The notes below the pieces were generated by a model that worked only from the letters and a program-made list of their open reading frames with translations, was not told the DNA's origin and did not search any database. This document shows, in pieces, positions 1-64,000 of a DNA stretch of 64,000 bases. The DNA is from Planktomarina temperata RCA23 (GTDB lineage: Bacteria > Pseudomonadota > Alphaproteobacteria > Rhodobacterales > Rhodobacteraceae). The stretch's first letter is position 1. Every line of letters begins with the position of its first letter. The translations under genes were made by a program, and so were the position numbers. The DNA is taken from contig NZ_CP003984.1 in NCBI RefSeq assembly GCF_000738435.1, positions 1 through 64,000 of the forward strand, in the 5' to 3' direction.

Positions 1-100
1 TCGGTGGGCAGTGGCATTAAAATTTGAGCGACGTTGTCATGGGGCCGCGTTGAAGTCGGGCCGGATGAATGGTCGTTTGTATTGGGATTAAGTGAAACGT

Positions 101-1447
101 ATGGCACTAGAGTTTTGGGATATCGCCGCGGATCGCTTGCGCAAGTCTCTCGGGAACAACAACTACAAGTCATGGATCGAACCCCTGCAACTTGTGGGAG
201 AATCGGCCGGTACGGCAGAATTTTTCGTGCCGACCAGTTTTTTTGGAAATTACGTACGGCAGCATTTCGAAGATCAAATCCTCTATCAAATGCGCGAATC
301 TGGGTTTGAAGTGACCCGTGTGACATTTTCCGTAGGGCGCTTGGATCAAGAACCTGTCGCGCGCCCGTCTTCCCCCGCTGTGGTCGCGCCCGTAAAGCCG
401 CGCGAAATCCAAGGGGCAAAGCTCGACAAGCGCTTCGTATTCGACAATTTCGTTGTGGGCAAACCCAACGAGTTGGCTCATGCGGCGGCGAAACGTGTTG
501 CGGAAGCGGGGCCAGTCACTTTTAATCCCCTCTTTTTATACGGTGGCGTTGGCTTGGGAAAAACCCATTTGATGCATTCCATCGCTTGGGAGCTGCAATC
601 AAATCGTCCCGATATCAATGTGATGTATCTCTCTGCTGAACAATTCATGTATCGGTTCGTTCAGGCCTTGCGCGAGCGCAAGATGATGGATTTTAAAGAG
701 CTGTTCCGCTCGGTCGATGTCCTAATGGTGGATGATGTGCAATTCATCGGTGGAAAAGACAGCACCCAAGAAGAATTTTTCCATACATTCAATGCCTTGG
801 TTGATCAAAACAAGCAAATTATCATCTCGGCTGATCGTGCCCCGGGGGAAATAAAGCAATTAGAAGATCGCATCGCGAGCCGCTTGCAATGCGGTTTGGT
901 GGTGGATTTGCATCCCACCACCTATGAGCTGCGTCTTGGTATTTTGCAGTCTAAAATTGAGCTGTATCAGTCCAGCTACCCGGGCATTGACGTGCGTCAG
1001 GAAGTTGTTGAATTTTTAGCACATCGCATTTCAACCAATGTGCGTGTGCTCGAGGGCGCTTTGACCCGGCTCTTTGCCTTTGCCTCACTGGTGGGGCGTG
1101 AAATTACCGTTGAGCTGACCCAAGACTGTCTCTCTGATATATTGCGTGCCTCGGATCGCAAGGTTACGGTTGAGGAAATTCAGCGTAAAGTGAGCGATCA
1201 CTATAATATTCGCCTGTCAGATATGCTGGGACCAAAGCGCCTGCGCAGCTTTGCACGGCCGCGCCAGATTGCGATGTATCTGTGCAAGCAATTGACCAGC
1301 CGCTCATTGCCGGAAATTGGCCGTAGGTTCGGCGGTCGAGACCATACGACGGTGATGCATGGCGTGCGGAAAATTGAGGATTTACGGAATAAAGACAGTC
1401 AAATGTCCGACGACCTGGATCTCTTGCGACGTTCATTGGAGGCTTAG
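101..1447 (+). CDS. dnaA: Chromosomal replication initiator DnaA
   Basis: DnaA binds DnaA boxes at oriC, melts the origin and helps load the replicative helicase. The 448-aa product has an N-terminal helicase-interaction domain (about 1-75), a short variable linker, an AAA+ domain with Walker A GGVGLGKT near residue 150 and Walker B LMVDDVQF, and a C-terminal helix-turn-helix domain with the family signature GGRDHTTVMHGVRKI. I chose the ATG at 101 because alphaproteobacterial DnaA usually begins only a few residues before the first tryptophan; an in-frame GTG at 92 would add three residues. It is first in a dnaA-dnaN-recF-gyrB order. Length and motifs are intact. Confidence 0.97.
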   Translation: MALEFWDIAADRLRKSLGNNNYKSWIEPLQLVGESAGTAEFFVPTSFFGNYVRQHFEDQILYQMRESGFEVTRVTFSVGRLDQEPVARPSSPAVVAPVKPREIQGAKLDKRFVFDNFVVGKPNELAHAAAKRVAEAGPVTFNPLFLYGGVGLGKTHLMHSIAWELQSNRPDINVMYLSAEQFMYRFVQALRERKMMDFKELFRSVDVLMVDDVQFIGGKDSTQEEFFHTFNALVDQNKQIIISADRAPGEIKQLEDRIASRLQCGLVVDLHPTTYELRLGILQSKIELYQSSYPGIDVRQEVVEFLAHRISTNVRVLEGALTRLFAFASLVGREITVELTQDCLSDILRASDRKVTVEEIQRKVSDHYNIRLSDMLGPKRLRSFARPRQIAMYLCKQLTSRSLPEIGRRFGGRDHTTVMHGVRKIEDLRNKDSQMSDDLDLLRRSLEA

Positions 1448-1467
1448 TGGCCTTTCAAAGCCATTAA

Positions 1468-1508
1468 GGGTTAAAACCCGTTAACACACTCTTGTGTCCT
1501 GTGGAAAA
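1468..1508. promoter_or_regulatory. dnaA-dnaN spacer with palindrome and DnaA-box-like site
   Basis: The 102-bp gap before dnaN contains the perfect palindrome GGGTTAAAACCC at 1468-1479. At 1500-1508 it has TGTGGAAAA, one mismatch from the reverse complement of the consensus DnaA box TTATCCACA. This could be a DnaA-responsive promoter element for dnaN or part of an origin region. One near-consensus box is too little to call oriC. Confidence 0.35.
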
Positions 1509-1549
1509 CTCTTTACGGTTTGTCTTCATATACGTGACGGAGAACGGCA

Positions 1550-2668
1550 ATGAAACTGTCTATTGAACGCGCAACTTTGTTGAAGGCTGTGTCCCAAGCG
1601 CAGTCTGTTGTGGAGCGTCGGAATACAATTCCAATTTTGGCAAATGTATTGATTGAGGCGAGCGGCGATCATGCGTCTTTTCGTGCGACAGATTTGGACA
1701 TCGAGGTTGTGGATCGTGTGACAGCAATGGTGGAGCGCGCAGGAGCCAGCACGGTATCTGCGGTGACCTTGCATGAGATTGTGCGTAAATTGCCAGATGG
1801 GGCTTTGGTGACCTTGACAGATGACGGCGCCTCTGGCCGTTTGACCGTTGAGGCCGGCCGGTCAAATTTCTCTTTGACGACGCTGCCGAAGGAAGATTTC
1901 CCGGTTATGGCGACCTCGGAATATACCTCTAATTTCACCGCTTCTGCGATGACCTTGCGCCGGCTCTTTGATAAATCGAAGTTTGCCATTTCCACCGAAG
2001 AGACCCGTTATTATTTGAACGGTGTCTATATGCATGTGGCTGAGGGTGATGGGGGTCAAAAATTGCGCTGTGTCGCCACCGACGGTCACCGATTGGCGCG
2101 GATTGATGCGGATCTGCCAACAGATGCCGGAGATATGCCCGGCGTGATTGTGCCGCGTAAAACTGTTGGTGAAATGCGCAAATTGCTTGATGACGATGAC
2201 GCGCAAATTGCCGTTTCAGTCTCAGAAACCAAAGTGCGCTTCGCCACGCCAAATGTTACGCTGACCTCAAAAGTGATTGATGGCACCTTCCCAGATTACA
2301 CGCGCGTCATTCCTTCGGGCAATACGCGCAAGTTGGAAGTGGATGCGGCCGAATTTGCCAAGGCAGTTGACCGCGTGGCCACGGTGTCCTCAGAGCGGTC
2401 GCGAGCTGTGAAGCTGGCATTGGATGAAGATCGCTTGATCCTGTCGGTGAATGCACCAGACAGTGGCGCTGCCGAAGAAGAATTGGCCGTTGCCTATGGT
2501 GATGAAAAATTGGAAATTGGCTTTAACGCGAAATATCTGCTCGAAATTGCCAGTCAGGTTGATCGGGAAAATGCGGTGTTCTTATTCAACACGTCAGGGG
2601 ACCCAACCTTGATGCGTGAGGGCAATGATACATCGGCCATTTATGTCGTCATGCCCATGCGCGTTTAA
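1550..2668 (+). CDS. dnaN: DNA polymerase III beta subunit (sliding clamp)
   Basis: The beta clamp is a ring-shaped dimer that tethers DNA polymerases to the template. At 372 aa it has the normal family length and shows the three-domain clamp pattern, starting MKLSIERATLLKAVSQAQ and ending with the conserved MPMRV tail. It follows dnaA after 102 bp and precedes recF by 25 bp on the same strand, probably co-transcribed. Nothing is missing or broken. Confidence 0.97.
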   Translation: MKLSIERATLLKAVSQAQSVVERRNTIPILANVLIEASGDHASFRATDLDIEVVDRVTAMVERAGASTVSAVTLHEIVRKLPDGALVTLTDDGASGRLTVEAGRSNFSLTTLPKEDFPVMATSEYTSNFTASAMTLRRLFDKSKFAISTEETRYYLNGVYMHVAEGDGGQKLRCVATDGHRLARIDADLPTDAGDMPGVIVPRKTVGEMRKLLDDDDAQIAVSVSETKVRFATPNVTLTSKVIDGTFPDYTRVIPSGNTRKLEVDAAEFAKAVDRVATVSSERSRAVKLALDEDRLILSVNAPDSGAAEEELAVAYGDEKLEIGFNAKYLLEIASQVDRENAVFLFNTSGDPTLMREGNDTSAIYVVMPMRV

Positions 2669-2693
2669 GCTGGCGTGAATGTGAAGGGCGCAG

Positions 2694-3796
2694 ATGCCCA
2701 ATCTTGCTGTTGAATCCTTAAACCTTTCGCACTTTCGGTCGCATCATGTAGTGCAGATCGAGTGTGACCCGCGACCTGTGGCGATTTATGGCGCCAATGG
2801 GGCTGGCAAGACCAATATTTTAGAGGCAATATCCTTGCTTTCGCCTGGTCGCGGCGTGCGGCGGTCGAGTGCGGAAGAAATGACCCGCCGTCCCGAGGCG
2901 CTGGGCTGGAAGGTCTCGGCTGTTCTGCGCACGCAAGATCGGCTGCATGAGATAGAAACCTGGTCGCAAAATGGTGCGGCGCGTCAGTTGCGGATTGATG
3001 GCAAAGCGGCCACTCAAGTCATGTTGGGGCGCATTGCCCGTGTCCTGTGGTTGATCCCTGCGATGGACCGTCTCTGGATTGAAGGTGCGGAGGGGCGCCG
3101 GCGGTTTCTGGATCGCATGACGCTCTCATTTGATCCAAACCATGGTGAGCAGGTGCTCATCTATGAAAAAGCCATGCGCGAGCGCAATCGTCTGTTGAAA
3201 AACCAGGTGACCGATGCCCATTGGTATCGGGCTATTGAGGGGCAAATGGCCGCTACAGGCGTGAAGATCCGAAAAGCTCGGGAGGAGGCTTTGGAGTATA
3301 TCCACGCGGCGCAAGATCAGGCAGAAACAGCCTTTCCAACTGCGCATTTGACCCTGACCAATCCGGAAAACATAGAATTTTCAGCCAATAGCGATGATCT
3401 CGCGGAACTTCTAGCCGATTATCGCAGTCGCGATTTGGCCGCAGGTCGTACCCTTGCCGGTCCGCATCGCGATGATGTTTTCGGTGTTTTTGCGGCAAAA
3501 GATGTTCCAGCCAAAGACAGCTCCACCGGCGAGCAAAAGGCGCTTTTGATTTCGCTCATCCTTGCCAACGGTCGTGCCCTGAAAGAACAAACCGGCCTGC
3601 CGCCGATTTTACTTTTGGATGAGGTGGCAGCGCATTTGGATGCTGCCCGCAGAGCGGCGCTCTATGACGAAATTTGCGCGCTGGGTGCTCAGGCCTGGAT
3701 GAGTGGCACAGGGCCTGAATTGTTTGAAGAACTTGGCGATAGGGCGCAGCATCTTTTGGTGACAGAGGTTGAGGGGAAATCAAAAGTGGATCTACA

Positions 3797-3800
<4 letters not shown>
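2694..3800 (+). CDS. recF: DNA replication and repair protein RecF
   Basis: RecF is an SMC-like ATPase that, with RecO and RecR, loads RecA at single-strand gaps. The 368-aa protein has Walker A GANGAGKTN near residue 35, an ABC-type signature STGEQKALL near 270 and Walker B LLLDEVAAHLD near 305, all in the expected order. It lies 25 bp after dnaN. Its stop overlaps the start of the LysE-family gene by 4 bp, which implies translational coupling. Confidence 0.96.
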
Positions 3801-6984
<3,184 letters not shown>

Positions 6985-7013
6985 AACTGACCAAACAGGG
7001 GGTGCATGGGGCA

Positions 7014-8384
7014 ATGCAACGCGGTGGCGTTTCCTTTTGGTATCAAGAGCTGGGCGGGTTGCCAAAGCCGCGCCCGGCGTTGGACCGCTCTGTAAGCGCT
7101 GATATTTGCATCATTGGGGCGGGCTATACCGGGCTTTGGGCCGCCTATTATCTTAAAAAAGCCGACCCATCTTTGAACATTGTTATTGTTGAAGAGCATT
7201 TCGCCGGTTTTGGCGCATCTGGTCGTAATGGCGGCTGGCTGTCGGGTAATTTTGCTTGGGAGCATGAAAAATATCTGAGCAGCGGTACGGCCGAGCAGGT
7301 CAAGGCCATGGTAGAGGCGTTTCATGGAACTGTTGATGAGGTCATTGCCGCGGCTGAGATGGAAGGCATCAATGCTGATATCCACCGCACACAGGAATTG
7401 GCCATTGCCACGAATGCGTATCAATTTCAGTGCCTTGCCCCTGAGCTGAAGCGGTTGCACCACTGGGGTGATCACCGCAGCCGGCTTGAAAGTGAAGCGC
7501 AATTGCGTGCGCGGATTGCCATTCCAAGCGCCAAGGGCGCGCTTGTGACCTCTGGTGTGGCACGGGTGCAGCCGGCCAAATTGGTACGCGGATTGGCTGA
7601 TGCAGTGGCGCGATTAGGAGTTACGATTTACGAAGCGACCCGGGCCCATGAAATTTCCAAAGGTCAGGTCATAACCCATAAGGGCCGAGTGGCCTGCGCG
7701 GTGGTCTTGAAAGCAACCGAAGGCTATAGCGCCCAATTGCCCGGATATGAGCGGGATTGGCTGCCTCTCAACTCCGCTCAAATTGTGACGGAACCTTTGC
7801 CCTTAGAGCTGTGGCGGGACATCGGTTGGTCGGGTGCGGAGCTGATTGGAGATATGGCGCATGCCTATTGCTACTGCCAGCGCACAGCAGATGGGCGCAT
7901 TGCGGTTGGAGGCCGTGGGCTGCCCTATCTTTTGAATTCCAAAATTCAACCCGATGGCCGACCCACCGCGGGCACAATTTCCCAATTGCGGGGGATTCTT
8001 GCGCGTCTGTTTCCTGCGGCGACCCATGTCCCCTTGGCCCATGCTTGGCAGGGGGTCTTGGGGGTTCCACGCGATTGGTGCGCCACTGTTGGCTTGGATC
8101 CTGAGACCAAGATTGGTTGGGCGGGCGGATATGTGGGGGTCGGTTTGACCTCGGCGAATCTCGCTGGGCGCACGCTGCGTGACTTGGTGCTATCAGAGCC
8201 TACGGCTTTGACCGAATTGCCTTGGGTCAACCGCGCGGTTCGTGCTTGGGAGCGTGAGCCTTTGCGGTGGATGGCGGTGCGCGGTCTATACGCGATGTTA
8301 AAAGCCGCAGATCGGGCAGAAGCCAATGGCAAAGCCCATGCACCGCATCTTGCGCGGCTTGGAGCTTGGATCAAATCTCAGTGA
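7014..8384 (+). CDS. FAD-dependent oxidoreductase (DAO family, amine oxidase-like)
   Basis: This protein of about 456 aa has an N-terminal Rossmann dinucleotide-binding site, IIGAGYTGLWAAYYL, ending in an acidic IVEEHFAGFGASGRNGG segment typical of DAO-family FAD enzymes. Relatives include gamma-glutamylputrescine oxidase and other enzymes that oxidise secondary amines. A C-terminal WAGGYVGVGLTSANLAGR segment completes the FAD site. The exact substrate is unknown. It begins 29 bp after gyrB on the same strand. GTG 7002 is an alternative start adding four residues. Confidence 0.85.
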   Translation: MQRGGVSFWYQELGGLPKPRPALDRSVSADICIIGAGYTGLWAAYYLKKADPSLNIVIVEEHFAGFGASGRNGGWLSGNFAWEHEKYLSSGTAEQVKAMVEAFHGTVDEVIAAAEMEGINADIHRTQELAIATNAYQFQCLAPELKRLHHWGDHRSRLESEAQLRARIAIPSAKGALVTSGVARVQPAKLVRGLADAVARLGVTIYEATRAHEISKGQVITHKGRVACAVVLKATEGYSAQLPGYERDWLPLNSAQIVTEPLPLELWRDIGWSGAELIGDMAHAYCYCQRTADGRIAVGGRGLPYLLNSKIQPDGRPTAGTISQLRGILARLFPAATHVPLAHAWQGVLGVPRDWCATVGLDPETKIGWAGGYVGVGLTSANLAGRTLRDLVLSEPTALTELPWVNRAVRAWEREPLRWMAVRGLYAMLKAADRAEANGKAHAPHLARLGAWIKSQ

Positions 8385-8391
8385 GGCGGCC

Positions 8392-9282
8392 CTATTTTGC
8401 GGCGGCGTCGATTTGCCTTTGGCGCTCACCAAAACGTGCACGGTCCTCATCAGAATATTCGTCTACACATTGGTGGCACTGCACGCCTTTGATATAGTCG
8501 ACACGATTTTTATCCGACTCTGTGATCGGTCTGCGACAGGCATAGCATTGATCAAAACTGCCCTCGGCCAAGCCGTGACCGACGGACACGCGATTGTCGA
8601 AGACGAAACATTCACCGCGCCAGGTGCTCTCTTCTTGCGGCATCTCTTCAAGGTATTTTAAGATTCCACCCTTAAGGTGATAGACTTCCTCAACCCCTTC
8701 ACCGAGCAGAAAATTAGTAGATTTTTCACATCGAATGCCGCCGGTGCAAAACATGGCAATCTTTTTGTTGTGAAAACGATGTTTGTTTTCAGCCCACCAC
8801 TGGGGAAATTCGCGGAAGGTTTTGGTCTTGGGATCAATCGCCCCTTCAAACGTGCCGATGCCCACCTCGTAATCGTTGCGCGTATCAATCACCGCGACAT
8901 CCGGAGCTGCAATCAGCGCGTTCCATTCATGGGGATCGACATAGTGGCCTGTGCCCGCGCGCGGATCGACATTGGGTTGGCCCATTGTGACAATCTCTTT
9001 TTTCAAGCGAACTTTCATGCGTTTGAAGGGCATGATGCTGGCCGTGCTCTCTTTATGTTCAAAGTCCGAACAGCCAGGCAGCGCGGCGATATGCGCCCAA
9101 AGCCGGGCAATTCCCTGTTTGGGTCCAGCGACTGTGCCGTTGATTCCTTCTTTGGCGAGCAAAATTGTGCCTTTGATGCCCTCATGCTCACAAAGTGACA
9201 CCATCGGCGCGCGCAGAGCGCCCGGATCGTCAAAGCGGGTGAAGTGATAAAGAGCGGAGACTGTAAACATGATCTGCGTCAT
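8392..9282 (-). CDS. trhO: tRNA uridine(34) hydroxylase (rhodanese-like)
   Basis: TrhO (YceA family) hydroxylates uridine-34 of certain tRNAs to 5-hydroxyuridine, using O2. The 296-aa protein has the family N-terminus (TVSALYHFTRF), a central rhodanese domain with active-site loop CTGGIRCEKS, and a Cys-rich C-terminal part (CYACRRPI and QCHQC). The start could also be the Met four residues in, at 9270. It converges with the FAD oxidoreductase gene. Confidence 0.93.
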   Translation of the reverse strand: MTQIMFTVSALYHFTRFDDPGALRAPMVSLCEHEGIKGTILLAKEGINGTVAGPKQGIARLWAHIAALPGCSDFEHKESTASIMPFKRMKVRLKKEIVTMGQPNVDPRAGTGHYVDPHEWNALIAAPDVAVIDTRNDYEVGIGTFEGAIDPKTKTFREFPQWWAENKHRFHNKKIAMFCTGGIRCEKSTNFLLGEGVEEVYHLKGGILKYLEEMPQEESTWRGECFVFDNRVSVGHGLAEGSFDQCYACRRPITESDKNRVDYIKGVQCHQCVDEYSDEDRARFGERQRQIDAAAK

Positions 9283-9412
9283 AATCTGAAGTTATCTTTG
9301 CTGCAAGATACATAGCTAAAGCTCCGCTAGCGCTTTATGGGTGCTTTGATAACATTGACCTTATGGGCGCGGATCATTACCTCTGTGCGCGAAGCTTGGA
9401 TAGGGGGTCCAA

Positions 9413-10003
9413 ATGCGTGCTCTGATTGTGGTTGATGTTCAAAACGACTTTTGTCCGGGCGGCGCTTTGGCGGTTGCCGGCGGTGATGAGATTGTAGAAC
9501 AGATTAACAGCCGCATGGCTGATTTTGACGCGGTGATCCTCACTCAAGATTGGCACCCTGGGGGCCATTCCTCCTTTGCCAGCTCCCATAAGGCCGATGC
9601 GTTTTCCAGCATTGAAATGCCCTATGGTCCCCAAGTGCTTTGGCCAGATCACTGCGTGCAGGGCAGTTTTGGTGCAGCCTTTCACAAAGATTTGGCCACG
9701 GATCGGGCAGATTTGATTCTGCGCAAGGGCTATCGTCCAGGCATCGACAGCTATTCTGCTTTCTTTGAAAACGACCATAGCACAGCGACCGGGCTTGAAG
9801 GATATTTGAAGACCCGCGGGGTTCGGGATGTGACCTTCGTTGGATTGGCGACGGATTATTGCGTTGCTTATTCAGCGCTGGATGCGGCGCGGCTGGGCTT
9901 TGTGGTCAGCGTCGACACCGCCCTATGCCGCGCCATTGATATGGGCGGATCGCTGGACCAAGCACGGCGCAACATGGTGGCAGCGAAAGTGAGCCTTTTG
10001 TAA
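9413..10003 (+). CDS. pncA: Nicotinamidase
   Basis: PncA hydrolyses nicotinamide to nicotinate, the first step of NAD salvage. The 196-aa isochorismatase-fold protein shows the catalytic Asp in VDVQNDFCPGGALA, metal-binding residues in TQDWHPGGHSSF, and the nucleophile Cys in GLATDYCVAYSALDA. Its stop overlaps the start of pncB by one base (TAATG), so the two salvage steps are translationally coupled. Confidence 0.95.
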   Translation: MRALIVVDVQNDFCPGGALAVAGGDEIVEQINSRMADFDAVILTQDWHPGGHSSFASSHKADAFSSIEMPYGPQVLWPDHCVQGSFGAAFHKDLATDRADLILRKGYRPGIDSYSAFFENDHSTATGLEGYLKTRGVRDVTFVGLATDYCVAYSALDAARLGFVVSVDTALCRAIDMGGSLDQARRNMVAAKVSLL

Positions 10004-11295
10004 TGGTAGATATTGCCACCCGAGTGTGGAATCACAAATGGAAAATCGACCCTATCGTGCGGTCGTTAATCGACAATGATTTCTATAAATTGTTGATGTG
10101 CCAATCGGTGCTCCGCAATCACCCAAAAACGGAGGTGACCTTTAGTTTGATCAATCGGTCAAGCGATATTCGCTTGGCAGAATTGATTGATGAGGGAGAG
10201 CTGCGCGAACAGTTGGATCATGTGCGCTCTTTGTCCCTGTCGCGTGGCGAAAGCACATGGATGCGCGGAAATACATTCTATGGCAAACGCCAGATGTTTA
10301 CGCCCGAGTTTATGGATTGGTTCGAGGCGCTTAGATTACCTGACTATCACCTTGAGAAACGTGATGGGCAATATGAGCTGACGTTTCAAGGCAGTTGGCC
10401 CGAGGTGATGCTGTGGGAAATTCCGGCTTTGGCGGTTCTTATGGAGCTGCGCGGCCGCGCGGTGCTACGAGACATGCGCCGCTTTGAGCTTCAAATTCTC
10501 TATGCGCGGGCCATGGCCAAGCTCTGGGAAAAAATTGAGACACTGCGCGACATTCAGGACTTGCGCCTTGCGGATTTTGGCACGCGCAGGCGCCATTCCT
10601 TTTTGTGGCAAGATTGGGCTGTGCAGGCCATGACCGAAGGATTGGGAGACAAATTTATTGGTACATCCAATTGTTTGATAGCGAAAAATCGGGACTTGGC
10701 GGCGATTGGGACCAATGCGCATGAGTTGCCTATGATCTATTCTGCGCTGGCCTCCGATGATCAAGCCTTGCGCCAGGCCCCCTATGACGTTCTATCTGAT
10801 TGGCATGAGGAGCACGATGGAAACCTGCGGATCATCTTGCCAGATACCTATGGCACAGAAGGGTTTTTAGACAATGCGCCTGATTGGCTTGCCACATGGA
10901 CGGGCATGCGCATCGATTCTGGTGATCCAATTCAAGGGGCAGAACATGCGATTAAATGGTGGAAAAGCCGCAATGAAGATCCCAGTCAAAAACTGCTGAT
11001 TTTTTCTGATGGTTTGGACGTGGAGAAGATCGCCGAGCTGCATCGATTGTTCGCTGGACGGGTCAGAGTCTCTTTTGGTTGGGGCACGCTGCTGACCAAT
11101 GACTTCCGTGGTTTGGTGCCAAATGATGGGTTGAAGCCCTTCTCTTTGGTCTGCAAAGCCGTGTCAGCCAATGGCAAACCCACGGTCAAATTGTCCGACA
11201 ATCCCAACAAGGCGATGGGTCCAGCAGATGAAATTGCGCGCTACAAACGGGTGTTCGAAGTTGGACGCCAAAACCCGCAAAGCGTCATCGTTTAA
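10003..11295 (+). CDS. pncB: Nicotinate phosphoribosyltransferase
   Basis: PncB converts nicotinate plus PRPP to nicotinate mononucleotide, the step after PncA. The 430-aa protein carries the family N-terminal SLIDNDFYKLLMCQSVL, FGTRRRHSF in mid-sequence and GTSNCLIAKN, and ends in a complete C-terminal domain. It forms a two-gene NAD salvage operon with pncA. Its 3' end overlaps the convergent kinase gene by 4 bp. Confidence 0.95.
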   Translation: MVDIATRVWNHKWKIDPIVRSLIDNDFYKLLMCQSVLRNHPKTEVTFSLINRSSDIRLAELIDEGELREQLDHVRSLSLSRGESTWMRGNTFYGKRQMFTPEFMDWFEALRLPDYHLEKRDGQYELTFQGSWPEVMLWEIPALAVLMELRGRAVLRDMRRFELQILYARAMAKLWEKIETLRDIQDLRLADFGTRRRHSFLWQDWAVQAMTEGLGDKFIGTSNCLIAKNRDLAAIGTNAHELPMIYSALASDDQALRQAPYDVLSDWHEEHDGNLRIILPDTYGTEGFLDNAPDWLATWTGMRIDSGDPIQGAEHAIKWWKSRNEDPSQKLLIFSDGLDVEKIAELHRLFAGRVRVSFGWGTLLTNDFRGLVPNDGLKPFSLVCKAVSANGKPTVKLSDNPNKAMGPADEIARYKRVFEVGRQNPQSVIV

Positions 11296-12224
11296 GCGGT
11301 TGTCAGCCATTGATGTGCCAAATGCAGCGCGCGTTCTGCATAGCGCCTTTGGACAGGGCTTTTTTTAGGCTGCCGCGCAATCACCCATCCGCAAGAGGCA
11401 AGCCCACGCAACATAAGGAAAAATTTGATATCATCTATCGATGGGGCTTTGCGGAGTGTTCCATAGCCCTCTGCAACCGCGGCGATCAGATCGTTCAAAT
11501 GCCCTGCGGCGTAATGTTGCGACACACAGACCCCAAGATCGTAACCGCGATAGCCAAATCCCGCGTCGTCAAAATCAATCAGCGTTAGCCCTGACTTTGT
11601 TTGAAAGACATTTTCTTGCAAGGCATCCGCATGTATCAAGCCAAAATCCGCGCCCTTCATGGCGCTTAAATGGGCGTGAGCGGTCTGTCGGGTATAAACC
11701 ATGAACTTTTTTTCACTGGCCGACAGCGATGGATTGTCCCAAAATCGCCCCCAAAAGGGAGATTTTCCCAGCAGGCCCGGCAGATCCCAGGCGGCGCGTG
11801 TGAGATCGTCGGTTTTTATGCGATCGCTGGTCTCATGCAGCTGAGCTAAGAGACGGCCCAATTGGTGATAAAGATCACAATGGGCGGTGACATCCGTACC
11901 AACGGGGGTGTCCATAGCCCCAATTGGCGCGCCCTCCACCCAGGTGATCACAGAGACAAAGCGTCCATCGGCCAACTTTGCCAATAAGGATCCATCTGCC
12001 TGCGCGAGGGGTTTGGGGCAGGCAAAACCCGCCTCCGCCAGCCGCAGCGTCCAGCGCAATTCTGACAAGATTGCCGCTTCACTTTGATATCCCGCCCGAT
12101 GCAGGCGCAGCGCCATCGGTGTGCCGTCGCGCAGGATCTTATAGACTGCGTTTTCCCGCTCGGCGATCAACTCTATCTGACCATTCGCGCCCCATTTGGC
12201 GGCGATTTCTGAAAGCTCATTCAT
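11292..12224 (-). CDS. Phosphotransferase of the APH/choline kinase fold
   Basis: This 310-aa small-molecule kinase has the aminoglycoside/choline-kinase fold: a glycine-poor N-lobe with AVYKI, a catalytic loop HADALQENV near residue 200 and a metal-binding LIDFDDAGFG. The fold phosphorylates hydroxyl groups of small amines or amino acids. Its start overlaps the stop of the class-III PLP enzyme gene by 4 bp. Because that partner resembles the AGXT2L phospho-lyases, this may be a hydroxylysine kinase-like or related amino-alcohol kinase; that is inferred from context. Homoserine kinase II is a weaker alternative. Confidence 0.8.
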   Translation of the reverse strand: MNELSEIAAKWGANGQIELIAERENAVYKILRDGTPMALRLHRAGYQSEAAILSELRWTLRLAEAGFACPKPLAQADGSLLAKLADGRFVSVITWVEGAPIGAMDTPVGTDVTAHCDLYHQLGRLLAQLHETSDRIKTDDLTRAAWDLPGLLGKSPFWGRFWDNPSLSASEKKFMVYTRQTAHAHLSAMKGADFGLIHADALQENVFQTKSGLTLIDFDDAGFGYRGYDLGVCVSQHYAAGHLNDLIAAVAEGYGTLRKAPSIDDIKFFLMLRGLASCGWVIARQPKKSPVQRRYAERALHLAHQWLTTA

Positions 12225-13477
12225 GCTTTGAAGGCGGCCTGTAGGATGTCACAGGCCATGGCGACATTCTCATTGGAAAACGGCATAGGTGGGCGCAGTT
12301 TCAAAATATTGCGATTGCGCCCTGAGCGCCCCATCAACAGGCCATGATTGCGTGCGTATTCGACGACATGGGCGGCCAAGGCTTCATCGGCAGCACCATC
12401 CGTTTCCAATTCCAAAGCGAAAAACAAACCACGTCCGCGCCGGCTGGCGATGCTGGGGTGGTCCATAGAGTGCAGCTCGCGCAAAAATACAGCACCGACG
12501 TTTTTGGCGTGATCTACCAAATTGTCCTGTTCAATGACGTCCAAAGTGGCCGCAGCCGCGGCGCAGCTTACTGGATTGCCACCAAAGGTGTTGAAATAGC
12601 CAAAGGCGTTGCGAAATTCAGCCATGACGGCCCGGCGTGCGACCACTGCTGCAACCGGATGCCCATTGGCCATTGGTTTGCCCAATGTCACAACATCAGG
12701 TGACAGGCCAAGCCATTCATGGCCCCACCAAGTCTCGCCGCCTCTGCCAAACCCGGGCTGAACCTCATCTGCGATCAACAGCCCTCCGGCGGCTTTGACC
12801 ACTTGCTCGGCGGGCTTCATAAAATTCTGCGGCAAATCTGGCAGGCCTTCATTGGCGAAGGTCGGGCAAAATAGAAAACCCGAAAACCCGTGGCCTGAGG
12901 CCTCAAGATCATCAATGGCAGTTTGCAGCTCCCGTGCAAAAGCCGCGGCCTGATCGTCGGCAGTGCCACCAACCGGGCGCAGGGTGTCCGGCGCAGGGAT
13001 GCGGCGGATATGGTCGGCATAGCCGCCGATGGGGGGCTTGCGCGACGAGAGCTGTGACACGGCCATCGTATTGCCGTGGTAGGTATTATCTGTGGCGATG
13101 ATGCCAGTTTTCCCGGTCACAGCTTGGGCCATGCGCAGGGCAATGTCATTGGCCTCTGATCCGCTGCACACCATGATGACCTGATCCAATTGCGTTTGAA
13201 ATTTGGCGGTGAGCCGCTCGCAATACTCCACAATTCCCGCGTGCAAATAGCGGGTATGGGTGTTCAGCTGAGCGGCCTGTGCGGCGATGGCTGAGACGAC
13301 ATGGGGGTGACAGTGGCCGACATGCGGCACGTTGTTATAACAATCGAGATATTTACGCCCGTCTGCATCCCACACCCAAACACCGTCACCTTTGACCAAA
13401 TGCACTGGGGTTTCATAAAATGTGGGCACATTTGGCCCCAAAACTGCGGCACGCCGCGCCGCGAGATCACTCGACAT
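12221..13477 (-). CDS. Class-III PLP enzyme, AGXT2L (phospho-lyase)-like
   Basis: This 418-aa fold-type I PLP enzyme has the class-III aminotransferase signature LLIADEVQPGFGRGG followed by the PLP lysine in TLGKPMANGHPVAAV. The segment YLDCYNNVPHVGHCHPHVV and the nearby LNTHTRYLH closely match what I recall of the AGXT2L family. Animal members remove phosphate and ammonia from phosphoethanolamine or 5-phosphohydroxylysine instead of transaminating. The adjacent kinase gene, overlapping by 4 bp, fits a kinase then phospho-lyase pathway. A true omega-aminotransferase role cannot be excluded. Confidence 0.82.
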   Translation of the reverse strand: MSSDLAARRAAVLGPNVPTFYETPVHLVKGDGVWVWDADGRKYLDCYNNVPHVGHCHPHVVSAIAAQAAQLNTHTRYLHAGIVEYCERLTAKFQTQLDQVIMVCSGSEANDIALRMAQAVTGKTGIIATDNTYHGNTMAVSQLSSRKPPIGGYADHIRRIPAPDTLRPVGGTADDQAAAFARELQTAIDDLEASGHGFSGFLFCPTFANEGLPDLPQNFMKPAEQVVKAAGGLLIADEVQPGFGRGGETWWGHEWLGLSPDVVTLGKPMANGHPVAAVVARRAVMAEFRNAFGYFNTFGGNPVSCAAAAATLDVIEQDNLVDHAKNVGAVFLRELHSMDHPSIASRRGRGLFFALELETDGAADEALAAHVVEYARNHGLLMGRSGRNRNILKLRPPMPFSNENVAMACDILQAAFKA

Positions 13478-13889
13478 CTTTCACCTTTCCGCGCAGAGAT
13501 TTGACCACGCCGCGCTGAACTTTTCCTGCCAGGCGGCGTTTTTGCGATCCGAGTGTGGGGCGTGTGGCGATCCGGCGCTTTGGCCGTATCAAAGCCTGAA
13601 GGATCAGCTCTTTCAAGCGCTCTTTTGCAATCTCTCGGTTGCGTGCCTGTGAGCGGGTGTCTTCGACGCGAAAAATTATGGCGCCATCGGAGGTCCACTT
13701 GCGGCCGGCCAATTTTTTGAGTCGGGTTTTTACCGGGCCCGGGAGGTTTGGGCTGCGGGCCGCTTCGAAGCGCAATTCGACGGCGGTCGACACTTTATTG
13801 ACGTTCTGTCCTCCAGGTCCCTGCGCACGGGTGAAACTTTCGGTCAGCTCCCAATCGTGAATCATTATTTCATCATTGATTTGCAACAT
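13467..13889 (-). CDS. arfB: Peptidyl-tRNA hydrolase ArfB (ribosome rescue)
   Basis: ArfB (YaeJ) enters stalled ribosomes lacking an A-site codon and hydrolyses the peptidyl-tRNA. The 140-aa protein has the class-I release-factor GGQ motif in QGPGGQNVNKVST. Its basic C-terminal tail (KRRIATRPT... to KVQRGVVKSLRGK) is the part known to thread into the empty mRNA channel. I chose the start MLQINDEIMI because family members begin this way. Its 3' end overlaps the PLP enzyme gene by 11 bp. A terminator-like hairpin and a tiny ORF lie immediately upstream. Confidence 0.93.
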   Translation of the reverse strand: MLQINDEIMIHDWELTESFTRAQGPGGQNVNKVSTAVELRFEAARSPNLPGPVKTRLKKLAGRKWTSDGAIIFRVEDTRSQARNREIAKERLKELILQALIRPKRRIATRPTLGSQKRRLAGKVQRGVVKSLRGKVKDVE

Positions 13890-13910
13890 GGGGCTACTAT
13901 GCCACAAAGG

Positions 13911-13940
13911 AAAAGGGCCGCCCAGAGAGGACGGCCCTTC
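13911..13940 (-). terminator. Intrinsic terminator upstream of arfB
   Basis: Read on the minus strand, an 8-bp GC-rich stem (arms 13932-13939 and 13913-13920, AAGGGCCG with CGGCCCTT on the plus strand) is followed by a short T run. It would end transcripts coming from the queuosine-transporter operon. It lies only 22 bp before the arfB start, so it could also act as an attenuator for arfB. Confidence 0.75.
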
Positions 13941-14011
13941 GAAAGTTGTGCGGAGGGCGGGTCGTTTAGGACCGTTTGCCCAAGCTTGGCGCTAAAACTC
14001 CAAGGGTTGCC

Positions 14012-14068
14012 TCAGAAATTCGCCTCCAAACCTGTTACGACTCCATTCTCCAATACCTTTCTCGACAC
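14012..14068 (-). CDS. Candidate 18-codon ORF with near-ideal Shine-Dalgarno
   Basis: GTG at 14068 opens an 18-codon frame, MSRKVLENGVVTGLEANF, ending in TGA at 14012-14014. It is preceded at ideal spacing (7 nt after AGGAGG) by a sequence complementary to the end of 16S rRNA. It is followed by possible hairpins (a GGTC/GACC arm pair and a CTTGG/CCAAG arm pair) and the terminator at 13911-13940, then arfB. I recognise no homologue. It may be a leader peptide, a small protein or part of a non-coding RNA. Confidence 0.45.
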   Translation of the reverse strand: MSRKVLENGVVTGLEANF

Positions 14069-14084
14069 TGGATCACCTCCTTTC
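14068..14084 (-). promoter_or_regulatory. Extended Shine-Dalgarno, 17-nt match to 16S 3' tail
   Basis: The plus strand reads CTGGATCACCTCCTTTC, identical to the 3' end of alphaproteobacterial 16S rRNA as I know it. The minus-strand transcript can therefore pair with the whole anti-Shine-Dalgarno region, far beyond the usual 4-6 bp. The flanks do not resemble 16S, so this is not an rRNA fragment. Confidence 0.6.
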
Positions 14085-14127
14085 AGCTGTTACATTTACC
14101 CACAGCTTGCCAGAGAGAGACACAAAG

Positions 14128-14772
14128 TCAATGGTTTTTTGCTGTACGTCCCACAAGATATAGCACCAAGAATCGGAACGGCACCAAAGCGATGAGAGCC
14201 AAGGACAGTTTCACAAGCCAATCTGCAACGGCCAGCGAAGCCCAAAGTGGCAGCTCCATACCCGCGCCGAGCAGCGGCACAGCACCCTGTGCCCAGTCTG
14301 GAACATTGCTGGTTTCCAGTCCGTTAAAGAGGGCAGAGAAAGCGATGCTGAAAAAGAGGAAGGTGTCCACAGCACTGCCGATCAGCGTTGAGGCCAGCGG
14401 GGCCCGCCACCATGTGCCATGCCGCAAGCGGTCGAAGATTTGAACATCCAGCAACTGAGCCACCAGAAAGGCGGTGCCAGATCCCAAAGCCACGCGCAGT
14501 GTGACCGCTGGGAAACTATAGCCATCCCCTTGCAGCATGACTTGCGTGCCAATGAGTGAACAAAGAACACCAGCGGCAAAGCCGGCAAAGACCACACGGC
14601 GCGCGGCAGCAACACCATAGACGCGGTTCATCACATCGGTGACGAGAAAGGCGATGGGATAGGTGAATGCACCCCAGGTCAGCCAGTCTCCAAGAAGGAA
14701 CTGAACCAGGATGTTGGAGGCCACAACGACGACAGCCATGGCAAGAATGCCAGGGAGATAGAGAGTTTTCAT
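14128..14772 (-). CDS. yhhQ: Queuosine precursor transporter (VUT family)
   Basis: This 214-aa polytopic membrane protein has about six hydrophobic segments and the VUT/ECF-type family pattern, including FTYPIAFLVTDVMNRVYG near residues 36-53 and STLIGSAVDTFLFFSIAF near 125-142. YhhQ imports 7-deazaguanine precursors such as preQ0 or preQ1 for queuosine in tRNA. It is the last long gene of a minus-strand run that starts at the thioesterase and lies 106 bp after mepA. Confidence 0.9.
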   Translation of the reverse strand: MKTLYLPGILAMAVVVVASNILVQFLLGDWLTWGAFTYPIAFLVTDVMNRVYGVAAARRVVFAGFAAGVLCSLIGTQVMLQGDGYSFPAVTLRVALGSGTAFLVAQLLDVQIFDRLRHGTWWRAPLASTLIGSAVDTFLFFSIAFSALFNGLETSNVPDWAQGAVPLLGAGMELPLWASLAVADWLVKLSLALIALVPFRFLVLYLVGRTAKNH

Positions 14773-14878
14773 GTTTTATTCCGTTTTTTAGCCAAGGTAG
14801 CGGCGACTTGGTCAGATTTGACGTGCTCGGATACGAGCCCATAGGACATATTGCAAGCGATTTCCGTACAGCGGGCCC

Positions 14879-15799
14879 TCAGAGGTTTGACAAAACCGCG
14901 CTGCATTGTTGGGGCAATTTGGCCAAGGTGATCGGCGGCTTAGGTTTGCGCGGCTTGGCATTCGGGTTAGGTGGGGGGGGATTCAAGATGCGTTTGACCC
15001 ATCCGGCCGCCTCCTTGCAGCCATCGCCGGGCGGTGGCGGGGCCTGGTTGATGCAATCCTCTTGGCCTTCTGGGCATTTTAGGCGGACGTGGAAATGATA
15101 GTGATGCCCGTACCAAGGACGAATTTTGCGCAGCCAACTGCGGTCGCCTGTCGCTGATTTGCACATAGCGACCTTGGCGCCTGGGAAAATAAATATGCGT
15201 GCCACCCGTGGATCTGAGGCGGCCAATTTGAGAACCGTTTCATGGTCTTTTGTCCAGCGGTCATTGGTATAAGCGCCAGAGGCCCGCCGCATGGATATAG
15301 AGGAAATCTCTTCCCGCTCTGCCCGGGTTAAAACGCGATCCGTTTTTGGCCGTAGCCATATATCCGCGTCTAGGCCAATTTGGTGACTGGCATGGCCTGA
15401 CAGCATCGGCCCACCGCGTGGTTGAGAAATATCTCCAATGTAAAGACCCGACCAAGACGTGTTCTGGGCCACTTTGCGCGAGAGATCTTTTAGGTAGTCA
15501 ATCGTGATGGGCTGTCCCCAATTTCGGTTTCGTGACAGGCGCATGGCCTGCCATGTGGGGCCAGTTTCTGGCAGAGCGGCCCCGCCGGCCAAACAGCCCT
15601 TAGCGTAGCTTCCAAAGGATTCGGATGCATGTTTTGATCCGATCTCAGCCGCACCGAAAAGGGTTTTTGCAGCCACGGTCATAGCCCGATCTGTCCGCGC
15701 TTGCGGACGGTCTGATTGCGTTTGTGCTTGAAGCGCAAAGGGCAGGCAGGCTGCGAAGAGCACCAGTGCAAAAAAATATCTGACGACAATCGGTCTCAC
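14879..15799 (-). CDS. mepA: Penicillin-insensitive murein endopeptidase MepA
   Basis: MepA is a periplasmic metallo-endopeptidase that cuts D-Ala-mDAP cross-links in peptidoglycan. The 306-aa protein starts with a signal peptide (RYFFALVLFAACLPFALQAQ). Zinc ligands sit in MLSGHASHQIGLDADIW near residues 130-147, with a second histidine cluster, WYGHHYHFHVRL, near 230. Its start overlaps the MFS transporter stop by 4 bp. The proline-rich tail (PPPPNPNAKPRKPKPP) is unusual but looks like a linker. Confidence 0.93.
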   Translation of the reverse strand: MRPIVVRYFFALVLFAACLPFALQAQTQSDRPQARTDRAMTVAAKTLFGAAEIGSKHASESFGSYAKGCLAGGAALPETGPTWQAMRLSRNRNWGQPITIDYLKDLSRKVAQNTSWSGLYIGDISQPRGGPMLSGHASHQIGLDADIWLRPKTDRVLTRAEREEISSISMRRASGAYTNDRWTKDHETVLKLAASDPRVARIFIFPGAKVAMCKSATGDRSWLRKIRPWYGHHYHFHVRLKCPEGQEDCINQAPPPPGDGCKEAAGWVKRILNPPPPNPNAKPRKPKPPITLAKLPQQCSAVLSNL

Positions 15800-17181
15800 G
15801 TCTCTTGATCTCCATTTGGGTTCACCCAGCGCAGCAAAAGCATCCCTAAGACGAACAGTCCCACAACGGGAGCAAAGCCTAGGCGGGCATCGTTCAGCAA
15901 GTAGGTAAATAAACCGATAAGAAGCGGTGCCAAAAAGGCGGTGGCCTTTCCGGCGAGGGCAAATAGGCCAAAGGCTTCCGTTGGACGGTTAGGATTGGTG
16001 TGGCGCACCATCATGGAGCGGCTGGCGGCATAGATCCCTCCGCCGGAGCCACCAATGGCCGCACCGCAGATGTAGAAAATGATATCGGGCAGTGCGGAGC
16101 CTTCCGGCAAGGCGAGACCAAAAAAGCTGTCTCTGGACATGCCAATGATGCAAAGCGAGACAAAGATCAGCACATAGATGTGAAAGTAAATCACGGGCAG
16201 CGGCCCCAGCTTCCGATCAAATTTTCCTGAAATCCAGGTGACAATTGCAGCAGATAATCCGCCGAGTATTCCAAAAACACCAAGCTGCGTTTGCCCCCAG
16301 CCCAGGACCAAAACCGCATAAACCCCACCAAAGGCATAAAGCCCGTTGAGGGCGTCGCGATAGAACATTTGCGCGCCCATGAAGGCAAAGAGGCTCGGCC
16401 GTTTAACCATGCTCTTGAGCGTGTCTGTTAAGTCCGCAAGCGATCGTTGCAACCCGCCCTGACGATTGGGGGTTTTGCTTTCTTGCACCCAAAGGAAAAA
16501 TGGCAGCATAAAAATGACGAACCAAATTGCGATCAAGGGGCCGACCGCCCGCGTGCCTTCGCGGCTTTGGGCTTCCAACCACCCGAAGCCGGGCTCCAAT
16601 CCGACCAGAAAGGTCTTGCCGCCTTCGTCAAAAAAGAAAAACAGCATGATAAATAGGCTGATGATACCGCCGGCATAGCCCAGTGCGGCGCCACTGCCTG
16701 AGATTTTTCCAACCTCCCGCCGGTCTCCCAGGCTGGGGAGAATGGCATTGGTGAATACAAGCGCGAGCTCAGCGGCGATGAAGGCGATGGAGAAGAAGAT
16801 CAAAGAGGACCACATCGCAGATCCATCTGGCACCATGTACCAGAGCATCCAAGAGCAGATCACAAAGACCAATGAGGAGGCCCAAATCCAAGGCATTCGC
16901 CGACCGGTACTGTCGGCATAGGCACCGGCAAGAATGCCTATGATCGCAACGATAAAGCCGGCCATAGCCTGACCCCAAGACCATATCGATTGCGCGTTGG
17001 CTTTGGCGCTGGTGGGATCCAATCCGCTGGACAGGTAATGCTCTGCGGCAACACCGGCAAAATAGGGCCCAAAGATGAATGTCAAACCAAGGGTGTAAAA
17101 GGGTTGCGTGGCCCAGTCGAACATCATCCAGCCGCGCACGCGTTTGACTAAAATGGCCTGCTCTTTTGTTGATTTCGACAT
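15796..17181 (-). CDS. MFS transporter, UMF1/Atg22-like
   Basis: This 461-aa protein has about 11-12 hydrophobic segments. The N-terminus MMFDWATQPFYTLGLTFIFGPYFA is characteristic of the UMF1 family, related to fungal vacuolar effluxer Atg22. Bacterial members are presumed to export amino acids, but the substrate is unknown. It lies between the thioesterase (59 bp upstream) and mepA (4-bp overlap). Pairing with a murein endopeptidase suggests, without proving, a role with cell-wall products. Confidence 0.85.
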   Translation of the reverse strand: MSKSTKEQAILVKRVRGWMMFDWATQPFYTLGLTFIFGPYFAGVAAEHYLSSGLDPTSAKANAQSIWSWGQAMAGFIVAIIGILAGAYADSTGRRMPWIWASSLVFVICSWMLWYMVPDGSAMWSSLIFFSIAFIAAELALVFTNAILPSLGDRREVGKISGSGAALGYAGGIISLFIMLFFFFDEGGKTFLVGLEPGFGWLEAQSREGTRAVGPLIAIWFVIFMLPFFLWVQESKTPNRQGGLQRSLADLTDTLKSMVKRPSLFAFMGAQMFYRDALNGLYAFGGVYAVLVLGWGQTQLGVFGILGGLSAAIVTWISGKFDRKLGPLPVIYFHIYVLIFVSLCIIGMSRDSFFGLALPEGSALPDIIFYICGAAIGGSGGGIYAASRSMMVRHTNPNRPTEAFGLFALAGKATAFLAPLLIGLFTYLLNDARLGFAPVVGLFVLGMLLLRWVNPNGDQET

Positions 17182-17240
17182 ATGGCGCCCCTAATAATAC
17201 TTCAAGTTTGGCTGAGAGAAATGGCCAAAGCAAGGGTTTC

Positions 17241-17780
17241 CTAAGGGGTGTCCTGCATCGGTGGCCAGGGGCGTAGGTCCTCTGCCGTGATCCATGCGGC
17301 GACCCATTCGGGAATTGGAGGCAGGGGCGTGTTTGGGTTCAGTTCTGCCCGCAGGTTTTCAATAGGCACGAGTCCATCGGCATTGGTCACCGCGGTGCGA
17401 TAAAGCGCGTGCCCGGCACAGGTTCCCTTCACCCACATGCTTTGCTCCAGATACATAAACCGCGCCTCGGCACAAAGGGCGCGGCTGCGCATTTCGATTT
17501 TGTCAAACACACGGATGCGCTTGCGGTAGCGCACGGAGCTGCCGGCTATGGTCAGGCCCCAGCCCTTGCGTTTCAAAATCGCCAATAAGCCAGAGCGACG
17601 CGCCATGGGCAGGCGGCCCATGTCATAGATCGACAGGGTGCGGCCATTGTTGAGTTCGCGCCAAAGATCCAAGTCCCAAGGCAGGCAGTAATGCGTGCTA
17701 TAGTGGGTTTGTCCAATGGCAAGCGAGCCCGTCTTGCGGTGAATGAAAAATTGCCAAGCGAGACGGACGAAAGGGTACAT
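17241..17780 (-). CDS. Acyl-CoA thioesterase-like protein (hot-dog fold)
   Basis: The 179-aa protein resembles the THEM6/4HBT-like group: an N-terminal hydrophobic anchor region (MYPFVRLAWQFFIHR), then CLPWDLDLWRELNNGRTLSIYDMGR, where the D/N-rich helix matches the hot-dog active-site position, and a central strand pattern ending in EQSMWVKG. The substrate is unknown. It is first in a minus-strand run with the MFS transporter, mepA and yhhQ, and is divergent from yggT. Confidence 0.75.
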   Translation of the reverse strand: MYPFVRLAWQFFIHRKTGSLAIGQTHYSTHYCLPWDLDLWRELNNGRTLSIYDMGRLPMARRSGLLAILKRKGWGLTIAGSSVRYRKRIRVFDKIEMRSRALCAEARFMYLEQSMWVKGTCAGHALYRTAVTNADGLVPIENLRAELNPNTPLPPIPEWVAAWITAEDLRPWPPMQDTP

Positions 17781-17922
17781 AGAAGGCTCTCCAAATTTTG
17801 GTCACAAAAGAGCGCGCAGGCCCGCAGGTCAACCCATGATTTTGAACCCGATCTGTCAAGCGACTTGCCGATGGGGGCCGAAGCGCTTAGGTAAAAGCAA
17901 ACGTATTCTGTCGAGGTTTCAC

Positions 17923-18201
17923 ATGGCTCCTATTTTCGCGATACCTTACATGGTTTTGAACGTCATTTGGTTCTTTATCATTGCCCATTTGATCATGAGT
18001 TGGTTGATCGCTTTCAATGTTTTGAACCTGTATCAGCCCATTGTTGCGCAGATTTGGTCGGGGTTGAACCGTCTTTTAGATCCGATCTATGGCCGCATTC
18101 GGCAGTTCCTGCCAAATATGGGCGGGCTTGATTTGACGCCTTTGATCGCGCTGCTGATCGTGGCCGCTTTGCAATATACTTTGGCCTATTACGGCCGCTG
18201 A
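17923..18201 (+). CDS. YggT family membrane protein
   Basis: This 92-aa protein has two hydrophobic segments flanking the conserved PIYGRIRQFLPNMGGLDLTPLIALL, the hallmark of the YggT family. Members are linked to cell division, osmotic stress or membrane-protein placement, with no settled biochemical role. ATG 17923 was chosen because GAGG lies 6 bp upstream and the upstream in-frame region reads as low-similarity sequence over the divergent promoter. recQ begins 15 bp downstream. Confidence 0.88.
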   Translation: MAPIFAIPYMVLNVIWFFIIAHLIMSWLIAFNVLNLYQPIVAQIWSGLNRLLDPIYGRIRQFLPNMGGLDLTPLIALLIVAALQYTLAYYGR

Positions 18202-18216
18202 CCCATCGGACCTGTT

Positions 18217-20277
18217 ATGCCCTATACCACCCTTCTGAGGGATGTCTTCGGATTCGATGCCTTTCGTCCCGGTCAGGAGGAGATTGTGCGTGCGGTGACG
18301 GAAGGGCAAAATGTACTGGCTATAATGCCCACTGGGGGTGGGAAGTCCCTGTGTTTTCAGTTGCCCGCCTTGATGCGCGATGGGGTGACGGTGGTGATCT
18401 CGCCACTGATTGCTTTGATGCGCGACCAAGTCCGCGCTTTGCAGGCCGCCGGGGTCGGAGCGGGGGCTCTAACCTCTGGTAATACGCCCGAGGAGACAGA
18501 TGCGGTTTGGGAAGGGTTGGAGCAAGGCACCCTCAAACTTTTGTATATCGCACCGGAGCGGCTGGCGGCCGGATCGTCTTTGGGGATGTTGCGGCGGGTT
18601 GGCGTGTCGATGATCGCGGTGGATGAGGCGCATTGTGTCTCGCAATGGGGCCATGATTTTCGCCCGGATTATCTGCGGATTGGCGAGTTGCGCCGGGCAC
18701 TGAATGTCCCGCTCGCCGCCTTCACCGCTACAGCCGATGAAGAAACCCAAGCAGAAATCGTCAACAAGCTGTTTGATGGGCAGGCCCCGGCAAGCTTTTT
18801 ACACGGGTTTGATCGCCCCAATATCCATCTGGCTTTCGCCGCTAAGGATCAACCGCGCAAACAAATTCTTGGCTTTGCAGCGGCCCGAAAGGGGCAGTCA
18901 GGCATTGTCTATTGCGGCACGCGGGCCAAGACGGAAACCCTGGCACAAGCGCTGCGCGAGGCGGGGCATTCGGCCTGTTTTTATCACGGCGGTATGGATG
19001 CCGAAGATCGCCGAATTGTCGAAACACGGTTTCAGCAAGAAGATGGCCTCATCGTTGTGGCCACTGTCGCCTTTGGTATGGGGGTCGATAAGCCGGATAT
19101 CCGTTGGGTGGCCCATGCGGATTTGCCCAAATCTATTGAGTCCTATTATCAAGAAATTGGCCGAGGCGGGCGTGATGGCGCGCCGGCTGAGACTTTGACC
19201 CTCTTTGGCGCAGATGACATTCGCCTGCGCCGTGCGCAAATCGATGAAGGGCTGGCACCTGCGGATCGCAAAATGGCAGATCATGCGCGGCTTAATGCTT
19301 TGTTGGGTTTGGCGGAGGCGTTGAGTTGCCGCCGATCTGCATTGCTGACCTATTTTGGCGAAACAGCATCGAACTGCGGCAATTGTGATCTTTGTGATAC
19401 GCCGCCTGAAGTTTTTGACGGAACAGAACCAGTGCGCATGGCGCTATCGGCCATTTTGCGCACCGGGGAATGGTTTGGGACAGGTCATTTGATTGATATA
19501 TTGCGCGGCAATGCCACTGATAAAGTACGGCAACGCGCCCATCATGAATTGCCGACCTTTGGGGTTGGAAAGGCCATCAGCAAGGCGCAATGGCAGGCGA
19601 TTTTTCGGCAGATGATGGGGTTTGATCTTATCCGCCCAGACCCAGAGCGCCATGGGGGTCTGCGGTTCACCCAGAACGCCCGGCCCCTATTGAAGGGGGA
19701 GGCTCAAATTCAGTTGCGCAAGGACAGCATCACCGCCGCAGGTCAAGAACGGCGTCCCGCGGTCAAATCCTTGGTGTCAGAGGAAGATGCGCCACTTTTA
19801 TCCGCGCTTAAAGCCAAGAGGCGCGCTTTGGCCGAACAACAAAAAGTCCCGGCCTATATTGTTTTCAATGACAAAACCCTCATTGAAATGGCAGAACGCC
19901 GCCCGCAGAACTTGGATCAAATGGCCTCAATTGGTGGTGTGGGGGCGAAGAAATTGGAAAGCTATGGGCAGGCCTTTCTATCGGTGATCACAGGAGAGCA
20001 GCCCCCGGTCCACCCGGCACGGCGCAAAATGGCCGGGCGCCCAGAGGGGGAGCTTTTTGATCAGCTTCTAGAGCGGCAATTGCAATTGGCCCGTGGGGCC
20101 TTTGATGGGGAAAAACCGTTGAGCTGTTCGACCGCAACCCTGCGTATGATCGCACAAAGGCGACCAAGCTCATTAGAACAATTGGCGCAAATTTCCGGAA
20201 TGACGCCCGCCCGAACTGAACGTTTTGGCTTGGCCTTTTTAGAAATCTTGCAGTCTGCCAAGACTGCTCTAGGTTAA
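18217..20277 (+). CDS. recQ: ATP-dependent DNA helicase RecQ
   Basis: RecQ unwinds DNA 3' to 5' in recombination and fork repair. The 686-aa protein has Walker A MPTGGGKS near residue 40, the DEAH box VDEAHC near 130, and helicase motif VI QEIGRGGRDG near 315. The zinc-binding Cys set CGNCDLC near 390 and a winged helix follow. Two HRDC-like domains end the protein (about 525-595 and 610-680), each with a ...LAQISG/MASIGG...FLxxI pattern, so the tail is longer than in single-HRDC forms. Confidence 0.96.
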   Translation: MPYTTLLRDVFGFDAFRPGQEEIVRAVTEGQNVLAIMPTGGGKSLCFQLPALMRDGVTVVISPLIALMRDQVRALQAAGVGAGALTSGNTPEETDAVWEGLEQGTLKLLYIAPERLAAGSSLGMLRRVGVSMIAVDEAHCVSQWGHDFRPDYLRIGELRRALNVPLAAFTATADEETQAEIVNKLFDGQAPASFLHGFDRPNIHLAFAAKDQPRKQILGFAAARKGQSGIVYCGTRAKTETLAQALREAGHSACFYHGGMDAEDRRIVETRFQQEDGLIVVATVAFGMGVDKPDIRWVAHADLPKSIESYYQEIGRGGRDGAPAETLTLFGADDIRLRRAQIDEGLAPADRKMADHARLNALLGLAEALSCRRSALLTYFGETASNCGNCDLCDTPPEVFDGTEPVRMALSAILRTGEWFGTGHLIDILRGNATDKVRQRAHHELPTFGVGKAISKAQWQAIFRQMMGFDLIRPDPERHGGLRFTQNARPLLKGEAQIQLRKDSITAAGQERRPAVKSLVSEEDAPLLSALKAKRRALAEQQKVPAYIVFNDKTLIEMAERRPQNLDQMASIGGVGAKKLESYGQAFLSVITGEQPPVHPARRKMAGRPEGELFDQLLERQLQLARGAFDGEKPLSCSTATLRMIAQRRPSSLEQLAQISGMTPARTERFGLAFLEILQSAKTALG

Positions 20278-20299
20278 GGGTTCAGAGGAGAGACACACG

Positions 20300-21073
20300 A
20301 TGTTGGTTTGTATTTCACCGGCGAAAAAGCTGGACTGGTCAGAGGCGCCGCGCTCAGATGCCACCACACCAGATTTTTCTGCGGATGCCTTGAACTTGGC
20401 GAAAACGGCGCGGGATCTTTCGGTGCCACAGTTGCAAAAGCTGATGTCGATCAGCGAAAATCTTGCGCGGCTGAACCACGAGCGCTTCGTGGCCTTTGCG
20501 GACAAGCCAGCGGATGAAGCTTTACGTCCTGCCGCTTTGGCCTTTGCGGGAGACACTTACCAAGGCCTGGAAGCGGCGAGCTTCAGCGAGGATGACATGC
20601 GCTGGGCACAGGAGCATCTGCGCATTCTCTCTGGGCTTTACGGTGTTTTGCGGCCTTTGGATCAAATCCAAGCCTACCGGCTTGAAATGGGCAGCCGCTT
20701 GAAAACGGATCGCGGCGGATCTCTTTATGCCTATTGGGGGCAGGAGTTGTCAAAGGCGTTAAACGCACAGGCCAAGGCGACCGGTGCGCAGGCGCTGGTC
20801 AACTGTGCCAGCCAAGAATACTTCGGTGCTGTGGATGTCTCGGCGCTGCATCTGCCGATCATCACGCCGCAATTTCTGGAGCTGAAAGAGGGTCAGGCGA
20901 AGATTGTGAGCTTCTACGCCAAGAAAGCCCGCGGGGCGATGGCGCGATTTATTGTCCAGAACCGATTGTCAGATCCTGCGCAAATCGTGGAGTTTGATTT
21001 GGGTGGATATGCCTATCAACCTGAGCAATCCACGCCAGAAAAACCGGTCTTCCTGCGTGATTATCCCGCCTAG
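20300..21073 (+). CDS. yaaA: Peroxide stress protein YaaA
   Basis: YaaA (DUF328) lowers free intracellular iron during hydrogen peroxide stress. The 257-aa protein starts with the family-typical LVCISPAKKLDW, has the mid-region RILSGLYGVLRPLDQIQAYRLEMG and the basic KKARGAMARF motif, and is full length. It follows recQ by 22 bp with a good Shine-Dalgarno (AGAGGAGA). Its 3' end overlaps the convergent idi gene by 4 bp. Confidence 0.94.
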   Translation: MLVCISPAKKLDWSEAPRSDATTPDFSADALNLAKTARDLSVPQLQKLMSISENLARLNHERFVAFADKPADEALRPAALAFAGDTYQGLEAASFSEDDMRWAQEHLRILSGLYGVLRPLDQIQAYRLEMGSRLKTDRGGSLYAYWGQELSKALNAQAKATGAQALVNCASQEYFGAVDVSALHLPIITPQFLELKEGQAKIVSFYAKKARGAMARFIVQNRLSDPAQIVEFDLGGYAYQPEQSTPEKPVFLRDYPA

Positions 21074-21585
21074 GCGCCAAATATGGCTTTCGCATGTTGG
21101 CTGAGGTAGATTTTTAGCCATGGGGTAAAAACCTCTGGCTGCGCTGCAATCTCATGGGTGAGATCCTTTAGATTTTGCCAGCGATGATCCATCACCTCTT
21201 CGGGATTGGGGCGAATGGTGATCTGGGTGACTTGCAGCGTAAAAATTTCCACCACCTCATGCTCAATCATACCGCCGCCCACATCAGCGCGATATTCTAC
21301 CGTGCCGCGGTACACAGGGATTTGGTCCGCCAGCCCTAATTCTTCCTCAAGCCGGCGCTGGGCGCAGTCAAAACCAGCTTCGCCCCATTGCGGATGTGTG
21401 CAGCAGGCATTGGCCCAAAGGCCGGGGGTGTGATATTTGCTCATGGCGCGGCGTTGCAACAATGTCTCCGCACCCCGCATCACAAAAACAGACACTGCTT
21501 TATGCTTCAATCCGCGCAGATGGGTTTGCAGCTTTTGAACTGGCTGCAACTGACCGTCTATCCATGCGGGAATCATTATGTCCAT
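21070..21585 (-). CDS. idi: Isopentenyl-diphosphate delta-isomerase (type 1)
   Basis: Idi interconverts isopentenyl and dimethylallyl diphosphate, the entry point to isoprenoids, quinones and carotenoids. The 171-aa protein has the Nudix-like fold of type-1 enzymes: catalytic Cys in WANACCTHP near residue 70 and the Glu-rich RRLEEELGL metal site near 90. It is divergent from hemA across a 259-bp gap. In many phototrophic relatives idi belongs to the photosynthesis gene cluster. Confidence 0.93.
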   Translation of the reverse strand: MDIMIPAWIDGQLQPVQKLQTHLRGLKHKAVSVFVMRGAETLLQRRAMSKYHTPGLWANACCTHPQWGEAGFDCAQRRLEEELGLADQIPVYRGTVEYRADVGGGMIEHEVVEIFTLQVTQITIRPNPEEVMDHRWQNLKDLTHEIAAQPEVFTPWLKIYLSQHAKAIFGA

Positions 21586-21844
21586 TCATTCTGCCCTTAG
21601 GTGTTGCGCCTCCTATAGGGCGAAATATCCCTCTGCAAAAGCGGTGATAGGGCGGCTTTGTTGCCTATGGTGTTCAAAAGCTCTGAATTTCATATCACGG
21701 GGGCGGAAATGTCGCGGGCAATTCGATCAAAACTTGCCTATAGGTGCAGAAATATGAAGCACCGAGCCTATATACCACAGGGAGCAGAGCCAGCGGCCTT
21801 GTCATCCGCCTTTGCATCAACTGGACCAGCAGAAAGAATACGCC

Positions 21845-23056
21845 ATGTCGTTTGATCACTTTTTCAAAAACCAACTTGAGCAGTTGAAACAGGATGGCAA
21901 TTATCGGTATTTCGCCGATCTTGAACGGAAAACCGGTAAGTTTCCTCAGGCCACCAATCATTTTGAGGGCGGCACTCGGGATGTTACGGTTTGGTGTTCC
22001 AACGATTACTTGGGCATGGGCCAGCATCCTGCGGTGATTGCCGCGATGCAAGAGGCTGTCGGGCGCTGCGGTACAGGCGCGGGTGGCACGCGCAATATAA
22101 GCGGAACCAATCACGACCACTTGCTGCTTGAGGCTGAGCTGGCGGATTTGCACGGCAAAGAGGCCGCGCTTTTGTTCACCTCTGGCTATGTGTCCAACTG
22201 GACAACATTGGCCACGCTGGGAGCGAAAATCCCCAATGCGGTGATTTTGTCAGACAGCGAAAACCACGCGTCGATGATCGAAGGCATTCGCCATTCTAAA
22301 GCCGAAAAAATGATTTGGGCACATAATGATGTAGAAGACCTCGACCGTAAGTTGACCGCTTGCGCAGACCGGCCGAAGATTGTCGCTTTTGAAAGCGTCT
22401 ACTCTATGGATGGGGATATTGCACCGATTGCCGCGATATTGGATGTTTGTGAAAAACACGGGGCGCTCACCTATCTTGATGAGGTTCATGCGGTTGGCAT
22501 GTATGGCCTGCGTGGCGGTGGCATCAGTGAGCGTGAAGGTTTGGCGCATCGTATCGACATCATTGAGGGCACCCTAGGCAAAGCCTTTGGCTGTGTGGGT
22601 GGCTATATCACCGGCTCAGAAGCGATGTGCGATTTTATCCGGTCTTTTGGCTCGGGATTCATTTTTACCACGGCCCTGCCTCCTGCGGTCGCAGCCGCGG
22701 CGCGCACCTCTATTGCGCATCTCAAAACCAGCTCCGTAGAGCGGATGGGTCAACGGGCACAGGTGGCGCGTCTGCGCGCTGGGCTCGATAAAGCCGGGAT
22801 TCCACATTTGGCAAATGACAGCCATATCGTGCCGGTGATGATCAAAGATGCTGTAAAAACCAAAATGCTGGCCGATTATTTGATGGACAGCTTTGGCATC
22901 TATGTTCAGCCTATTAATTACCCGACCGTTCCAAGAGGCACTGAGCGTCTGCGGTTTACACCCTCGCCTTTGCACAGTGATGCTGATGTGGATCACTTGG
23001 TCGTGGCCCTGTCTGAGCTGTGGAAACAATGTGCTGTGTCCCATGTGGCCGCCTAA
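21845..23056 (+). CDS. hemA: 5-aminolevulinate synthase
   Basis: HemA condenses glycine and succinyl-CoA to 5-aminolevulinate, the first step of tetrapyrrole synthesis in alphaproteobacteria (Shemin pathway). The 403-aa PLP enzyme has [30 protein letters not shown], and the PLP lysine in [15 protein letters not shown] start at ATG 21845 ([15 protein letters not shown]) because this matches family N-termini. It is upstream of a cytochrome c gene by 40 bp, a heme-producing/heme-using pair. Confidence 0.96.
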
Positions 23057-23096
23057 AGCGCCGTTTTGATCGTCATGAAATTTAAGGGAGAATGAT

Positions 23097-23540
23097 ATGA
23101 ACAGGTTTATTTTTGCATTATTCGCAGGGGTTCTGGCCTCTGGGGCTTTGGCGGATGGTCACAGCGCCTCTGGTGACGCATCCGCAGGCGAGGTGGCCTT
23201 TAACAAGCAATGTGTTGCCTGTCATGTGGTTGTGACGGATGCCGGCGAAAAGCTGGCGGGGCGCAACAGTAAATCTGGCCCAAATCTGTATAATATCGCC
23301 GGTGCAACAGCGGGTGCCGTACCGGGCTACCGTTACGGAAAATCTTTGGTGAAGGCCGGCGCAGAGCTGGGTTTGATTTGGACAGAAGAGACATTTTCGG
23401 CCTATGTCCAAGATCCAAAGGATTTTTTAAAGGTATTTCTCGACGATAAAAAAGCTCGGGCGAAAATGAGCTTTAAAGTGCGGAAGGAAGAAGACGCGCG
23501 CAATATTTATGCTTATTTGTATAGTATCGGCAGCAAGTAG
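23097..23540 (+). CDS. Cytochrome c2-type periplasmic cytochrome c
   Basis: The 147-aa protein has a signal peptide (FIFALFAGVLASGALA), a class-I heme site CVACH near residues 39-43, and a likely axial methionine in RAKMSFKV near 122. Soluble cytochrome c2 carries electrons from the bc1 complex to oxidases or photosynthetic reaction centres. It lies 40 bp after hemA with a strong AAGGGAG ribosome site. I would call it cycA if phylogeny confirms the c2 subgroup. Confidence 0.88.
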   Translation: MNRFIFALFAGVLASGALADGHSASGDASAGEVAFNKQCVACHVVVTDAGEKLAGRNSKSGPNLYNIAGATAGAVPGYRYGKSLVKAGAELGLIWTEETFSAYVQDPKDFLKVFLDDKKARAKMSFKVRKEEDARNIYAYLYSIGSK

Positions 23541-23601
23541 GCGGTCGGTGTTTTGATTTTTGAGGGGCGCCGCTGTTGTCAGGGGCACCCCGTGTTGGGT
23601 T

Positions 23602-24777
23602 CTAAATCCGCTCAATTGCCACGGCGATCCCTTGGCCACCGCCGATGCACATCGTGGCGAGGCCCTTTGAGCCGCCGCTGCGTTCCAATTCGGCCATGAG
23701 CTTCACCATGATGATGGCGCCTGTCGCCCCCACTGGGTGACCCAGAGCAATTGCACCGCCGTTCGGGTTGACCCGTGCAGGGTCCAAGCCAAGGCCACGA
23801 TTAACCGCGACAGCCTGTGCCGCGAAGGCTTCATTGCTCTCAACAACGTCAAAATCATGGATGGTCAATCCGGTTTTCGCCATCAGGTTTTCCACCGCAG
23901 GCACCGGCCCAATGCCCATCACTTCGGGCCGCACACCGGCGTGACCATAGCCGAGCAGGCGGAATTTTGGAGTGAGGCCGGCGCGTTCGGCTGCGTCAGC
24001 GCGCGCCAAGACAATTGCGGCAGCTCCGTCATTTATGCCCGAGGCATTTCCAGCAGTGACGGTTCCCTCCTTTTGGAAGACCGTCCGCAGTCCGGCTAAA
24101 ACCTCTGCGCTGGTGGCTTTGGGATGTTCATCGGTGATGAAATCCACCATATCGCGTTTGACTTTGATCGGCACGGGGGTGATTTGGTCGACAAAGCGCC
24201 CGTCTGCAATCGCCGCTGCGGCGCGGTTCTGGCTTTCCAAAGCAAAGGCATCTTGATCAGCGCGGGTGATGGCATGTTCTTGTGCAACATTTTCGGCGGT
24301 GATTCCCATATGGCCTGTGCCAAAGGGGCAGTGCAATGCGCCAAGCATCATGTCGAGTGTTTTGACATCCCCCATCTTCTGGCCCCAACGCTGTGCCTGC
24401 ATGATAAAGGGTGCGCGGCTCATATTCTCTGCGCCGCCAGCCAGTCCAAAATCTGCATCGCCAAGCATCAAGGATTGCGCCACAGAGACGATGGCCTGCA
24501 GACCCGATCCGCAAAGGCGATTGACGTTCATGGCCGGCGTTTGGTCAGAGATGCCAGCCTCCATGGCGGCGACCCGGGACAGATACATATCGCGCGGTTC
24601 GGTGTTGATGACATGACCAAAGGCGACATGGCCGATTTGCTCGGCTGCAACCTCCGCGCGGGTGAGCGCGGCTTTGGCCGCGATTGCCCCTAGATCAATT
24701 GGGCTGACACCCGCGAGGCTGCCGCCAAAAGTGCCAATAGCTGTGCGTGCGCCACCAAGAATTACGATATCTGTCAT
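23602..24777 (-). CDS. Acetyl-CoA acetyltransferase (thiolase)
   Basis: This 391-aa thiolase has the nucleophile Cys in MNVNRLCGSGLQAIVS near residue 90, the HPVGATGA histidine near 350 and the C-terminal Cys in TMCIGGGQGIA near 380. Biosynthetic relatives (PhaA/AtoB type) condense two acetyl-CoA; degradative relatives are longer-chain beta-ketothiolases. It is monocistronic here, convergent with the cytochrome c gene and divergent from dnaE2, so the pathway is unresolved. Confidence 0.9.
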   Translation of the reverse strand: MTDIVILGGARTAIGTFGGSLAGVSPIDLGAIAAKAALTRAEVAAEQIGHVAFGHVINTEPRDMYLSRVAAMEAGISDQTPAMNVNRLCGSGLQAIVSVAQSLMLGDADFGLAGGAENMSRAPFIMQAQRWGQKMGDVKTLDMMLGALHCPFGTGHMGITAENVAQEHAITRADQDAFALESQNRAAAAIADGRFVDQITPVPIKVKRDMVDFITDEHPKATSAEVLAGLRTVFQKEGTVTAGNASGINDGAAAIVLARADAAERAGLTPKFRLLGYGHAGVRPEVMGIGPVPAVENLMAKTGLTIHDFDVVESNEAFAAQAVAVNRGLGLDPARVNPNGGAIALGHPVGATGAIIMVKLMAELERSGGSKGLATMCIGGGQGIAVAIERI

Positions 24778-24896
24778 TTTGTCCTCCGTTTCATCCAGTC
24801 TAAAGTAAATCTGGTGAAAGTAGAGAGGCTTTTTTGGACGTGCCGCCGCGTAAAGAACTTTGACTGCTTGGCTGGGAGCATAGGAATTGCAAGTGA

Positions 24897-24911
24897 GAAC
24901 AAAATGTGAAC
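24897..24911 (+). promoter_or_regulatory. LexA (SOS) box upstream of dnaE2
   Basis: The sequence GAAC-AAAATGT-GAAC matches the alphaproteobacterial LexA operator GTTC-N7-GTTC (read as its complement) exactly. It ends 31 bp before the chosen dnaE2 start, where repression would be expected. The spacer is the required 7 bp. Confidence 0.85.
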
Positions 24912-24941
24912 ATATGGGAGTCTGTTGCTGAGTCTGATCTT

Positions 24942-27900
24942 ATGCCCTGTTCTGATGTCCTTCCTTTTCCACATCGCCGTCTGGCTTGGGCGGAGCTGCA
25001 AGCCTGTTCGAATTTCACCTTTTTGACCGGAGGCTCGCACCCGGAGGAATATATGGATCGTGCGGCGCTCTTGGGGTTGTCGGCGGTGGCTATCGCAGAT
25101 GTAAATTCTGTGGCGGGCATCGTGCGGGCACATACTCGAGCGCGGGAGATTGCTCGGCAGGTGGCTGAGCGGCAAGAGTTTGACCGCACCATTGGGTTGA
25201 TTGGCCCGCCTGCGCCGCCAGGCTTCCGGCGCAGCGCTTCGGCGCATATTTACAACATACCACGTTTGCTGCCGGCGGCTAAGATTGTTCTACGGGAGGG
25301 TCTGTCCGCAACGCTTTTGCCCAAAACGCGGGTCGGCTGGGGCCAGCTGTGTCGTTTGATTTCCCGTGGGCGTTTGCGGGCGGACAAAGGCGGTTGCGAC
25401 TTAGAATTTGATGACCTGTTGGAATTTGGCAGTGATCAGCTGATTTTGCTGCACGCGCCACCTGCCTTAGAGGTGCAGCCCGGCGCGCCCTCATGGGTGT
25501 CACATCTTCGGAGGTTGACGCGCCGCTTTGCTGCAGATGTGATGCTGCTCTTATACCCTTGTTATGATGGGCAAGATGAGGTGAATTTTGCCCGCATCGC
25601 CGCACTAGCGCAGCGATACTCCTTACCACTGGTGGCCTCTGCCGCCCCCATCATGCATCATGGCGCGCGACGCCGCTTGACCGATACGCTCACCGCCATT
25701 CGTCTTGGGGTGCGGGTGGATGCTTTGGGTCGGTCGGCGCAGGTCAATGCAGAGCAACGGCTGCGCTCTCCTGAGGAGGCCGCCATCCTGTTTCAAGCCT
25801 ATCCAGAGGCATTGCACAAAACGGCAGAGGTTCTAGAGCAGCTTACATTTTCTTTGGATGCGTTGCGGTATGAGTATCCTTCGGAATTAAACGCAGGAGA
25901 AAACCCCAGTGATCGGTTGCGCCGTTTGGCCTATGAGGGGCTCGCATGGCGCTACCCAAGTGGTGCCACTGCGCGGGTAAAAAAGATCATCGAACATGAG
26001 TTGCAGCTGATCGCCAAGCTCAATTATGAACCTTATTTCTTGACTGTACATGACATAGTCGCCTTTGCCCGCAGCCGGGGTATTTTGTGCCAAGGGCGTG
26101 GATCGGCGGCCAACTCGGTCGTGTGCTATTGCTTAGGTGTCACCTCGGTCAGCCCGGAGATTGGGACGATGGTGTTTGAGCGTTTTGTCTCAGAGGCGCG
26201 CAATGAGCCACCCGATATCGACGTGGATTTTGAGCATGAGCGCCGCGAAGAGGTGATCCAACATATTTATGAGCGCTATGGTCGTCACCGCGCAGGCCTT
26301 TGTGCCACGGTGGTGCATTACCGGGGCAAGCGGGCGATCCGTGAGGTGGGGCGCGCTATGGGCCTATCGGAAGATACCATCGGCGCCTTATCTTCGCAGC
26401 TTTGGGGGTTTTTCTCTACCAAAGGCTTGGAGGCGGAGCGTATGGCTGAGATCGGTCTGGATGCCAGCGATCCGCGTTTGCGCCAAACGATGGCTTTGAT
26501 CTATGAGGTGATTGGCTTCCCACGGCATTTGTCTCAACATGTCGGGGGCTTTGTCATCACAGATGGCCGGCTGGATGAGTTGGTGCCGATTGAGAACGCC
26601 AGTATGGAAGGGCGTACGGTCATTTGCTGGGACAAGGATGATATCGACAGTCTGGGCATCTTAAAGGTGGATGTTCTTGCCTTGGGCATGTTGACTTGCA
26701 TTCGTAAGGCCTTTGATTTGATTTCGGCGCATTACGGTGTGGAATACACATTGGCCACCCTGCCTCCTGAGGATCCAGCGGTCTATGATATGCTATGCCG
26801 AGCGGACAGCCTGGGCGTATTTCAAGTGGAAAGCCGGGCGCAGATGAATTTCTTACCGCGCATGCGCCCGCGCTGTTTTTATGATCTGGTTATAGAGGTG
26901 GCGATCATTCGTCCGGGCCCGATTCAAGGGGACATGGTGCATCCCTATATTCGGCGCCGCAATGGTGAGGAACCGGTGAGCTTTCCCTCTGATGCCTTGG
27001 GCGCGGTTTTGGGCAAAACTCTCGGCGTGCCTTTATTTCAAGAACAGGCCATGCAAATTGCAATCGTGGGAGCGGGCTTCACGCCAGAGCAAGCCGATCG
27101 GCTGCGGCGATCTTTGGCGACGTTTAAAAAGCATGGCAATGTCAGTGAATTTAAAACACTCTTCATGAACGGCATGCAGCGCAATGGCTATGACGAGGAT
27201 TTTGCCGCACGCTGTTTTTCGCAAATTGAAGGCTTTGGCGCCTATGGGTTTCCTGAAAGCCATGCCGCCAGTTTTGCGCTTTTGGTCTATGCGTCCAGTT
27301 GGCTTAAATATCATCATCCAGGCATTTTTGCCTGTGCTTTGTTGAATGCGCAGCCCATGGGGTTTTATGCGCCGGCACAGATTGTCCGTGATGCCCGCGC
27401 CCATGGGGTGCAGCTGCGCCCCATTTGCGTCAACGCCAGCTATTGGGACAATGTGATGGAGCCCGATGGCACTGGCGGCTTGGCCCTGCGGCTTGGGTTT
27501 CGGCAAATTCAAGCGATGCGTGAGGAAGATGTTGCATGGCTGACGGCCGCGCGCGGCAATGGATATCAGGACGTAGAAGCGGTTTGGCGTAAAGCCGGTG
27601 TGAGTCCTAAAATGATCCAAGCCTTGGCGGAAGCGGACGCGTTTCACAGCCTTGGGTTGTCGCGCCGCGAGGCGCTTTGGGCCGCCAAGGCCCTCACCGC
27701 AGAGCGCCCTTTACCGCTCTTTGCGCAAGACCTTGAAGGGGAAAGCATTGCAGAGGATCCAGCCTATCTGCCGCAGATGACAGAGGGGGAGGAGGTGGTG
27801 GAAGATTATGTTTCTACGCGCCTGACCCTGCGCGCGCATCCCGTGGCCTTAATCCGCCACCGCCTGACGCCTGGCATGGGACAAAGTCCGGCGGCACCAA

Positions 27901-27992
27901 CCGTCTTGGGCGCGTCGGAAGATCAAAAGCCAGATCTGATTGTGAAGCACAGGCCCGCCCATTCAGACTCTCATCTCCGGTTAGTCAGATAG
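24942..27992 (+). CDS. dnaE2: Error-prone DNA polymerase DnaE2 (C-terminally short)
   Basis: DnaE2 is the SOS-induced C-family polymerase of the ImuAB-DnaE2 mutagenesis system. This 1016-aa protein has a PHP domain (from WAELQACSNFTFLTGGSHPEE), palm motifs NEPPDIDVDFEH and ILKVDVLALGML, and the finger region around GFGAYGFPESHAASF. The C-terminus ends soon after the TLRAHPVALIRHRL motif, so the OB-fold region usually present is largely missing. I chose ATG 24942; GTG 24906 overlaps the LexA box. No imuA or imuB lies beside it. Confidence 0.9.
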   Translation: MPCSDVLPFPHRRLAWAELQACSNFTFLTGGSHPEEYMDRAALLGLSAVAIADVNSVAGIVRAHTRAREIARQVAERQEFDRTIGLIGPPAPPGFRRSASAHIYNIPRLLPAAKIVLREGLSATLLPKTRVGWGQLCRLISRGRLRADKGGCDLEFDDLLEFGSDQLILLHAPPALEVQPGAPSWVSHLRRLTRRFAADVMLLLYPCYDGQDEVNFARIAALAQRYSLPLVASAAPIMHHGARRRLTDTLTAIRLGVRVDALGRSAQVNAEQRLRSPEEAAILFQAYPEALHKTAEVLEQLTFSLDALRYEYPSELNAGENPSDRLRRLAYEGLAWRYPSGATARVKKIIEHELQLIAKLNYEPYFLTVHDIVAFARSRGILCQGRGSAANSVVCYCLGVTSVSPEIGTMVFERFVSEARNEPPDIDVDFEHERREEVIQHIYERYGRHRAGLCATVVHYRGKRAIREVGRAMGLSEDTIGALSSQLWGFFSTKGLEAERMAEIGLDASDPRLRQTMALIYEVIGFPRHLSQHVGGFVITDGRLDELVPIENASMEGRTVICWDKDDIDSLGILKVDVLALGMLTCIRKAFDLISAHYGVEYTLATLPPEDPAVYDMLCRADSLGVFQVESRAQMNFLPRMRPRCFYDLVIEVAIIRPGPIQGDMVHPYIRRRNGEEPVSFPSDALGAVLGKTLGVPLFQEQAMQIAIVGAGFTPEQADRLRRSLATFKKHGNVSEFKTLFMNGMQRNGYDEDFAARCFSQIEGFGAYGFPESHAASFALLVYASSWLKYHHPGIFACALLNAQPMGFYAPAQIVRDARAHGVQLRPICVNASYWDNVMEPDGTGGLALRLGFRQIQAMREEDVAWLTAARGNGYQDVEAVWRKAGVSPKMIQALAEADAFHSLGLSRREALWAAKALTAERPLPLFAQDLEGESIAEDPAYLPQMTEGEEVVEDYVSTRLTLRAHPVALIRHRLTPGMGQSPAAPTVLGASEDQKPDLIVKHRPAHSDSHLRLVR

Positions 27993-28121
27993 GTATCTGA
28001 AATAGAAAATATGTGTTGCGGGTGTGGGTCGATGGATTTACCTTCCCTGTGACAGGGTCATTTTTGGCCTTAAGGCATTTGATAATTTATTTTAACGAAC
28101 GATATATTTGGAGTGCCTTAT

Positions 28122-28625
28122 ATGAGCACTAAACATTGGTTCTTATTACAATATAAACCAAATTCTCATCGCCTAGCTTTGCGCAATCTACATCGTCAGG
28201 GGTTTGAAACCTTTCTGCCGATGCAAGATGTCACCCAACGGCATTCAACAAAATTTGTTCAGCAGAGGCGCCCTCTTTTTCCCGGCTATATGTTTGTGTC
28301 TTTTGCCTTGGACACCGCGCCATGGCGTAAGATTAATTCAACTGTCGGTGTAGCGCGGTTGGTTAGCTTCGATGGCCAGCCTAAGGCCCTGCCGCCAGAT
28401 CTTATCGCTGGCCTCATGGCGCGCTGTGACACTCAGGGCAGAGTCTTGCCGCCAGATCAATTTGCGCCGGGCGATGAGCTCCAAGTTATGAGTGTACCCT
28501 TCGCAGAATATGTTGCGACCATTGAAACGATTGATGCCGAACAGCGCATTTGGCTGCTGATGGAGTTTATGGGGCAAAAAACGCGGATGGCTGTCTGGCC
28601 CGAGCAGGTGCAGTTAACAAAATAA
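28122..28625 (+). CDS. NusG/RfaH-family transcription elongation factor paralogue
   Basis: This 167-aa protein has an NGN domain starting KHWFLLQYKPNSHRLALRNL, with RRPLFPGYMFV near residue 50, and a KOW-like C-terminal part (FAPGDELQVMS... to MGQKTRMAVWPEQ). NusG-family specialised members (RfaH type) bind RNA polymerase to prevent pausing on particular operons, often capsule or polysaccharide loci. No such locus is visible here. It is 129 bp after dnaE2. I start at ATG 28122 because GGAG lies at good spacing. Confidence 0.85.
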   Translation: MSTKHWFLLQYKPNSHRLALRNLHRQGFETFLPMQDVTQRHSTKFVQQRRPLFPGYMFVSFALDTAPWRKINSTVGVARLVSFDGQPKALPPDLIAGLMARCDTQGRVLPPDQFAPGDELQVMSVPFAEYVATIETIDAEQRIWLLMEFMGQKTRMAVWPEQVQLTK

Positions 28626-28635
28626 GATTGCCTTG

Positions 28636-29748
28636 CTAGGCTGATTGCAGGCGCTTGAGCAGCGATAGGCCAGCAAACCCGTCCACTGGCAGATGTTGTG
28701 AGGCTTGATAGGCCTCAATGGCGATTTCCGTATTTGGTCCGGTGAAACCATCTGCGCCGATGGTATCAAATCCCAATGTCGTCAAGCGGGATTGGATGAA
28801 TTTCATCTCGGCTTGCGTGAGGCCGCGGGCATCGCCGCCGGGCGGAAACTGCAACGCCGGCGCGCCCTGAAGGCGGTCTGACAAATGCCCGAGAGCAATC
28901 GCGTAGCTTTGTGCATTGTTATAGCCCAGAAAGGCATTGAAATTCTCTGAAACCACAAAAGCAAGACTGTTAACCCCGCCGGGCAAAATCAGCTTGGAGT
29001 CATAGGTGCGCTGGTCTTCGTTCATAAAGCGCACACCTAGGCGCGCCCAGGCGTCTCGTGAGCGTGGCGGCAGATGGCGCAGCATGTGCAAATCCGCCGG
29101 CTCTGGCAGCTGGACAACCGTACCCCAAGGCACATCTGCCTTCCAGCCGTGGCAGACGAGGAAATGCGCCGTTGAGACCAGCGCATCTGCAGGATCTTCT
29201 GCCCAAATATCTGGCCGGCCATTTCTGGCAGAAACGGCGAAATCAATGTAAGATTTGGGCATGAATTGCGTGTGGCCCATGGCTCCGGCCCAGCTGCCCA
29301 GCATTTGATCGGGTGATTTTATGCCCCGGGTGACAATTTCGAAGGCGGCCAAAAGCTGTGCTTCGAACATGGCGGCTCGGCGGCCTTGTGCCGCCAAAGT
29401 TGCCAAGGCTGAAATGACGGGCACATCTCCGCGAATGCTGCCGTAATTGCTTTCTAATCCCCAAATTGCGGCAACCACATGGCGATCCACCTGATAGTCC
29501 GCCTCAATTTGGTCAAAAACCTCTACATGTTTTTGCAAGGCTGCTTGGCCCTGTGCAATGCGCGCCGGGCTGACGGTTAATTCGATATAGCTTTGCAGGG
29601 TTTTGCGGGCTTCGGGTTGGCGCATATCAGCCTGTGCGCTATTCTGCGCAGTGGTCAAATAGGGCGAAACCTCAGTCAATATTGCAGGTGAAACACCATA
29701 AGCTGCGGCGCGACTCAAAAAGTCAGATTTCCAGCTTTCAAACGTCAT
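28636..29748 (-). CDS. Lytic murein transglycosylase (MltB-like) with PG-binding domain
   Basis: The 370-aa protein has an MltB-type catalytic domain with the key Glu in WGLESNYGSIRGD near residue 97 and the supporting GAMGHTQFMPKSYIDFA near 162. A C-terminal peptidoglycan-binding domain follows (FIQSRLTTLGFDTIGADGFTGPNT). Such enzymes cleave glycan strands to 1,6-anhydro products in the periplasm. No signal peptide is visible: the ATG overlaps the rnr stop (ATGA) and the protein begins directly with MTFESWKSDFLSRA. Confidence 0.88.
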   Translation of the reverse strand: MTFESWKSDFLSRAAAYGVSPAILTEVSPYLTTAQNSAQADMRQPEARKTLQSYIELTVSPARIAQGQAALQKHVEVFDQIEADYQVDRHVVAAIWGLESNYGSIRGDVPVISALATLAAQGRRAAMFEAQLLAAFEIVTRGIKSPDQMLGSWAGAMGHTQFMPKSYIDFAVSARNGRPDIWAEDPADALVSTAHFLVCHGWKADVPWGTVVQLPEPADLHMLRHLPPRSRDAWARLGVRFMNEDQRTYDSKLILPGGVNSLAFVVSENFNAFLGYNNAQSYAIALGHLSDRLQGAPALQFPPGGDARGLTQAEMKFIQSRLTTLGFDTIGADGFTGPNTEIAIEAYQASQHLPVDGFAGLSLLKRLQSA

Positions 29749-31991
29749 TGCCGTTTTCTGGTAACCTTTCTGGATTTGCCCTTCTTGGGCCCCCGCCGGT
29801 TGCTTGCTGACGCAATTTTGCGTTGTCGCGGCCGTGTTTGCAACTTTGAATCTTCAAGCTCTAACAAGTCGAGCAAGATACCCCCTGTGGTTGGGGTGGT
29901 TTCTGCCAATCGCACAACCACACGTTGACCAAGGCTGATGACCGTGCCGCTGTCCGTACCGCGTAGGGTTTGGCTGTCAGCATCATGTTCGAAATACTCC
30001 CGTCCTAAGGAGCGAATAGGCACCAACCCATCTGCAGCTGTTTCATCCAGTTTCACAAATATGCCAAACCGCGCAACGCCTGAAATGCGCCCGCTGAATT
30101 CATTTCCCACGCGTTCTGACATGAAACTGGCAAGATAACGGTCGGTTGTGTCGCGCTCTGCCAGCATCGAGCGTCGCTCTGTCTCGCTGATATGTTTGGC
30201 GGTTTCGTCTAGCATTTCGATATCCTGCGGTGACAGGCCATCGGTTGCCCACCCATGGGCTGAAACCAAGGCACGGTGCAGCAAAAGATCCGCATAGCGC
30301 CGTATGGGCGATGTAAAATGTGCATAATTCTGAAGTGCCAATCCGAAGTGCGACATGTTTTGAGAACTATAGTAGGCTTGAGTCATGGAACGTAATGTTG
30401 AAAGATTGATTAATTCTGATTCATCTTTTCCGGCGGCAACCTTTAATAATTGATTAAGATGCCGCGTTTGCAATACCTGACCTTTTGCCAGGACCAGCCC
30501 CACAGATTTTGCCGTTTCGCGCAGAGAGTCTAGCTTTTCGGGGCTTGGTTCTTCGTGAACACGGAACAATAGCGGCTGTTGCTTGGCGATCAAAGTTTCT
30601 GCTGCCGCCACATTCGCCAGCACCATACATTCTTCGATCAAGCGATGGGCGTCCAAGCGTTCTGAAAAATTGACCGAAGCGACCTTGCCGCTGTCTGATA
30701 GAATTATTTTGCGTTCAGGCAGGTCCAGTTCCAACGGCTGCCGGGCTTCGCGTGCCTGTTTCAGGGCAGCGTAGGCACCAAATAGGGGCGAGAGCACAGT
30801 GTCAACCAAAGGTGCGGCGCGTTCGGAGGGATCCCCATCCACGGCCGCTTGGGCCTCCTCATAGGACAGCGAGGCCGGCGAGCGCATCAGCCCCCGCACA
30901 AACCGATGCGACAGTTTTTCGCCTGTTGATGAGAGTTTCATTTCGACCGCGATGCAGGGTCTTGTGACCCCTTCATGCAGCGAGCAAAGATCGCCTGATA
31001 GGCGGTCAGGCAACATGGGGACAACGCGGTCTGGGAAGTAGGTGGAATTTCCGCGCTTGCGTGCTTCTGCATCCAAAGCCGATCCGGCTGTCACATAATG
31101 GGCGACATCGGCGATGGCGACCCAAAGCAAAAAGCCTCCGGGGTTCTTGGGATCTTCATCCAGAAGAGCGCAGCAGGCATCATCATGGTCTCGTGCATCG
31201 GCTGGGTCGATGGTGATCAAAGGTAGGTCTGTCAGATCAACGCGGCCTTTTGATGTTGCCGGTTTGGCTGCATCCGCTTGCGCCATCACCGCATCGGGAA
31301 AGGCGTCGGGAATTCCATGTTGATGAATGGCAATTAGCGATACGGCTTTGGGTGCAGAAGGATCTCCTAGCCGCTCCACCACACGCGCGCGGGGCAGGCC
31401 AAGGCGGCCTTTCGGACCGGATTGTTCGGCTTCGACCAATTCTCCGTCTTTGGCTTCACCCGCTGCATCCGCAGCAACAAGCCACTCTTTGCCTTCGCCC
31501 TTATCAATCGCGACAATGCGTCCGCCTTCCGCGGTGAGGCGGAAAATACCTAAGAGGCGTTTTGGATTGGTCCCAATCGCGCGAATCAATTGGCCAGTAT
31601 ATTGATGGCTATCTTCATCGGGTACGGGGGTGAGTCGCGCCAAAAGCCGGTCACCCTGTCCCAAAGCTGGATCACCTTGACGGCTGCGCATGAGTATTTT
31701 GGGCAAATGGCCCGTGCCTTCCCATTCCAGTGGCACGGCGAACATATCGCCTTGCGAGTCCGGGCCCAGCATTTGCAGAACGGAAACGGGGGGTAAGCTA
31801 TTGGGATCATTGAACCGCCGCCGCCTTTGCATGAGGTGGCCCTCGGCCTCAAGCTCTTTCAGCATCTGTTTGAGATCGATGCGTGCAGCACCTTTTATGC
31901 CAAAGGCTTTGGCAATATCTCGTTTCGAGGATTTTTCGGGGTGCGCGCGGATCCATTCGAGAATGTCCGCCTGTGAAGGAATTTGAGCCAT
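29745..31991 (-). CDS. rnr: Ribonuclease R
   Basis: RNase R is a processive 3'-5' exoribonuclease that degrades structured RNA and helps rRNA quality control. The 748-aa protein has an N-terminal winged-helix region, cold-shock domains, and an RNB catalytic core with LITIDPADARDHDDACC near residue 255 and NSTYFPDRVVPMLPDRLS. An S1 domain (FSGRISGVARFGIFVKL) and a basic tail (RRGPKKGKSRKVTRKRQ) end the protein. Its stop overlaps the transglycosylase start by 4 bp. Confidence 0.96.
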   Translation of the reverse strand: MAQIPSQADILEWIRAHPEKSSKRDIAKAFGIKGAARIDLKQMLKELEAEGHLMQRRRRFNDPNSLPPVSVLQMLGPDSQGDMFAVPLEWEGTGHLPKILMRSRQGDPALGQGDRLLARLTPVPDEDSHQYTGQLIRAIGTNPKRLLGIFRLTAEGGRIVAIDKGEGKEWLVAADAAGEAKDGELVEAEQSGPKGRLGLPRARVVERLGDPSAPKAVSLIAIHQHGIPDAFPDAVMAQADAAKPATSKGRVDLTDLPLITIDPADARDHDDACCALLDEDPKNPGGFLLWVAIADVAHYVTAGSALDAEARKRGNSTYFPDRVVPMLPDRLSGDLCSLHEGVTRPCIAVEMKLSSTGEKLSHRFVRGLMRSPASLSYEEAQAAVDGDPSERAAPLVDTVLSPLFGAYAALKQAREARQPLELDLPERKIILSDSGKVASVNFSERLDAHRLIEECMVLANVAAAETLIAKQQPLLFRVHEEPSPEKLDSLRETAKSVGLVLAKGQVLQTRHLNQLLKVAAGKDESELINLSTLRSMTQAYYSSQNMSHFGLALQNYAHFTSPIRRYADLLLHRALVSAHGWATDGLSPQDIEMLDETAKHISETERRSMLAERDTTDRYLASFMSERVGNEFSGRISGVARFGIFVKLDETAADGLVPIRSLGREYFEHDADSQTLRGTDSGTVISLGQRVVVRLAETTPTTGGILLDLLELEDSKLQTRPRQRKIASASNRRGPKKGKSRKVTRKRQ

Positions 31992-32083
31992 GATAGCCCG
32001 ATACCACGCGGCTGCGACATTCTAAACCCTTGGGTTGTGTGCGGGAATATTTCAAAAGAAGGCAGATGAAACGGAGATAAGAA

Positions 32084-32503
32084 ATGAAACACTTGGTAGC
32101 TGCCTTTATTTTGATCTGTGGGTCAGTTTCCGCACAGAGTTACCAATTGGGTGATTTGACCATAACAGATGCCTTTTCATATCCGACCACCGGACGCAGC
32201 GGCGCCGGATATTTCACCTTGAGCAATGAAGGTGCAGCGGATGCGCTTTTGGGCGTTGAAGCAGATTACCCAAAGGTTATGCTCCACAAGTCCATGATGA
32301 AAGATGGCGTCATGACAATGGAACACCAGATGCGCGTGGTGGTTCCGACGCAGGGCCAAATAGAATTCGCTCCTGGCGGTTATCATGTCATGTTCATGGG
32401 GCTCAAAGAGGGGTGGGGCGTCGGCGACGATATCAAGGCCACTTTGATTTTTGAGACGTCTGGCAGCCTAGATGTGACTTTCAAAGTGATCGAGCGTCCG
32501 TAA
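32084..32503 (+). CDS. Periplasmic copper chaperone PCu(A)C
   Basis: PCu(A)C proteins deliver Cu(I) to the CuA or CuB site of cytochrome oxidase. The 139-aa protein has a signal peptide (LVAAFILICGSVSAQS) and the metal-binding set: LHKSMMKDGVMTMEHQM, then about 21 residues later GGYHVMFMGL, matching the His/Met pattern. It is divergent from rnr and overlaps nothing. The genomic neighbour is aroC, convergent with a 9-bp gap. Confidence 0.93.
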   Translation: MKHLVAAFILICGSVSAQSYQLGDLTITDAFSYPTTGRSGAGYFTLSNEGAADALLGVEADYPKVMLHKSMMKDGVMTMEHQMRVVVPTQGQIEFAPGGYHVMFMGLKEGWGVGDDIKATLIFETSGSLDVTFKVIERP

Positions 32504-32511
32504 GACCGCTG

Positions 32512-33615
32512 CTACTTGCCGATTTTGCCCTGATTGGCGCCAACCTGGCCTTGGTGCAACAAGAGGTGATCCAAGAGCACGCAGGCCATCATTGCCTCAC
32601 CAACAGGCACCGCTCTAATCCCCACACAGGGATCATGACGGCCCTTGGTGATGATTTCTGTGTTTTCACCAGATTTTGTGATGGTTTTTCGAGTTGTAAG
32701 GATAGACGACGTGGGTTTCACCGCGAATCGCACCACCACATCTTGACCCGTGCTAATGCCGCCCAAGATACCGCCCGCATGGTTCGAGCTGTAAATTGGC
32801 CCGTCCGGCCCCATTGAAATTTCATCGGCATTGGCTTCACCGGTCAGTTCCGCTGCGGCCATTCCATCGCCAATTTCTACAGCTTTGACAGCGTTGATGC
32901 TCATCATGGCTGCGGCCAAATCTGTGTCGAGCTTAGCATAAATTGGCGCGCCGAGCCCCGCTGGCACTCCTGAGGCGATCACCTCGATAACTGCGCCGAC
33001 AGAACTGCCGGATTTGCGCAACGCGTCTAGATAGGTCGCCCAATCTTGAGCGGCCTGCGGATCCGGAGTCCAGAAGGGATTTTGGTCAATCTGCGACAAG
33101 TCAAACTGGTCACGGTTGATTTTATGGGGGCCCATCTGACACATGAAGCCGGTAATTTTAAGCGATGGCGCGAGCAATTTAAGTGCTTCCCGCGCCAATC
33201 CGCCTGCGGCCACACGTGCTGCGGTTTCACGTGCGGAACTACGTCCACCGCCGCGGTAATCGCGAATACCGTATTTCTGCCAATAGGTGATATCGGCATG
33301 ACCCGGGCGAAATTTATCCATGATATCGCTGTAGTCTTTGGAGCGCTGATCGGTGTTTTCGATCATCAATTGCACGGGCGTGCCAGTCGTTTTGCCTTCA
33401 AATACGCCGGAAAGAATTTTCACCTGATCGGCTTCTCGCCGCTGCGTGGTGTATTTGTTCTGTCCCGGCTTGCGCTTGTCGAGCCACTGCTGGATCATAG
33501 CTTCGTTAATCGTGACGCCCGGAGGGCAGCCATCCACCGTCGCACCAAGGGCAGGGCCATGGCTTTCACCCCAAGTCGTGACACGAAATAAATGTCCAAA
33601 ACTGTTTAAGCTCAT
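32512..33615 (-). CDS. aroC: Chorismate synthase
   Basis: AroC converts EPSP to chorismate with reduced FMN, the last common step of aromatic amino-acid synthesis. The 367-aa protein has the family motifs [20 protein letters not shown] near residue 10, the [18 protein letters not shown] segment near 125, and [15 protein letters not shown] chose ATG at 33615 ([10 protein letters not shown]) with AAGGAG just upstream; a longer in-frame extension to 33780 is not typical of the family. Confidence 0.95.
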
Positions 33616-33887
33616 GGTGCATCTCCTTTGTCCTTGCAATATCGCTGCGTGCACCCTGGAGCAAGGCCTATAGCGCGGGCTCACCCATACAACCGGCACG
33701 TTTAAGTTGCGGTATTTTGAACAACTTTGACGTGATTTCGGAGACGATGGATGTCGGATATTACCAAAATGGTTCGACAAATGCCAAATATTTACTTTTA
33801 GTTGAGCAAATACTGTAAATAATATAGAATAATCAGTTAATTAATGCGTTTATGAGTTTCATGGTTCTGGAATGAAGCGATTTTTTT

Positions 33888-33922
33888 TCCCGCTGAACGA
33901 GAAAAACTCTTGCGTAGCGGGA
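33888..33922 (+). other. Hairpin masking a Shine-Dalgarno
   Basis: A 7-bp perfect stem joins TCCCGCT (33888-33894) with AGCGGGA (33916-33922), with an inner GAG/CTC pairing. The 3' arm overlaps GGGAG, the likely ribosome site of a 17-codon ORF at 33928. A run of eight T precedes it, so it is not an intrinsic terminator on either strand. Confidence 0.5.
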
Positions 33923-33927
33923 GATAT

Positions 33928-33981
33928 ATGTCGAAAATTTGCAACACTATGAGTGATCTTTGGTGGAATAGCATTCCGTAG
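33928..33981 (+). CDS. Candidate 17-codon leader ORF
   Basis: ATG at 33928 opens MSKICNTMSDLWWNSIP and stops at TAG 33979-33981. Its ribosome site GGGAG lies in the arm of the hairpin just upstream. The pair of tryptophans invites comparison with attenuation leader peptides, but no trp gene follows. I recognise no homologue and cannot show it is translated. Confidence 0.25.
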   Translation: MSKICNTMSDLWWNSIP

Positions 33982-33990
33982 GAGATTAAA

Positions 33991-34029
33991 ATGCGGTTAA
34001 AATTTTCTACAAAGCGTCAGGTTTGGTGA
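33991..34029 (+). CDS. Candidate 12-codon ORF with strong RBS
   Basis: ATG at 33991 opens MRLKFSTKRQVW and stops at TGA 34027-34029. AGGAG at 33980-33984 overlaps the stop codon of the previous tiny ORF, so the two could be translationally coupled. It may be a leader or a decayed gene start. Confidence 0.22.
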   Translation: MRLKFSTKRQVW

Positions 34030-34179
34030 TCTCAAATGTAACGAGTGCACACTTAGGGCAGATAAAACTTAGTTAAAGTTATCGAGTGCATTTTTGTGAT
34101 TTTAAGAAATTTTATAACGGTTGGTGGTTTGGTTGGTTCCAAATGAGACGACCGTAACATTAGATGAGAGAGAATTATA

Positions 34180-34422
34180 ATGAATAAATTTTTGAGTTTG
34201 AGCTTACTGGGGGCAACTCTGGCAATTGTAACAGCCTGTTCACCTATCGCTTATGAAACGGAGCCGGTCACGTTGGAAACGGACGAAGGTGACGTCATTT
34301 GCCAATTGTATGACAAAAAAGCTGTTATTCTCGATCGCGCAATTCATATGCCGCATGTTATGCATGTTGCAGAGGCCGATGCGCTTTGCCGCGCTGAGGG
34401 TGAACGGCAAGCCAAGAAATAG
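34180..34422 (+). CDS. Small lipoprotein of unknown function
   Basis: This 80-aa protein has a lipoprotein signal peptide with lipobox IVTAC near residues 16-20. After the Cys, the mature part (SPIAYETEPVTLETDEGDV...) contains two further cysteines (ICQLYD and DALCRAEGE), which could form a disulfide. I do not recognise the family. It is followed within 30 bp by a strong terminator, so it is probably monocistronic with its promoter in the AT-rich gap. Confidence 0.75.
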   Translation: MNKFLSLSLLGATLAIVTACSPIAYETEPVTLETDEGDVICQLYDKKAVILDRAIHMPHVMHVAEADALCRAEGERQAKK

Positions 34423-34449
34423 ACTAAAAATCCTCCAACTGACGTCAAT

Positions 34450-34486
34450 GCTCCTCGACAACTGTGTGATTGTTGGGGGGCTTTTG
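34450..34486 (+). terminator. Intrinsic terminator after small lipoprotein gene
   Basis: A 12-bp stem (arms 34450-34461 and 34470-34481, including G-U pairs) with an 8-nt loop is followed by TTTT. It separates the lipoprotein transcript from the thiamine riboswitch. Confidence 0.8.
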
Positions 34487-34532
34487 CACTGGAAGGGATT
34501 GTAAAATCCTTTCGTCAAGACTATCCAGTACC

Positions 34533-34613
34533 TACCTCGGGGCGCCCTTATGGGCTGAGATGCGAAAGCGAACCCGTAGAACCTGAACCGGCTAGTACCG
34601 GCGGAGGGAAGGT
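34533..34613 (+). promoter_or_regulatory. TPP riboswitch (thi box) controlling thiBPQ
   Basis: The segment has the conserved thi-box elements in order: CTCGGGGCGCCC, GGGCTGAGATG, ACCCGTAGAACCTGAACCGG, and GCGGAGGGAAGG. This RNA binds thiamine pyrophosphate and lowers expression of thiamine genes. Downstream, TCTCCA (34621-34626) can pair with TGGAGA (34650-34655), which contains the thiB ribosome site. TTGGA (34614-34618) can instead pair with TCCAA (34623-34627). A translational switch is therefore likely. Confidence 0.95.
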
Positions 34614-34660
34614 TTGGACGTCTCCAATCCCTGACCCCGTTCGGCGATATGGAGATAAAG

Positions 34661-35638
34661 ATGAAATTGACTTCCCTTTTCGCAGGACTGTTTTTCACAA
34701 GCGCGGCCGTTGCCGAAACGCCTGTGTTGACGGTCTATACCTATGACAGTTTTATATCAGATTGGGGTCCCGGCCCGGCGGTTGAATCTGCTTTCGAGGC
34801 CAGATGTGGCTGTGATTTGCAGATGATTGGCGCGGGCGATGGGGCGGCATTGTTATCGCGCCTCAGGCTCGAAGGCACCCGCACAGAGGCCGATGTCGTG
34901 TTGGGTTTGGATACCAATCTCACGGCTGCAGCAGCGGAAACCGGACTGTTTTCCCCGATGTCACTGTCTGCAGACTATGCGGTGCCGGGGGGGTGGAGCG
35001 ACACGCATTTTGTGCCATTCGACTGGGGCTACTTTGCTTTTGTTCACAATACCGATCTGACAGCTCCGACAAGTTTTCGCAGCTTGGCCGCGAGCGATTT
35101 GAAAATCGTGATCCAAGACCCTCGGTCGTCCACACCCGGTTTGGGGCTCCTGCTGTGGGTCAAGGCGGCTTATGGCGATGCGGCAGGGGATATCTGGGCT
35201 GATCTTTCAGATAATATTGTGACAGTGACAGCGGGTTGGTCCGAAGCCTATGGCATGTTCTTGGAGGGGGAGGCGGATTTGGTGCTCTCCTATACCACAT
35301 CGCCAGCCTATCATGTGATTGCCGAGGCGGATGCCTCCAAAACCTTCGCTTTGTTTGACGAGGGCCACTACATGCAAATTGAAGTGGCCGGGAAATTGGC
35401 AACGACAGATCAAAATGCTCTGGCAGATCTATTCTTGCAATTCATGGTTTCTGATGAATTTCAAAGCATCATCCCCACCACCAATTGGATGTTTCCCGCA
35501 GTCACGCCCAAAACGGGGTTGCCCGATGGCTTTCCGCAGGCATTGAGAGCTGAGCAATCTTTGATTTTCTCACCAGAGGAGGCCGCAGCACAGCGCAGCG
35601 CGGCCTTGGAGGAATGGCAGAGCGCTCTGGCACGATAA
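34661..35638 (+). CDS. thiB: Thiamine-binding periplasmic protein
   Basis: ThiB captures thiamine and its phosphates in the periplasm for the ThiPQ ABC importer. The 325-aa protein starts with a signal peptide (LTSLFAGLFFTSAAVAE) and continues with the ThiB pattern PVLTVYTYDSFISDWGPGP. Aromatic residues W and Y in FVPFDWGYFAFVHN and LSYTTSPAYH are the usual ligand-cage positions. I chose ATG 34661 because GGAGATAAAG gives the better ribosome site; ATG 34649 is 4 codons upstream. It overlaps thiP by one base. Confidence 0.94.
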   Translation: MKLTSLFAGLFFTSAAVAETPVLTVYTYDSFISDWGPGPAVESAFEARCGCDLQMIGAGDGAALLSRLRLEGTRTEADVVLGLDTNLTAAAAETGLFSPMSLSADYAVPGGWSDTHFVPFDWGYFAFVHNTDLTAPTSFRSLAASDLKIVIQDPRSSTPGLGLLLWVKAAYGDAAGDIWADLSDNIVTVTAGWSEAYGMFLEGEADLVLSYTTSPAYHVIAEADASKTFALFDEGHYMQIEVAGKLATTDQNALADLFLQFMVSDEFQSIIPTTNWMFPAVTPKTGLPDGFPQALRAEQSLIFSPEEAAAQRSAALEEWQSALAR

Positions 35639-37182
35639 TGTTACGCATTGTTTTTGGTGGGGCGGTCTTGATTGCCCTGCTTCTCTTTTCTCTTGGTACA
35701 GCCTTGGTTGTTGGCCTGCAGGGGCGCGGGCTTGCTGCGCTGAACAGTGCCGATTGGTCAGCCGTAAAATTCACCCTATGGCAAGCGAGCCTCTCGGCAG
35801 TTCTGAGCACCGCAATGGCGATTCCTGTGGCGCGGGCCTTGGCACGGCAAAGCTTCCCTGGACGCCAAGCTTTGATCACCCTTCTGGGCGCGCCATTTAT
35901 TCTGCCAGTGATTGTCGGTGTCCTGGGCCTTTTGGCAGTCTTTGGCCGAGCAGGATGGATCAGCGCTGCATTGGACTGGGCCGGGTTTGCCAAACTATCC
36001 ATCTATGGCGCGCCGGGTGTTATTCTGGCCCATGTGTTTTTCAATTTACCTTTGGTGACGCGGCTCTTGCTGCAAGCTTGGACGGCGATCCCGGCAGAGC
36101 GATTTCGAGTGGCCGAAAGCCTTGGTGCCACGCCATGGGCCTACTTTCGACTGATCGAAGGGCCGATGCTGCGCGCTACGGTTCCAGGGGCTTTCCTGCT
36201 TGTCTTCTTACTATGCCTCACCAGCTTTGTTGTAGCATTGGCGGTCGGGGGCGGGCCAAAGGGCACAACGATCGAGCTCGCCATTTATCAGGCGTTTCGC
36301 TTGGATTTTGATTTAGGAAAGGCGGCCAGTCTTGCTCTTGTCCAATTTACAATTTGCGGCGCCGTGTCACTTCTGGCGTTTCTCGTACCGTTGCCGCAAA
36401 CCGACGGCCTTGGGCTTGATCGGGCTGTGCAGCGCTTGGATGGGCCGCAGCATCGGATATGGGATGGATTATGGATTTCTGTCGCCAGCGCTTTTTTGGT
36501 GCTGCCGCTTGGTGCTGTTCTCATGCGTGGGTTGCGGCATATGCTCGAGGTGCCACCGCAAATTTTCGTGGCCAGCTTAACGTCATTGACCATCGCTATT
36601 ATATCAACTGCCCTCTGCCTGGCGATGGCTTTGACGCTCGCACTGGCCTTTTCCCGCCGCGGATCACTGGCCCGCAGCTTGGCGGAGGCCACGGGCATTT
36701 TAGGGCTGGCCAGCAGTCCGCTGGTGGTGGGAACTGGTCTTTTTGTGTTGATTTTCCCTTATGCGCAACCCATGGCTTTTGCCTTGCCGATCACCGCTTT
36801 GGTCAATGCAATGATGGCTTTGCCCTTTGCTCTGCGTGTCTTGATGCCAGCGGTTCGAGAGACTTATGGCGACTATCTTCATTTGCGCATGAGTCTTGGA
36901 ATGGGGCGCTGGATTTGGATGACACGGATCTTAGCGCCGCGCCTGCGTCGCCCAATAGGGTTTTCCGCCGGCCTTGCGGCGGCGCTCTCGATGGGGGATC
37001 TTGGCGTGATCGCGCTTTTTGCGGATCCTGATCTGCAAACCCTGCCGCTGATGCTGTATCGCTTAATGGGCGCATACCGTATGGACCAGGCCGCCGCCAC
37101 AGCGGTGGTGCTCGTGGTGCAGAGCTTGTTTTTGTTTTGGATGTTTGATCGTGGAGGGCGCGGACATGCTACACTTAGATAG
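35638..37182 (+). CDS. thiP: Thiamine ABC transporter permease
   Basis: ThiP is the membrane channel of the thiamine importer. The 514-aa protein is a fused double permease with about 12 hydrophobic segments. Two EAA-type loops are visible: AESLGATPWAYFRLIEGPM near residue 160, and YLHLRMSLGMGRWIWMTRILAPRLR near 425. The start overlaps the thiB stop (TAATG) and its end overlaps thiQ by 17 bp, a tight coupled operon. Confidence 0.93.
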   Translation: MLRIVFGGAVLIALLLFSLGTALVVGLQGRGLAALNSADWSAVKFTLWQASLSAVLSTAMAIPVARALARQSFPGRQALITLLGAPFILPVIVGVLGLLAVFGRAGWISAALDWAGFAKLSIYGAPGVILAHVFFNLPLVTRLLLQAWTAIPAERFRVAESLGATPWAYFRLIEGPMLRATVPGAFLLVFLLCLTSFVVALAVGGGPKGTTIELAIYQAFRLDFDLGKAASLALVQFTICGAVSLLAFLVPLPQTDGLGLDRAVQRLDGPQHRIWDGLWISVASAFLVLPLGAVLMRGLRHMLEVPPQIFVASLTSLTIAIISTALCLAMALTLALAFSRRGSLARSLAEATGILGLASSPLVVGTGLFVLIFPYAQPMAFALPITALVNAMMALPFALRVLMPAVRETYGDYLHLRMSLGMGRWIWMTRILAPRLRRPIGFSAGLAAALSMGDLGVIALFADPDLQTLPLMLYRLMGAYRMDQAAATAVVLVVQSLFLFWMFDRGGRGHATLR

Positions 37183-37867
37183 GCTGTGTTATCAGCTCAA
37201 TGAGTTCTCTCTCACGGCGGATCTGCAAATTGCAGCCGGGGATCGTGTGGCGGTGATTGGTCCCTCCGGTGGGGGTAAGTCGACTTTGCTCAATGGGATC
37301 GCTGGGTTTCTTGTTCCCAGGGCCGGGCAGATGTTTTGGGGCGGGCAGCCCATGCCAGACCACCCCGGCGAAAGGCCGCTCAGTATTCTGTTTCAAGATC
37401 ATAATCTTTTTCCTCATCTCACCGTGCTGGACAATGTGGCGATCGGCCTGCGACCTGACATGCGTTTGTCTGCAGCTCAGAAGGCACAGGCTGTAGCGGC
37501 GCTGGATCAGGTGGGACTGGGGGACAAGGCAATGGCCTATCCGCGTGACCTCTCAGGCGGGCAGCAGGGTCGGGCGGGATTGGCGCGGGTATTGTTGCGC
37601 CAACGTCCGCTTTTGCTGCTTGATGAACCCTTTGCGGCTCTGGGCCCAGCGCTGAAGGATGAAATGCTTGAAATAACGCGGCAGATTGTTCAGCAGGCTG
37701 GTATTACCGCATTGATGGTCACCCATGACCCACAAGATGCATTGAGCTTTGCGGAGTATGCCATTCTAGTCGCCGAAGGTCAGGCCCAGGCACCTGCGCC
37801 AATTGGACCCCTATTTGACCATCCCCCCCCGGCGTTGCAGTCATATTTGGGGCGGCGGGCCCCTTGA
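37166..37867 (+). CDS. thiQ: Thiamine ABC transporter ATP-binding protein
   Basis: ThiQ powers thiamine import. The 233-aa ABC ATPase has Walker A GPSGGGKST near residue 35, the Q-loop FQDHNLFPHLT near 80, the signature LSGGQQGRAGLARVL near 130, Walker B LLLLDEPFAALG near 150 and the H-loop VTHDPQDAL. ATG 37166 has GGAGGG at good spacing and lies inside the end of thiP. A bidirectional terminator follows. Confidence 0.93.
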   Translation: MLHLDRLCYQLNEFSLTADLQIAAGDRVAVIGPSGGGKSTLLNGIAGFLVPRAGQMFWGGQPMPDHPGERPLSILFQDHNLFPHLTVLDNVAIGLRPDMRLSAAQKAQAVAALDQVGLGDKAMAYPRDLSGGQQGRAGLARVLLRQRPLLLLDEPFAALGPALKDEMLEITRQIVQQAGITALMVTHDPQDALSFAEYAILVAEGQAQAPAPIGPLFDHPPPALQSYLGRRAP

Positions 37868-37872
37868 GCCCA

Positions 37873-37906
37873 TAAAAAAACTCGCCCCCGAGGAGGCGCG
37901 TTTTTC
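37873..37906. terminator. Bidirectional terminator between thiQ and petC
   Basis: A short GC stem (CGCC with GGCG) is flanked by AAAAAAA on the left and TTTTT on the right. It can end transcription from thiQ on the plus strand and petC on the minus strand, which converge here. Confidence 0.75.
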
Positions 37907-37919
37907 TGTGTCAAAAGAC

Positions 37920-38720
37920 TTAGTCTTTTCTATATTTTATAGGACGCCAGAGCGCCTTATTGGCCAGATAGAGCAGCAGGGTCAAAAAGCCCAAGATCAA
38001 AACCCCAACCATTCCGGCACGTTTCCGGTCGTTGAGTTTTGGTTCTGCAGTCCACATCAAGAAGGCCGAAATATCTTCGGAGAGATGCTGAAGATCGTTC
38101 TTATGGCCATCTTCAAACTCAACAAGCTCGTCTTCTAACGGTGGCGCCATGGAAATCCAGCCGCCAGGGTAGGCGGTGTTTTCATACAGCGTTACGCCAG
38201 CGGAGGTTTTTTCATTGCCTGTGTAGCCGGTGAGCAAAGACAGAATATACTCGGCGCCACCCATGCCTTTAACCAGCTGGTTGATGCCTGTGCCAGCCGG
38301 TCCATGAAAACCTGCGCGGGCTTTGGCCATCAAAGACAGATCAGGCGCGTTGGCATTGCCACCCTTGGGGAAGTGATCGGCTGGAACCGCGGTACGGTAA
38401 TCGCCTTCACCCTCATTGAGATCTTGATCCCAAACTTCGATGAAGTCAGAGGCGTAGGCGCGTACTTCTTCCTTGCTGAGATGCGGCCCGCCCTCATCGC
38501 TCAGGGAGCGAATGGGAACGAACTTCATGCCGTGGCAAGAGGAACAAACTTCCGTGTAGATTTTCAATCCGCGCCGCAATTGTTCTTGATCATAGGAGCC
38601 AAACGGACCTTCAAAAGAGAAAGCGTGGTCATGAACATGGCCTTCACTGCCAGCAGCCTGCACCCCGCCAGTGGCGAGAAGCAAAGCCAGTGTGAGACCT
38701 GTTGTGAGTTTCTTGAACAT
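37920..38720 (-). CDS. petC: Cytochrome c1 of the bc1 complex
   Basis: Cytochrome c1 passes electrons from the Rieske protein to cytochrome c. The 266-aa protein has a signal peptide (LTTGLTLALLLATGGVQA), the heme site CSSCHGMKFVPI near residue 60, a downstream methionine-containing WISMAPPL and a C-terminal membrane anchor (VGVLILGFLTLLLYLANK). I chose ATG 38720; the upstream in-frame ATG adds six residues and overlaps petB. It is third in petABC. Confidence 0.95.
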   Translation of the reverse strand: MFKKLTTGLTLALLLATGGVQAAGSEGHVHDHAFSFEGPFGSYDQEQLRRGLKIYTEVCSSCHGMKFVPIRSLSDEGGPHLSKEEVRAYASDFIEVWDQDLNEGEGDYRTAVPADHFPKGGNANAPDLSLMAKARAGFHGPAGTGINQLVKGMGGAEYILSLLTGYTGNEKTSAGVTLYENTAYPGGWISMAPPLEDELVEFEDGHKNDLQHLSEDISAFLMWTAEPKLNDRKRAGMVGVLILGFLTLLLYLANKALWRPIKYRKD

Positions 38721-38734
38721 ATTTCGTTCCCTTC

Positions 38735-40072
38735 TCACTCTGCCGGGTGAGCAGCATCCGCTGCACCCGCTGCGCCGTGTTTGGCATTAAAGTCATCTTC
38801 GATGGTTGCAGGTGGTGTTGAGGGTTTCTCAAGCACGCCCAGCAAGGGCAAGATAACCAGGAAGTAGGCAAACCAATAGGTCGCACCAATCAAAGAGAAA
38901 GAGGCATAGGGTTCTTCCGCAGGACGCGCACCGAGCCACATCAAGAAGATGAAGTCTGCAACCAAGATGCCAAACCACCATTTGAACATGGGGCGATACC
39001 GACCAGAGCGCACGCTTGAAGTGTCGAGCCATGGCGCAAGGGCCATAACTGCAATCGCACCGAACATGGCCAAAACGCCAAAGAATTTTGCGTCAATAAT
39101 GCCGCCGGTGACAAAGCTTGCGATCTGAACAACCCATACTTCGGATGTGAAAGCGCGCAAAATGGCGTAGAATGGGAGGTAATACCATTCAGGCACAATA
39201 TGCGCCGGTGTCACCAATGCGTTGGCTTCGATATAGTTGTCAGGATGGCCAAGATAGTTTGGCATGAAACCGACGATCGCCATGAACACGGTCATGATAA
39301 GACCCAGGGCAAAGAGATCCTTCACCACGAAATAGGGCCAGAATGGTACCGTGTCTTTTGCCGCTTCTGCCTTCGAACCCCGGCGCACTTCAACCCCGGT
39401 TGGGTTGTTGTTGCCTGTGGTATGAAAGGCCCAGATATGCACGATCACGAGACCGGCAATCAAAAACGGCAGGAGATAATGCAGGCTGAAGAAGCGGTTC
39501 AAAGCCGGTTGACCTACGGCGCCGGCGCCCAAGAGCCAGGTTTGCAGCGCCTCACCAATGAAGGGGATCGCACCAAACAAGCCGGTGATCACAGCTGTAC
39601 CGTGGAAGGACATTTGCCCCCAAGGCAAAACATATCCCAAAAAGCCTGTCGCCATCATCAACAGATAGATCAACATACCAATGATCCATGTGATTTCACG
39701 CGGGGCTTTATAGCTGCCGTAGTAAAGGCCACGGAACATATGGGCATAAACTGCAATGAAGAACAAAGACGCGCCATTCATGTGGAAATAGCGAATCATA
39801 TGGCCGCCATTCACGTCGCGCATGATGTGCTCAATCGAGGCAAAGGCCAGATCGACATGCGGGGTGTAATGCATCACCAGAACAACGCCTGTGACAATTT
39901 GCATGGCCAGACAGAAAGTTAAAACAATGCCCCAAATCCACATCCAGTTCAGGTTCTTTGGAGTGGGGATCATCAATGTGTCATATAGCAGACCAATGAT
40001 TGGCAGACGCGAATTGATCGCTTTTGTCGCCTTGGACTTTGGTTCGTAATGATCGTGTGGAATACCGCCCAT
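38735..40072 (-). CDS. petB: Cytochrome b of the bc1 complex
   Basis: Cytochrome b houses the two b hemes and the quinol/quinone sites of bc1. The 445-aa protein has eight hydrophobic segments and heme histidines in [25 protein letters not shown] and [17 protein letters not shown]. The Qo-site PEWY motif is present in [17 protein letters not shown]. The start overlaps the petA stop by one base, indicating coupling. Confidence 0.96.
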
Positions 40073-40644
40073 TATGCGTTCTCCTTGCCGATAACCAGTT
40101 CAGTTTCGCCGTCGAAACGGGCCACTGGCACCAAGAGGTTTTCTGGGGCTGGACCTTTGCGGATTCGGCCAGCTGTATCGTAATGTGATCCATGACAGGG
40201 GCAGAACCAACCGCCAAACTCACCAGCGCCATCGCCCAAGGGCACGCAGCCCAAGTGGGTGCAAACGCCCAGCATGACCAACCATTCGCCATTTTCGTCA
40301 AGGGCGCGGTTTTCATCGGTCGCAGGAAGATCTGGTTTGTTGTCATTGCGGTCATTGCCGTCAATCAAATCGCCCATATCCACGGCCCGTGCCGCTTCAA
40401 TTTCGCTCTCTGTGCGACGCCGAATAAAGACGGGCTTGCCCTGCCACAGAACGGTGATTTGTGTACCCGGTTCAACATCGGCCACATCCACGCGGATTGC
40501 GGCCAAGGCCAAAACATCCGCTGAGGGGTTCATTTGGTTGACCAAAGGCCAAACCGCTGCGCCCGCTGCTACTGCGCCTGCACCTGCCGTCGCGTAGTAG
40601 AGAAAATCTCTACGGGTGCCTTCGTGTTCATCTGTATGCGCCAC
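40072..40644 (-). CDS. petA: Rieske iron-sulfur protein of the bc1 complex
   Basis: The Rieske protein transfers electrons from quinol to cytochrome c1. The 190-aa protein has a twin-arginine-type N-terminus ([17 protein letters not shown]) anchoring it in the membrane, and the cluster ligands CTHLGC and CPCHGSHY in the C-terminal domain. I chose GTG 40644 because GGAGG lies 6 bp upstream; the longer frame reads through the leader hairpins. First gene of petABC. Confidence 0.95.
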
Positions 40645-40664
40645 GAGGTTCCTCCAAATTAATT

Positions 40665-40711
40665 GCCAGTCAGGACTGGCCCAAAGACTCGGACCCCACA
40701 AAAGTAGGGTC
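40665..40711 (-). promoter_or_regulatory. Two hairpins in the petABC leader
   Basis: About 20-70 bp before the petA start the transcript can form two hairpins in a row: GCCAGT with ACTGGC (40665-40680, an almost perfect palindrome) and GACCC with GGGTC (40692-40711). No T run follows either, so they are not terminators. They could influence mRNA stability, or the palindrome could be an operator. Confidence 0.4.
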
Positions 40712-40836
40712 ACTCGATCCGGTTCCTAGCTCAGGGACAGCGCCGCGTCCAGCGGACATTCGGGCGCAGTCTGCAAGGTGCAAATTTGCCGCATTTTTGT
40801 AACAATTGCACCGGGCTGCCCCGGTTGTGGCCCGGC

Positions 40837-41451
40837 TCACCCGTCGAAATGTGTGTCCTGAAAGCTGGAGCGTTTTGAGAAATCTGCAAACCAAGCCGCC
40901 AGCGCGTCATGTCCTTGCCGCCAATTGCGCGCATCATGGCGCAGATCCAGATAGCCCAAAGCACAAGCAACACTGATATGCGCCATGGTGAGTGGGCCGT
41001 TCAGCAGATCCATCCATTGGCCTTGCAAAGCATCGCAGCCGCCCATGACTTTCGCCCATTGGGCCTCAGTCCATTCGGTGCTGACCTTCTCCTCTGGCCG
41101 CAAACGCAGCTCATAGGAGATGCTCACGGCACTATCCATCATGGAATCGCCCGTGGCCTCAACCGTGAGCACGTCCCAAAGCCCGGCCTCCGGATACAGC
41201 CCGGCAGAGGCTTTTGCGTCCAAATAACGCGTGATCACGCGGCTATCATAGAGCGCAGGTCCATCGGCGCGACTCAAAGAGGGGATACGCCCGGTCGGAT
41301 TGGCGGCCTTGGCCTGTTCATTGACCTGAAAGGGGGAGGTCGCGATGCTCACCTCTTCTACATCTTTCAGCTGGTTGGTCTCGCGCAACACAACCCGAAC
41401 TTTGCGGGCAAAGGGGGAGGCTTCTGCCATAATCAATTTCATTTCATTCAC
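40837..41451 (-). CDS. Glutathione S-transferase family protein
   Basis: This 204-aa protein has the GST N-terminal thioredoxin-like domain (LIMAEASPFARKVRVVLRE) with NPTGRIPSLSRADG, where the cis-Pro and glutathione-binding region fall, and an all-helical C-terminal domain. It has a serine in the SPFARK position typical of the active site. The substrate is unknown. It starts after the petABC leader on the same strand. Confidence 0.9.
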   Translation of the reverse strand: MNEMKLIMAEASPFARKVRVVLRETNQLKDVEEVSIATSPFQVNEQAKAANPTGRIPSLSRADGPALYDSRVITRYLDAKASAGLYPEAGLWDVLTVEATGDSMMDSAVSISYELRLRPEEKVSTEWTEAQWAKVMGGCDALQGQWMDLLNGPLTMAHISVACALGYLDLRHDARNWRQGHDALAAWFADFSKRSSFQDTHFDG

Positions 41452-41494
41452 CTTTCAAAGAGGGGGATTATCTGCTGGGTGGCTGCGCGCCGGC

Positions 41495-42502
41495 TTAACT
41501 GCGGCTCAAAAGATCTGCCGGCCGTACCGCCTGACCCGTGCGCGCCGATTCCAAGGCGGCCTCGGCTAGGGCAAGAGACATAAGCCCGTCATAGCCACTG
41601 GTGCGAGGGGTCTGCCCTGAATTTAAACAGGCCACGAAATGTTCAATTTCTGCCGCATAGGCCGCGATATAGCGGGTCATGAAGAAATCGAGTAGCGGCG
41701 GGCGGGTATAGCCGGCGCCATTGGCTAGGGTGACGCGCGATTGGTGATGATTGTCGGCAGCCACAGAGCCGCCCGAGCCATGCACCTCGATGCGCTGATC
41801 ATAGCCAAAGGTGGCGCGGCGCGAATTGCTGATGGTGCATTGTTTGCCGCTGGCTGTGCGCAAAATGGCATTTGCGCTGTCAAAATCGCCGCGATTGCCA
41901 ATCTCAGGATCGGTGAGCACGGAGCCGGCCGCCTGCACCGTTTCGACCTCCTCGCCCAGCATCCAGCGCGCCACGTCAAAATCATGGATCATCATATCTC
42001 GAAAGATGCCGCCGGAGCGCTCAATGTAATCATAAGGAGGCGCGCCTGGATCGCGGCTGATCAAAGTGACCATTTCGACCTCGCCAATATGGCCTGCATC
42101 GATCTCTGCGCGCAGAGCTTGAAAGTCTGGATCAAAGCGTCTTTGAAAGCCAACCATCAACGTGGCTTTCATCTCATCCACGACTTTAAGGCAGGCCTTC
42201 ACGCGCGACAGATCCAGATCAACCGGTTTTTCACAGAAAATAGCTTTGCCTGCGCGGGCAAAATCCTCGATCAAATCTGCATGGGTGTCGGTCGGGGTGC
42301 AGATGATCACAGCGTCAATATCTGCCGAGTCCCTGATTTGCGCAATCGTGCGAATCTCGCAGCCATAGGTGTCACGCAACGCCTCTGCCGCTGTGGGCAT
42401 GGGATCGGCAACTGCGACCAACTGAGCGCTGGGCACCGATGATACGGCTCGGGCATGCACCTGACCAATGCGCCCTGCGCCTAAAAGACCGATTTTTGTC
42501 AT
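41495..42502 (-). CDS. Inositol 2-dehydrogenase-like oxidoreductase
   Basis: The 335-aa protein has the GFO/IDH/MocA fold: the NAD site GLLGAGRIGQVHARA at the N-terminus, the EKP motif in FCEKPVDLDLS near residue 97, and DMMIHDFDVARWMLG near 175 with the catalytic Asp/His. This matches IolG, which oxidises myo-inositol to 2-keto-myo-inositol. No other iol genes are here, so it may act on another sugar or polyol. I chose ATG 42502 (MTKIGLLGAG). Confidence 0.85.
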   Translation of the reverse strand: MTKIGLLGAGRIGQVHARAVSSVPSAQLVAVADPMPTAAEALRDTYGCEIRTIAQIRDSADIDAVIICTPTDTHADLIEDFARAGKAIFCEKPVDLDLSRVKACLKVVDEMKATLMVGFQRRFDPDFQALRAEIDAGHIGEVEMVTLISRDPGAPPYDYIERSGGIFRDMMIHDFDVARWMLGEEVETVQAAGSVLTDPEIGNRGDFDSANAILRTASGKQCTISNSRRATFGYDQRIEVHGSGGSVAADNHHQSRVTLANGAGYTRPPLLDFFMTRYIAAYAAEIEHFVACLNSGQTPRTSGYDGLMSLALAEAALESARTGQAVRPADLLSRS

Positions 42503-42703
42503 CAACTTTTCCTTTAAGTCCACCGCAGGAATAGGCCTGCAAGATATCTCGCGAATTGATACGCGGTTATGGCGGTCATTCAAGCCCAGACTGGCGCATT
42601 ATAACCAAAGCAGCATTTAATCCGCCGATGCGGCATTCGGAAATCGCTCCGACTTGTAGGGCCGGCGATTGCTGGTTAGCAAGGGAGCAGAAGAGGACAT
42701 ATA

Positions 42704-44050
42704 ATGAAAAGATCTTTGGTCGACCTTGGTCAACAGCTGCTGGATGCCGCGAAACGCGCTGGGGCGGATGCCTGCGATGCCATGGCGGTTGACGGGGTGT
42801 CGCATTCTATTGAAGTGCGCGGCGGACAGCTTGAGCAAGCCGAGCGTGCGGAGGGGATTGATATCGGGTTGCGGGTCATGCTGGGCGCGCGCCAGGCCTG
42901 TGTTTCGGCCTCGGATATCAGTGCGGAAGCCATAGAGCTTATGGCCCAGCGCGCCGTCGAAATGGCGCGCCATGCGCCTGATGATGCTTATCTGCGTCAG
43001 GCCAGTGCGGAGCAACTGGCCGGTGATTGGGACGTGCAAGCGCTTGAGCTGTCCGATCCGGCTGAGGAGCCATCGGCGGCTCAATTACAGGCGACAGCGC
43101 TGGAGGCGGAAGCCGCGGCTCTCGAGGTTGCAGGGGTTATGCAATGCCAATCGGCAGGGGCGGCTTTTGGCGCACGGCGCATTCACCTTTGCATGTCGAA
43201 TGGATTTAGCGGCGGTTACGCGCGAACAGATCATGGCTTCTCTTGTGTCGCCATTTCAGGCACCGGCTCACAGATGGAACGCGATTATGATGGCGACTCT
43301 CGGATTTTTCGCGCAGATCTGCGTGCGGCCTCTGAGGTTGGCCGCCGTGCAGGGGAGAGGGCCGTGGCGCGCCAGGGCGCGCGCAAACCCCCAACGGGCG
43401 TTTTTCCGGTTCTTTATGACGAGCGTATTTCCAGCGGCTTGATTGGACATCTACTGGCCGCGAGCAATGGTTCGGCCGTGGCGCGCGGCGCCAGCTGGCT
43501 GCAAGATGCGATGCACAGTTCTGTTTTGCCGCAGGGGATCTCATTGCTGGAAAACCCACATCGCAAACGCACCAGTGGCTCACGCCCCTTTGATGGGGAA
43601 GGCTTGCCAGTGGCAGAGCGGGCGATTGTGGCGGATGGGGTCTTGCAAGAATGGACGCTTGATTTGTCCACGGCCGCGCAATTGGGGCTGAAGAGCACAG
43701 GCTCTGCCATGCGCGGTCCGTCCGGGCCGCCGTCACCGGGGGTGGGTAATGTAATGCTGACGCCAGGCCAGCAAAGTCGTGAAGATTTGATACGCGACAT
43801 GGGCACGGGCCTATTGCTGACTTCTTTGATTGGCGCGTCGATTAATGCCACGACTGGAGATTACTCGCGTGGCGCTTCGGGCTTCTGGGTGGAAAATGGT
43901 GAGATTGCCTACCCGGTCAATGAATGCACCATCGCAGGAAACTTGCGGGAGATGCTGCTGAGCATTGTTCCGGCCAATGACGGGCGGGGGTATCTATCGC
44001 GGGTTGTGCCGTCCTTATTGGTTCCATCGATGGCAATTGCTGGTGAATGA
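42704..44050 (+). CDS. pmbA: Metalloprotease-associated protein PmbA (TldE)
   Basis: The TldD-TldE complex degrades small unfolded peptides and matures some ribosomal peptide products. This 448-aa protein matches the TldE/PmbA half: N-terminal ADACDAMAVDGVSHSIEVRGG, the conserved FPVLYDERISSGLIGHLLAA, and a C-terminal region ending in GRGYLSRVVPSLLVPSM. As expected of TldE, it has no HExxH zinc site; the partner tldD is not in this window. It is translationally coupled to the next gene (8-bp overlap). Confidence 0.93.
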   Translation: MKRSLVDLGQQLLDAAKRAGADACDAMAVDGVSHSIEVRGGQLEQAERAEGIDIGLRVMLGARQACVSASDISAEAIELMAQRAVEMARHAPDDAYLRQASAEQLAGDWDVQALELSDPAEEPSAAQLQATALEAEAAALEVAGVMQCQSAGAAFGARRIHLCMSNGFSGGYARTDHGFSCVAISGTGSQMERDYDGDSRIFRADLRAASEVGRRAGERAVARQGARKPPTGVFPVLYDERISSGLIGHLLAASNGSAVARGASWLQDAMHSSVLPQGISLLENPHRKRTSGSRPFDGEGLPVAERAIVADGVLQEWTLDLSTAAQLGLKSTGSAMRGPSGPPSPGVGNVMLTPGQQSREDLIRDMGTGLLLTSLIGASINATTGDYSRGASGFWVENGEIAYPVNECTIAGNLREMLLSIVPANDGRGYLSRVVPSLLVPSMAIAGE

Positions 44051-44810
44051 TCTTGAACTCATAACCCAAGCTGCCCGCGCTGCCGGGGATATTGCCATGG
44101 GATTTTTTCAAAAAGATCCTGAGATATGGGATAAATCGGACAATGCCGGCCCGGTGACCGAGGCCGATCTCGCGGTTGACAAAATGCTGTCTGCGGAGTT
44201 GCGCGCGGCGCGCCCCGGATATGGCTGGCTGTCTGAAGAGACGGAAGATGGTGCAGAAAGATTACATAAAGACCAGGTATTTATCGTCGATCCGATAGAT
44301 GGAACGCGGGCTTTTATTGCCGGAACAGAACATTGGTCGCATTCCATAGCTATCGCCAAAGCGGGGCAAATTCAAGCGGCTGCGGTCTATCTGCCGGTGT
44401 TGGACATGATGTTTTGTGCATGTTTGGGCGGAGGAGCCTTTCTTAACGGCGCGCCGATTTCTGTCTCGCCGCGCGCCGCGACCCGGGGGGCGGATATACT
44501 CTCTGCCAAATCTAATTTTGACCCTGCGTTTTGGCCCGGTGGTTTTCCTGATTTAAAACGCAGTTTCCGCTCTTCCTTGGCCTATCGTTTGTGCTTGGTG
44601 GCCAATGGCGCTTTCGATGGCATGCTGACTTTAAGACCGACATGGGAGTGGGACGTGGCGGCTGGAAGTTTGATTGTGAATGAGGCGGGTGGGCTGTCCA
44701 CAGATCAAACTGGAGCTGCGCCCCTTTTTAACAGCGGGGCGGCGCAGCTGAACGGAATGGTGGCGAGCAATCGCGATATTCACTCCGGCCTTTTGGCGGG
44801 TCTGACCTAG
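44043..44810 (+). CDS. 3'(2'),5'-bisphosphate nucleotidase / inositol monophosphatase family (CysQ-like)
   Basis: The 255-aa protein has the family metal sites: GWLSEETED near residue 61, VDPIDGTRAFIAG near 80, and WEWDVAAGSLIVNEAGG near 202. Members dephosphorylate 3'-phosphoadenosine 5'-phosphate or inositol phosphates. It starts at GTG 44043 inside the end of pmbA and ends 8 bp before the next gene, so it sits in a coupled operon that continues to lpxK. CysQ is the best guess for the substrate. Confidence 0.85.
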   Translation: MNDLELITQAARAAGDIAMGFFQKDPEIWDKSDNAGPVTEADLAVDKMLSAELRAARPGYGWLSEETEDGAERLHKDQVFIVDPIDGTRAFIAGTEHWSHSIAIAKAGQIQAAAVYLPVLDMMFCACLGGGAFLNGAPISVSPRAATRGADILSAKSNFDPAFWPGGFPDLKRSFRSSLAYRLCLVANGAFDGMLTLRPTWEWDVAAGSLIVNEAGGLSTDQTGAAPLFNSGAAQLNGMVASNRDIHSGLLAGLT

Positions 44811-44818
44811 GGGCGAAT

Positions 44819-45955
44819 ATGACGACAGAGACCAGAACAGATCACCCGCTCATATGGGCTCATGCCAATACACCCGCGGCGGTAGATGCGGTCCGTGAGG
44901 TCTTGATGCGCGCGAAATTGAGTGAGCCAACACTATCTTATGTTCTGACGGCCCCAGACTCGGAGGTGACTTATGCGCCCGATGTTGTGGTTTTGGATGA
45001 GGCAGATTCTCAAGCGGGTTTGGCTTGGTTGTCACAGAGCTCTCCGGATCTGTGTCTCTGGGCGGAGGCCAGCGTTGCCTCTGCATTGTTTGGATTAAAC
45101 CATCGCCGGTCAATCCCGACCCTCTTGATCAATGCTGAAACCCGACCCCTGTGGAGCAGAACCTGGCTTTGGCGAAAGACAATCGCACGGCAGACTTTGA
45201 AACCTGTGTTCTATGCTTTTGTTGCCTCAGCTGCGTCAACGGGGAGTCTGCGAAATCTTGGCTTGCCTGCCCGCAATATAGAGGTCCTAGGGCCACTTCT
45301 TGGCGGTGTCTTGGCGCCAGGCTGTGATGAGAGTGAACGGGACCGGATTGGCGAAATTTTGGCGGGGCGGCCTGTATGGTTTGCGCATAGGGTGCCCCAC
45401 CAGGAGATGCGCGTGGTGATTGATGCCTTTATGCAAGCCCAGCGCAAGGCCCATCGGATGCTCCTGATTTTGGATTTTCTTGATCCTGCAGGCACAGAGG
45501 ATTGCCTGGCGCTCTGTGCTGAGTTGGGATTGACCGTACATGCACGGGCCGAGGAGGGTGAGCCCGACTCGCGGACCCAAGTCTTTCTCGCGGAATCGGG
45601 TGAAGACACGGGCCTTTGGTATCGGTTGGCGGCACTTGCATATATGGGCGGGAGCCTGACGAGCGGCGATGTGCCCAACCCAATGGTGGCGGCCGCTTTA
45701 GGGAGCGCAGTTGTGCACGGGCCTGCTATTGGCCAAAATCAACATGCCTATGATCGCTTGCGGGAGGCCGGAGCCACGCAGCCTTTGGAGACGGCACAAG
45801 ATTTGAGCCGCCGCGTGGCGGCGTTGATGGAACCTGACCAATGCGCCGAGATGGCCGCGGCGGGTTGGGAGGCTGTCTCAGAAGGGGCAGAGGTGACGGA
45901 TCGTTTGGTGGAGATAACCTTGCAAAAACTGGGTCTTGGGGAAGCGCAACAATGA
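44819..45955 (+). CDS. Kdo transferase (KdtA/WaaA)-like glycosyltransferase, divergent
   Basis: The 378-aa protein resembles KdtA, which adds Kdo to lipid A precursor. The mid-region PDLCLWAEASVASALF aligns with the Kdo-transferase Glu helix. The C-terminal half has LAYMGGSLTSGDVPNPMVAAALGSAVVHGP, the family GGS...NP...GP donor site. However, the N-terminal segment reads AHANTPAAVDAVRE where the usual family has a HAVSVGE motif with the catalytic Glu. It overlaps lpxK (ATGA), keeping a lipid A context. Confidence 0.75.
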   Translation: MTTETRTDHPLIWAHANTPAAVDAVREVLMRAKLSEPTLSYVLTAPDSEVTYAPDVVVLDEADSQAGLAWLSQSSPDLCLWAEASVASALFGLNHRRSIPTLLINAETRPLWSRTWLWRKTIARQTLKPVFYAFVASAASTGSLRNLGLPARNIEVLGPLLGGVLAPGCDESERDRIGEILAGRPVWFAHRVPHQEMRVVIDAFMQAQRKAHRMLLILDFLDPAGTEDCLALCAELGLTVHARAEEGEPDSRTQVFLAESGEDTGLWYRLAALAYMGGSLTSGDVPNPMVAAALGSAVVHGPAIGQNQHAYDRLREAGATQPLETAQDLSRRVAALMEPDQCAEMAAAGWEAVSEGAEVTDRLVEITLQKLGLGEAQQ

Positions 45956-46938
45956 TACGCACGCCGCAGTTTTGGCATCAACCGCCGGGGGTCTTGGCTT
46001 ATGGTCTATGGCCTTTGGGCTGGCTCTATGGTGCGGCAACGGCTTGGCGGCAAAGCCAGGCGTCGCAGGCGCATCATGCGCGCTGCCCCGTGATTTGTGT
46101 TGGAAATATCAATGCCGGCGGCACGGGAAAAACCCCCGTGGTTATTGCATTGGCCGAGCATCTGACGGCGCGTGGCCGGAAGGTTGTGGCCTTGTCGCGC
46201 GGCTATGGCGGCACTGTCGCCGCGCCAACTTTGGTGATCCCAAAAACACATGGGGCGGGGGAGGTGGGCGACGAACCTTTGCTGATTGCTGCCTTTTGCC
46301 CTGTGGTGGTGGCGCGCAAAAGAGCCGAAGGTTTGGCCCTAGCTTTGGCGCAAAACCCAGATGTAATTTTGATGGATGATGGCTTCCAAGATCCCTCTGT
46401 GCACAAAGATTTTTCGATCGTTGTCGTCAATGCCGCCCTTGGATTTGGCAATGGGTTTTGTGTGCCGGCCGGCCCGTTGCGAGAGCCCCTGGCCAAGGGT
46501 TTGGCGCGTGCGGATCTTTGCCTGTCAATTGGTGAGGCGGCAGCGCAGCGGCGGTTTGAGGCTTTGGGGCCAGACCATGCGCATTTGCGGGTTGAGGGCC
46601 AGATCAAACCATTGCTGACAGGCATGCCATGGCAGGGGCTACCGGTTTTTGCCTTTGCCGGGATTGCCCATCCAAAAAAATTCTTTGCCACCCTGCGCGA
46701 TCTTGGCGCCAATGTTTTGGGCTGTGAAGCCTTATCGGATCACGAACCGCTGTCGCTGCCCTTGATGAAACGGCTGGCTGCAAAGGCGCGGTCGCTGAAT
46801 GCGCAGTTGGTTTGTACAGAAAAAGATGCGGCCAGGTTACCGGCTCAATATCAAAGGGATGTTTTGGCCTTGCCCGTGCGGCTTGAGATCCAAGATTGGT
46901 CCAAGATCGATGAAAAACTCATCAACCTTGGACTTTGA
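45952..46938 (+). CDS. lpxK: Tetraacyldisaccharide 4'-kinase
   Basis: LpxK phosphorylates the lipid A disaccharide at the 4' position. The 328-aa membrane-bound kinase has the typical N-terminus WHQPPGVLAYGLWPLGWLYG, the P-loop VICVGNINAGGTGKTP near residue 50, DDGFQDPSVHKD and a C-terminal LVCTEKDAARL. It starts inside the stop of the KdtA-like gene. Its 3' end is only 2 bp from the convergent DsbA-like gene. Confidence 0.94.
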   Translation: MIRTPQFWHQPPGVLAYGLWPLGWLYGAATAWRQSQASQAHHARCPVICVGNINAGGTGKTPVVIALAEHLTARGRKVVALSRGYGGTVAAPTLVIPKTHGAGEVGDEPLLIAAFCPVVVARKRAEGLALALAQNPDVILMDDGFQDPSVHKDFSIVVVNAALGFGNGFCVPAGPLREPLAKGLARADLCLSIGEAAAQRRFEALGPDHAHLRVEGQIKPLLTGMPWQGLPVFAFAGIAHPKKFFATLRDLGANVLGCEALSDHEPLSLPLMKRLAAKARSLNAQLVCTEKDAARLPAQYQRDVLALPVRLEIQDWSKIDEKLINLGL

Positions 46939-46940
46939 TT

Positions 46941-47600
46941 TTATTGAGCATCGAGAATTTTTTGCAACTCTGCGTAGGACATATTGGCATATTTCACACC
47001 ATTGATGATGAAAGACGGGGTGGAAGAGATTTCATCTTCGGCCCGGTTCGTCTCATACCAAGCCACCAGGTTTTGTGCTTTTTCCCCATCGGTAAAGCAG
47101 GCCTGAACATCTTCTTGCGACAGGCCGGCGGTAATGCCAATGCGGCGCAAATTCTCTGCAATTTCGGCCGGGGTGCCTTTGGTCCATTCGAATTGCTTGG
47201 TGTAGAGAAGATCTGAGATGGCAAAGAACTTATCAGCCCCGCCGCAGCGTGCGACGATGGACCCCCAGAGGCCATAGCGGTCAAAATAGATCTCGCGATA
47301 AGTAAAACGCAGTTTGCCCGTGTCGATATAATCCGCTTTGAGTTTTTGAAACACATCCTTGTGGAAAGTGCGGCAATGGGGGCAGGTGTAGCTGGCATAT
47401 TCTGTCATCTGAATTGCCGCGTCTTCGGCGCCAAGTGTCATCTCGAGAATAGAGGATGTGTCAATCTCACCGGCCTCTGTTGCATTGGCGGCACCAAAGC
47501 CTGGGGCCGTTAGTCCAGAGGGCGTGGGTGCCTTCACCGTATAAGCACCGATGCCCAAGGCGATTACAAATACCAATCCGATCACATAGGTCTTTTTCAT
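46941..47600 (-). CDS. DsbA-family thiol:disulfide oxidoreductase
   Basis: The 219-aa protein has an N-terminal hydrophobic anchor (TYVIGLVFVIALGIGAYTV) and a thioredoxin fold with the redox motif YTCPHCRTFH near residue 73 and a cis-Pro in SSTPSFIINGVKY near 195. It should act in the periplasm on disulfides. It starts one base before the DUF721 gene stop on the minus strand, a pairing often seen in alphaproteobacteria. Confidence 0.9.
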   Translation of the reverse strand: MKKTYVIGLVFVIALGIGAYTVKAPTPSGLTAPGFGAANATEAGEIDTSSILEMTLGAEDAAIQMTEYASYTCPHCRTFHKDVFQKLKADYIDTGKLRFTYREIYFDRYGLWGSIVARCGGADKFFAISDLLYTKQFEWTKGTPAEIAENLRRIGITAGLSQEDVQACFTDGEKAQNLVAWYETNRAEDEISSTPSFIINGVKYANMSYAELQKILDAQ

Positions 47601-47601
47601 C

Positions 47602-48123
47602 TCAAGATCTCTTTTCATGTTTCATAATGTTTTCACCGAAGGCTGCCAAAGCTGCTCTTAGGCCGTCGTCTTTGATCTCGCAAGCAATGGCCTTGGCTTT
47701 TTGAGCCGTGGCGGGGCAGGGCGCTGGGGGCGCAGTTTTCGGCAAGGCTCCAAACCGGGCTTTGCCGTCAGAAAATCCGATGGGGGCTGTTTGGGTGATG
47801 CGGATGCGGGAAATCGCGTTGTAGCCATAGCAGGCATTCACCTTCTCGCGCAGTTGCGGCACTTGCATGGCCAGCATTTCAGCCTGTGGGCCAGTGGTCA
47901 GGACAACCAATGTCGCACCAAACCCCTTTTGCGCATAGCTGACTTTCACCGGTGTGCATATTTCCGCGATAGGTGCACCAACAATTTCCGACCAATGGGT
48001 CAGCAGCCGTGTGATTGCAAAACCACGCGATTCACCTGCATTTCGAAGTTTTTGCTCGACCAAAGCCGAGGTGCGCCGAAAGCCCGCTCTGCGTTTTTCA
48101 GATCCGCTTGCATTTTTTTGCAT
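47602..48123 (-). CDS. DUF721 (DciA-like) protein
   Basis: The 173-aa protein has a DUF721 domain: the N-terminal LVEQKLRNAGESRGFAITRLLTHWSEIVG and the following VKVSYAQ...TLVVLTTGPQAEMLAMQVPQLREKVN pattern. DUF721 proteins related to DciA load or regulate the replicative helicase in bacteria without DnaC. The C-terminal proline-rich extension is variable. It is divergent from mutY across a 96-bp gap. Confidence 0.82.
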   Translation of the reverse strand: MQKNASGSEKRRAGFRRTSALVEQKLRNAGESRGFAITRLLTHWSEIVGAPIAEICTPVKVSYAQKGFGATLVVLTTGPQAEMLAMQVPQLREKVNACYGYNAISRIRITQTAPIGFSDGKARFGALPKTAPPAPCPATAQKAKAIACEIKDDGLRAALAAFGENIMKHEKRS

Positions 48124-48219
48124 CGATTTTGCTGACTCTTCCTGATTTACCCTATTTTACCTGAAGCCGGGCGCAACGCCACCACTTTTGTAGAAAGCTA
48201 CTCAAACTTGTGTGATTTC

Positions 48220-49254
48220 ATGAATTCAACTGAGCTTTTGAACTGGTATGATCTCCATGCACGGGAGTTGCCTTGGCGGGTCAGCCCGGCCGCGCGCGTG
48301 GCCGGGCAGCTGCCCGATCCTTACCGTATTTGGCTCTCTGAAATTATGTTACAGCAAACCACTGTGGCGGCGGTGAAGGCCTATTTTTTGAAGTTTACAG
48401 CGGCATGGCCCACGGTGGTGGATTTGGCGGCCGCTGAAGATGCCGATGTGATGGCAGCTTGGGCGGGGCTGGGCTATTATGCCCGCGCGCGCAATTTGTT
48501 GAAATGCGCCCGCGTTATTGTGGCGGAGCATGGTGGACAATTCCCGGCAAATCGCGCGGCCTTGCAAAACCTGCCGGGCATTGGCCCCTATACCAGCGCC
48601 GCTATCGCTGCGATCGCATTTGATCATGCGGAAACGGTGGTGGATGGCAATGTTGAGCGGGTCATGGCGCGTTTGTTTGATCTCCACGCGCCGCTTCCAC
48701 AGGCGAAGGGCGCGCTGACGTCCTATGCCGCCAGTCTAACCCCCCCGGCGCGGCCCGGCGATTATGCACAAGCGGTGATGGATTTGGGCGCCACGATTTG
48801 CACACCAAAATCACCGCGCTGCGCCCTTTGCCCATGGCATGACATTTGCGCGGCGCGAAAAGCAGGCACTGCGGCGGAATTGCCGAAGAAATTACCAAAG
48901 GTGAAAAAGCCCACGCGCTTTGGGACCGCTTATGTTGCGCGGCGCAGCGACGGGGCTGTCTTGCTGGAGCAGCGCCCAGAGCGCGGCTTGCTGGGCGGCA
49001 TGTTGGGCTGGCCCGGCAGTGAATGGCGCGAGACGCCGCTGGATGCGATCCCTCCGATCCAGGCAGACTGGGTAGAGGCACCGGGTGAGGTGCGCCATAC
49101 ATTCACGCATTTCCATCTGCGTCTGCGGGTGATGGTGGCCCAGGTTGATGCCCCGCAAACCAATCAAACATTCACCGCCGCTGAGAACTTCCGCCCGGCA
49201 GATCTTCCCACCGTTATGCGCAAGATTTGGAGCATGGCAGAGGCAGAGACCTAG
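48220..49254 (+). CDS. mutY: A/G-specific adenine glycosylase MutY
   Basis: MutY removes adenine mispaired with 8-oxoguanine. The 344-aa protein has the HhH motif LQNLPGIGPYTSAAIAAIAF near residue 112 with the catalytic Asp in VVDGNVERVMARLF. The [4Fe-4S] ligands are C-x6-C-x2-C-x5-C in CTPKSPRCALCPWHDIC, and a C-terminal Nudix-like domain ends the protein. I chose ATG 48220 (MNSTELLNWYDLHARELPWR) over a TTG four codons upstream. Confidence 0.95.
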   Translation: MNSTELLNWYDLHARELPWRVSPAARVAGQLPDPYRIWLSEIMLQQTTVAAVKAYFLKFTAAWPTVVDLAAAEDADVMAAWAGLGYYARARNLLKCARVIVAEHGGQFPANRAALQNLPGIGPYTSAAIAAIAFDHAETVVDGNVERVMARLFDLHAPLPQAKGALTSYAASLTPPARPGDYAQAVMDLGATICTPKSPRCALCPWHDICAARKAGTAAELPKKLPKVKKPTRFGTAYVARRSDGAVLLEQRPERGLLGGMLGWPGSEWRETPLDAIPPIQADWVEAPGEVRHTFTHFHLRLRVMVAQVDAPQTNQTFTAAENFRPADLPTVMRKIWSMAEAET

Positions 49255-49360
49255 CCGGTCTTGTCAGGTAGAACCTCAAACCTTAGTCTGAATCATGGGC
49301 ATAGATTTTTAATGTGGCATCATTCCGGGCCGCCTTTGTGCTGAAAAGATATTTTTTGCC

Positions 49361-49380
49361 CCGCGTTGGCGCGGTATTTT
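49361..49380 (+). terminator. Weak intrinsic terminator after mutY
   Basis: A 5-bp stem CCGCG-TTGG-CGCGG followed by TATTTT lies about 110 bp after mutY and 45 bp before the AlkB-like gene. It is short, so it may only be partial. Confidence 0.4.
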
Positions 49381-49424
49381 CGACTTAAGGGCCGTTATGT
49401 GCCTGAGATTTAAAGGATTGAACA

Positions 49425-50567
49425 ATGGCTGATCTGAGCCTGACGCCGGAGATTGGGCAATGGCGCAAGGTTTTACCCTTTTGGGTGTCTTATTTGCTGT
49501 TCCCTTTGATCTGGGCGAGCGCGATTCTGGGCGGCTGGTGGGTATTGCTTGCCCCGGTGCTGGCTTGGTATTTGTTCTCACTGCTTGACTTGGCGTTTGG
49601 TCTATCTCACGCCAATGAGGATCCGGCAACGGATGTCTCGGCTTTGGCAGGTTACCGATGGGCCACTTTGCTTTGGGCGCCTTTGCAGTTTGTCAGTATT
49701 TTTGGCCTATTGATCTATGTCTCGCATTCGGCTCATCTGAATTTTTGGGAGCAATTGGGGCTTTTTTACAGTTTGGGCGTCATGTCTGGTACGATTGGCA
49801 TCAACTATAGCCATGAAATGATGCACCAAAAAACTGCGGTTGAGCGCTGGATGGCAGATCTGCTTTTGGCGATGGTGCTGTATTCGCATTTTCGCAGTGA
49901 GCATTTGTTGGTGCATCATCTCTATGTCGCAACCCCGCGGGATCCGGTCACGGCGCGCTATAATGAGAGTTTCTACCGGTTCTTTCCCAGGGTGCTGAAG
50001 CAGTGCTTTTTTTCTGCCATAAGCGCCGAGAGGGCCATGCTGCGCCGGGCCGGGCGCGGGTTTTTCCATCCAAAGAACCCGCTGTTGCGATATGTTGTGT
50101 TGCAGGTTGGCTTTGTGCTTTTGGCCTTTGGTATCGGCGGTTTTGCCGGGGCGCTCCTCTTTGCCTTTCAGGCTTTTGTTGCTGTTTGGCAGCTGGAACT
50201 GGTCAACTATGTTGAGCATTACGGGTTGACGCGCAAACATTTGGGCGATGGCATCTATGAGCATGTCTTGCCGCGCCATTCATGGAATGCGGCACATCGG
50301 GCGTCCAATTGGTTGCTGATCAATCTGCAACGTCATTCTGACCATCACTATAAACCAGACCGCCCCTATCCTTTGCTGCAAACCTATGCGCCTGAGGAGG
50401 CCCCGCAATTGGCCTTTGGGTATCCGATTATGGCCATGATGGCGATGTTTCCTTGGCGGTTTCGCCGGTTCATGAATCCAAAGGTGCAGCGCTGGCGGAA
50501 AATGTATTATCCGGAGATTGCGGATTGGGCTCCGTATAACACGGCTACAAATCCGGCGCCGCGATAA
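49425..50567 (+). CDS. AlkB-like integral membrane diiron hydroxylase
   Basis: The 380-aa protein has about six hydrophobic segments and the His boxes of AlkB-type non-heme diiron monooxygenases: HEMMHQ near residue 129, EHLLVHHLY near 160 and LQRHSDHHYKPDRPYPLLQ near 303, plus NYVEHYGLTRK. Classic alkane hydroxylases have HELGHK and EHxxGHH; here the positions of G differ (HEMMH, EHLLVHH). The protein therefore belongs to the family, but the substrate may not be an n-alkane. Confidence 0.8.
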   Translation: MADLSLTPEIGQWRKVLPFWVSYLLFPLIWASAILGGWWVLLAPVLAWYLFSLLDLAFGLSHANEDPATDVSALAGYRWATLLWAPLQFVSIFGLLIYVSHSAHLNFWEQLGLFYSLGVMSGTIGINYSHEMMHQKTAVERWMADLLLAMVLYSHFRSEHLLVHHLYVATPRDPVTARYNESFYRFFPRVLKQCFFSAISAERAMLRRAGRGFFHPKNPLLRYVVLQVGFVLLAFGIGGFAGALLFAFQAFVAVWQLELVNYVEHYGLTRKHLGDGIYEHVLPRHSWNAAHRASNWLLINLQRHSDHHYKPDRPYPLLQTYAPEEAPQLAFGYPIMAMMAMFPWRFRRFMNPKVQRWRKMYYPEIADWAPYNTATNPAPR

Positions 50568-50595
50568 AAAATGCCCCACCAGAAGGGCAGGGCAT
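50565..50595 (-). terminator. Intrinsic terminator after ccrM
   Basis: On the minus strand ATGCCC and GGGCAT (50571-50576 and 50590-50595) form a 6-bp stem followed by TTTTTT. It lies 58 bp after the ccrM stop, just against the alkB-like stop. Confidence 0.75.
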
Positions 50596-50653
50596 AAGGT
50601 GGCGCTTGGCATAGAGATGCAAGCACAGGCGAAACTTGTGTGTTCGGATGGAT

Positions 50654-51853
<1,200 letters not shown>

Positions 51854-51856
51854 TTA

Positions 51857-52492
51857 TCAGCAGTTTAAATTTTTTCCTTGATACAAGATATTGTGTACCG
51901 GTTTGAAGGTTCGTCTATGGTGTGGGGTCACCCCGAAATCTTGGAGGGCTTTTAGATGCTGTGCTGTCGGGTACCCGGCATTTTTTTCCCACCCATAACC
52001 GGGAAACTGTTGCGCTAAATCACACATGACCAAATCACGCCTAATTTTTGCCACAATTGACGCGGCCGCAATCGACACTGACAGAGAGTCCCCTTTGACC
52101 AAAGCCGTGGCGGGAATTCCAAGATTGCGTGGAATGATATTGCCATCCACCAGAACGTGATCTGGTGTTTGCTTCAACCCTGCCACAGCGCGTTCCATTG
52201 CCAGATGCGCGGCCCGCAGGATATTGATCTGCTCAATCTCACGTTCTGAGGCACTGGCCACCGAAACATCCGCATGGGCCAGAATGCTCTCAAGCAAGGC
52301 ATCGCGCTTTTTGGCGGAGAGTTTTTTGCTGTCGTTCAATCCTATGGGGATATGTTTTGGGTCCAAAATAACAGCGGCCGCAAAGACAGGGCCGCTGATC
52401 GGGCCGCGGCCGACTTCATCGACGCCGGCAATCACCTGGTAGCCTTGCGCCTGAAGAATGCGTTCATGGCCATATGTTGGCAATTGTGTCAT
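51857..52492 (-). CDS. rnhB: Ribonuclease HII
   Basis: RNase HII cleaves RNA in RNA-DNA hybrids and excises single ribonucleotides. The 211-aa protein has the catalytic DEVGRG in IAGVDEVGRGPISGPVF near residue 24, the LVDGN motif near 115 and the SIAAASIVAKIRRD motif near 144 with the later active-site Asp/Glu residues. It precedes ccrM on the same strand, as in other alphaproteobacteria. Confidence 0.95.
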   Translation of the reverse strand: MTQLPTYGHERILQAQGYQVIAGVDEVGRGPISGPVFAAAVILDPKHIPIGLNDSKKLSAKKRDALLESILAHADVSVASASEREIEQINILRAAHLAMERAVAGLKQTPDHVLVDGNIIPRNLGIPATALVKGDSLSVSIAAASIVAKIRRDLVMCDLAQQFPGYGWEKNAGYPTAQHLKALQDFGVTPHHRRTFKPVHNILYQGKNLNC

Positions 52493-52616
52493 GGCCTCTC
52501 AATACGCCCATTCGATCTGATATGCCATTGCGCAAAAGTTTTTGATGAAAACGGGTTGGTTGCCGGGTCTCATGCTCTATAGGTAATCGGAATTAAATTT
52601 GAACGGAGCTGCACGC

Positions 52617-53405
52617 ATGTCCTTCACCCTGGCCACTTGGAATATTAATTCGGTCCGCCTACGCGAGCCGATTGTTTTGCAATTGCTCCGCGAGGAGGCG
52701 CCCGATGTCTTGTGTTTGCAAGAGTGCAAAAGCCCGGTTGAGTTGATCCCAACCGCAGGTTTTGCAGACTTGGGGTATCCCCACATGGTGGCGCGTGGTC
52801 AAAAAGGATATAATGGTGTGGCCATCTTGTCCAAAATTCCGCTGGAGGATGCGGGGAGTTTGGATCTGGCACAACTGGGGCATGCCCGGCATGTGGCGGC
52901 CCGTTTGCCCAATGGGGTGACCATCCACAATCATTATGTACCTGCTGGAGGCGATGTGCCGGATCGGGCGCAAAATGAGAAGTTTGGACAAAAACTCGAT
53001 TATCTCACCGAGCTGCGCGATATTTTTGCGGCACAAAAACCTCAGCGGTCCATCCTGGTGGGCGATTTGAATATTGCCCCTCGTGAAGATGATGTGTGGG
53101 ATCACAAGAAGCTGCTCAAAATTGTCAGCCATACGCCCATAGAGGTGGCGCATCTCAATGAGGTGATGTCTGCAGGCCATTGGGTGGATGTGACCCGGCA
53201 GGATATTCCCGATGGCTTGCTCTACAGTTGGTGGTCCTATCGGGCCAAAGATTGGGATGCAGCGGACAAAGGGCGCCGCTTGGACCATGTCTGGGCCACA
53301 TCCGATATTTCTGCCGCGGCGCATTCCAGCCGGGTGCTGCGTGAGGCGCGGGGGTGGGAGAAACCCTCCGATCATGCGCCCGTTTTTGCCAGCTTTGATC
53401 TGTAA
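52617..53405 (+). CDS. xthA: Exodeoxyribonuclease III
   Basis: XthA is the AP endonuclease and 3'-5' exonuclease of base excision repair. The 262-aa protein has LATWNINSVRLRE at the N-terminus, the catalytic LCLQECK near residue 37, the VGDLNIAP motif near 150 and the C-terminal RLDHVWAT and SDHAPVFASF His/Asp motifs. I chose ATG 52617 with GGAG at good spacing. Confidence 0.95.
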   Translation: MSFTLATWNINSVRLREPIVLQLLREEAPDVLCLQECKSPVELIPTAGFADLGYPHMVARGQKGYNGVAILSKIPLEDAGSLDLAQLGHARHVAARLPNGVTIHNHYVPAGGDVPDRAQNEKFGQKLDYLTELRDIFAAQKPQRSILVGDLNIAPREDDVWDHKKLLKIVSHTPIEVAHLNEVMSAGHWVDVTRQDIPDGLLYSWWSYRAKDWDAADKGRRLDHVWATSDISAAAHSSRVLREARGWEKPSDHAPVFASFDL

Positions 53406-53465
53406 GGGCTCTTGGCAAATGCCATTGAGACACTCATATAGAGCCTAACTTTAAAGGAATTTACC

Positions 53466-54383
53466 ATGTTGGAACTGAACACTGCCGCCCCGACAACCGA
53501 CGCCGGCGCGTTGATCAAAGACGGATCAGAACAGAGCTTTATGCAAGATGTGATAGAAACATCGCAGTCCGTGCCGGTGATTGTGGATTTCTGGGCGCCA
53601 TGGTGTGGGCCGTGCAAAACTTTAGGCCCGGCTTTGGAAGCTGCTGTGACGGCGGCGCAGGGTGCCGTGCAGATGGTGAAGCTGAATGTCGATGAAAACC
53701 AAGCCATTGCTGGTCAGCTGCAAATCCAATCCATTCCAACCGTCTATGCGTTTTGGCAGGGAAAACCGGTTGATGGCTTTCAAGGTGCGGTGCCCGGGTC
53801 GGAAATCCAAGCCTTCGTGGATCGTGTGTCCACTATGGGCAATGGTGCTCCAGACGGCGGGCTTGCCGATGCTTTGAGCGCGGCCCAAGAGATGCTGGCG
53901 GATGGTGATATTGAAGATGCCGCACAAACTTTTGCTGCGATTTTGGAAGAAGAACCTTCAACGGTGGGCGCCTATGCTGGCCTGGCGCAATGCTATCTCG
54001 CGCAGGGTGATTTGGAGCAAGTAGAAGCGACCCTGAATGGGGCTCCCGCAGAGATCAGCAAGGCACCCGAGCTTGAGGCGCTTTATGCGCAACTCGAGCT
54101 GGCCAAGCAAGCGGCAGGGGCCGGACCGTTGGGCGAATTGCAAGCTGCGGTTGAGGCAGAGGGTGATAATCATCAAGCACGGCTCGACTTGGCCATTGCG
54201 CTCCACGCGGCGGGTGATGCGCAGGCGGCGGTGGATCATCTTTTGGAGCTGTTCCGCAGAGATCGAGAATGGAATGACGCTGCAGCAAAAACCCAGCTTT
54301 TTACTATTTTTGATGCATTGCCCGCGAATGATCCCGTTGTTTTGAACGGGCGTCGTAAACTATCGTCTTTAATATTTGCATGA
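53466..54383 (+). CDS. cnoX: Thioredoxin-TPR co-chaperone CnoX (YbbN)
   Basis: The 305-aa protein joins an N-terminal thioredoxin domain, with WAPWCGPCKTL near residue 44 and cis-Pro in IQSIPTVYAF, to a C-terminal tetratricopeptide region (about 125-300). CnoX proteins hold oxidised substrates for GroEL and DnaK and protect them under hypochlorite stress. Whether this one is redox-active depends on the intact CGPC motif, which is present here. It lies 60 bp after xthA. Confidence 0.9.
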   Translation: MLELNTAAPTTDAGALIKDGSEQSFMQDVIETSQSVPVIVDFWAPWCGPCKTLGPALEAAVTAAQGAVQMVKLNVDENQAIAGQLQIQSIPTVYAFWQGKPVDGFQGAVPGSEIQAFVDRVSTMGNGAPDGGLADALSAAQEMLADGDIEDAAQTFAAILEEEPSTVGAYAGLAQCYLAQGDLEQVEATLNGAPAEISKAPELEALYAQLELAKQAAGAGPLGELQAAVEAEGDNHQARLDLAIALHAAGDAQAAVDHLLELFRRDREWNDAAAKTQLFTIFDALPANDPVVLNGRRKLSSLIFA

Positions 54384-54409
54384 TGCCCAAGCCGAGCTAG
54401 CTAAGACTG

Positions 54410-55051
54410 ATGACCTTTAAATTCGATATGCCCGATGTGATCCCCGTTTTCCCTTTGCCCGGGGCGCTGCTTTTGCCGCGTGCGAAACTGCCATTGCATA
54501 TCTTCGAGCCGCGCTTTCTCAGCATGATTGAGGATTGCATGAAAACCTCGAGCCGATTGATCGGCATGGTGCAGCCTTATCAGGCGCGGGATGGCGAGAC
54601 ACGGCTGCATTCTATCGGCTGCGCTGGGCGGCTGAATCAATTTTCGGAAACCGAAGATGGCCGCTATATGGTCACGCTCTCTGGCATGAGCCGGTTTCGG
54701 ATCAAAGATGAGGTGGAAGGGTTCACCCCATACCGCCGATGCCATGTGTCCTGGGCCGGTTTTGAGCGCGACTTGGGCAAGATTGAACGAGACGAAAACT
54801 TTGATAGAGCCAGCTTCATGGCCGCGTTGAAACGCTATTTTGATGATCGGCAGCTCTCGACCGATTGGGACACGATGCAGGAGGCAGATGATGAGTTGCT
54901 GATCAACTCATTGTCCATGCTTTGCCCGTTTGAACCCGAAGATAAACAGGCCTTGCTCGAAGCGCCGAGCCTCAGCACCCGGCGTGAAACATTGACCACA
55001 TTGCTTGAATTTGCCCTGCGCGGTGGGGCTGATGAGGATTTCTTACAATGA
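54410..55051 (+). CDS. LON protease substrate-binding-domain protein
   Basis: The 213-aa protein consists of a stand-alone LON N-terminal domain ([27 protein letters not shown] near residues 9-35, and GMVQPY). It has no ATPase or peptidase part. Such proteins are common in bacteria and are thought to bind unfolded substrates; the role is not established. It is 26 bp after cnoX and overlaps the Trm112-like gene by 4 bp, suggesting a protein-quality operon. Confidence 0.88.
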
Positions 55052-55233
55052 GTGACATAGATGGAAAAATGTTGGAGGCGCTGATTTGTCCCCAAACGGG
55101 GGGGCCTTTGATCTATGATGCAAGCGCTCAGGAGCTGATTTCAAAATCTGCACATTTGGCCTATCCAATTCGCGAAGCTATCCCGATCATGTTGGTGAGC
55201 GAAGCCCGCGAAATTGATGAGCCTAATCCTTAA
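55048..55233 (+). CDS. Trm112-like (YcaR/DUF343) small protein
   Basis: The 61-aa protein has the Trm112 pattern [16 protein letters not shown] followed by [19 protein letters not shown]. Eukaryotic Trm112 activates methyltransferases; the bacterial role is unclear. Only one cysteine is present, so zinc binding of the classic Cys4 type is not expected. It is coupled to the LON-domain gene and overlaps the convergent UbiH-type gene by 4 bp. Confidence 0.85.
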
Positions 55234-56495
55234 AGAGGCTCACCCCTCAGCAAGCGCGGTGGATCTCCCGCGGCGCCTGCGGCTGTGGCCACAAAACCTG
55301 TCCGCAATTTGGGCGCGGCATTGATGAGCCCCATGCCGAGATCACGAATGCCGCGCAAAATCGGATTGTTGTTTGAGAATAATCTGTTGAAGCTGTTGGT
55401 CGCTGTGCACAGCAGAGCGTTATCAAATCCGCGCCATTTTTGGTATTCGGCAAGCGTGGTATGAATGCCAAGATCCTGACCTCGGCGCTTGGTGTCGCAA
55501 AGCACCTCGGCCAAAGCTGCGACATCTTTAAAGCCAGAATTGAGCCCCTGCCCGGCAATCGGATGCACCGCATGGGCAGCATCGCCGATAAGAGCAACCC
55601 GAGTGGCAATCATGCGATGGGTTGTGGACAGCGACAAAGGGTAGATATACCGCGCGCCTGCCAGAGAAATCTCACCAAGAAAATCGCCAAACCTTGGGCG
55701 CAGGATGCTGAGATAATCCTCATCACTCAGGTTGTGAATGTCTTGCGCGACCTGTCGTTGTTCGGTCCAGACAATGCCACTGCGATTTTGCGTTAGGGGC
55801 AAGATGGCCAAGGGGCCAGAGGGCATGAAATATTGATGTGCAATTCCGTGATGTGGTTTTTCATGGGCGATGGCACAGACCAAAGAGGATTGGTTGTAAT
55901 CCCATCCTGTGCGCGTCAGACCGGCCATCTTGGCGGTGCGTGAGCTGCGCCCGTCAGCCCCGACCAAAACTGCAGCTGTAAGCGGGGGATGCCCTTCAAC
56001 GGTGACGGTGACATGGGTGGAATGGACGGTTTGTCCGGTGATGGTCTGTCCGGCCCGGAAGACCACATTGGAGGCCTCCACTGCCTCTGCCAAATGCGCC
56101 CGCAGGTGGCGATCTTCCACCATATATCCCATCGGACCTTGACTGAAATCTTCATCGCCAAATTGCATTACAAAGGGCGAAGGGGTTTCGCCGGCAGCGC
56201 CATCGCTTACTTTGATCTCCAGCATGGGCTCGGCGTGATCTGCCAGATCTTCCCACAGTCCCAGCGCGTCGAGCATATTTTGACTGGCGGCGGAAAGCGC
56301 ATATGAGCGCCCATCAAATTTTGGGCTTAGACTCTCTTGTGGCGCATAGGCGTCTATCACCACGGTTGTGATGCCCGCGCTGTCCAGGGCCAAAGCCAAG
56401 GTCAGGCCGTTGAGCCCACCACCCGCGATGATAACGTCATAATCCATAGGTAAGACATGGGGCAGAGAAGGGATATTGTCGAGGGGGTGCGACAT
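55230..56495 (-). CDS. FAD-dependent monooxygenase, UbiH/COQ6 family
   Basis: The 421-aa flavoprotein has the Rossmann site [17 protein letters not shown] near residue 20, the DG motif [11 protein letters not shown] near 178 and the GD motif [19 protein letters not shown] near 302. This combination marks ubiquinone-ring hydroxylases (UbiH, UbiF, UbiL group). The specific ring position cannot be assigned. The start may instead be the Met at 56447, directly before [10 protein letters not shown]. Confidence 0.88.
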
Positions 56496-56528
56496 CGTTA
56501 GCGTGGCGGTGAAGCAGGAGGATCAGAG

Positions 56529-57857
56529 ATGCAACGATGGTTAACCATGAGTGCCGCAGCCTTGGGCCGCGCAATTGCCAAGGGTGATATAGACCCCGTC
56601 GATCTGGCGCAGACCTATCTTGATGCGATTGATGCCCATCCTTTCAGATCGCGCATTTACACCATAGTGACGCGCGACCGGGCCTTGGCTGAGGCGCAGG
56701 CGGCGTCTGAACGGGCGCGTCTGGGACAACGCAAATCTGCGCTCGATGGGGTTCCGGTGTCTTGGAAAGATCTGTTTGACAGCGCAAATGTGGCGACAGA
56801 AGCCGGCAGTGTTTTGCTTGAAAATCGTACGCCGACAGCGGATTGCGAGGTGCTGCGCTGCGCCACCGAATTGGGCTTGGTTTGTTTGGGGAAAACGCAT
56901 CTGTCCGAGTTGGCCTTCTCAGGTTTGGGGTATAACCCCAGAACGGCGACCCCGCCTTGTGTGAATGATCATGACGCTGTGTCAGGCGGGTCTTCATCTG
57001 GAGCGGCTGCTTCTGTGGCCTTTGGCTTGGCGCCCTTGGCGATTGGATCTGACACTGGGGGCTCGGTGAGGATCCCGGCCGCCTGGAATGATTTGGTAGG
57101 TTTGAAAACCACGAGCGGGCGCTTGTCGTTGGAGGGGGTGGTTCCGCTTTGCGCGCGCTTTGACACGGTTGGGCCGCTGTGCCGTTCGGTTGAGGATGCG
57201 GCTTTGGCGCTTGCGGCTCTAGAAGGCAGTAAACCCGCGGATCTGACCAACAGCACATTGGAGGGGCGGCGTTTGGCGATCTGTGACACAGTGGCTTTGG
57301 ATGCGCTGCGCCCGGAACCGCGCGCCGCTTTTGACAAGGCGATTGACCGTCTGCGGGCGATGGGCGCTGTGGTCGAGCGGGTTGACATTCCGCAGGTGGA
57401 GGAGGCTTTGTACCTGTCGGGCGTTTTGTTTGCGGCCGAAGCCTATGGCACCTGGAAAGATACAATAGAGGCCAATCCAGACCTCATGTATGAAGAGATC
57501 TTGATGCGGTTTCGAGGTGGGGCGGATGTTTCGGCGCCAGATTATGTTGCGGCTTGGCAAAAGTTAGACGGGCTGCGCGCAGACTACTACGCGGCAACCC
57601 GAGAGTTTGATGCAGTTTTGATGCCCAGCTCACCGATCCTTCCGCCAAATATGGAAAGATTGGCACGGGATCATGACTATTATGTGGCGGAGAACCTGCT
57701 GGCGCTGCGCAACACCCGCATTGGAAACCTAATGGGCGCATGCGCTTTGACGCTGCCGACGGGCGTTCCGTCATGCGGCCTCATGATGGTTTGTCCGCCG
57801 ATGCAAGAACATCATCTGCTCCGATTGGGCGCTGCGGTGGAAAATGCGTTGGCTTAG
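56529..57857 (+). CDS. Amidase (GatA-like signature family)
   Basis: The 442-aa amidase has the Ser-cisSer-Lys triad: Lys in GVPVSWKDLFD near residue 79, cis-Ser in SGGSSSGAAASVAFG near 155 and nucleophile Ser in GSDTGGSVRIPAAWN near 175. Family members hydrolyse amides or act as GatA. It has no gatC or gatB neighbours, so a small-molecule amidase role is more likely. It is divergent from the UbiH-type gene across 33 bp. Confidence 0.9.
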   Translation: MQRWLTMSAAALGRAIAKGDIDPVDLAQTYLDAIDAHPFRSRIYTIVTRDRALAEAQAASERARLGQRKSALDGVPVSWKDLFDSANVATEAGSVLLENRTPTADCEVLRCATELGLVCLGKTHLSELAFSGLGYNPRTATPPCVNDHDAVSGGSSSGAAASVAFGLAPLAIGSDTGGSVRIPAAWNDLVGLKTTSGRLSLEGVVPLCARFDTVGPLCRSVEDAALALAALEGSKPADLTNSTLEGRRLAICDTVALDALRPEPRAAFDKAIDRLRAMGAVVERVDIPQVEEALYLSGVLFAAEAYGTWKDTIEANPDLMYEEILMRFRGGADVSAPDYVAAWQKLDGLRADYYAATREFDAVLMPSSPILPPNMERLARDHDYYVAENLLALRNTRIGNLMGACALTLPTGVPSCGLMMVCPPMQEHHLLRLGAAVENALA

Positions 57858-57921
57858 TGATGGTTTTGATTTGCAGTGATCGTCTGGCTGGCTTACGCCT
57901 AATCGCAAGAGGAGACAGTTC

Positions 57922-59085
57922 ATGATGCCCACCCGTTTTGATGCTTTGCCGACCGCGACTTGGCCGCGTCTGCGCAATTTGTTGGATGGTCACGCAGCGG
58001 GTGGCCCGGTCATCAATATGACCATCGGCGAGCCAAAACATAAATTTCCCGATTGGGTCGGACCGACATTGGTTGAGGCGATGGAGGGGTTCAACAGCTA
58101 TCCGGACAATAATGGCACGCCCGAATTGCGCGGGGCAATCACTGGATTCTTGCAGCGACGCTACGCGATTGATTTGGACATGGACAATCAGGTTATGGTG
58201 CTCAATGGCACACGCGAAGGGTTGTTCAATGCGGTGGTGGCTCTGGGTCAGACGGGGTCCAAAATATTGATCCCAAACCCATTTTATCAAGTCTATACGG
58301 TCGCTGCTATGGCGATCGGGGCGCAATCGGTGTATTTGCCAGCGCGGGCAGAAAGTGGATTTTTACCGGATTTGGATGCGTTGACGCCCGAAGAGCTCAA
58401 CCAAACCTCGGTCTTTTTTCTATGCTCACCCTCTAATCCTCAAGGCGCTGTTGCATCGGAGGCCTATTGGTCGCGACTGCTGACGCTGGCGGAGACTTAT
58501 GATTTCAAAATTTTTGCAGATGAATGTTACAGCGAGATTTACCGGGCTGCCCCGCCGCCCGGTGCGTTGCAGGTGGCGGCGCAGATGGGGGCAGATCCGG
58601 AGCGGGTGGTGGCCTTTCATTCCTTGTCGAAACGCTCGAACCTTCCGGGGTTGCGGTCGGGCTTTGTGGCGTCGGGACCTAAAAACATCTCACGAATCAA
58701 ACAGCTGCGCGCCTATGCTGGCTGTCCGGTGGCTGGACCTATCCAGCATGTTTCTGCTAAGGTGTGGTCAGACGAGGATCATGTTGTTGCTAATCGGCAA
58801 CTGTATTGTGGCAAATTTGAGGCGGCAGATCGTATTTTTGCCGGAATTCAGTCCTATAATTCGCCACAAGCTGGGTTTTTCTTGTGGTTGCCCGTCGAAG
58901 ATGACGAAGCCGCTGCGTTAAAACTTTGGACCGAAACGGGGTTGCGGGTGCTACCAGGATCATATCTGGGGCAAATCGCAAATGAGCAGAACCCTGGGTC
59001 TGGCTACGTTCGGGTCGCTTTGGTGGCTCCAAAAGAAGAAATGCAGCGCGGATTAACCATTTTGCGTGACTGCCTATATAAATGA
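57922..59085 (+). CDS. Class I/II PLP aminotransferase, DapC-like
   Basis: The 387-aa aminotransferase has the N-terminal [10 protein letters not shown] near residue 36, the [11 protein letters not shown] region near 170, [10 protein letters not shown] near 195 and the PLP lysine in [16 protein letters not shown] near 237. Sequence pattern resembles N-succinyldiaminopimelate aminotransferase (DapC) of the lysine/cell-wall pathway. Other aminotransferase specificities are possible. It begins 64 bp after the amidase and overlaps no gene; ftsK starts 13 bp later. Confidence 0.85.
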
Positions 59086-59098
59086 TGTTGAGGTACAT

Positions 59099-61888
59099 AT
59101 GGCTTATCCAACCCGCGGACGCGATCCGTTTTTGGACGCAGGGACACAGGCTTTTTTAGAAAGACGCGGCGTTGAAGCGCTCGGTTTGTTCGTTTCGGCG
59201 GTGGGCGTGGCCTTTGCCCTGGCTTTGGCCAGCTATGCACCTGAGGATTCTGCTTGGATTTCTGCTGGTGGTCCGGAAATTCAAAATTGGCTTGGGCAGA
59301 TTGGCGCCATCGTCGCGGCGCCCCTCATTAAGATCATGGGTCTCGGCAGCTGGAGTATTGCACTGACATTTTTGGCATGGGGCCTGCGGTTGATCGCGCA
59401 TACCGGTGCGGAGCGCATGGCCATGCGCCTGATCTATGCACCAATTTTTTGGGCGCTGTGTGCCCTTTACTCCGCAACCCTCACACCTATCAGCAGCTGG
59501 TCCCATAGTTTTTCAATGGGCGGCTTGTTCGGTGACACGGTGCTTTTCATGATTTTGCAATTGCTGCCGGGGTCGGTGACCTTGGGTGCAAATATCGTGG
59601 CTTTGGTTTTGGGCACTTTAGTCGTGATCCTGGGCGGCTATGTGACTGGGTTGATCTTTGGCGAAATTAAAACCTTTTTTCGTGTCACCAGCTTGCTGTT
59701 CAGCCGGCTTATCCTGGGATTGGTTTTCATTTTGGCGCGTGGCTGGAGCGGGCTGCGTAGCCGTCAAGAGCGCCGCGCCTCTGAACGAAGTGATCCGACT
59801 ATGGATCCCTTGTCGCAGAGTGAAGCGGAGCGTGTTGCATCTGTGATTAGAGCCAATCCCGTGATGCCGAGTGCGCCTGTGGGTCCTGCCTTGCCGGCGC
59901 AACCGCAGCCTAAATCACTTTTCGCGCGGGTCCTGAAGCGCGGGGTCGCCCCAGAGTCTGCGCAATCCCCGATGGAGCCAGTTGTGGAGAGCTCTTTGGG
60001 TGGGGCGATTGATCCAATGCAGGATCGTATTCGTGGGAAAATTGTCGAGGCTATTCGGTCGCGCGATCCGCAAGCGGCCATAGCAGCACAGGGGCAAACT
60101 CCCATTGTCACCGCCAAACCCGGTCGGCCTACGGGTCCTGTTCCGATAATATTGCAGCATCCTGCGCCTGAAGCGCCTTTTATGGAGGATGAAGCTGAGA
60201 GTTTTGAGGAGCGCCAGCCGGCTGCTGTGCAACCTGACTATATGGCCGAGCCCCCGCTCACCGCTGCGCATAAGCAGGTGGTGCAACATGGCGTGCGTCG
60301 GGCCATCAAACCGTCCAGCCAAGCAATCGCTGAAGCGCAGCCAACTTTGGATCTGGAACCGCAAGCTGCGGATCCAACATATGAAAAACCGCCTCTGAAC
60401 CTGTTGATGAGCCCATCTTCCGTGGAGCGGCATGTCTTGAGTGACGATGCGTTGGAAAGCAATGCGCGCATGTTGGAAAGCGTGCTGGATGATTACGGCG
60501 TCAAAGGCGAGATCGTCAGCGTGCGCCCCGGCCCGGTTGTGACAATGTATGAATTGGAGCCGGCCCCTGGCTTGAAAGCAAGCCGGGTGATTGGTCTGTC
60601 GGATGATATTGCGCGCTCTATGTCCGCCCTCTCAGCGCGGGTGAGCACAGTGCCGGGCCGGTCGGTGATTGGGATTGAGCTGCCCAATGAAAGCCGTGAG
60701 ATGTGTGTTCTGCGTGAAATTTTGTCCGCACGTGATTTTGGTGATGCGAATATGCGTCTCCCCTTGGCGCTTGGCAAAGATATCGGTGGCGAGCCAATTG
60801 TGGCAAACCTCGCAAAAATGCCGCATTTGCTGATCGCTGGAACCACGGGTTCCGGAAAATCTGTTGCGATTAATACGATGATCCTGTCTTTGCTCTATCG
60901 TTTGACGCCAGAAGAATGCCGGATGATTATGATTGACCCAAAAATGCTGGAACTCAGCGTTTATGACGGTATTCCCCACCTCCTCAGCCCCGTTGTCACA
61001 GATCCTAAAAAGGCGGTGGTGGCATTGAAATGGACTGTCGGGGAAATGGAAGAGCGGTATCGCAAGATGTCGAAAATGGGTGTGCGCAATATAGATGGCT
61101 ACAACAGCCGCGTTAAAGATGCCCAGGCCAAAGGAGAGATGTTCAGCCGCACGGTGCAAACAGGCTTTGACGAAGGCACGGGCGAGCCCCTGTTCGAGAC
61201 CGAAAAGTTCAAGCCGGAAACACTGCCCTATATCGTTGTTGTTGTTGATGAGATGGCGGATCTGATGATGGTTGCGGGCAAGGAAATTGAAGCCTGTATC
61301 CAACGCTTGGCGCAGATGGCGCGGGCCTCAGGCATTCATATTATCATGGCGACCCAGCGCCCGTCTGTGGATGTGATCACCGGAACAATCAAAGCCAACT
61401 TCCCAACGCGCATCTCATTTCAAGTGACCTCAAAAGTCGACAGCCGGACCATTTTGGGCGAAATGGGCGCAGAGCAGCTTTTGGGCATGGGCGATATGCT
61501 TTACATGGCCGGTGGCGGTAAAGTCACGCGTGTGCATGGCCCCTTCTGTTCTGATGAAGAAGTGGAAGACGTGGTTAATCACCTCAAAACCTTCGGTCCG
61601 CCAGATTACCTGTCTGGGGTTCTGGAGGGTCCGAGCGAGGGGGCTGAGAGCGATATTGATGCGGTGCTTGGCCTCGGTGGCAATACGGATTCGGAAGATG
61701 CGCTCTATGACACCGCCGTGCAAATCGTGGCCAAAGATCGCAAATGTTCCACCAGCTACATCCAGCGAAAACTGGCGATTGGTTACAATAAAGCCGCGCG
61801 GCTTGTGGAGCAGATGGAAGAGAATGGGCTGGTCAGCGCCGCAAATCACGTGGGTAAAAGGGAAATCTTGATGCCAGAGCACAATTGA
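59099..61888 (+). CDS. ftsK: DNA translocase FtsK
   Basis: FtsK couples chromosome segregation to division by pumping DNA at the septum. The 929-aa protein has about four membrane segments in the first 210 residues, then a proline/glutamine-rich linker. The motor domain has Walker [13 protein letters not shown] near residue 580 and Walker [14 protein letters not shown] near 715. The C-terminal gamma domain ([22 protein letters not shown]) reads KOPS orientation. I chose ATG 59099 with GAGG just upstream. Confidence 0.95.
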
Positions 61889-61961
61889 GCAGGTGCTGCG
61901 GTGACGCAATCGTGATGCGGGCGGGCTTCCCGTCTTTTTGGAAACAGGCTAGGATTGTGAC

Positions 61962-62549
61962 ATGAGACTCATTTCTTCCCTTTGCGTAATATTGGCCAAT
62001 CCAGTTGCAGCTGAAAAAATCAGCCTTAATGAAATATCTTCTTATTTCAATGATATGGTCACGGCAGAAGCCCAGTTTTCGCAGTTCTCTGATACGGGGG
62101 AAACCACGACAGGGCGGCTGTATATTCGGCGGCCGGGTCGCATTCGTTTTGAATATGACCCGCCAGACGCAACTTTGGTTGTGGTGGGCGGCGGTCAGGT
62201 GGCCGTCTTCGATCCGAAATCCCGCGATGAGCCGCTGCGTTTTCCCCTGCGCCATTCCCCGCTGAATCTGGTTTTGGAGCGGGAGGTAGATTTGGCGCAA
62301 CGCGATATGGTGGTCGCGCATTTCGAGGCCGGATCTGAAACTGCCGTGACGCTGCAAGACCCGGAAAACCCCGACTATGGGTTCATTCAGCTGATTTTCA
62401 CCGACAACCCGGTGCAGCTGCGCCAATGGGTCGTGCAAGACAATTCCGGTGGTCGAACTCAAATCGTCCTAGACAGCCTGACCGAAGGCGGCCGTGTGTC
62501 GAATGTGCTGTTCAACATCCAATATGAGATGCAAAAACGCAGCGAATGA
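61962..62549 (+). CDS. lolA: Outer-membrane lipoprotein carrier LolA
   Basis: LolA ferries lipoproteins from the inner to the outer membrane through the periplasm. The 195-aa protein has a short signal peptide (MRLISSLCVILANPVAAEK) and the LolA fold pattern AQFSQFSDTGETTTGRLYIRRPGRIRFEYD... with TLVVVGGGQVAVFDP. It lies 73 bp after ftsK, a conserved order. It converges with an SLT lipoprotein gene. Confidence 0.92.
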   Translation: MRLISSLCVILANPVAAEKISLNEISSYFNDMVTAEAQFSQFSDTGETTTGRLYIRRPGRIRFEYDPPDATLVVVGGGQVAVFDPKSRDEPLRFPLRHSPLNLVLEREVDLAQRDMVVAHFEAGSETAVTLQDPENPDYGFIQLIFTDNPVQLRQWVVQDNSGGRTQIVLDSLTEGGRVSNVLFNIQYEMQKRSE

Positions 62550-62608
62550 GCTGTGACCAGGGTGGATTATGACCCGCGTCCATTGATTTGCAAAAACTTT
62601 TGAACAAC

Positions 62609-62628
62609 CCATTTCCGTATGGAAATGG
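62609..62628. repeat. Perfect inverted repeat between lolA and SLT gene
   Basis: CCATTTCC-GTAT-GGAAATGG forms an 8-bp stem with a 4-nt loop in the convergent gap. No T run follows on either strand, so it is at best a weak terminator. Confidence 0.5.
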
Positions 62629-62719
62629 CGCTATGCAGAGGTGTTTTTGTTCACATCAAGGCTTGGCGATTCAACCTGCCGCCTTTCATGATCCTGTGGT
62701 TTGCGGGTAACTGTGGCCC

Positions 62720-63310
62720 CTATCCCTTGCCACAGCTGATCAATTGCCGCTTATACATCGCCGCCCGGCGGTCGAGGCCATTTGCGATATTTACCAGCCA
62801 GCGCTTGGATTTATAAGATCCCCGGCGGTACCCTGTTCGGCCTTCGTGATAGGCGAGGTATTGGTTGCGGGTGTCGGACATGGCAATGCCTAAAGAGCGG
62901 CGGCTTTGCGCCATATACCAGCCCATGAAATCTGCGGCATCACGGATATTTGTGCGGCTGGCCCCCCAGCGTCCGGCGCTTTTCTTATATTCTTTCCAAG
63001 TGCCATCCAGCGCCTGGGCATAGCCATAGGCTGAGCTTTGACGGCCGGCGGGAATGATCCAAAGTTTGTATTTCTTTGGCGTCTTGGCGTTGGCTTTGAA
63101 TTTGCTTTCTTGCCAGATGATCGCCATTTGTGTCGAAATCGGTACGCCATATTTGCGCTTGGCGGCACGAAAGGCTGGCAGGAAGCTGCGGCGCTGGTCC
63201 AATATCGAGCAGGCGTTGTCCAAATTCCGAGGCGGATTTTTATTGCCTCCAGAGAAAGAGCACCCCGCAAGAAGGGTGATCAGAACGAGGCTGCGAAGAA
63301 TACTGCTCAT
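62720..63310 (-). CDS. SLT-domain lytic transglycosylase lipoprotein
   Basis: The 196-aa protein has a lipoprotein signal with lipobox LLAGC near residues 12-16. Its transglycosylase SLT domain has the catalytic Glu in AIIWQESKF near residue 68 and QSSAYGYAQALDGTW near 91. It would cleave peptidoglycan glycan strands at the outer membrane. It is a LolA client by type and lies next to lolA. It is divergent from hspQ. Confidence 0.9.
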   Translation of the reverse strand: MSSILRSLVLITLLAGCSFSGGNKNPPRNLDNACSILDQRRSFLPAFRAAKRKYGVPISTQMAIIWQESKFKANAKTPKKYKLWIIPAGRQSSAYGYAQALDGTWKEYKKSAGRWGASRTNIRDAADFMGWYMAQSRRSLGIAMSDTRNQYLAYHEGRTGYRRGSYKSKRWLVNIANGLDRRAAMYKRQLISCGKG

Positions 63311-63497
63311 GGTTGTGGCCGCTTTTTGTTAAATTGCCTAAGTTTTGCGAATATCAATAGCGTTACTTCGTAAATTTTGCAATGGTGCGGCGGTTTTGGA
63401 CGCCTGTCGCCTATCTGCGGAATTATAGCACGCAGTGGCATCAATTCTGCGTGACCGCATAGACATTTTGATCCAAATCCGCGTAAAAGGAGGTTCA

Positions 63498-63509
63498 ATG
63501 AATAGGTGA
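63498..63509 (+). other. Three-codon start-stop ORF before hspQ
   Basis: A strong AAAAGGAGG site (about 63485-63493) leads to ATG-AAT-AGG-TGA. The stop is in the same frame as hspQ and only 3 bp before its likely GTG start at 63513. Confidence 0.45.
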
Positions 63510-63512
63510 CCT

Positions 63513-63836
63513 GTGCAAGCTGAAGCGAAATATCATTTGGGCCAAATCGTGCGGCATAAGAAACACCCGTTTCGCGGGGTCGTTTTTGATGTGGATCCAG
63601 AGTTTTCCAATACTGATGAATGGTATGCAGCTATTCCAGAAGAGGCACGGCCGGTGAAGGATCAACCCTATTACCACTTGTTGGCCGAGAATGATCAAAG
63701 CTATTATATTGCCTATGTGTCCGAGCAAAATCTTGTGGCCGATATTTCGGGGGACCCGGTGGATCACCCCGATATTGAGGATATCTTCGGCCCGTTCGAA
63801 AACGGCGCCTATCCTTTGCAGTTTCAGCTAAATTAA
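63513..63836 (+). CDS. hspQ: Heat shock protein HspQ
   Basis: HspQ is a small heat-shock protein that modulates Lon protease and binds hemimethylated oriC DNA in enterics. The 107-aa protein has the full family pattern: AKYHLGQIVRHKKHPFRGVVFDVDPEFSNTDEWY, then QPYYHLLAENDQSYYIAYVSEQNLV. The start is uncertain: GTG 63513 is 18 bp from a strong AAGGAGG, too far for direct use, and the ATG that site serves is closed by an in-frame TGA. Confidence 0.9.
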   Translation: MQAEAKYHLGQIVRHKKHPFRGVVFDVDPEFSNTDEWYAAIPEEARPVKDQPYYHLLAENDQSYYIAYVSEQNLVADISGDPVDHPDIEDIFGPFENGAYPLQFQLN

Positions 63837-64000
63837 TAGCCCAAGGCGCAACCGTCTTTGCGGGGGTCAGATGCGCCTTGCAGCACCCCATCCGCTCCGA
63901 TCAATATTGCCTGAGCGCCGCCAATCGGCCCGGTAGGTATTTCGACCTTATGGCCCATTTCTGACAGCTCTTGAGCGACCTGCGGCCCATATCCGCGCTC
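63833..64000 (-). CDS. Gamma-glutamyltransferase, C-terminal fragment
   Basis: Only the last 55 codons are in the window; the gene continues past 64000. The translated end reads GHKVEIPTGPIGGAQAILI and then LQGASDPRKDGCALGY, the conserved C-terminus of gamma-glutamyltranspeptidase, which splits glutathione and gamma-glutamyl compounds. Its stop overlaps the hspQ stop region by 4 bp on the opposite strand. Confidence 0.85.
   Translation of the reverse strand, partial: ERGYGPQVAQELSEMGHKVEIPTGPIGGAQAILIGADGVLQGASDPRKDGCALGY

Follow-up and report, generated by a model that had tools for sequence, protein, structure and literature searches.

The interval between yhhQ and arfB in Planktomarina temperata RCA23 probably encodes an independent, mRNA-like small RNA of ~190 nt that engages ribosomes, and its pattern of conservation suggests that initiation and termination matter to this RNA and that the peptide does not. 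The window, the whole 64,000-nt stretch of DNA analysed, carries on its minus strand, in order, the end of a yhhQ-like gene, a promoter-like pair, GAAAGGAGGTGATCCAG, a short ORF with a GTG start, a folded stretch, a terminator-like hairpin and arfB (Table 1). The original prediction had read this interval as a ribosome-sensing leader of arfB. The anatomy that it described, from a 16S-tail match through a GTG, an 18-codon ORF, hairpins and a terminator to arfB 22 nt further on, is borne out by the coordinates, and the arfB ATG at 13889 lies 22 nt past the terminator stem. Conservation of the element, the promoter pair, the terminator, the pattern of start and stop codons and the covariation of helices P2 and P3 are supported computationally. 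Ribosome engagement is likely central to the element.

Table 1. Features of the yhhQ-arfB interval, in window coordinates
Feature	Coordinates	Strand	Basis and remarks
yhhQ-like Vut_1 gene	14128..14772	-	domain match; constant upstream neighbour
Promoter-like pair, TTGACT 14131-14126 and CAAGCT 14109-14104, 16-nt spacer	14104..14131	-	assigned by eye from the family pattern
Extended Shine-Dalgarno (SD), 17-nt 16S-tail complement ending on the G of the GTG	14068..14084	-	exact match, binding energy; kept in family and class
18-codon ORF, GTG start, TGA stop, MSRKVLENGVVTGLEANF	14012..14068	-	start and stop codons kept; amino acids not beyond other frames
P1 5' strand, partner 13965-13951	14037..14052	-	fold; strand swap
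P2, 14033-14026 with 13989-13982, encloses P3	13982..14033	-	fold; strand swap
P3 hairpin, stop codon 14014-14012 in 5' strand, loop CAAC	13991..14023	-	fold; strand swap
P4 small hairpin	13969..13981	-	fold; weak covariation, z = -2.1
P1 3' strand, holds local anti-SD CCCTCC	13951..13965	-	fold; strand swap
Intrinsic terminator of the small RNA	13912..13940	-	terminator scan; 12-pair stem
CATAGT, -10-like hexamer at -12..-7 before the arfB ATG	13896..13901	-	position of the TANNNT peak; not an exact TANNNT
arfB, 140 aa, RF-1 domain	13467..13889	-	ORF and domain match

The element is conserved across the family and beyond

The family of the window is Rhodobacteraceae in the GTDB sense, whose named members are placed in the NCBI Paracoccaceae and Roseobacteraceae. 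DNA of the window element matched 23 of 41 relatives, some by short pieces only, and a scan of named genomes with AAAGGAGGTGATCCAGTGTC returned at least 119 stretches. Among the matches listed, and others, 166 loci were sorted into 86 of class 1, with ORFs of the type VSRxxLExGVGT, and 80 of class 2 or other types (VSHCH and more), the latter with record names that include Rhizobiales, Caulobacterales and Acetobacterales genera. R1, a covariance model built from class 1, matched 183 of 198 family genomes and 182 of 197 genera, some of them weakly. When 160 genomes were drawn from the whole phylum, R1 matched 6/6 of the family genomes among them and 25 of the 38 other genomes of the class that were listed; outside the class it gave weak matches in 6 genomes (E 6.9e-5 to 9e-4). 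The upstream neighbour is constant: yhhQ lies within 1200 nt in 81/86 class-1 loci and precedes 13 of the 13 class-1 loci in which no adjacent arfB was found (12 informative, 1 uninformative).

Two family loci with arfB downstream, L041 and L047, begin VSH or MSH like class 2 and continue partly as class 1. Two other family genomes carry an unrelated ORF in place of the class-1 type (L036 in G206, MSSDYSMM...; L042 in G228, VSSEFSV...).

A near-maximal complement of the 16S tail precedes the ORF

The original prediction held that the element contains a 17-nt match to the 16S 3' tail. GAAAGGAGGTGATCCAG (14084-14068, minus strand) is the exact 17-nt reverse complement of that tail in two rRNA operons of the same genome, the 16S identity of both having been confirmed by Rfam. 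A search of the 3.29-Mb genome allowing up to 3 mismatches gave 0-mismatch matches in the two rRNA operons and at the arfB-side site only, and the next-best match had 2 mismatches. Binding of the 20-nt 16S tail was compared over 63,980 20-nt segments taken in 2-nt steps along both strands of the window. The strongest binder was the extended SD, at -35.0 kcal/mol, and the best unrelated site reached -24.6. AAAGGAGGTGATCC, with at most 1 mismatch, occurs once in the window against 0.01 expected.

A larger family set was assembled from 160 loci, of which 4 had no SD match; the remaining 156 gave 150 after removal of duplicates and 147 after removal of L029, L036 and L042, which are of other type. 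In the SD region of these 147 sequences, 63 substitutions keep the 16S pair and 16 break it, 11 of the latter being C at one position; transition bias alone would favor some of the 63 pair-keeping changes. Four loci stand outside this count, three with a small deletion in the extended SD (L264, L297, L321) and one misplaced (L328). Part of the set (L021-L050) came from a pattern allowing 2 SD mismatches, so the invariance of the SD is somewhat overstated, and the class-2 loci were found by an exact 20-mer and are therefore uninformative on SD variation.

Start and stop codons are kept and the peptide is not

The ideally spaced GTG and 18-codon ORF of the original prediction are present at 14068-14012, with the GTG at 14068-14066, 7 nt after GGAGG. 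Among 385 genomes of the class, the SD is followed by a start other than GTG in 19 cases, distributed as 15 ATG, 4 TTG and 0 CTG. The ATG starts are spread over 11 families and the 4 TTG starts fall in one; at least one of the 19, L184, belongs to a much longer frame. A stop occupies codon 19 in 137 of the 147 family sequences (TGA 64, TAG 49, TAA 24) and TGG occupies it in none; the other 10 ORFs stop after 12 to 24 codons. The 18-codon length is kept in 83/86 of the class-1 set. The restriction of starts to ATG, GTG and TTG, together with the use of all three stops at a fixed codon, indicates that the ORF is probably translated.

The same sequences carry no signal of selection on the amino acids. 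The purifying selection expected of a microprotein gene was not found in a pN/pS test of 78 distinct ORFs, restricted to pairs with 12 differences or fewer: the ratio was 0.76 in frame versus 0.73 and 0.68 in the two shifted frames. The N-terminal two thirds of the peptide look conserved in class 1, the last codons are almost free, and the peptides of relatives look unrelated.

At ~1500 in L184, the same extended SD is followed by an ATG and a frame that remains open through all 50 codons translated and resembles a signal-peptide protein (MSHGAKPVIAVLFGISALLTAGVASAC...); this is perhaps a coding gene that uses the same initiation region. AGTCGTAACA, at 14043-14034 of the minus strand within the ORF, is also present close to the 3' end of 16S in the genus of the window. 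The sequence is different in other genera (for example GTCGGAACA), and the sharing is thus probably due to chance.

The stop codon lies within covarying helices

The window RNA folds with z = -3.2 relative to shuffles. P1 pairs codons 6-11 with the stretch before the terminator and begins at ~+17 from the start codon, which we take to be about the front edge of a start-bound ribosome. RNAalifold was run on a gapped 53-row alignment (53 of 64 dereplicated rows) and returned 22 pairs in total, namely the terminator, a 3-pair core of P3 and a small number of short pairings within the SD and codons 6-11; the P1 region gave other pairs, and P2 was not recovered from this alignment. P2 was probably missed because the variable middle misaligns, and the helices were therefore tested by a strand swap, in which 3' strands are exchanged among sequences in unaligned segments.

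In 60 sequences the strand-swap z values were -4.1 for P1, -11.6 for P2 and -11.9 for P3, with controls at -0.2 and +2.5. This set comprised 60 of the 64 dereplicated rows, the other 4 having no ACA anchor, and some misplaced 3' anchors were kept. A set of 95 further rows, which overlapped the first (5 identical, 18 at >=85%), gave -3.3, -14.5 and -12.8 for P1, P2 and P3 (controls +3.0, +3.3, +0.5), and 77 non-overlapping rows, each <85% identical to any of the first 86, gave -2.4, -12.8 and -11.7 (controls +2.5, +3.2, +1.0). These values support P2 and P3 well, P1 moderately (its covariation is weak in the 77 non-overlapping rows) and P4 weakly. The two small hairpins of the original prediction belong to this larger conserved fold. 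In the comparison of codons with base pairs that had been proposed alongside it, the helices around the stop codon covary strongly, and amino acids are kept no better than in other frames.

The loop of P3 is CARN in 126/147 family sequences by a simple pattern. Several variant loci (L081, L159, L042, L192-L196) share an EQP-like part of the ORF; the GAGCAGCC-like stretch from which it is read is similar to the P3 loop CARC.

Single-sequence folds were computed with the footprint of a ribosome masked. The body still folds when the SD and start are masked; an early-elongating ribosome removes P1 and P2, and a ribosome at the stop removes P2 and P3 and leaves P1. In the free fold, the tail of the terminator is paired to part of the SD. 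Pairing of the SD with the local anti-SD is absent from all four single-sequence folds and had strand-swap z values of -3.1, -3.4 and -3.7 in the 60-, 95- and 77-row sets; the SD hardly varies and no fold holds this pairing, so it is only a possibility. An antiterminator candidate, the 5' arm of the terminator with a CCGGCCC stretch, was dropped by eye as not general.

The small RNA has its own promoter-like and terminator-like signals

The -35 hexamer of the promoter-like pair overlaps the yhhQ stop codon, and the 5' end of the small RNA is predicted near 14097. In 88 of the 125 dereplicated sequences of the family, the SD is preceded by TTG[AC] and YANNNT with a 15-19-nt spacer (shuffled mean 2.9, maximum 7), and the upstream logo also shows an A/T tract. 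A sigma-70 scan of the window did not list the pair. The presence of a promoter pair whose distance to the SD is constant favors transcription of the RNA in its own right over processing from yhhQ. The terminator scan gave 4 such sites in the scanned region against 4.4 expected by chance, and the assignment of the terminator at 13940-13912 therefore rests on its strength and conservation. Our own scan, which had no shuffle control, detected a hairpin followed by a T-rich stretch in 86/86 class-1 loci, and such hairpins are present also where arfB is not adjacent. The intrinsic terminator of the original prediction is upheld by these data.

arfB is a frequent neighbor that may be transcribed separately

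arfB lies within 500 nt downstream in 73/86 class-1 loci. It is absent from that range in 12 others with at least 700 nt covered, 4 of which have arfB 735-1130 nt away, and 1 further locus is uninformative. The invariable presence of arfB directly downstream that an attenuator calls for is thus not observed. The downstream neighbors in its place are an EamA-like transporter, an amidase-like gene or opposite-strand ORFs (names assigned by eye). In the larger set of 147 family loci, arfB starts within 450 nt in 124 and further away in 1, and no arfB was found in 22, one of them with <600 nt covered. The arfB start falls 173 to 735 nt after the SD. Among the matches listed, arfB was found in 0 of the 80 class-2 and other loci within the sequence covered, which was <700 nt downstream in 8 of them.

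The regions just upstream of arfB contain a positioned hexamer. TANNNT occurs at -12 in 19 of 124 regions and in no more than 4 at any other offset; at -13..-11 it occurs in 23/124, where shuffles averaged 3.3 and none of 2000 reached 23. SD 4-mers at -16..-5 were counted in 27/124, a figure without a background estimate. The column signal is modest: A at -11 was present in 45% of the larger set versus 66% of a first set rich in the genus of the window. This pattern suggests that arfB has its own promoter and a leaderless mRNA in part of the family. arfB transcripts that always start past the terminator had been named as an outcome that would refute the leader; the -10-like excess at -12 points to such starts, but as a deduction from sequence that applies to part of the family. 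Cis coupling is still conceivable, because arfB is within 450 nt in most family loci.

The RNA is a likely relative of CC2171

The Rfam model RF01867 (CC2171) matched the window element with 40.3 bits (E 2.5e-7, model positions 1-159), below its gathering score of 75 bits. The same model matched 29/41 relatives at E<=0.001, one of them above the cut-off and outside the family, and among 14 control genomes only Caulobacter vibrioides. Seven of 18 loci, mostly of class 2, exceed the RF01867 cut-off at the element. R1 found the element in 60/60 loci from other alphaproteobacteria and two gammaproteobacterial MAGs (E 5.7e-15 to 1.3e-4), a score that is partly by construction because these loci were chosen for holding the SD.

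CC2171 and the window RNA share a 5' block around AACA..GAAAGGAGGUGAUCCAGUGUC, in which the extended SD is followed by GUGUC, a length of ~160-200 nt, a short ORF from GUG and a GC-rich terminator; a helix that closes early codons on the stretch ahead of the terminator is a possible further shared trait. The window RNA differs in its score, in the fold of the body, which is distinct between class 1 and the CC2171-type groups, and in its place beside yhhQ and mostly beside arfB. The consensus closing helix of RF01867 (CAUUGUCA with UGACAAUG) keeps only some of its pairs in the window alignment, and P1 lies elsewhere in the ORF and has another sequence. The SD block contributes much of what the two share, and it could have arisen by convergence on the 16S tail. 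Complementarity to 16S does not prescribe the UGUC after the SD, the AACA before it, the length or the terminator. From these sequence features, the window RNA is likely a divergent relative of CC2171 by common descent. Class-2 relatives have the same extended SD and a short ORF; unlike the window, they have varied neighbors (20 loci looked at) and no arfB in the 80 loci.

CC2171 is filed as an sRNA in Rfam and appears in the accessible parts of a Mesorhizobium sRNA table and an Rfam table. No function for CC2171 was found in the literature searched, supplements aside, and the RNA may be in print under another name. The arfB-side RNA is not named in the accessible text of PMC4117421, PMC11005374, PMC3927594, PMC10117765, PMC13009471 or PMC5082802.

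L094 and L120, from MAGs recorded as SAR92 cluster and Cellvibrionales, carry AAAGGAGGTGATCCAGTGTC followed shortly by a GGGAGCC...GGCTCCC-TTTT terminator-like hairpin. This stretch is a very short analogue of the alphaproteobacterial RNA and adjoins tRNA genes in L094.

A model for ribosome engagement and its alternatives

The transcript, its translation, its remodelling, its target and its sensing role are what we infer from these signals. Transcription of the RNA would begin at a dedicated promoter immediately past yhhQ and finish at a dedicated terminator. The 5' end of the RNA would grip the 16S 3' tail over 17 nt, and a ribosome would begin at the GUG (AUG or UUG in some relatives), read ~18 codons through the folded body and stop inside P3. 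Selection would act on ribosome entry, the fixed ORF length and the RNA fold, and not on the peptide sequence. Occupancy would remodel the RNA, as predicted from single-sequence folds, with the body intact under a start-bound ribosome, P1 and P2 lost in early elongation and P2 and P3 lost at the stop. Conservation of the start, the stop and the fold but not of the peptide makes translation itself the likely signal or output. The RNA may report on initiating ribosomes or act as a sink for them, with an output in trans or through its own stability, and arfB adjoins the RNA but is probably transcribed at least partly from a promoter of its own, as a leaderless mRNA. A tentative extension, which we consider possible but doubtful, is an alphaproteobacterial RNA family that gauges or buffers free 30S subunits, defined by a near-maximal 16S complement, a peptide-indifferent ORF of fixed length and a stop in a covarying hairpin, in which occupancy would set the fate of the RNA or its activity in trans. 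A 30S-gauging family of this kind is not described as such in the literature searched.

The promoter pair bears on two other readings of the locus. Processing of a 3'-UTR-derived sRNA from the yhhQ transcript, the simpler alternative offered with the original prediction, would account for the presence of yhhQ within 1200 nt upstream in 81/86 loci, but the pair with its 15-19-nt spacer in 88/125 sequences versus a shuffled mean of 2.9 makes this origin very improbable. The same pair removes support from the RNA as a leader of arfB, as do the 12/86 class-1 loci without adjacent arfB and the finding of arfB at 0/80 class-2 loci. In such a cis attenuator, a ribosome on the short ORF would alter read-through of the terminator and thereby set arfB transcription. 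The conserved order of SD, ORF, fold, terminator and arfB agrees with that arrangement, as do the proximity of arfB in 124/147 family loci and the 22-nt gap in the window. We nevertheless judge it distinctly unlikely: TANNNT is enriched at -13..-11 before arfB (23/124), the terminator-like hairpins occur also where arfB is not adjacent, no arfB was found near the 80 relatives elsewhere among the matches listed, its distance from the SD varies from 173 to 735 nt, and no general antiterminator pairing was noticed by eye.

The remaining readings differ in what they make of the ORF. In a non-coding, trans-acting sRNA the SD-like 5' end would pair with rRNA or with CCUCC-type targets and the ORF would be incidental. 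The Rfam entry of CC2171 as an sRNA and the strong fold and terminator agree with this, but the pattern of start-codon substitution and three interchangeable stops at one codon are hard to obtain without translation, and we hold a non-coding RNA to be unlikely. If instead the RNA were a small mRNA for a functional microprotein, the retention of start, stop and length and the conserved look of the N-terminal two thirds (VSRxxLExGVGT) would be expected; the pN/pS no lower than in shifted frames, the almost free last codons and the unrelated look of the relatives' peptides render that improbable.

Comparison with known systems

Leader-peptide attenuators of the trpL type place a short translated ORF upstream of a terminator, and the window RNA resembles them in this respect. 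It differs from them in having no diagnostic codon run and no antiterminator that was noticed, and in a downstream gene that is not constant and is probably transcribed separately. One such attenuator RNA, rnTrpL, occurs as an sRNA too, as described in the accessible text of PMC10117765. Ribosome profiling in S. meliloti, in the same accessible text (PMC10117765), gave some annotated sRNAs a translation efficiency of >=1, and these may be small mRNAs. Extended SD sites of S. aureus, as presented in the available portion of PMC13009471, resemble that of the window in SD-anti-SD pairing close to the start codon; they belong to ordinary mRNAs and uORFs of another phylum, whereas the window has a dedicated small RNA with a 17-nt 16S-tail complement. 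Pos19 of Rhodobacter sphaeroides is likewise a small RNA described as coding in a related bacterium, but it has 219 nt and is RpoE-dependent; it is set beside the window RNA by its description in the accessible part of PMC5036791 only.

For CC2171, the analysis provides a concrete, testable property: the RNA looks translated, with start, stop and fold kept and the peptide not. It also adds a CC2171-related branch that is present in most sampled genera of the window's family and is missed by the Rfam cut-off. If the RNA does sense or soak up initiating ribosomes, it would tie gene control to translation capacity in a new way across a large group of bacteria, among them marine, soil and symbiotic ones. 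Elsewhere in the window, a TPP riboswitch (RF00059) at 34528-34626 on the plus strand is the sole Rfam match at the curated cut-off.
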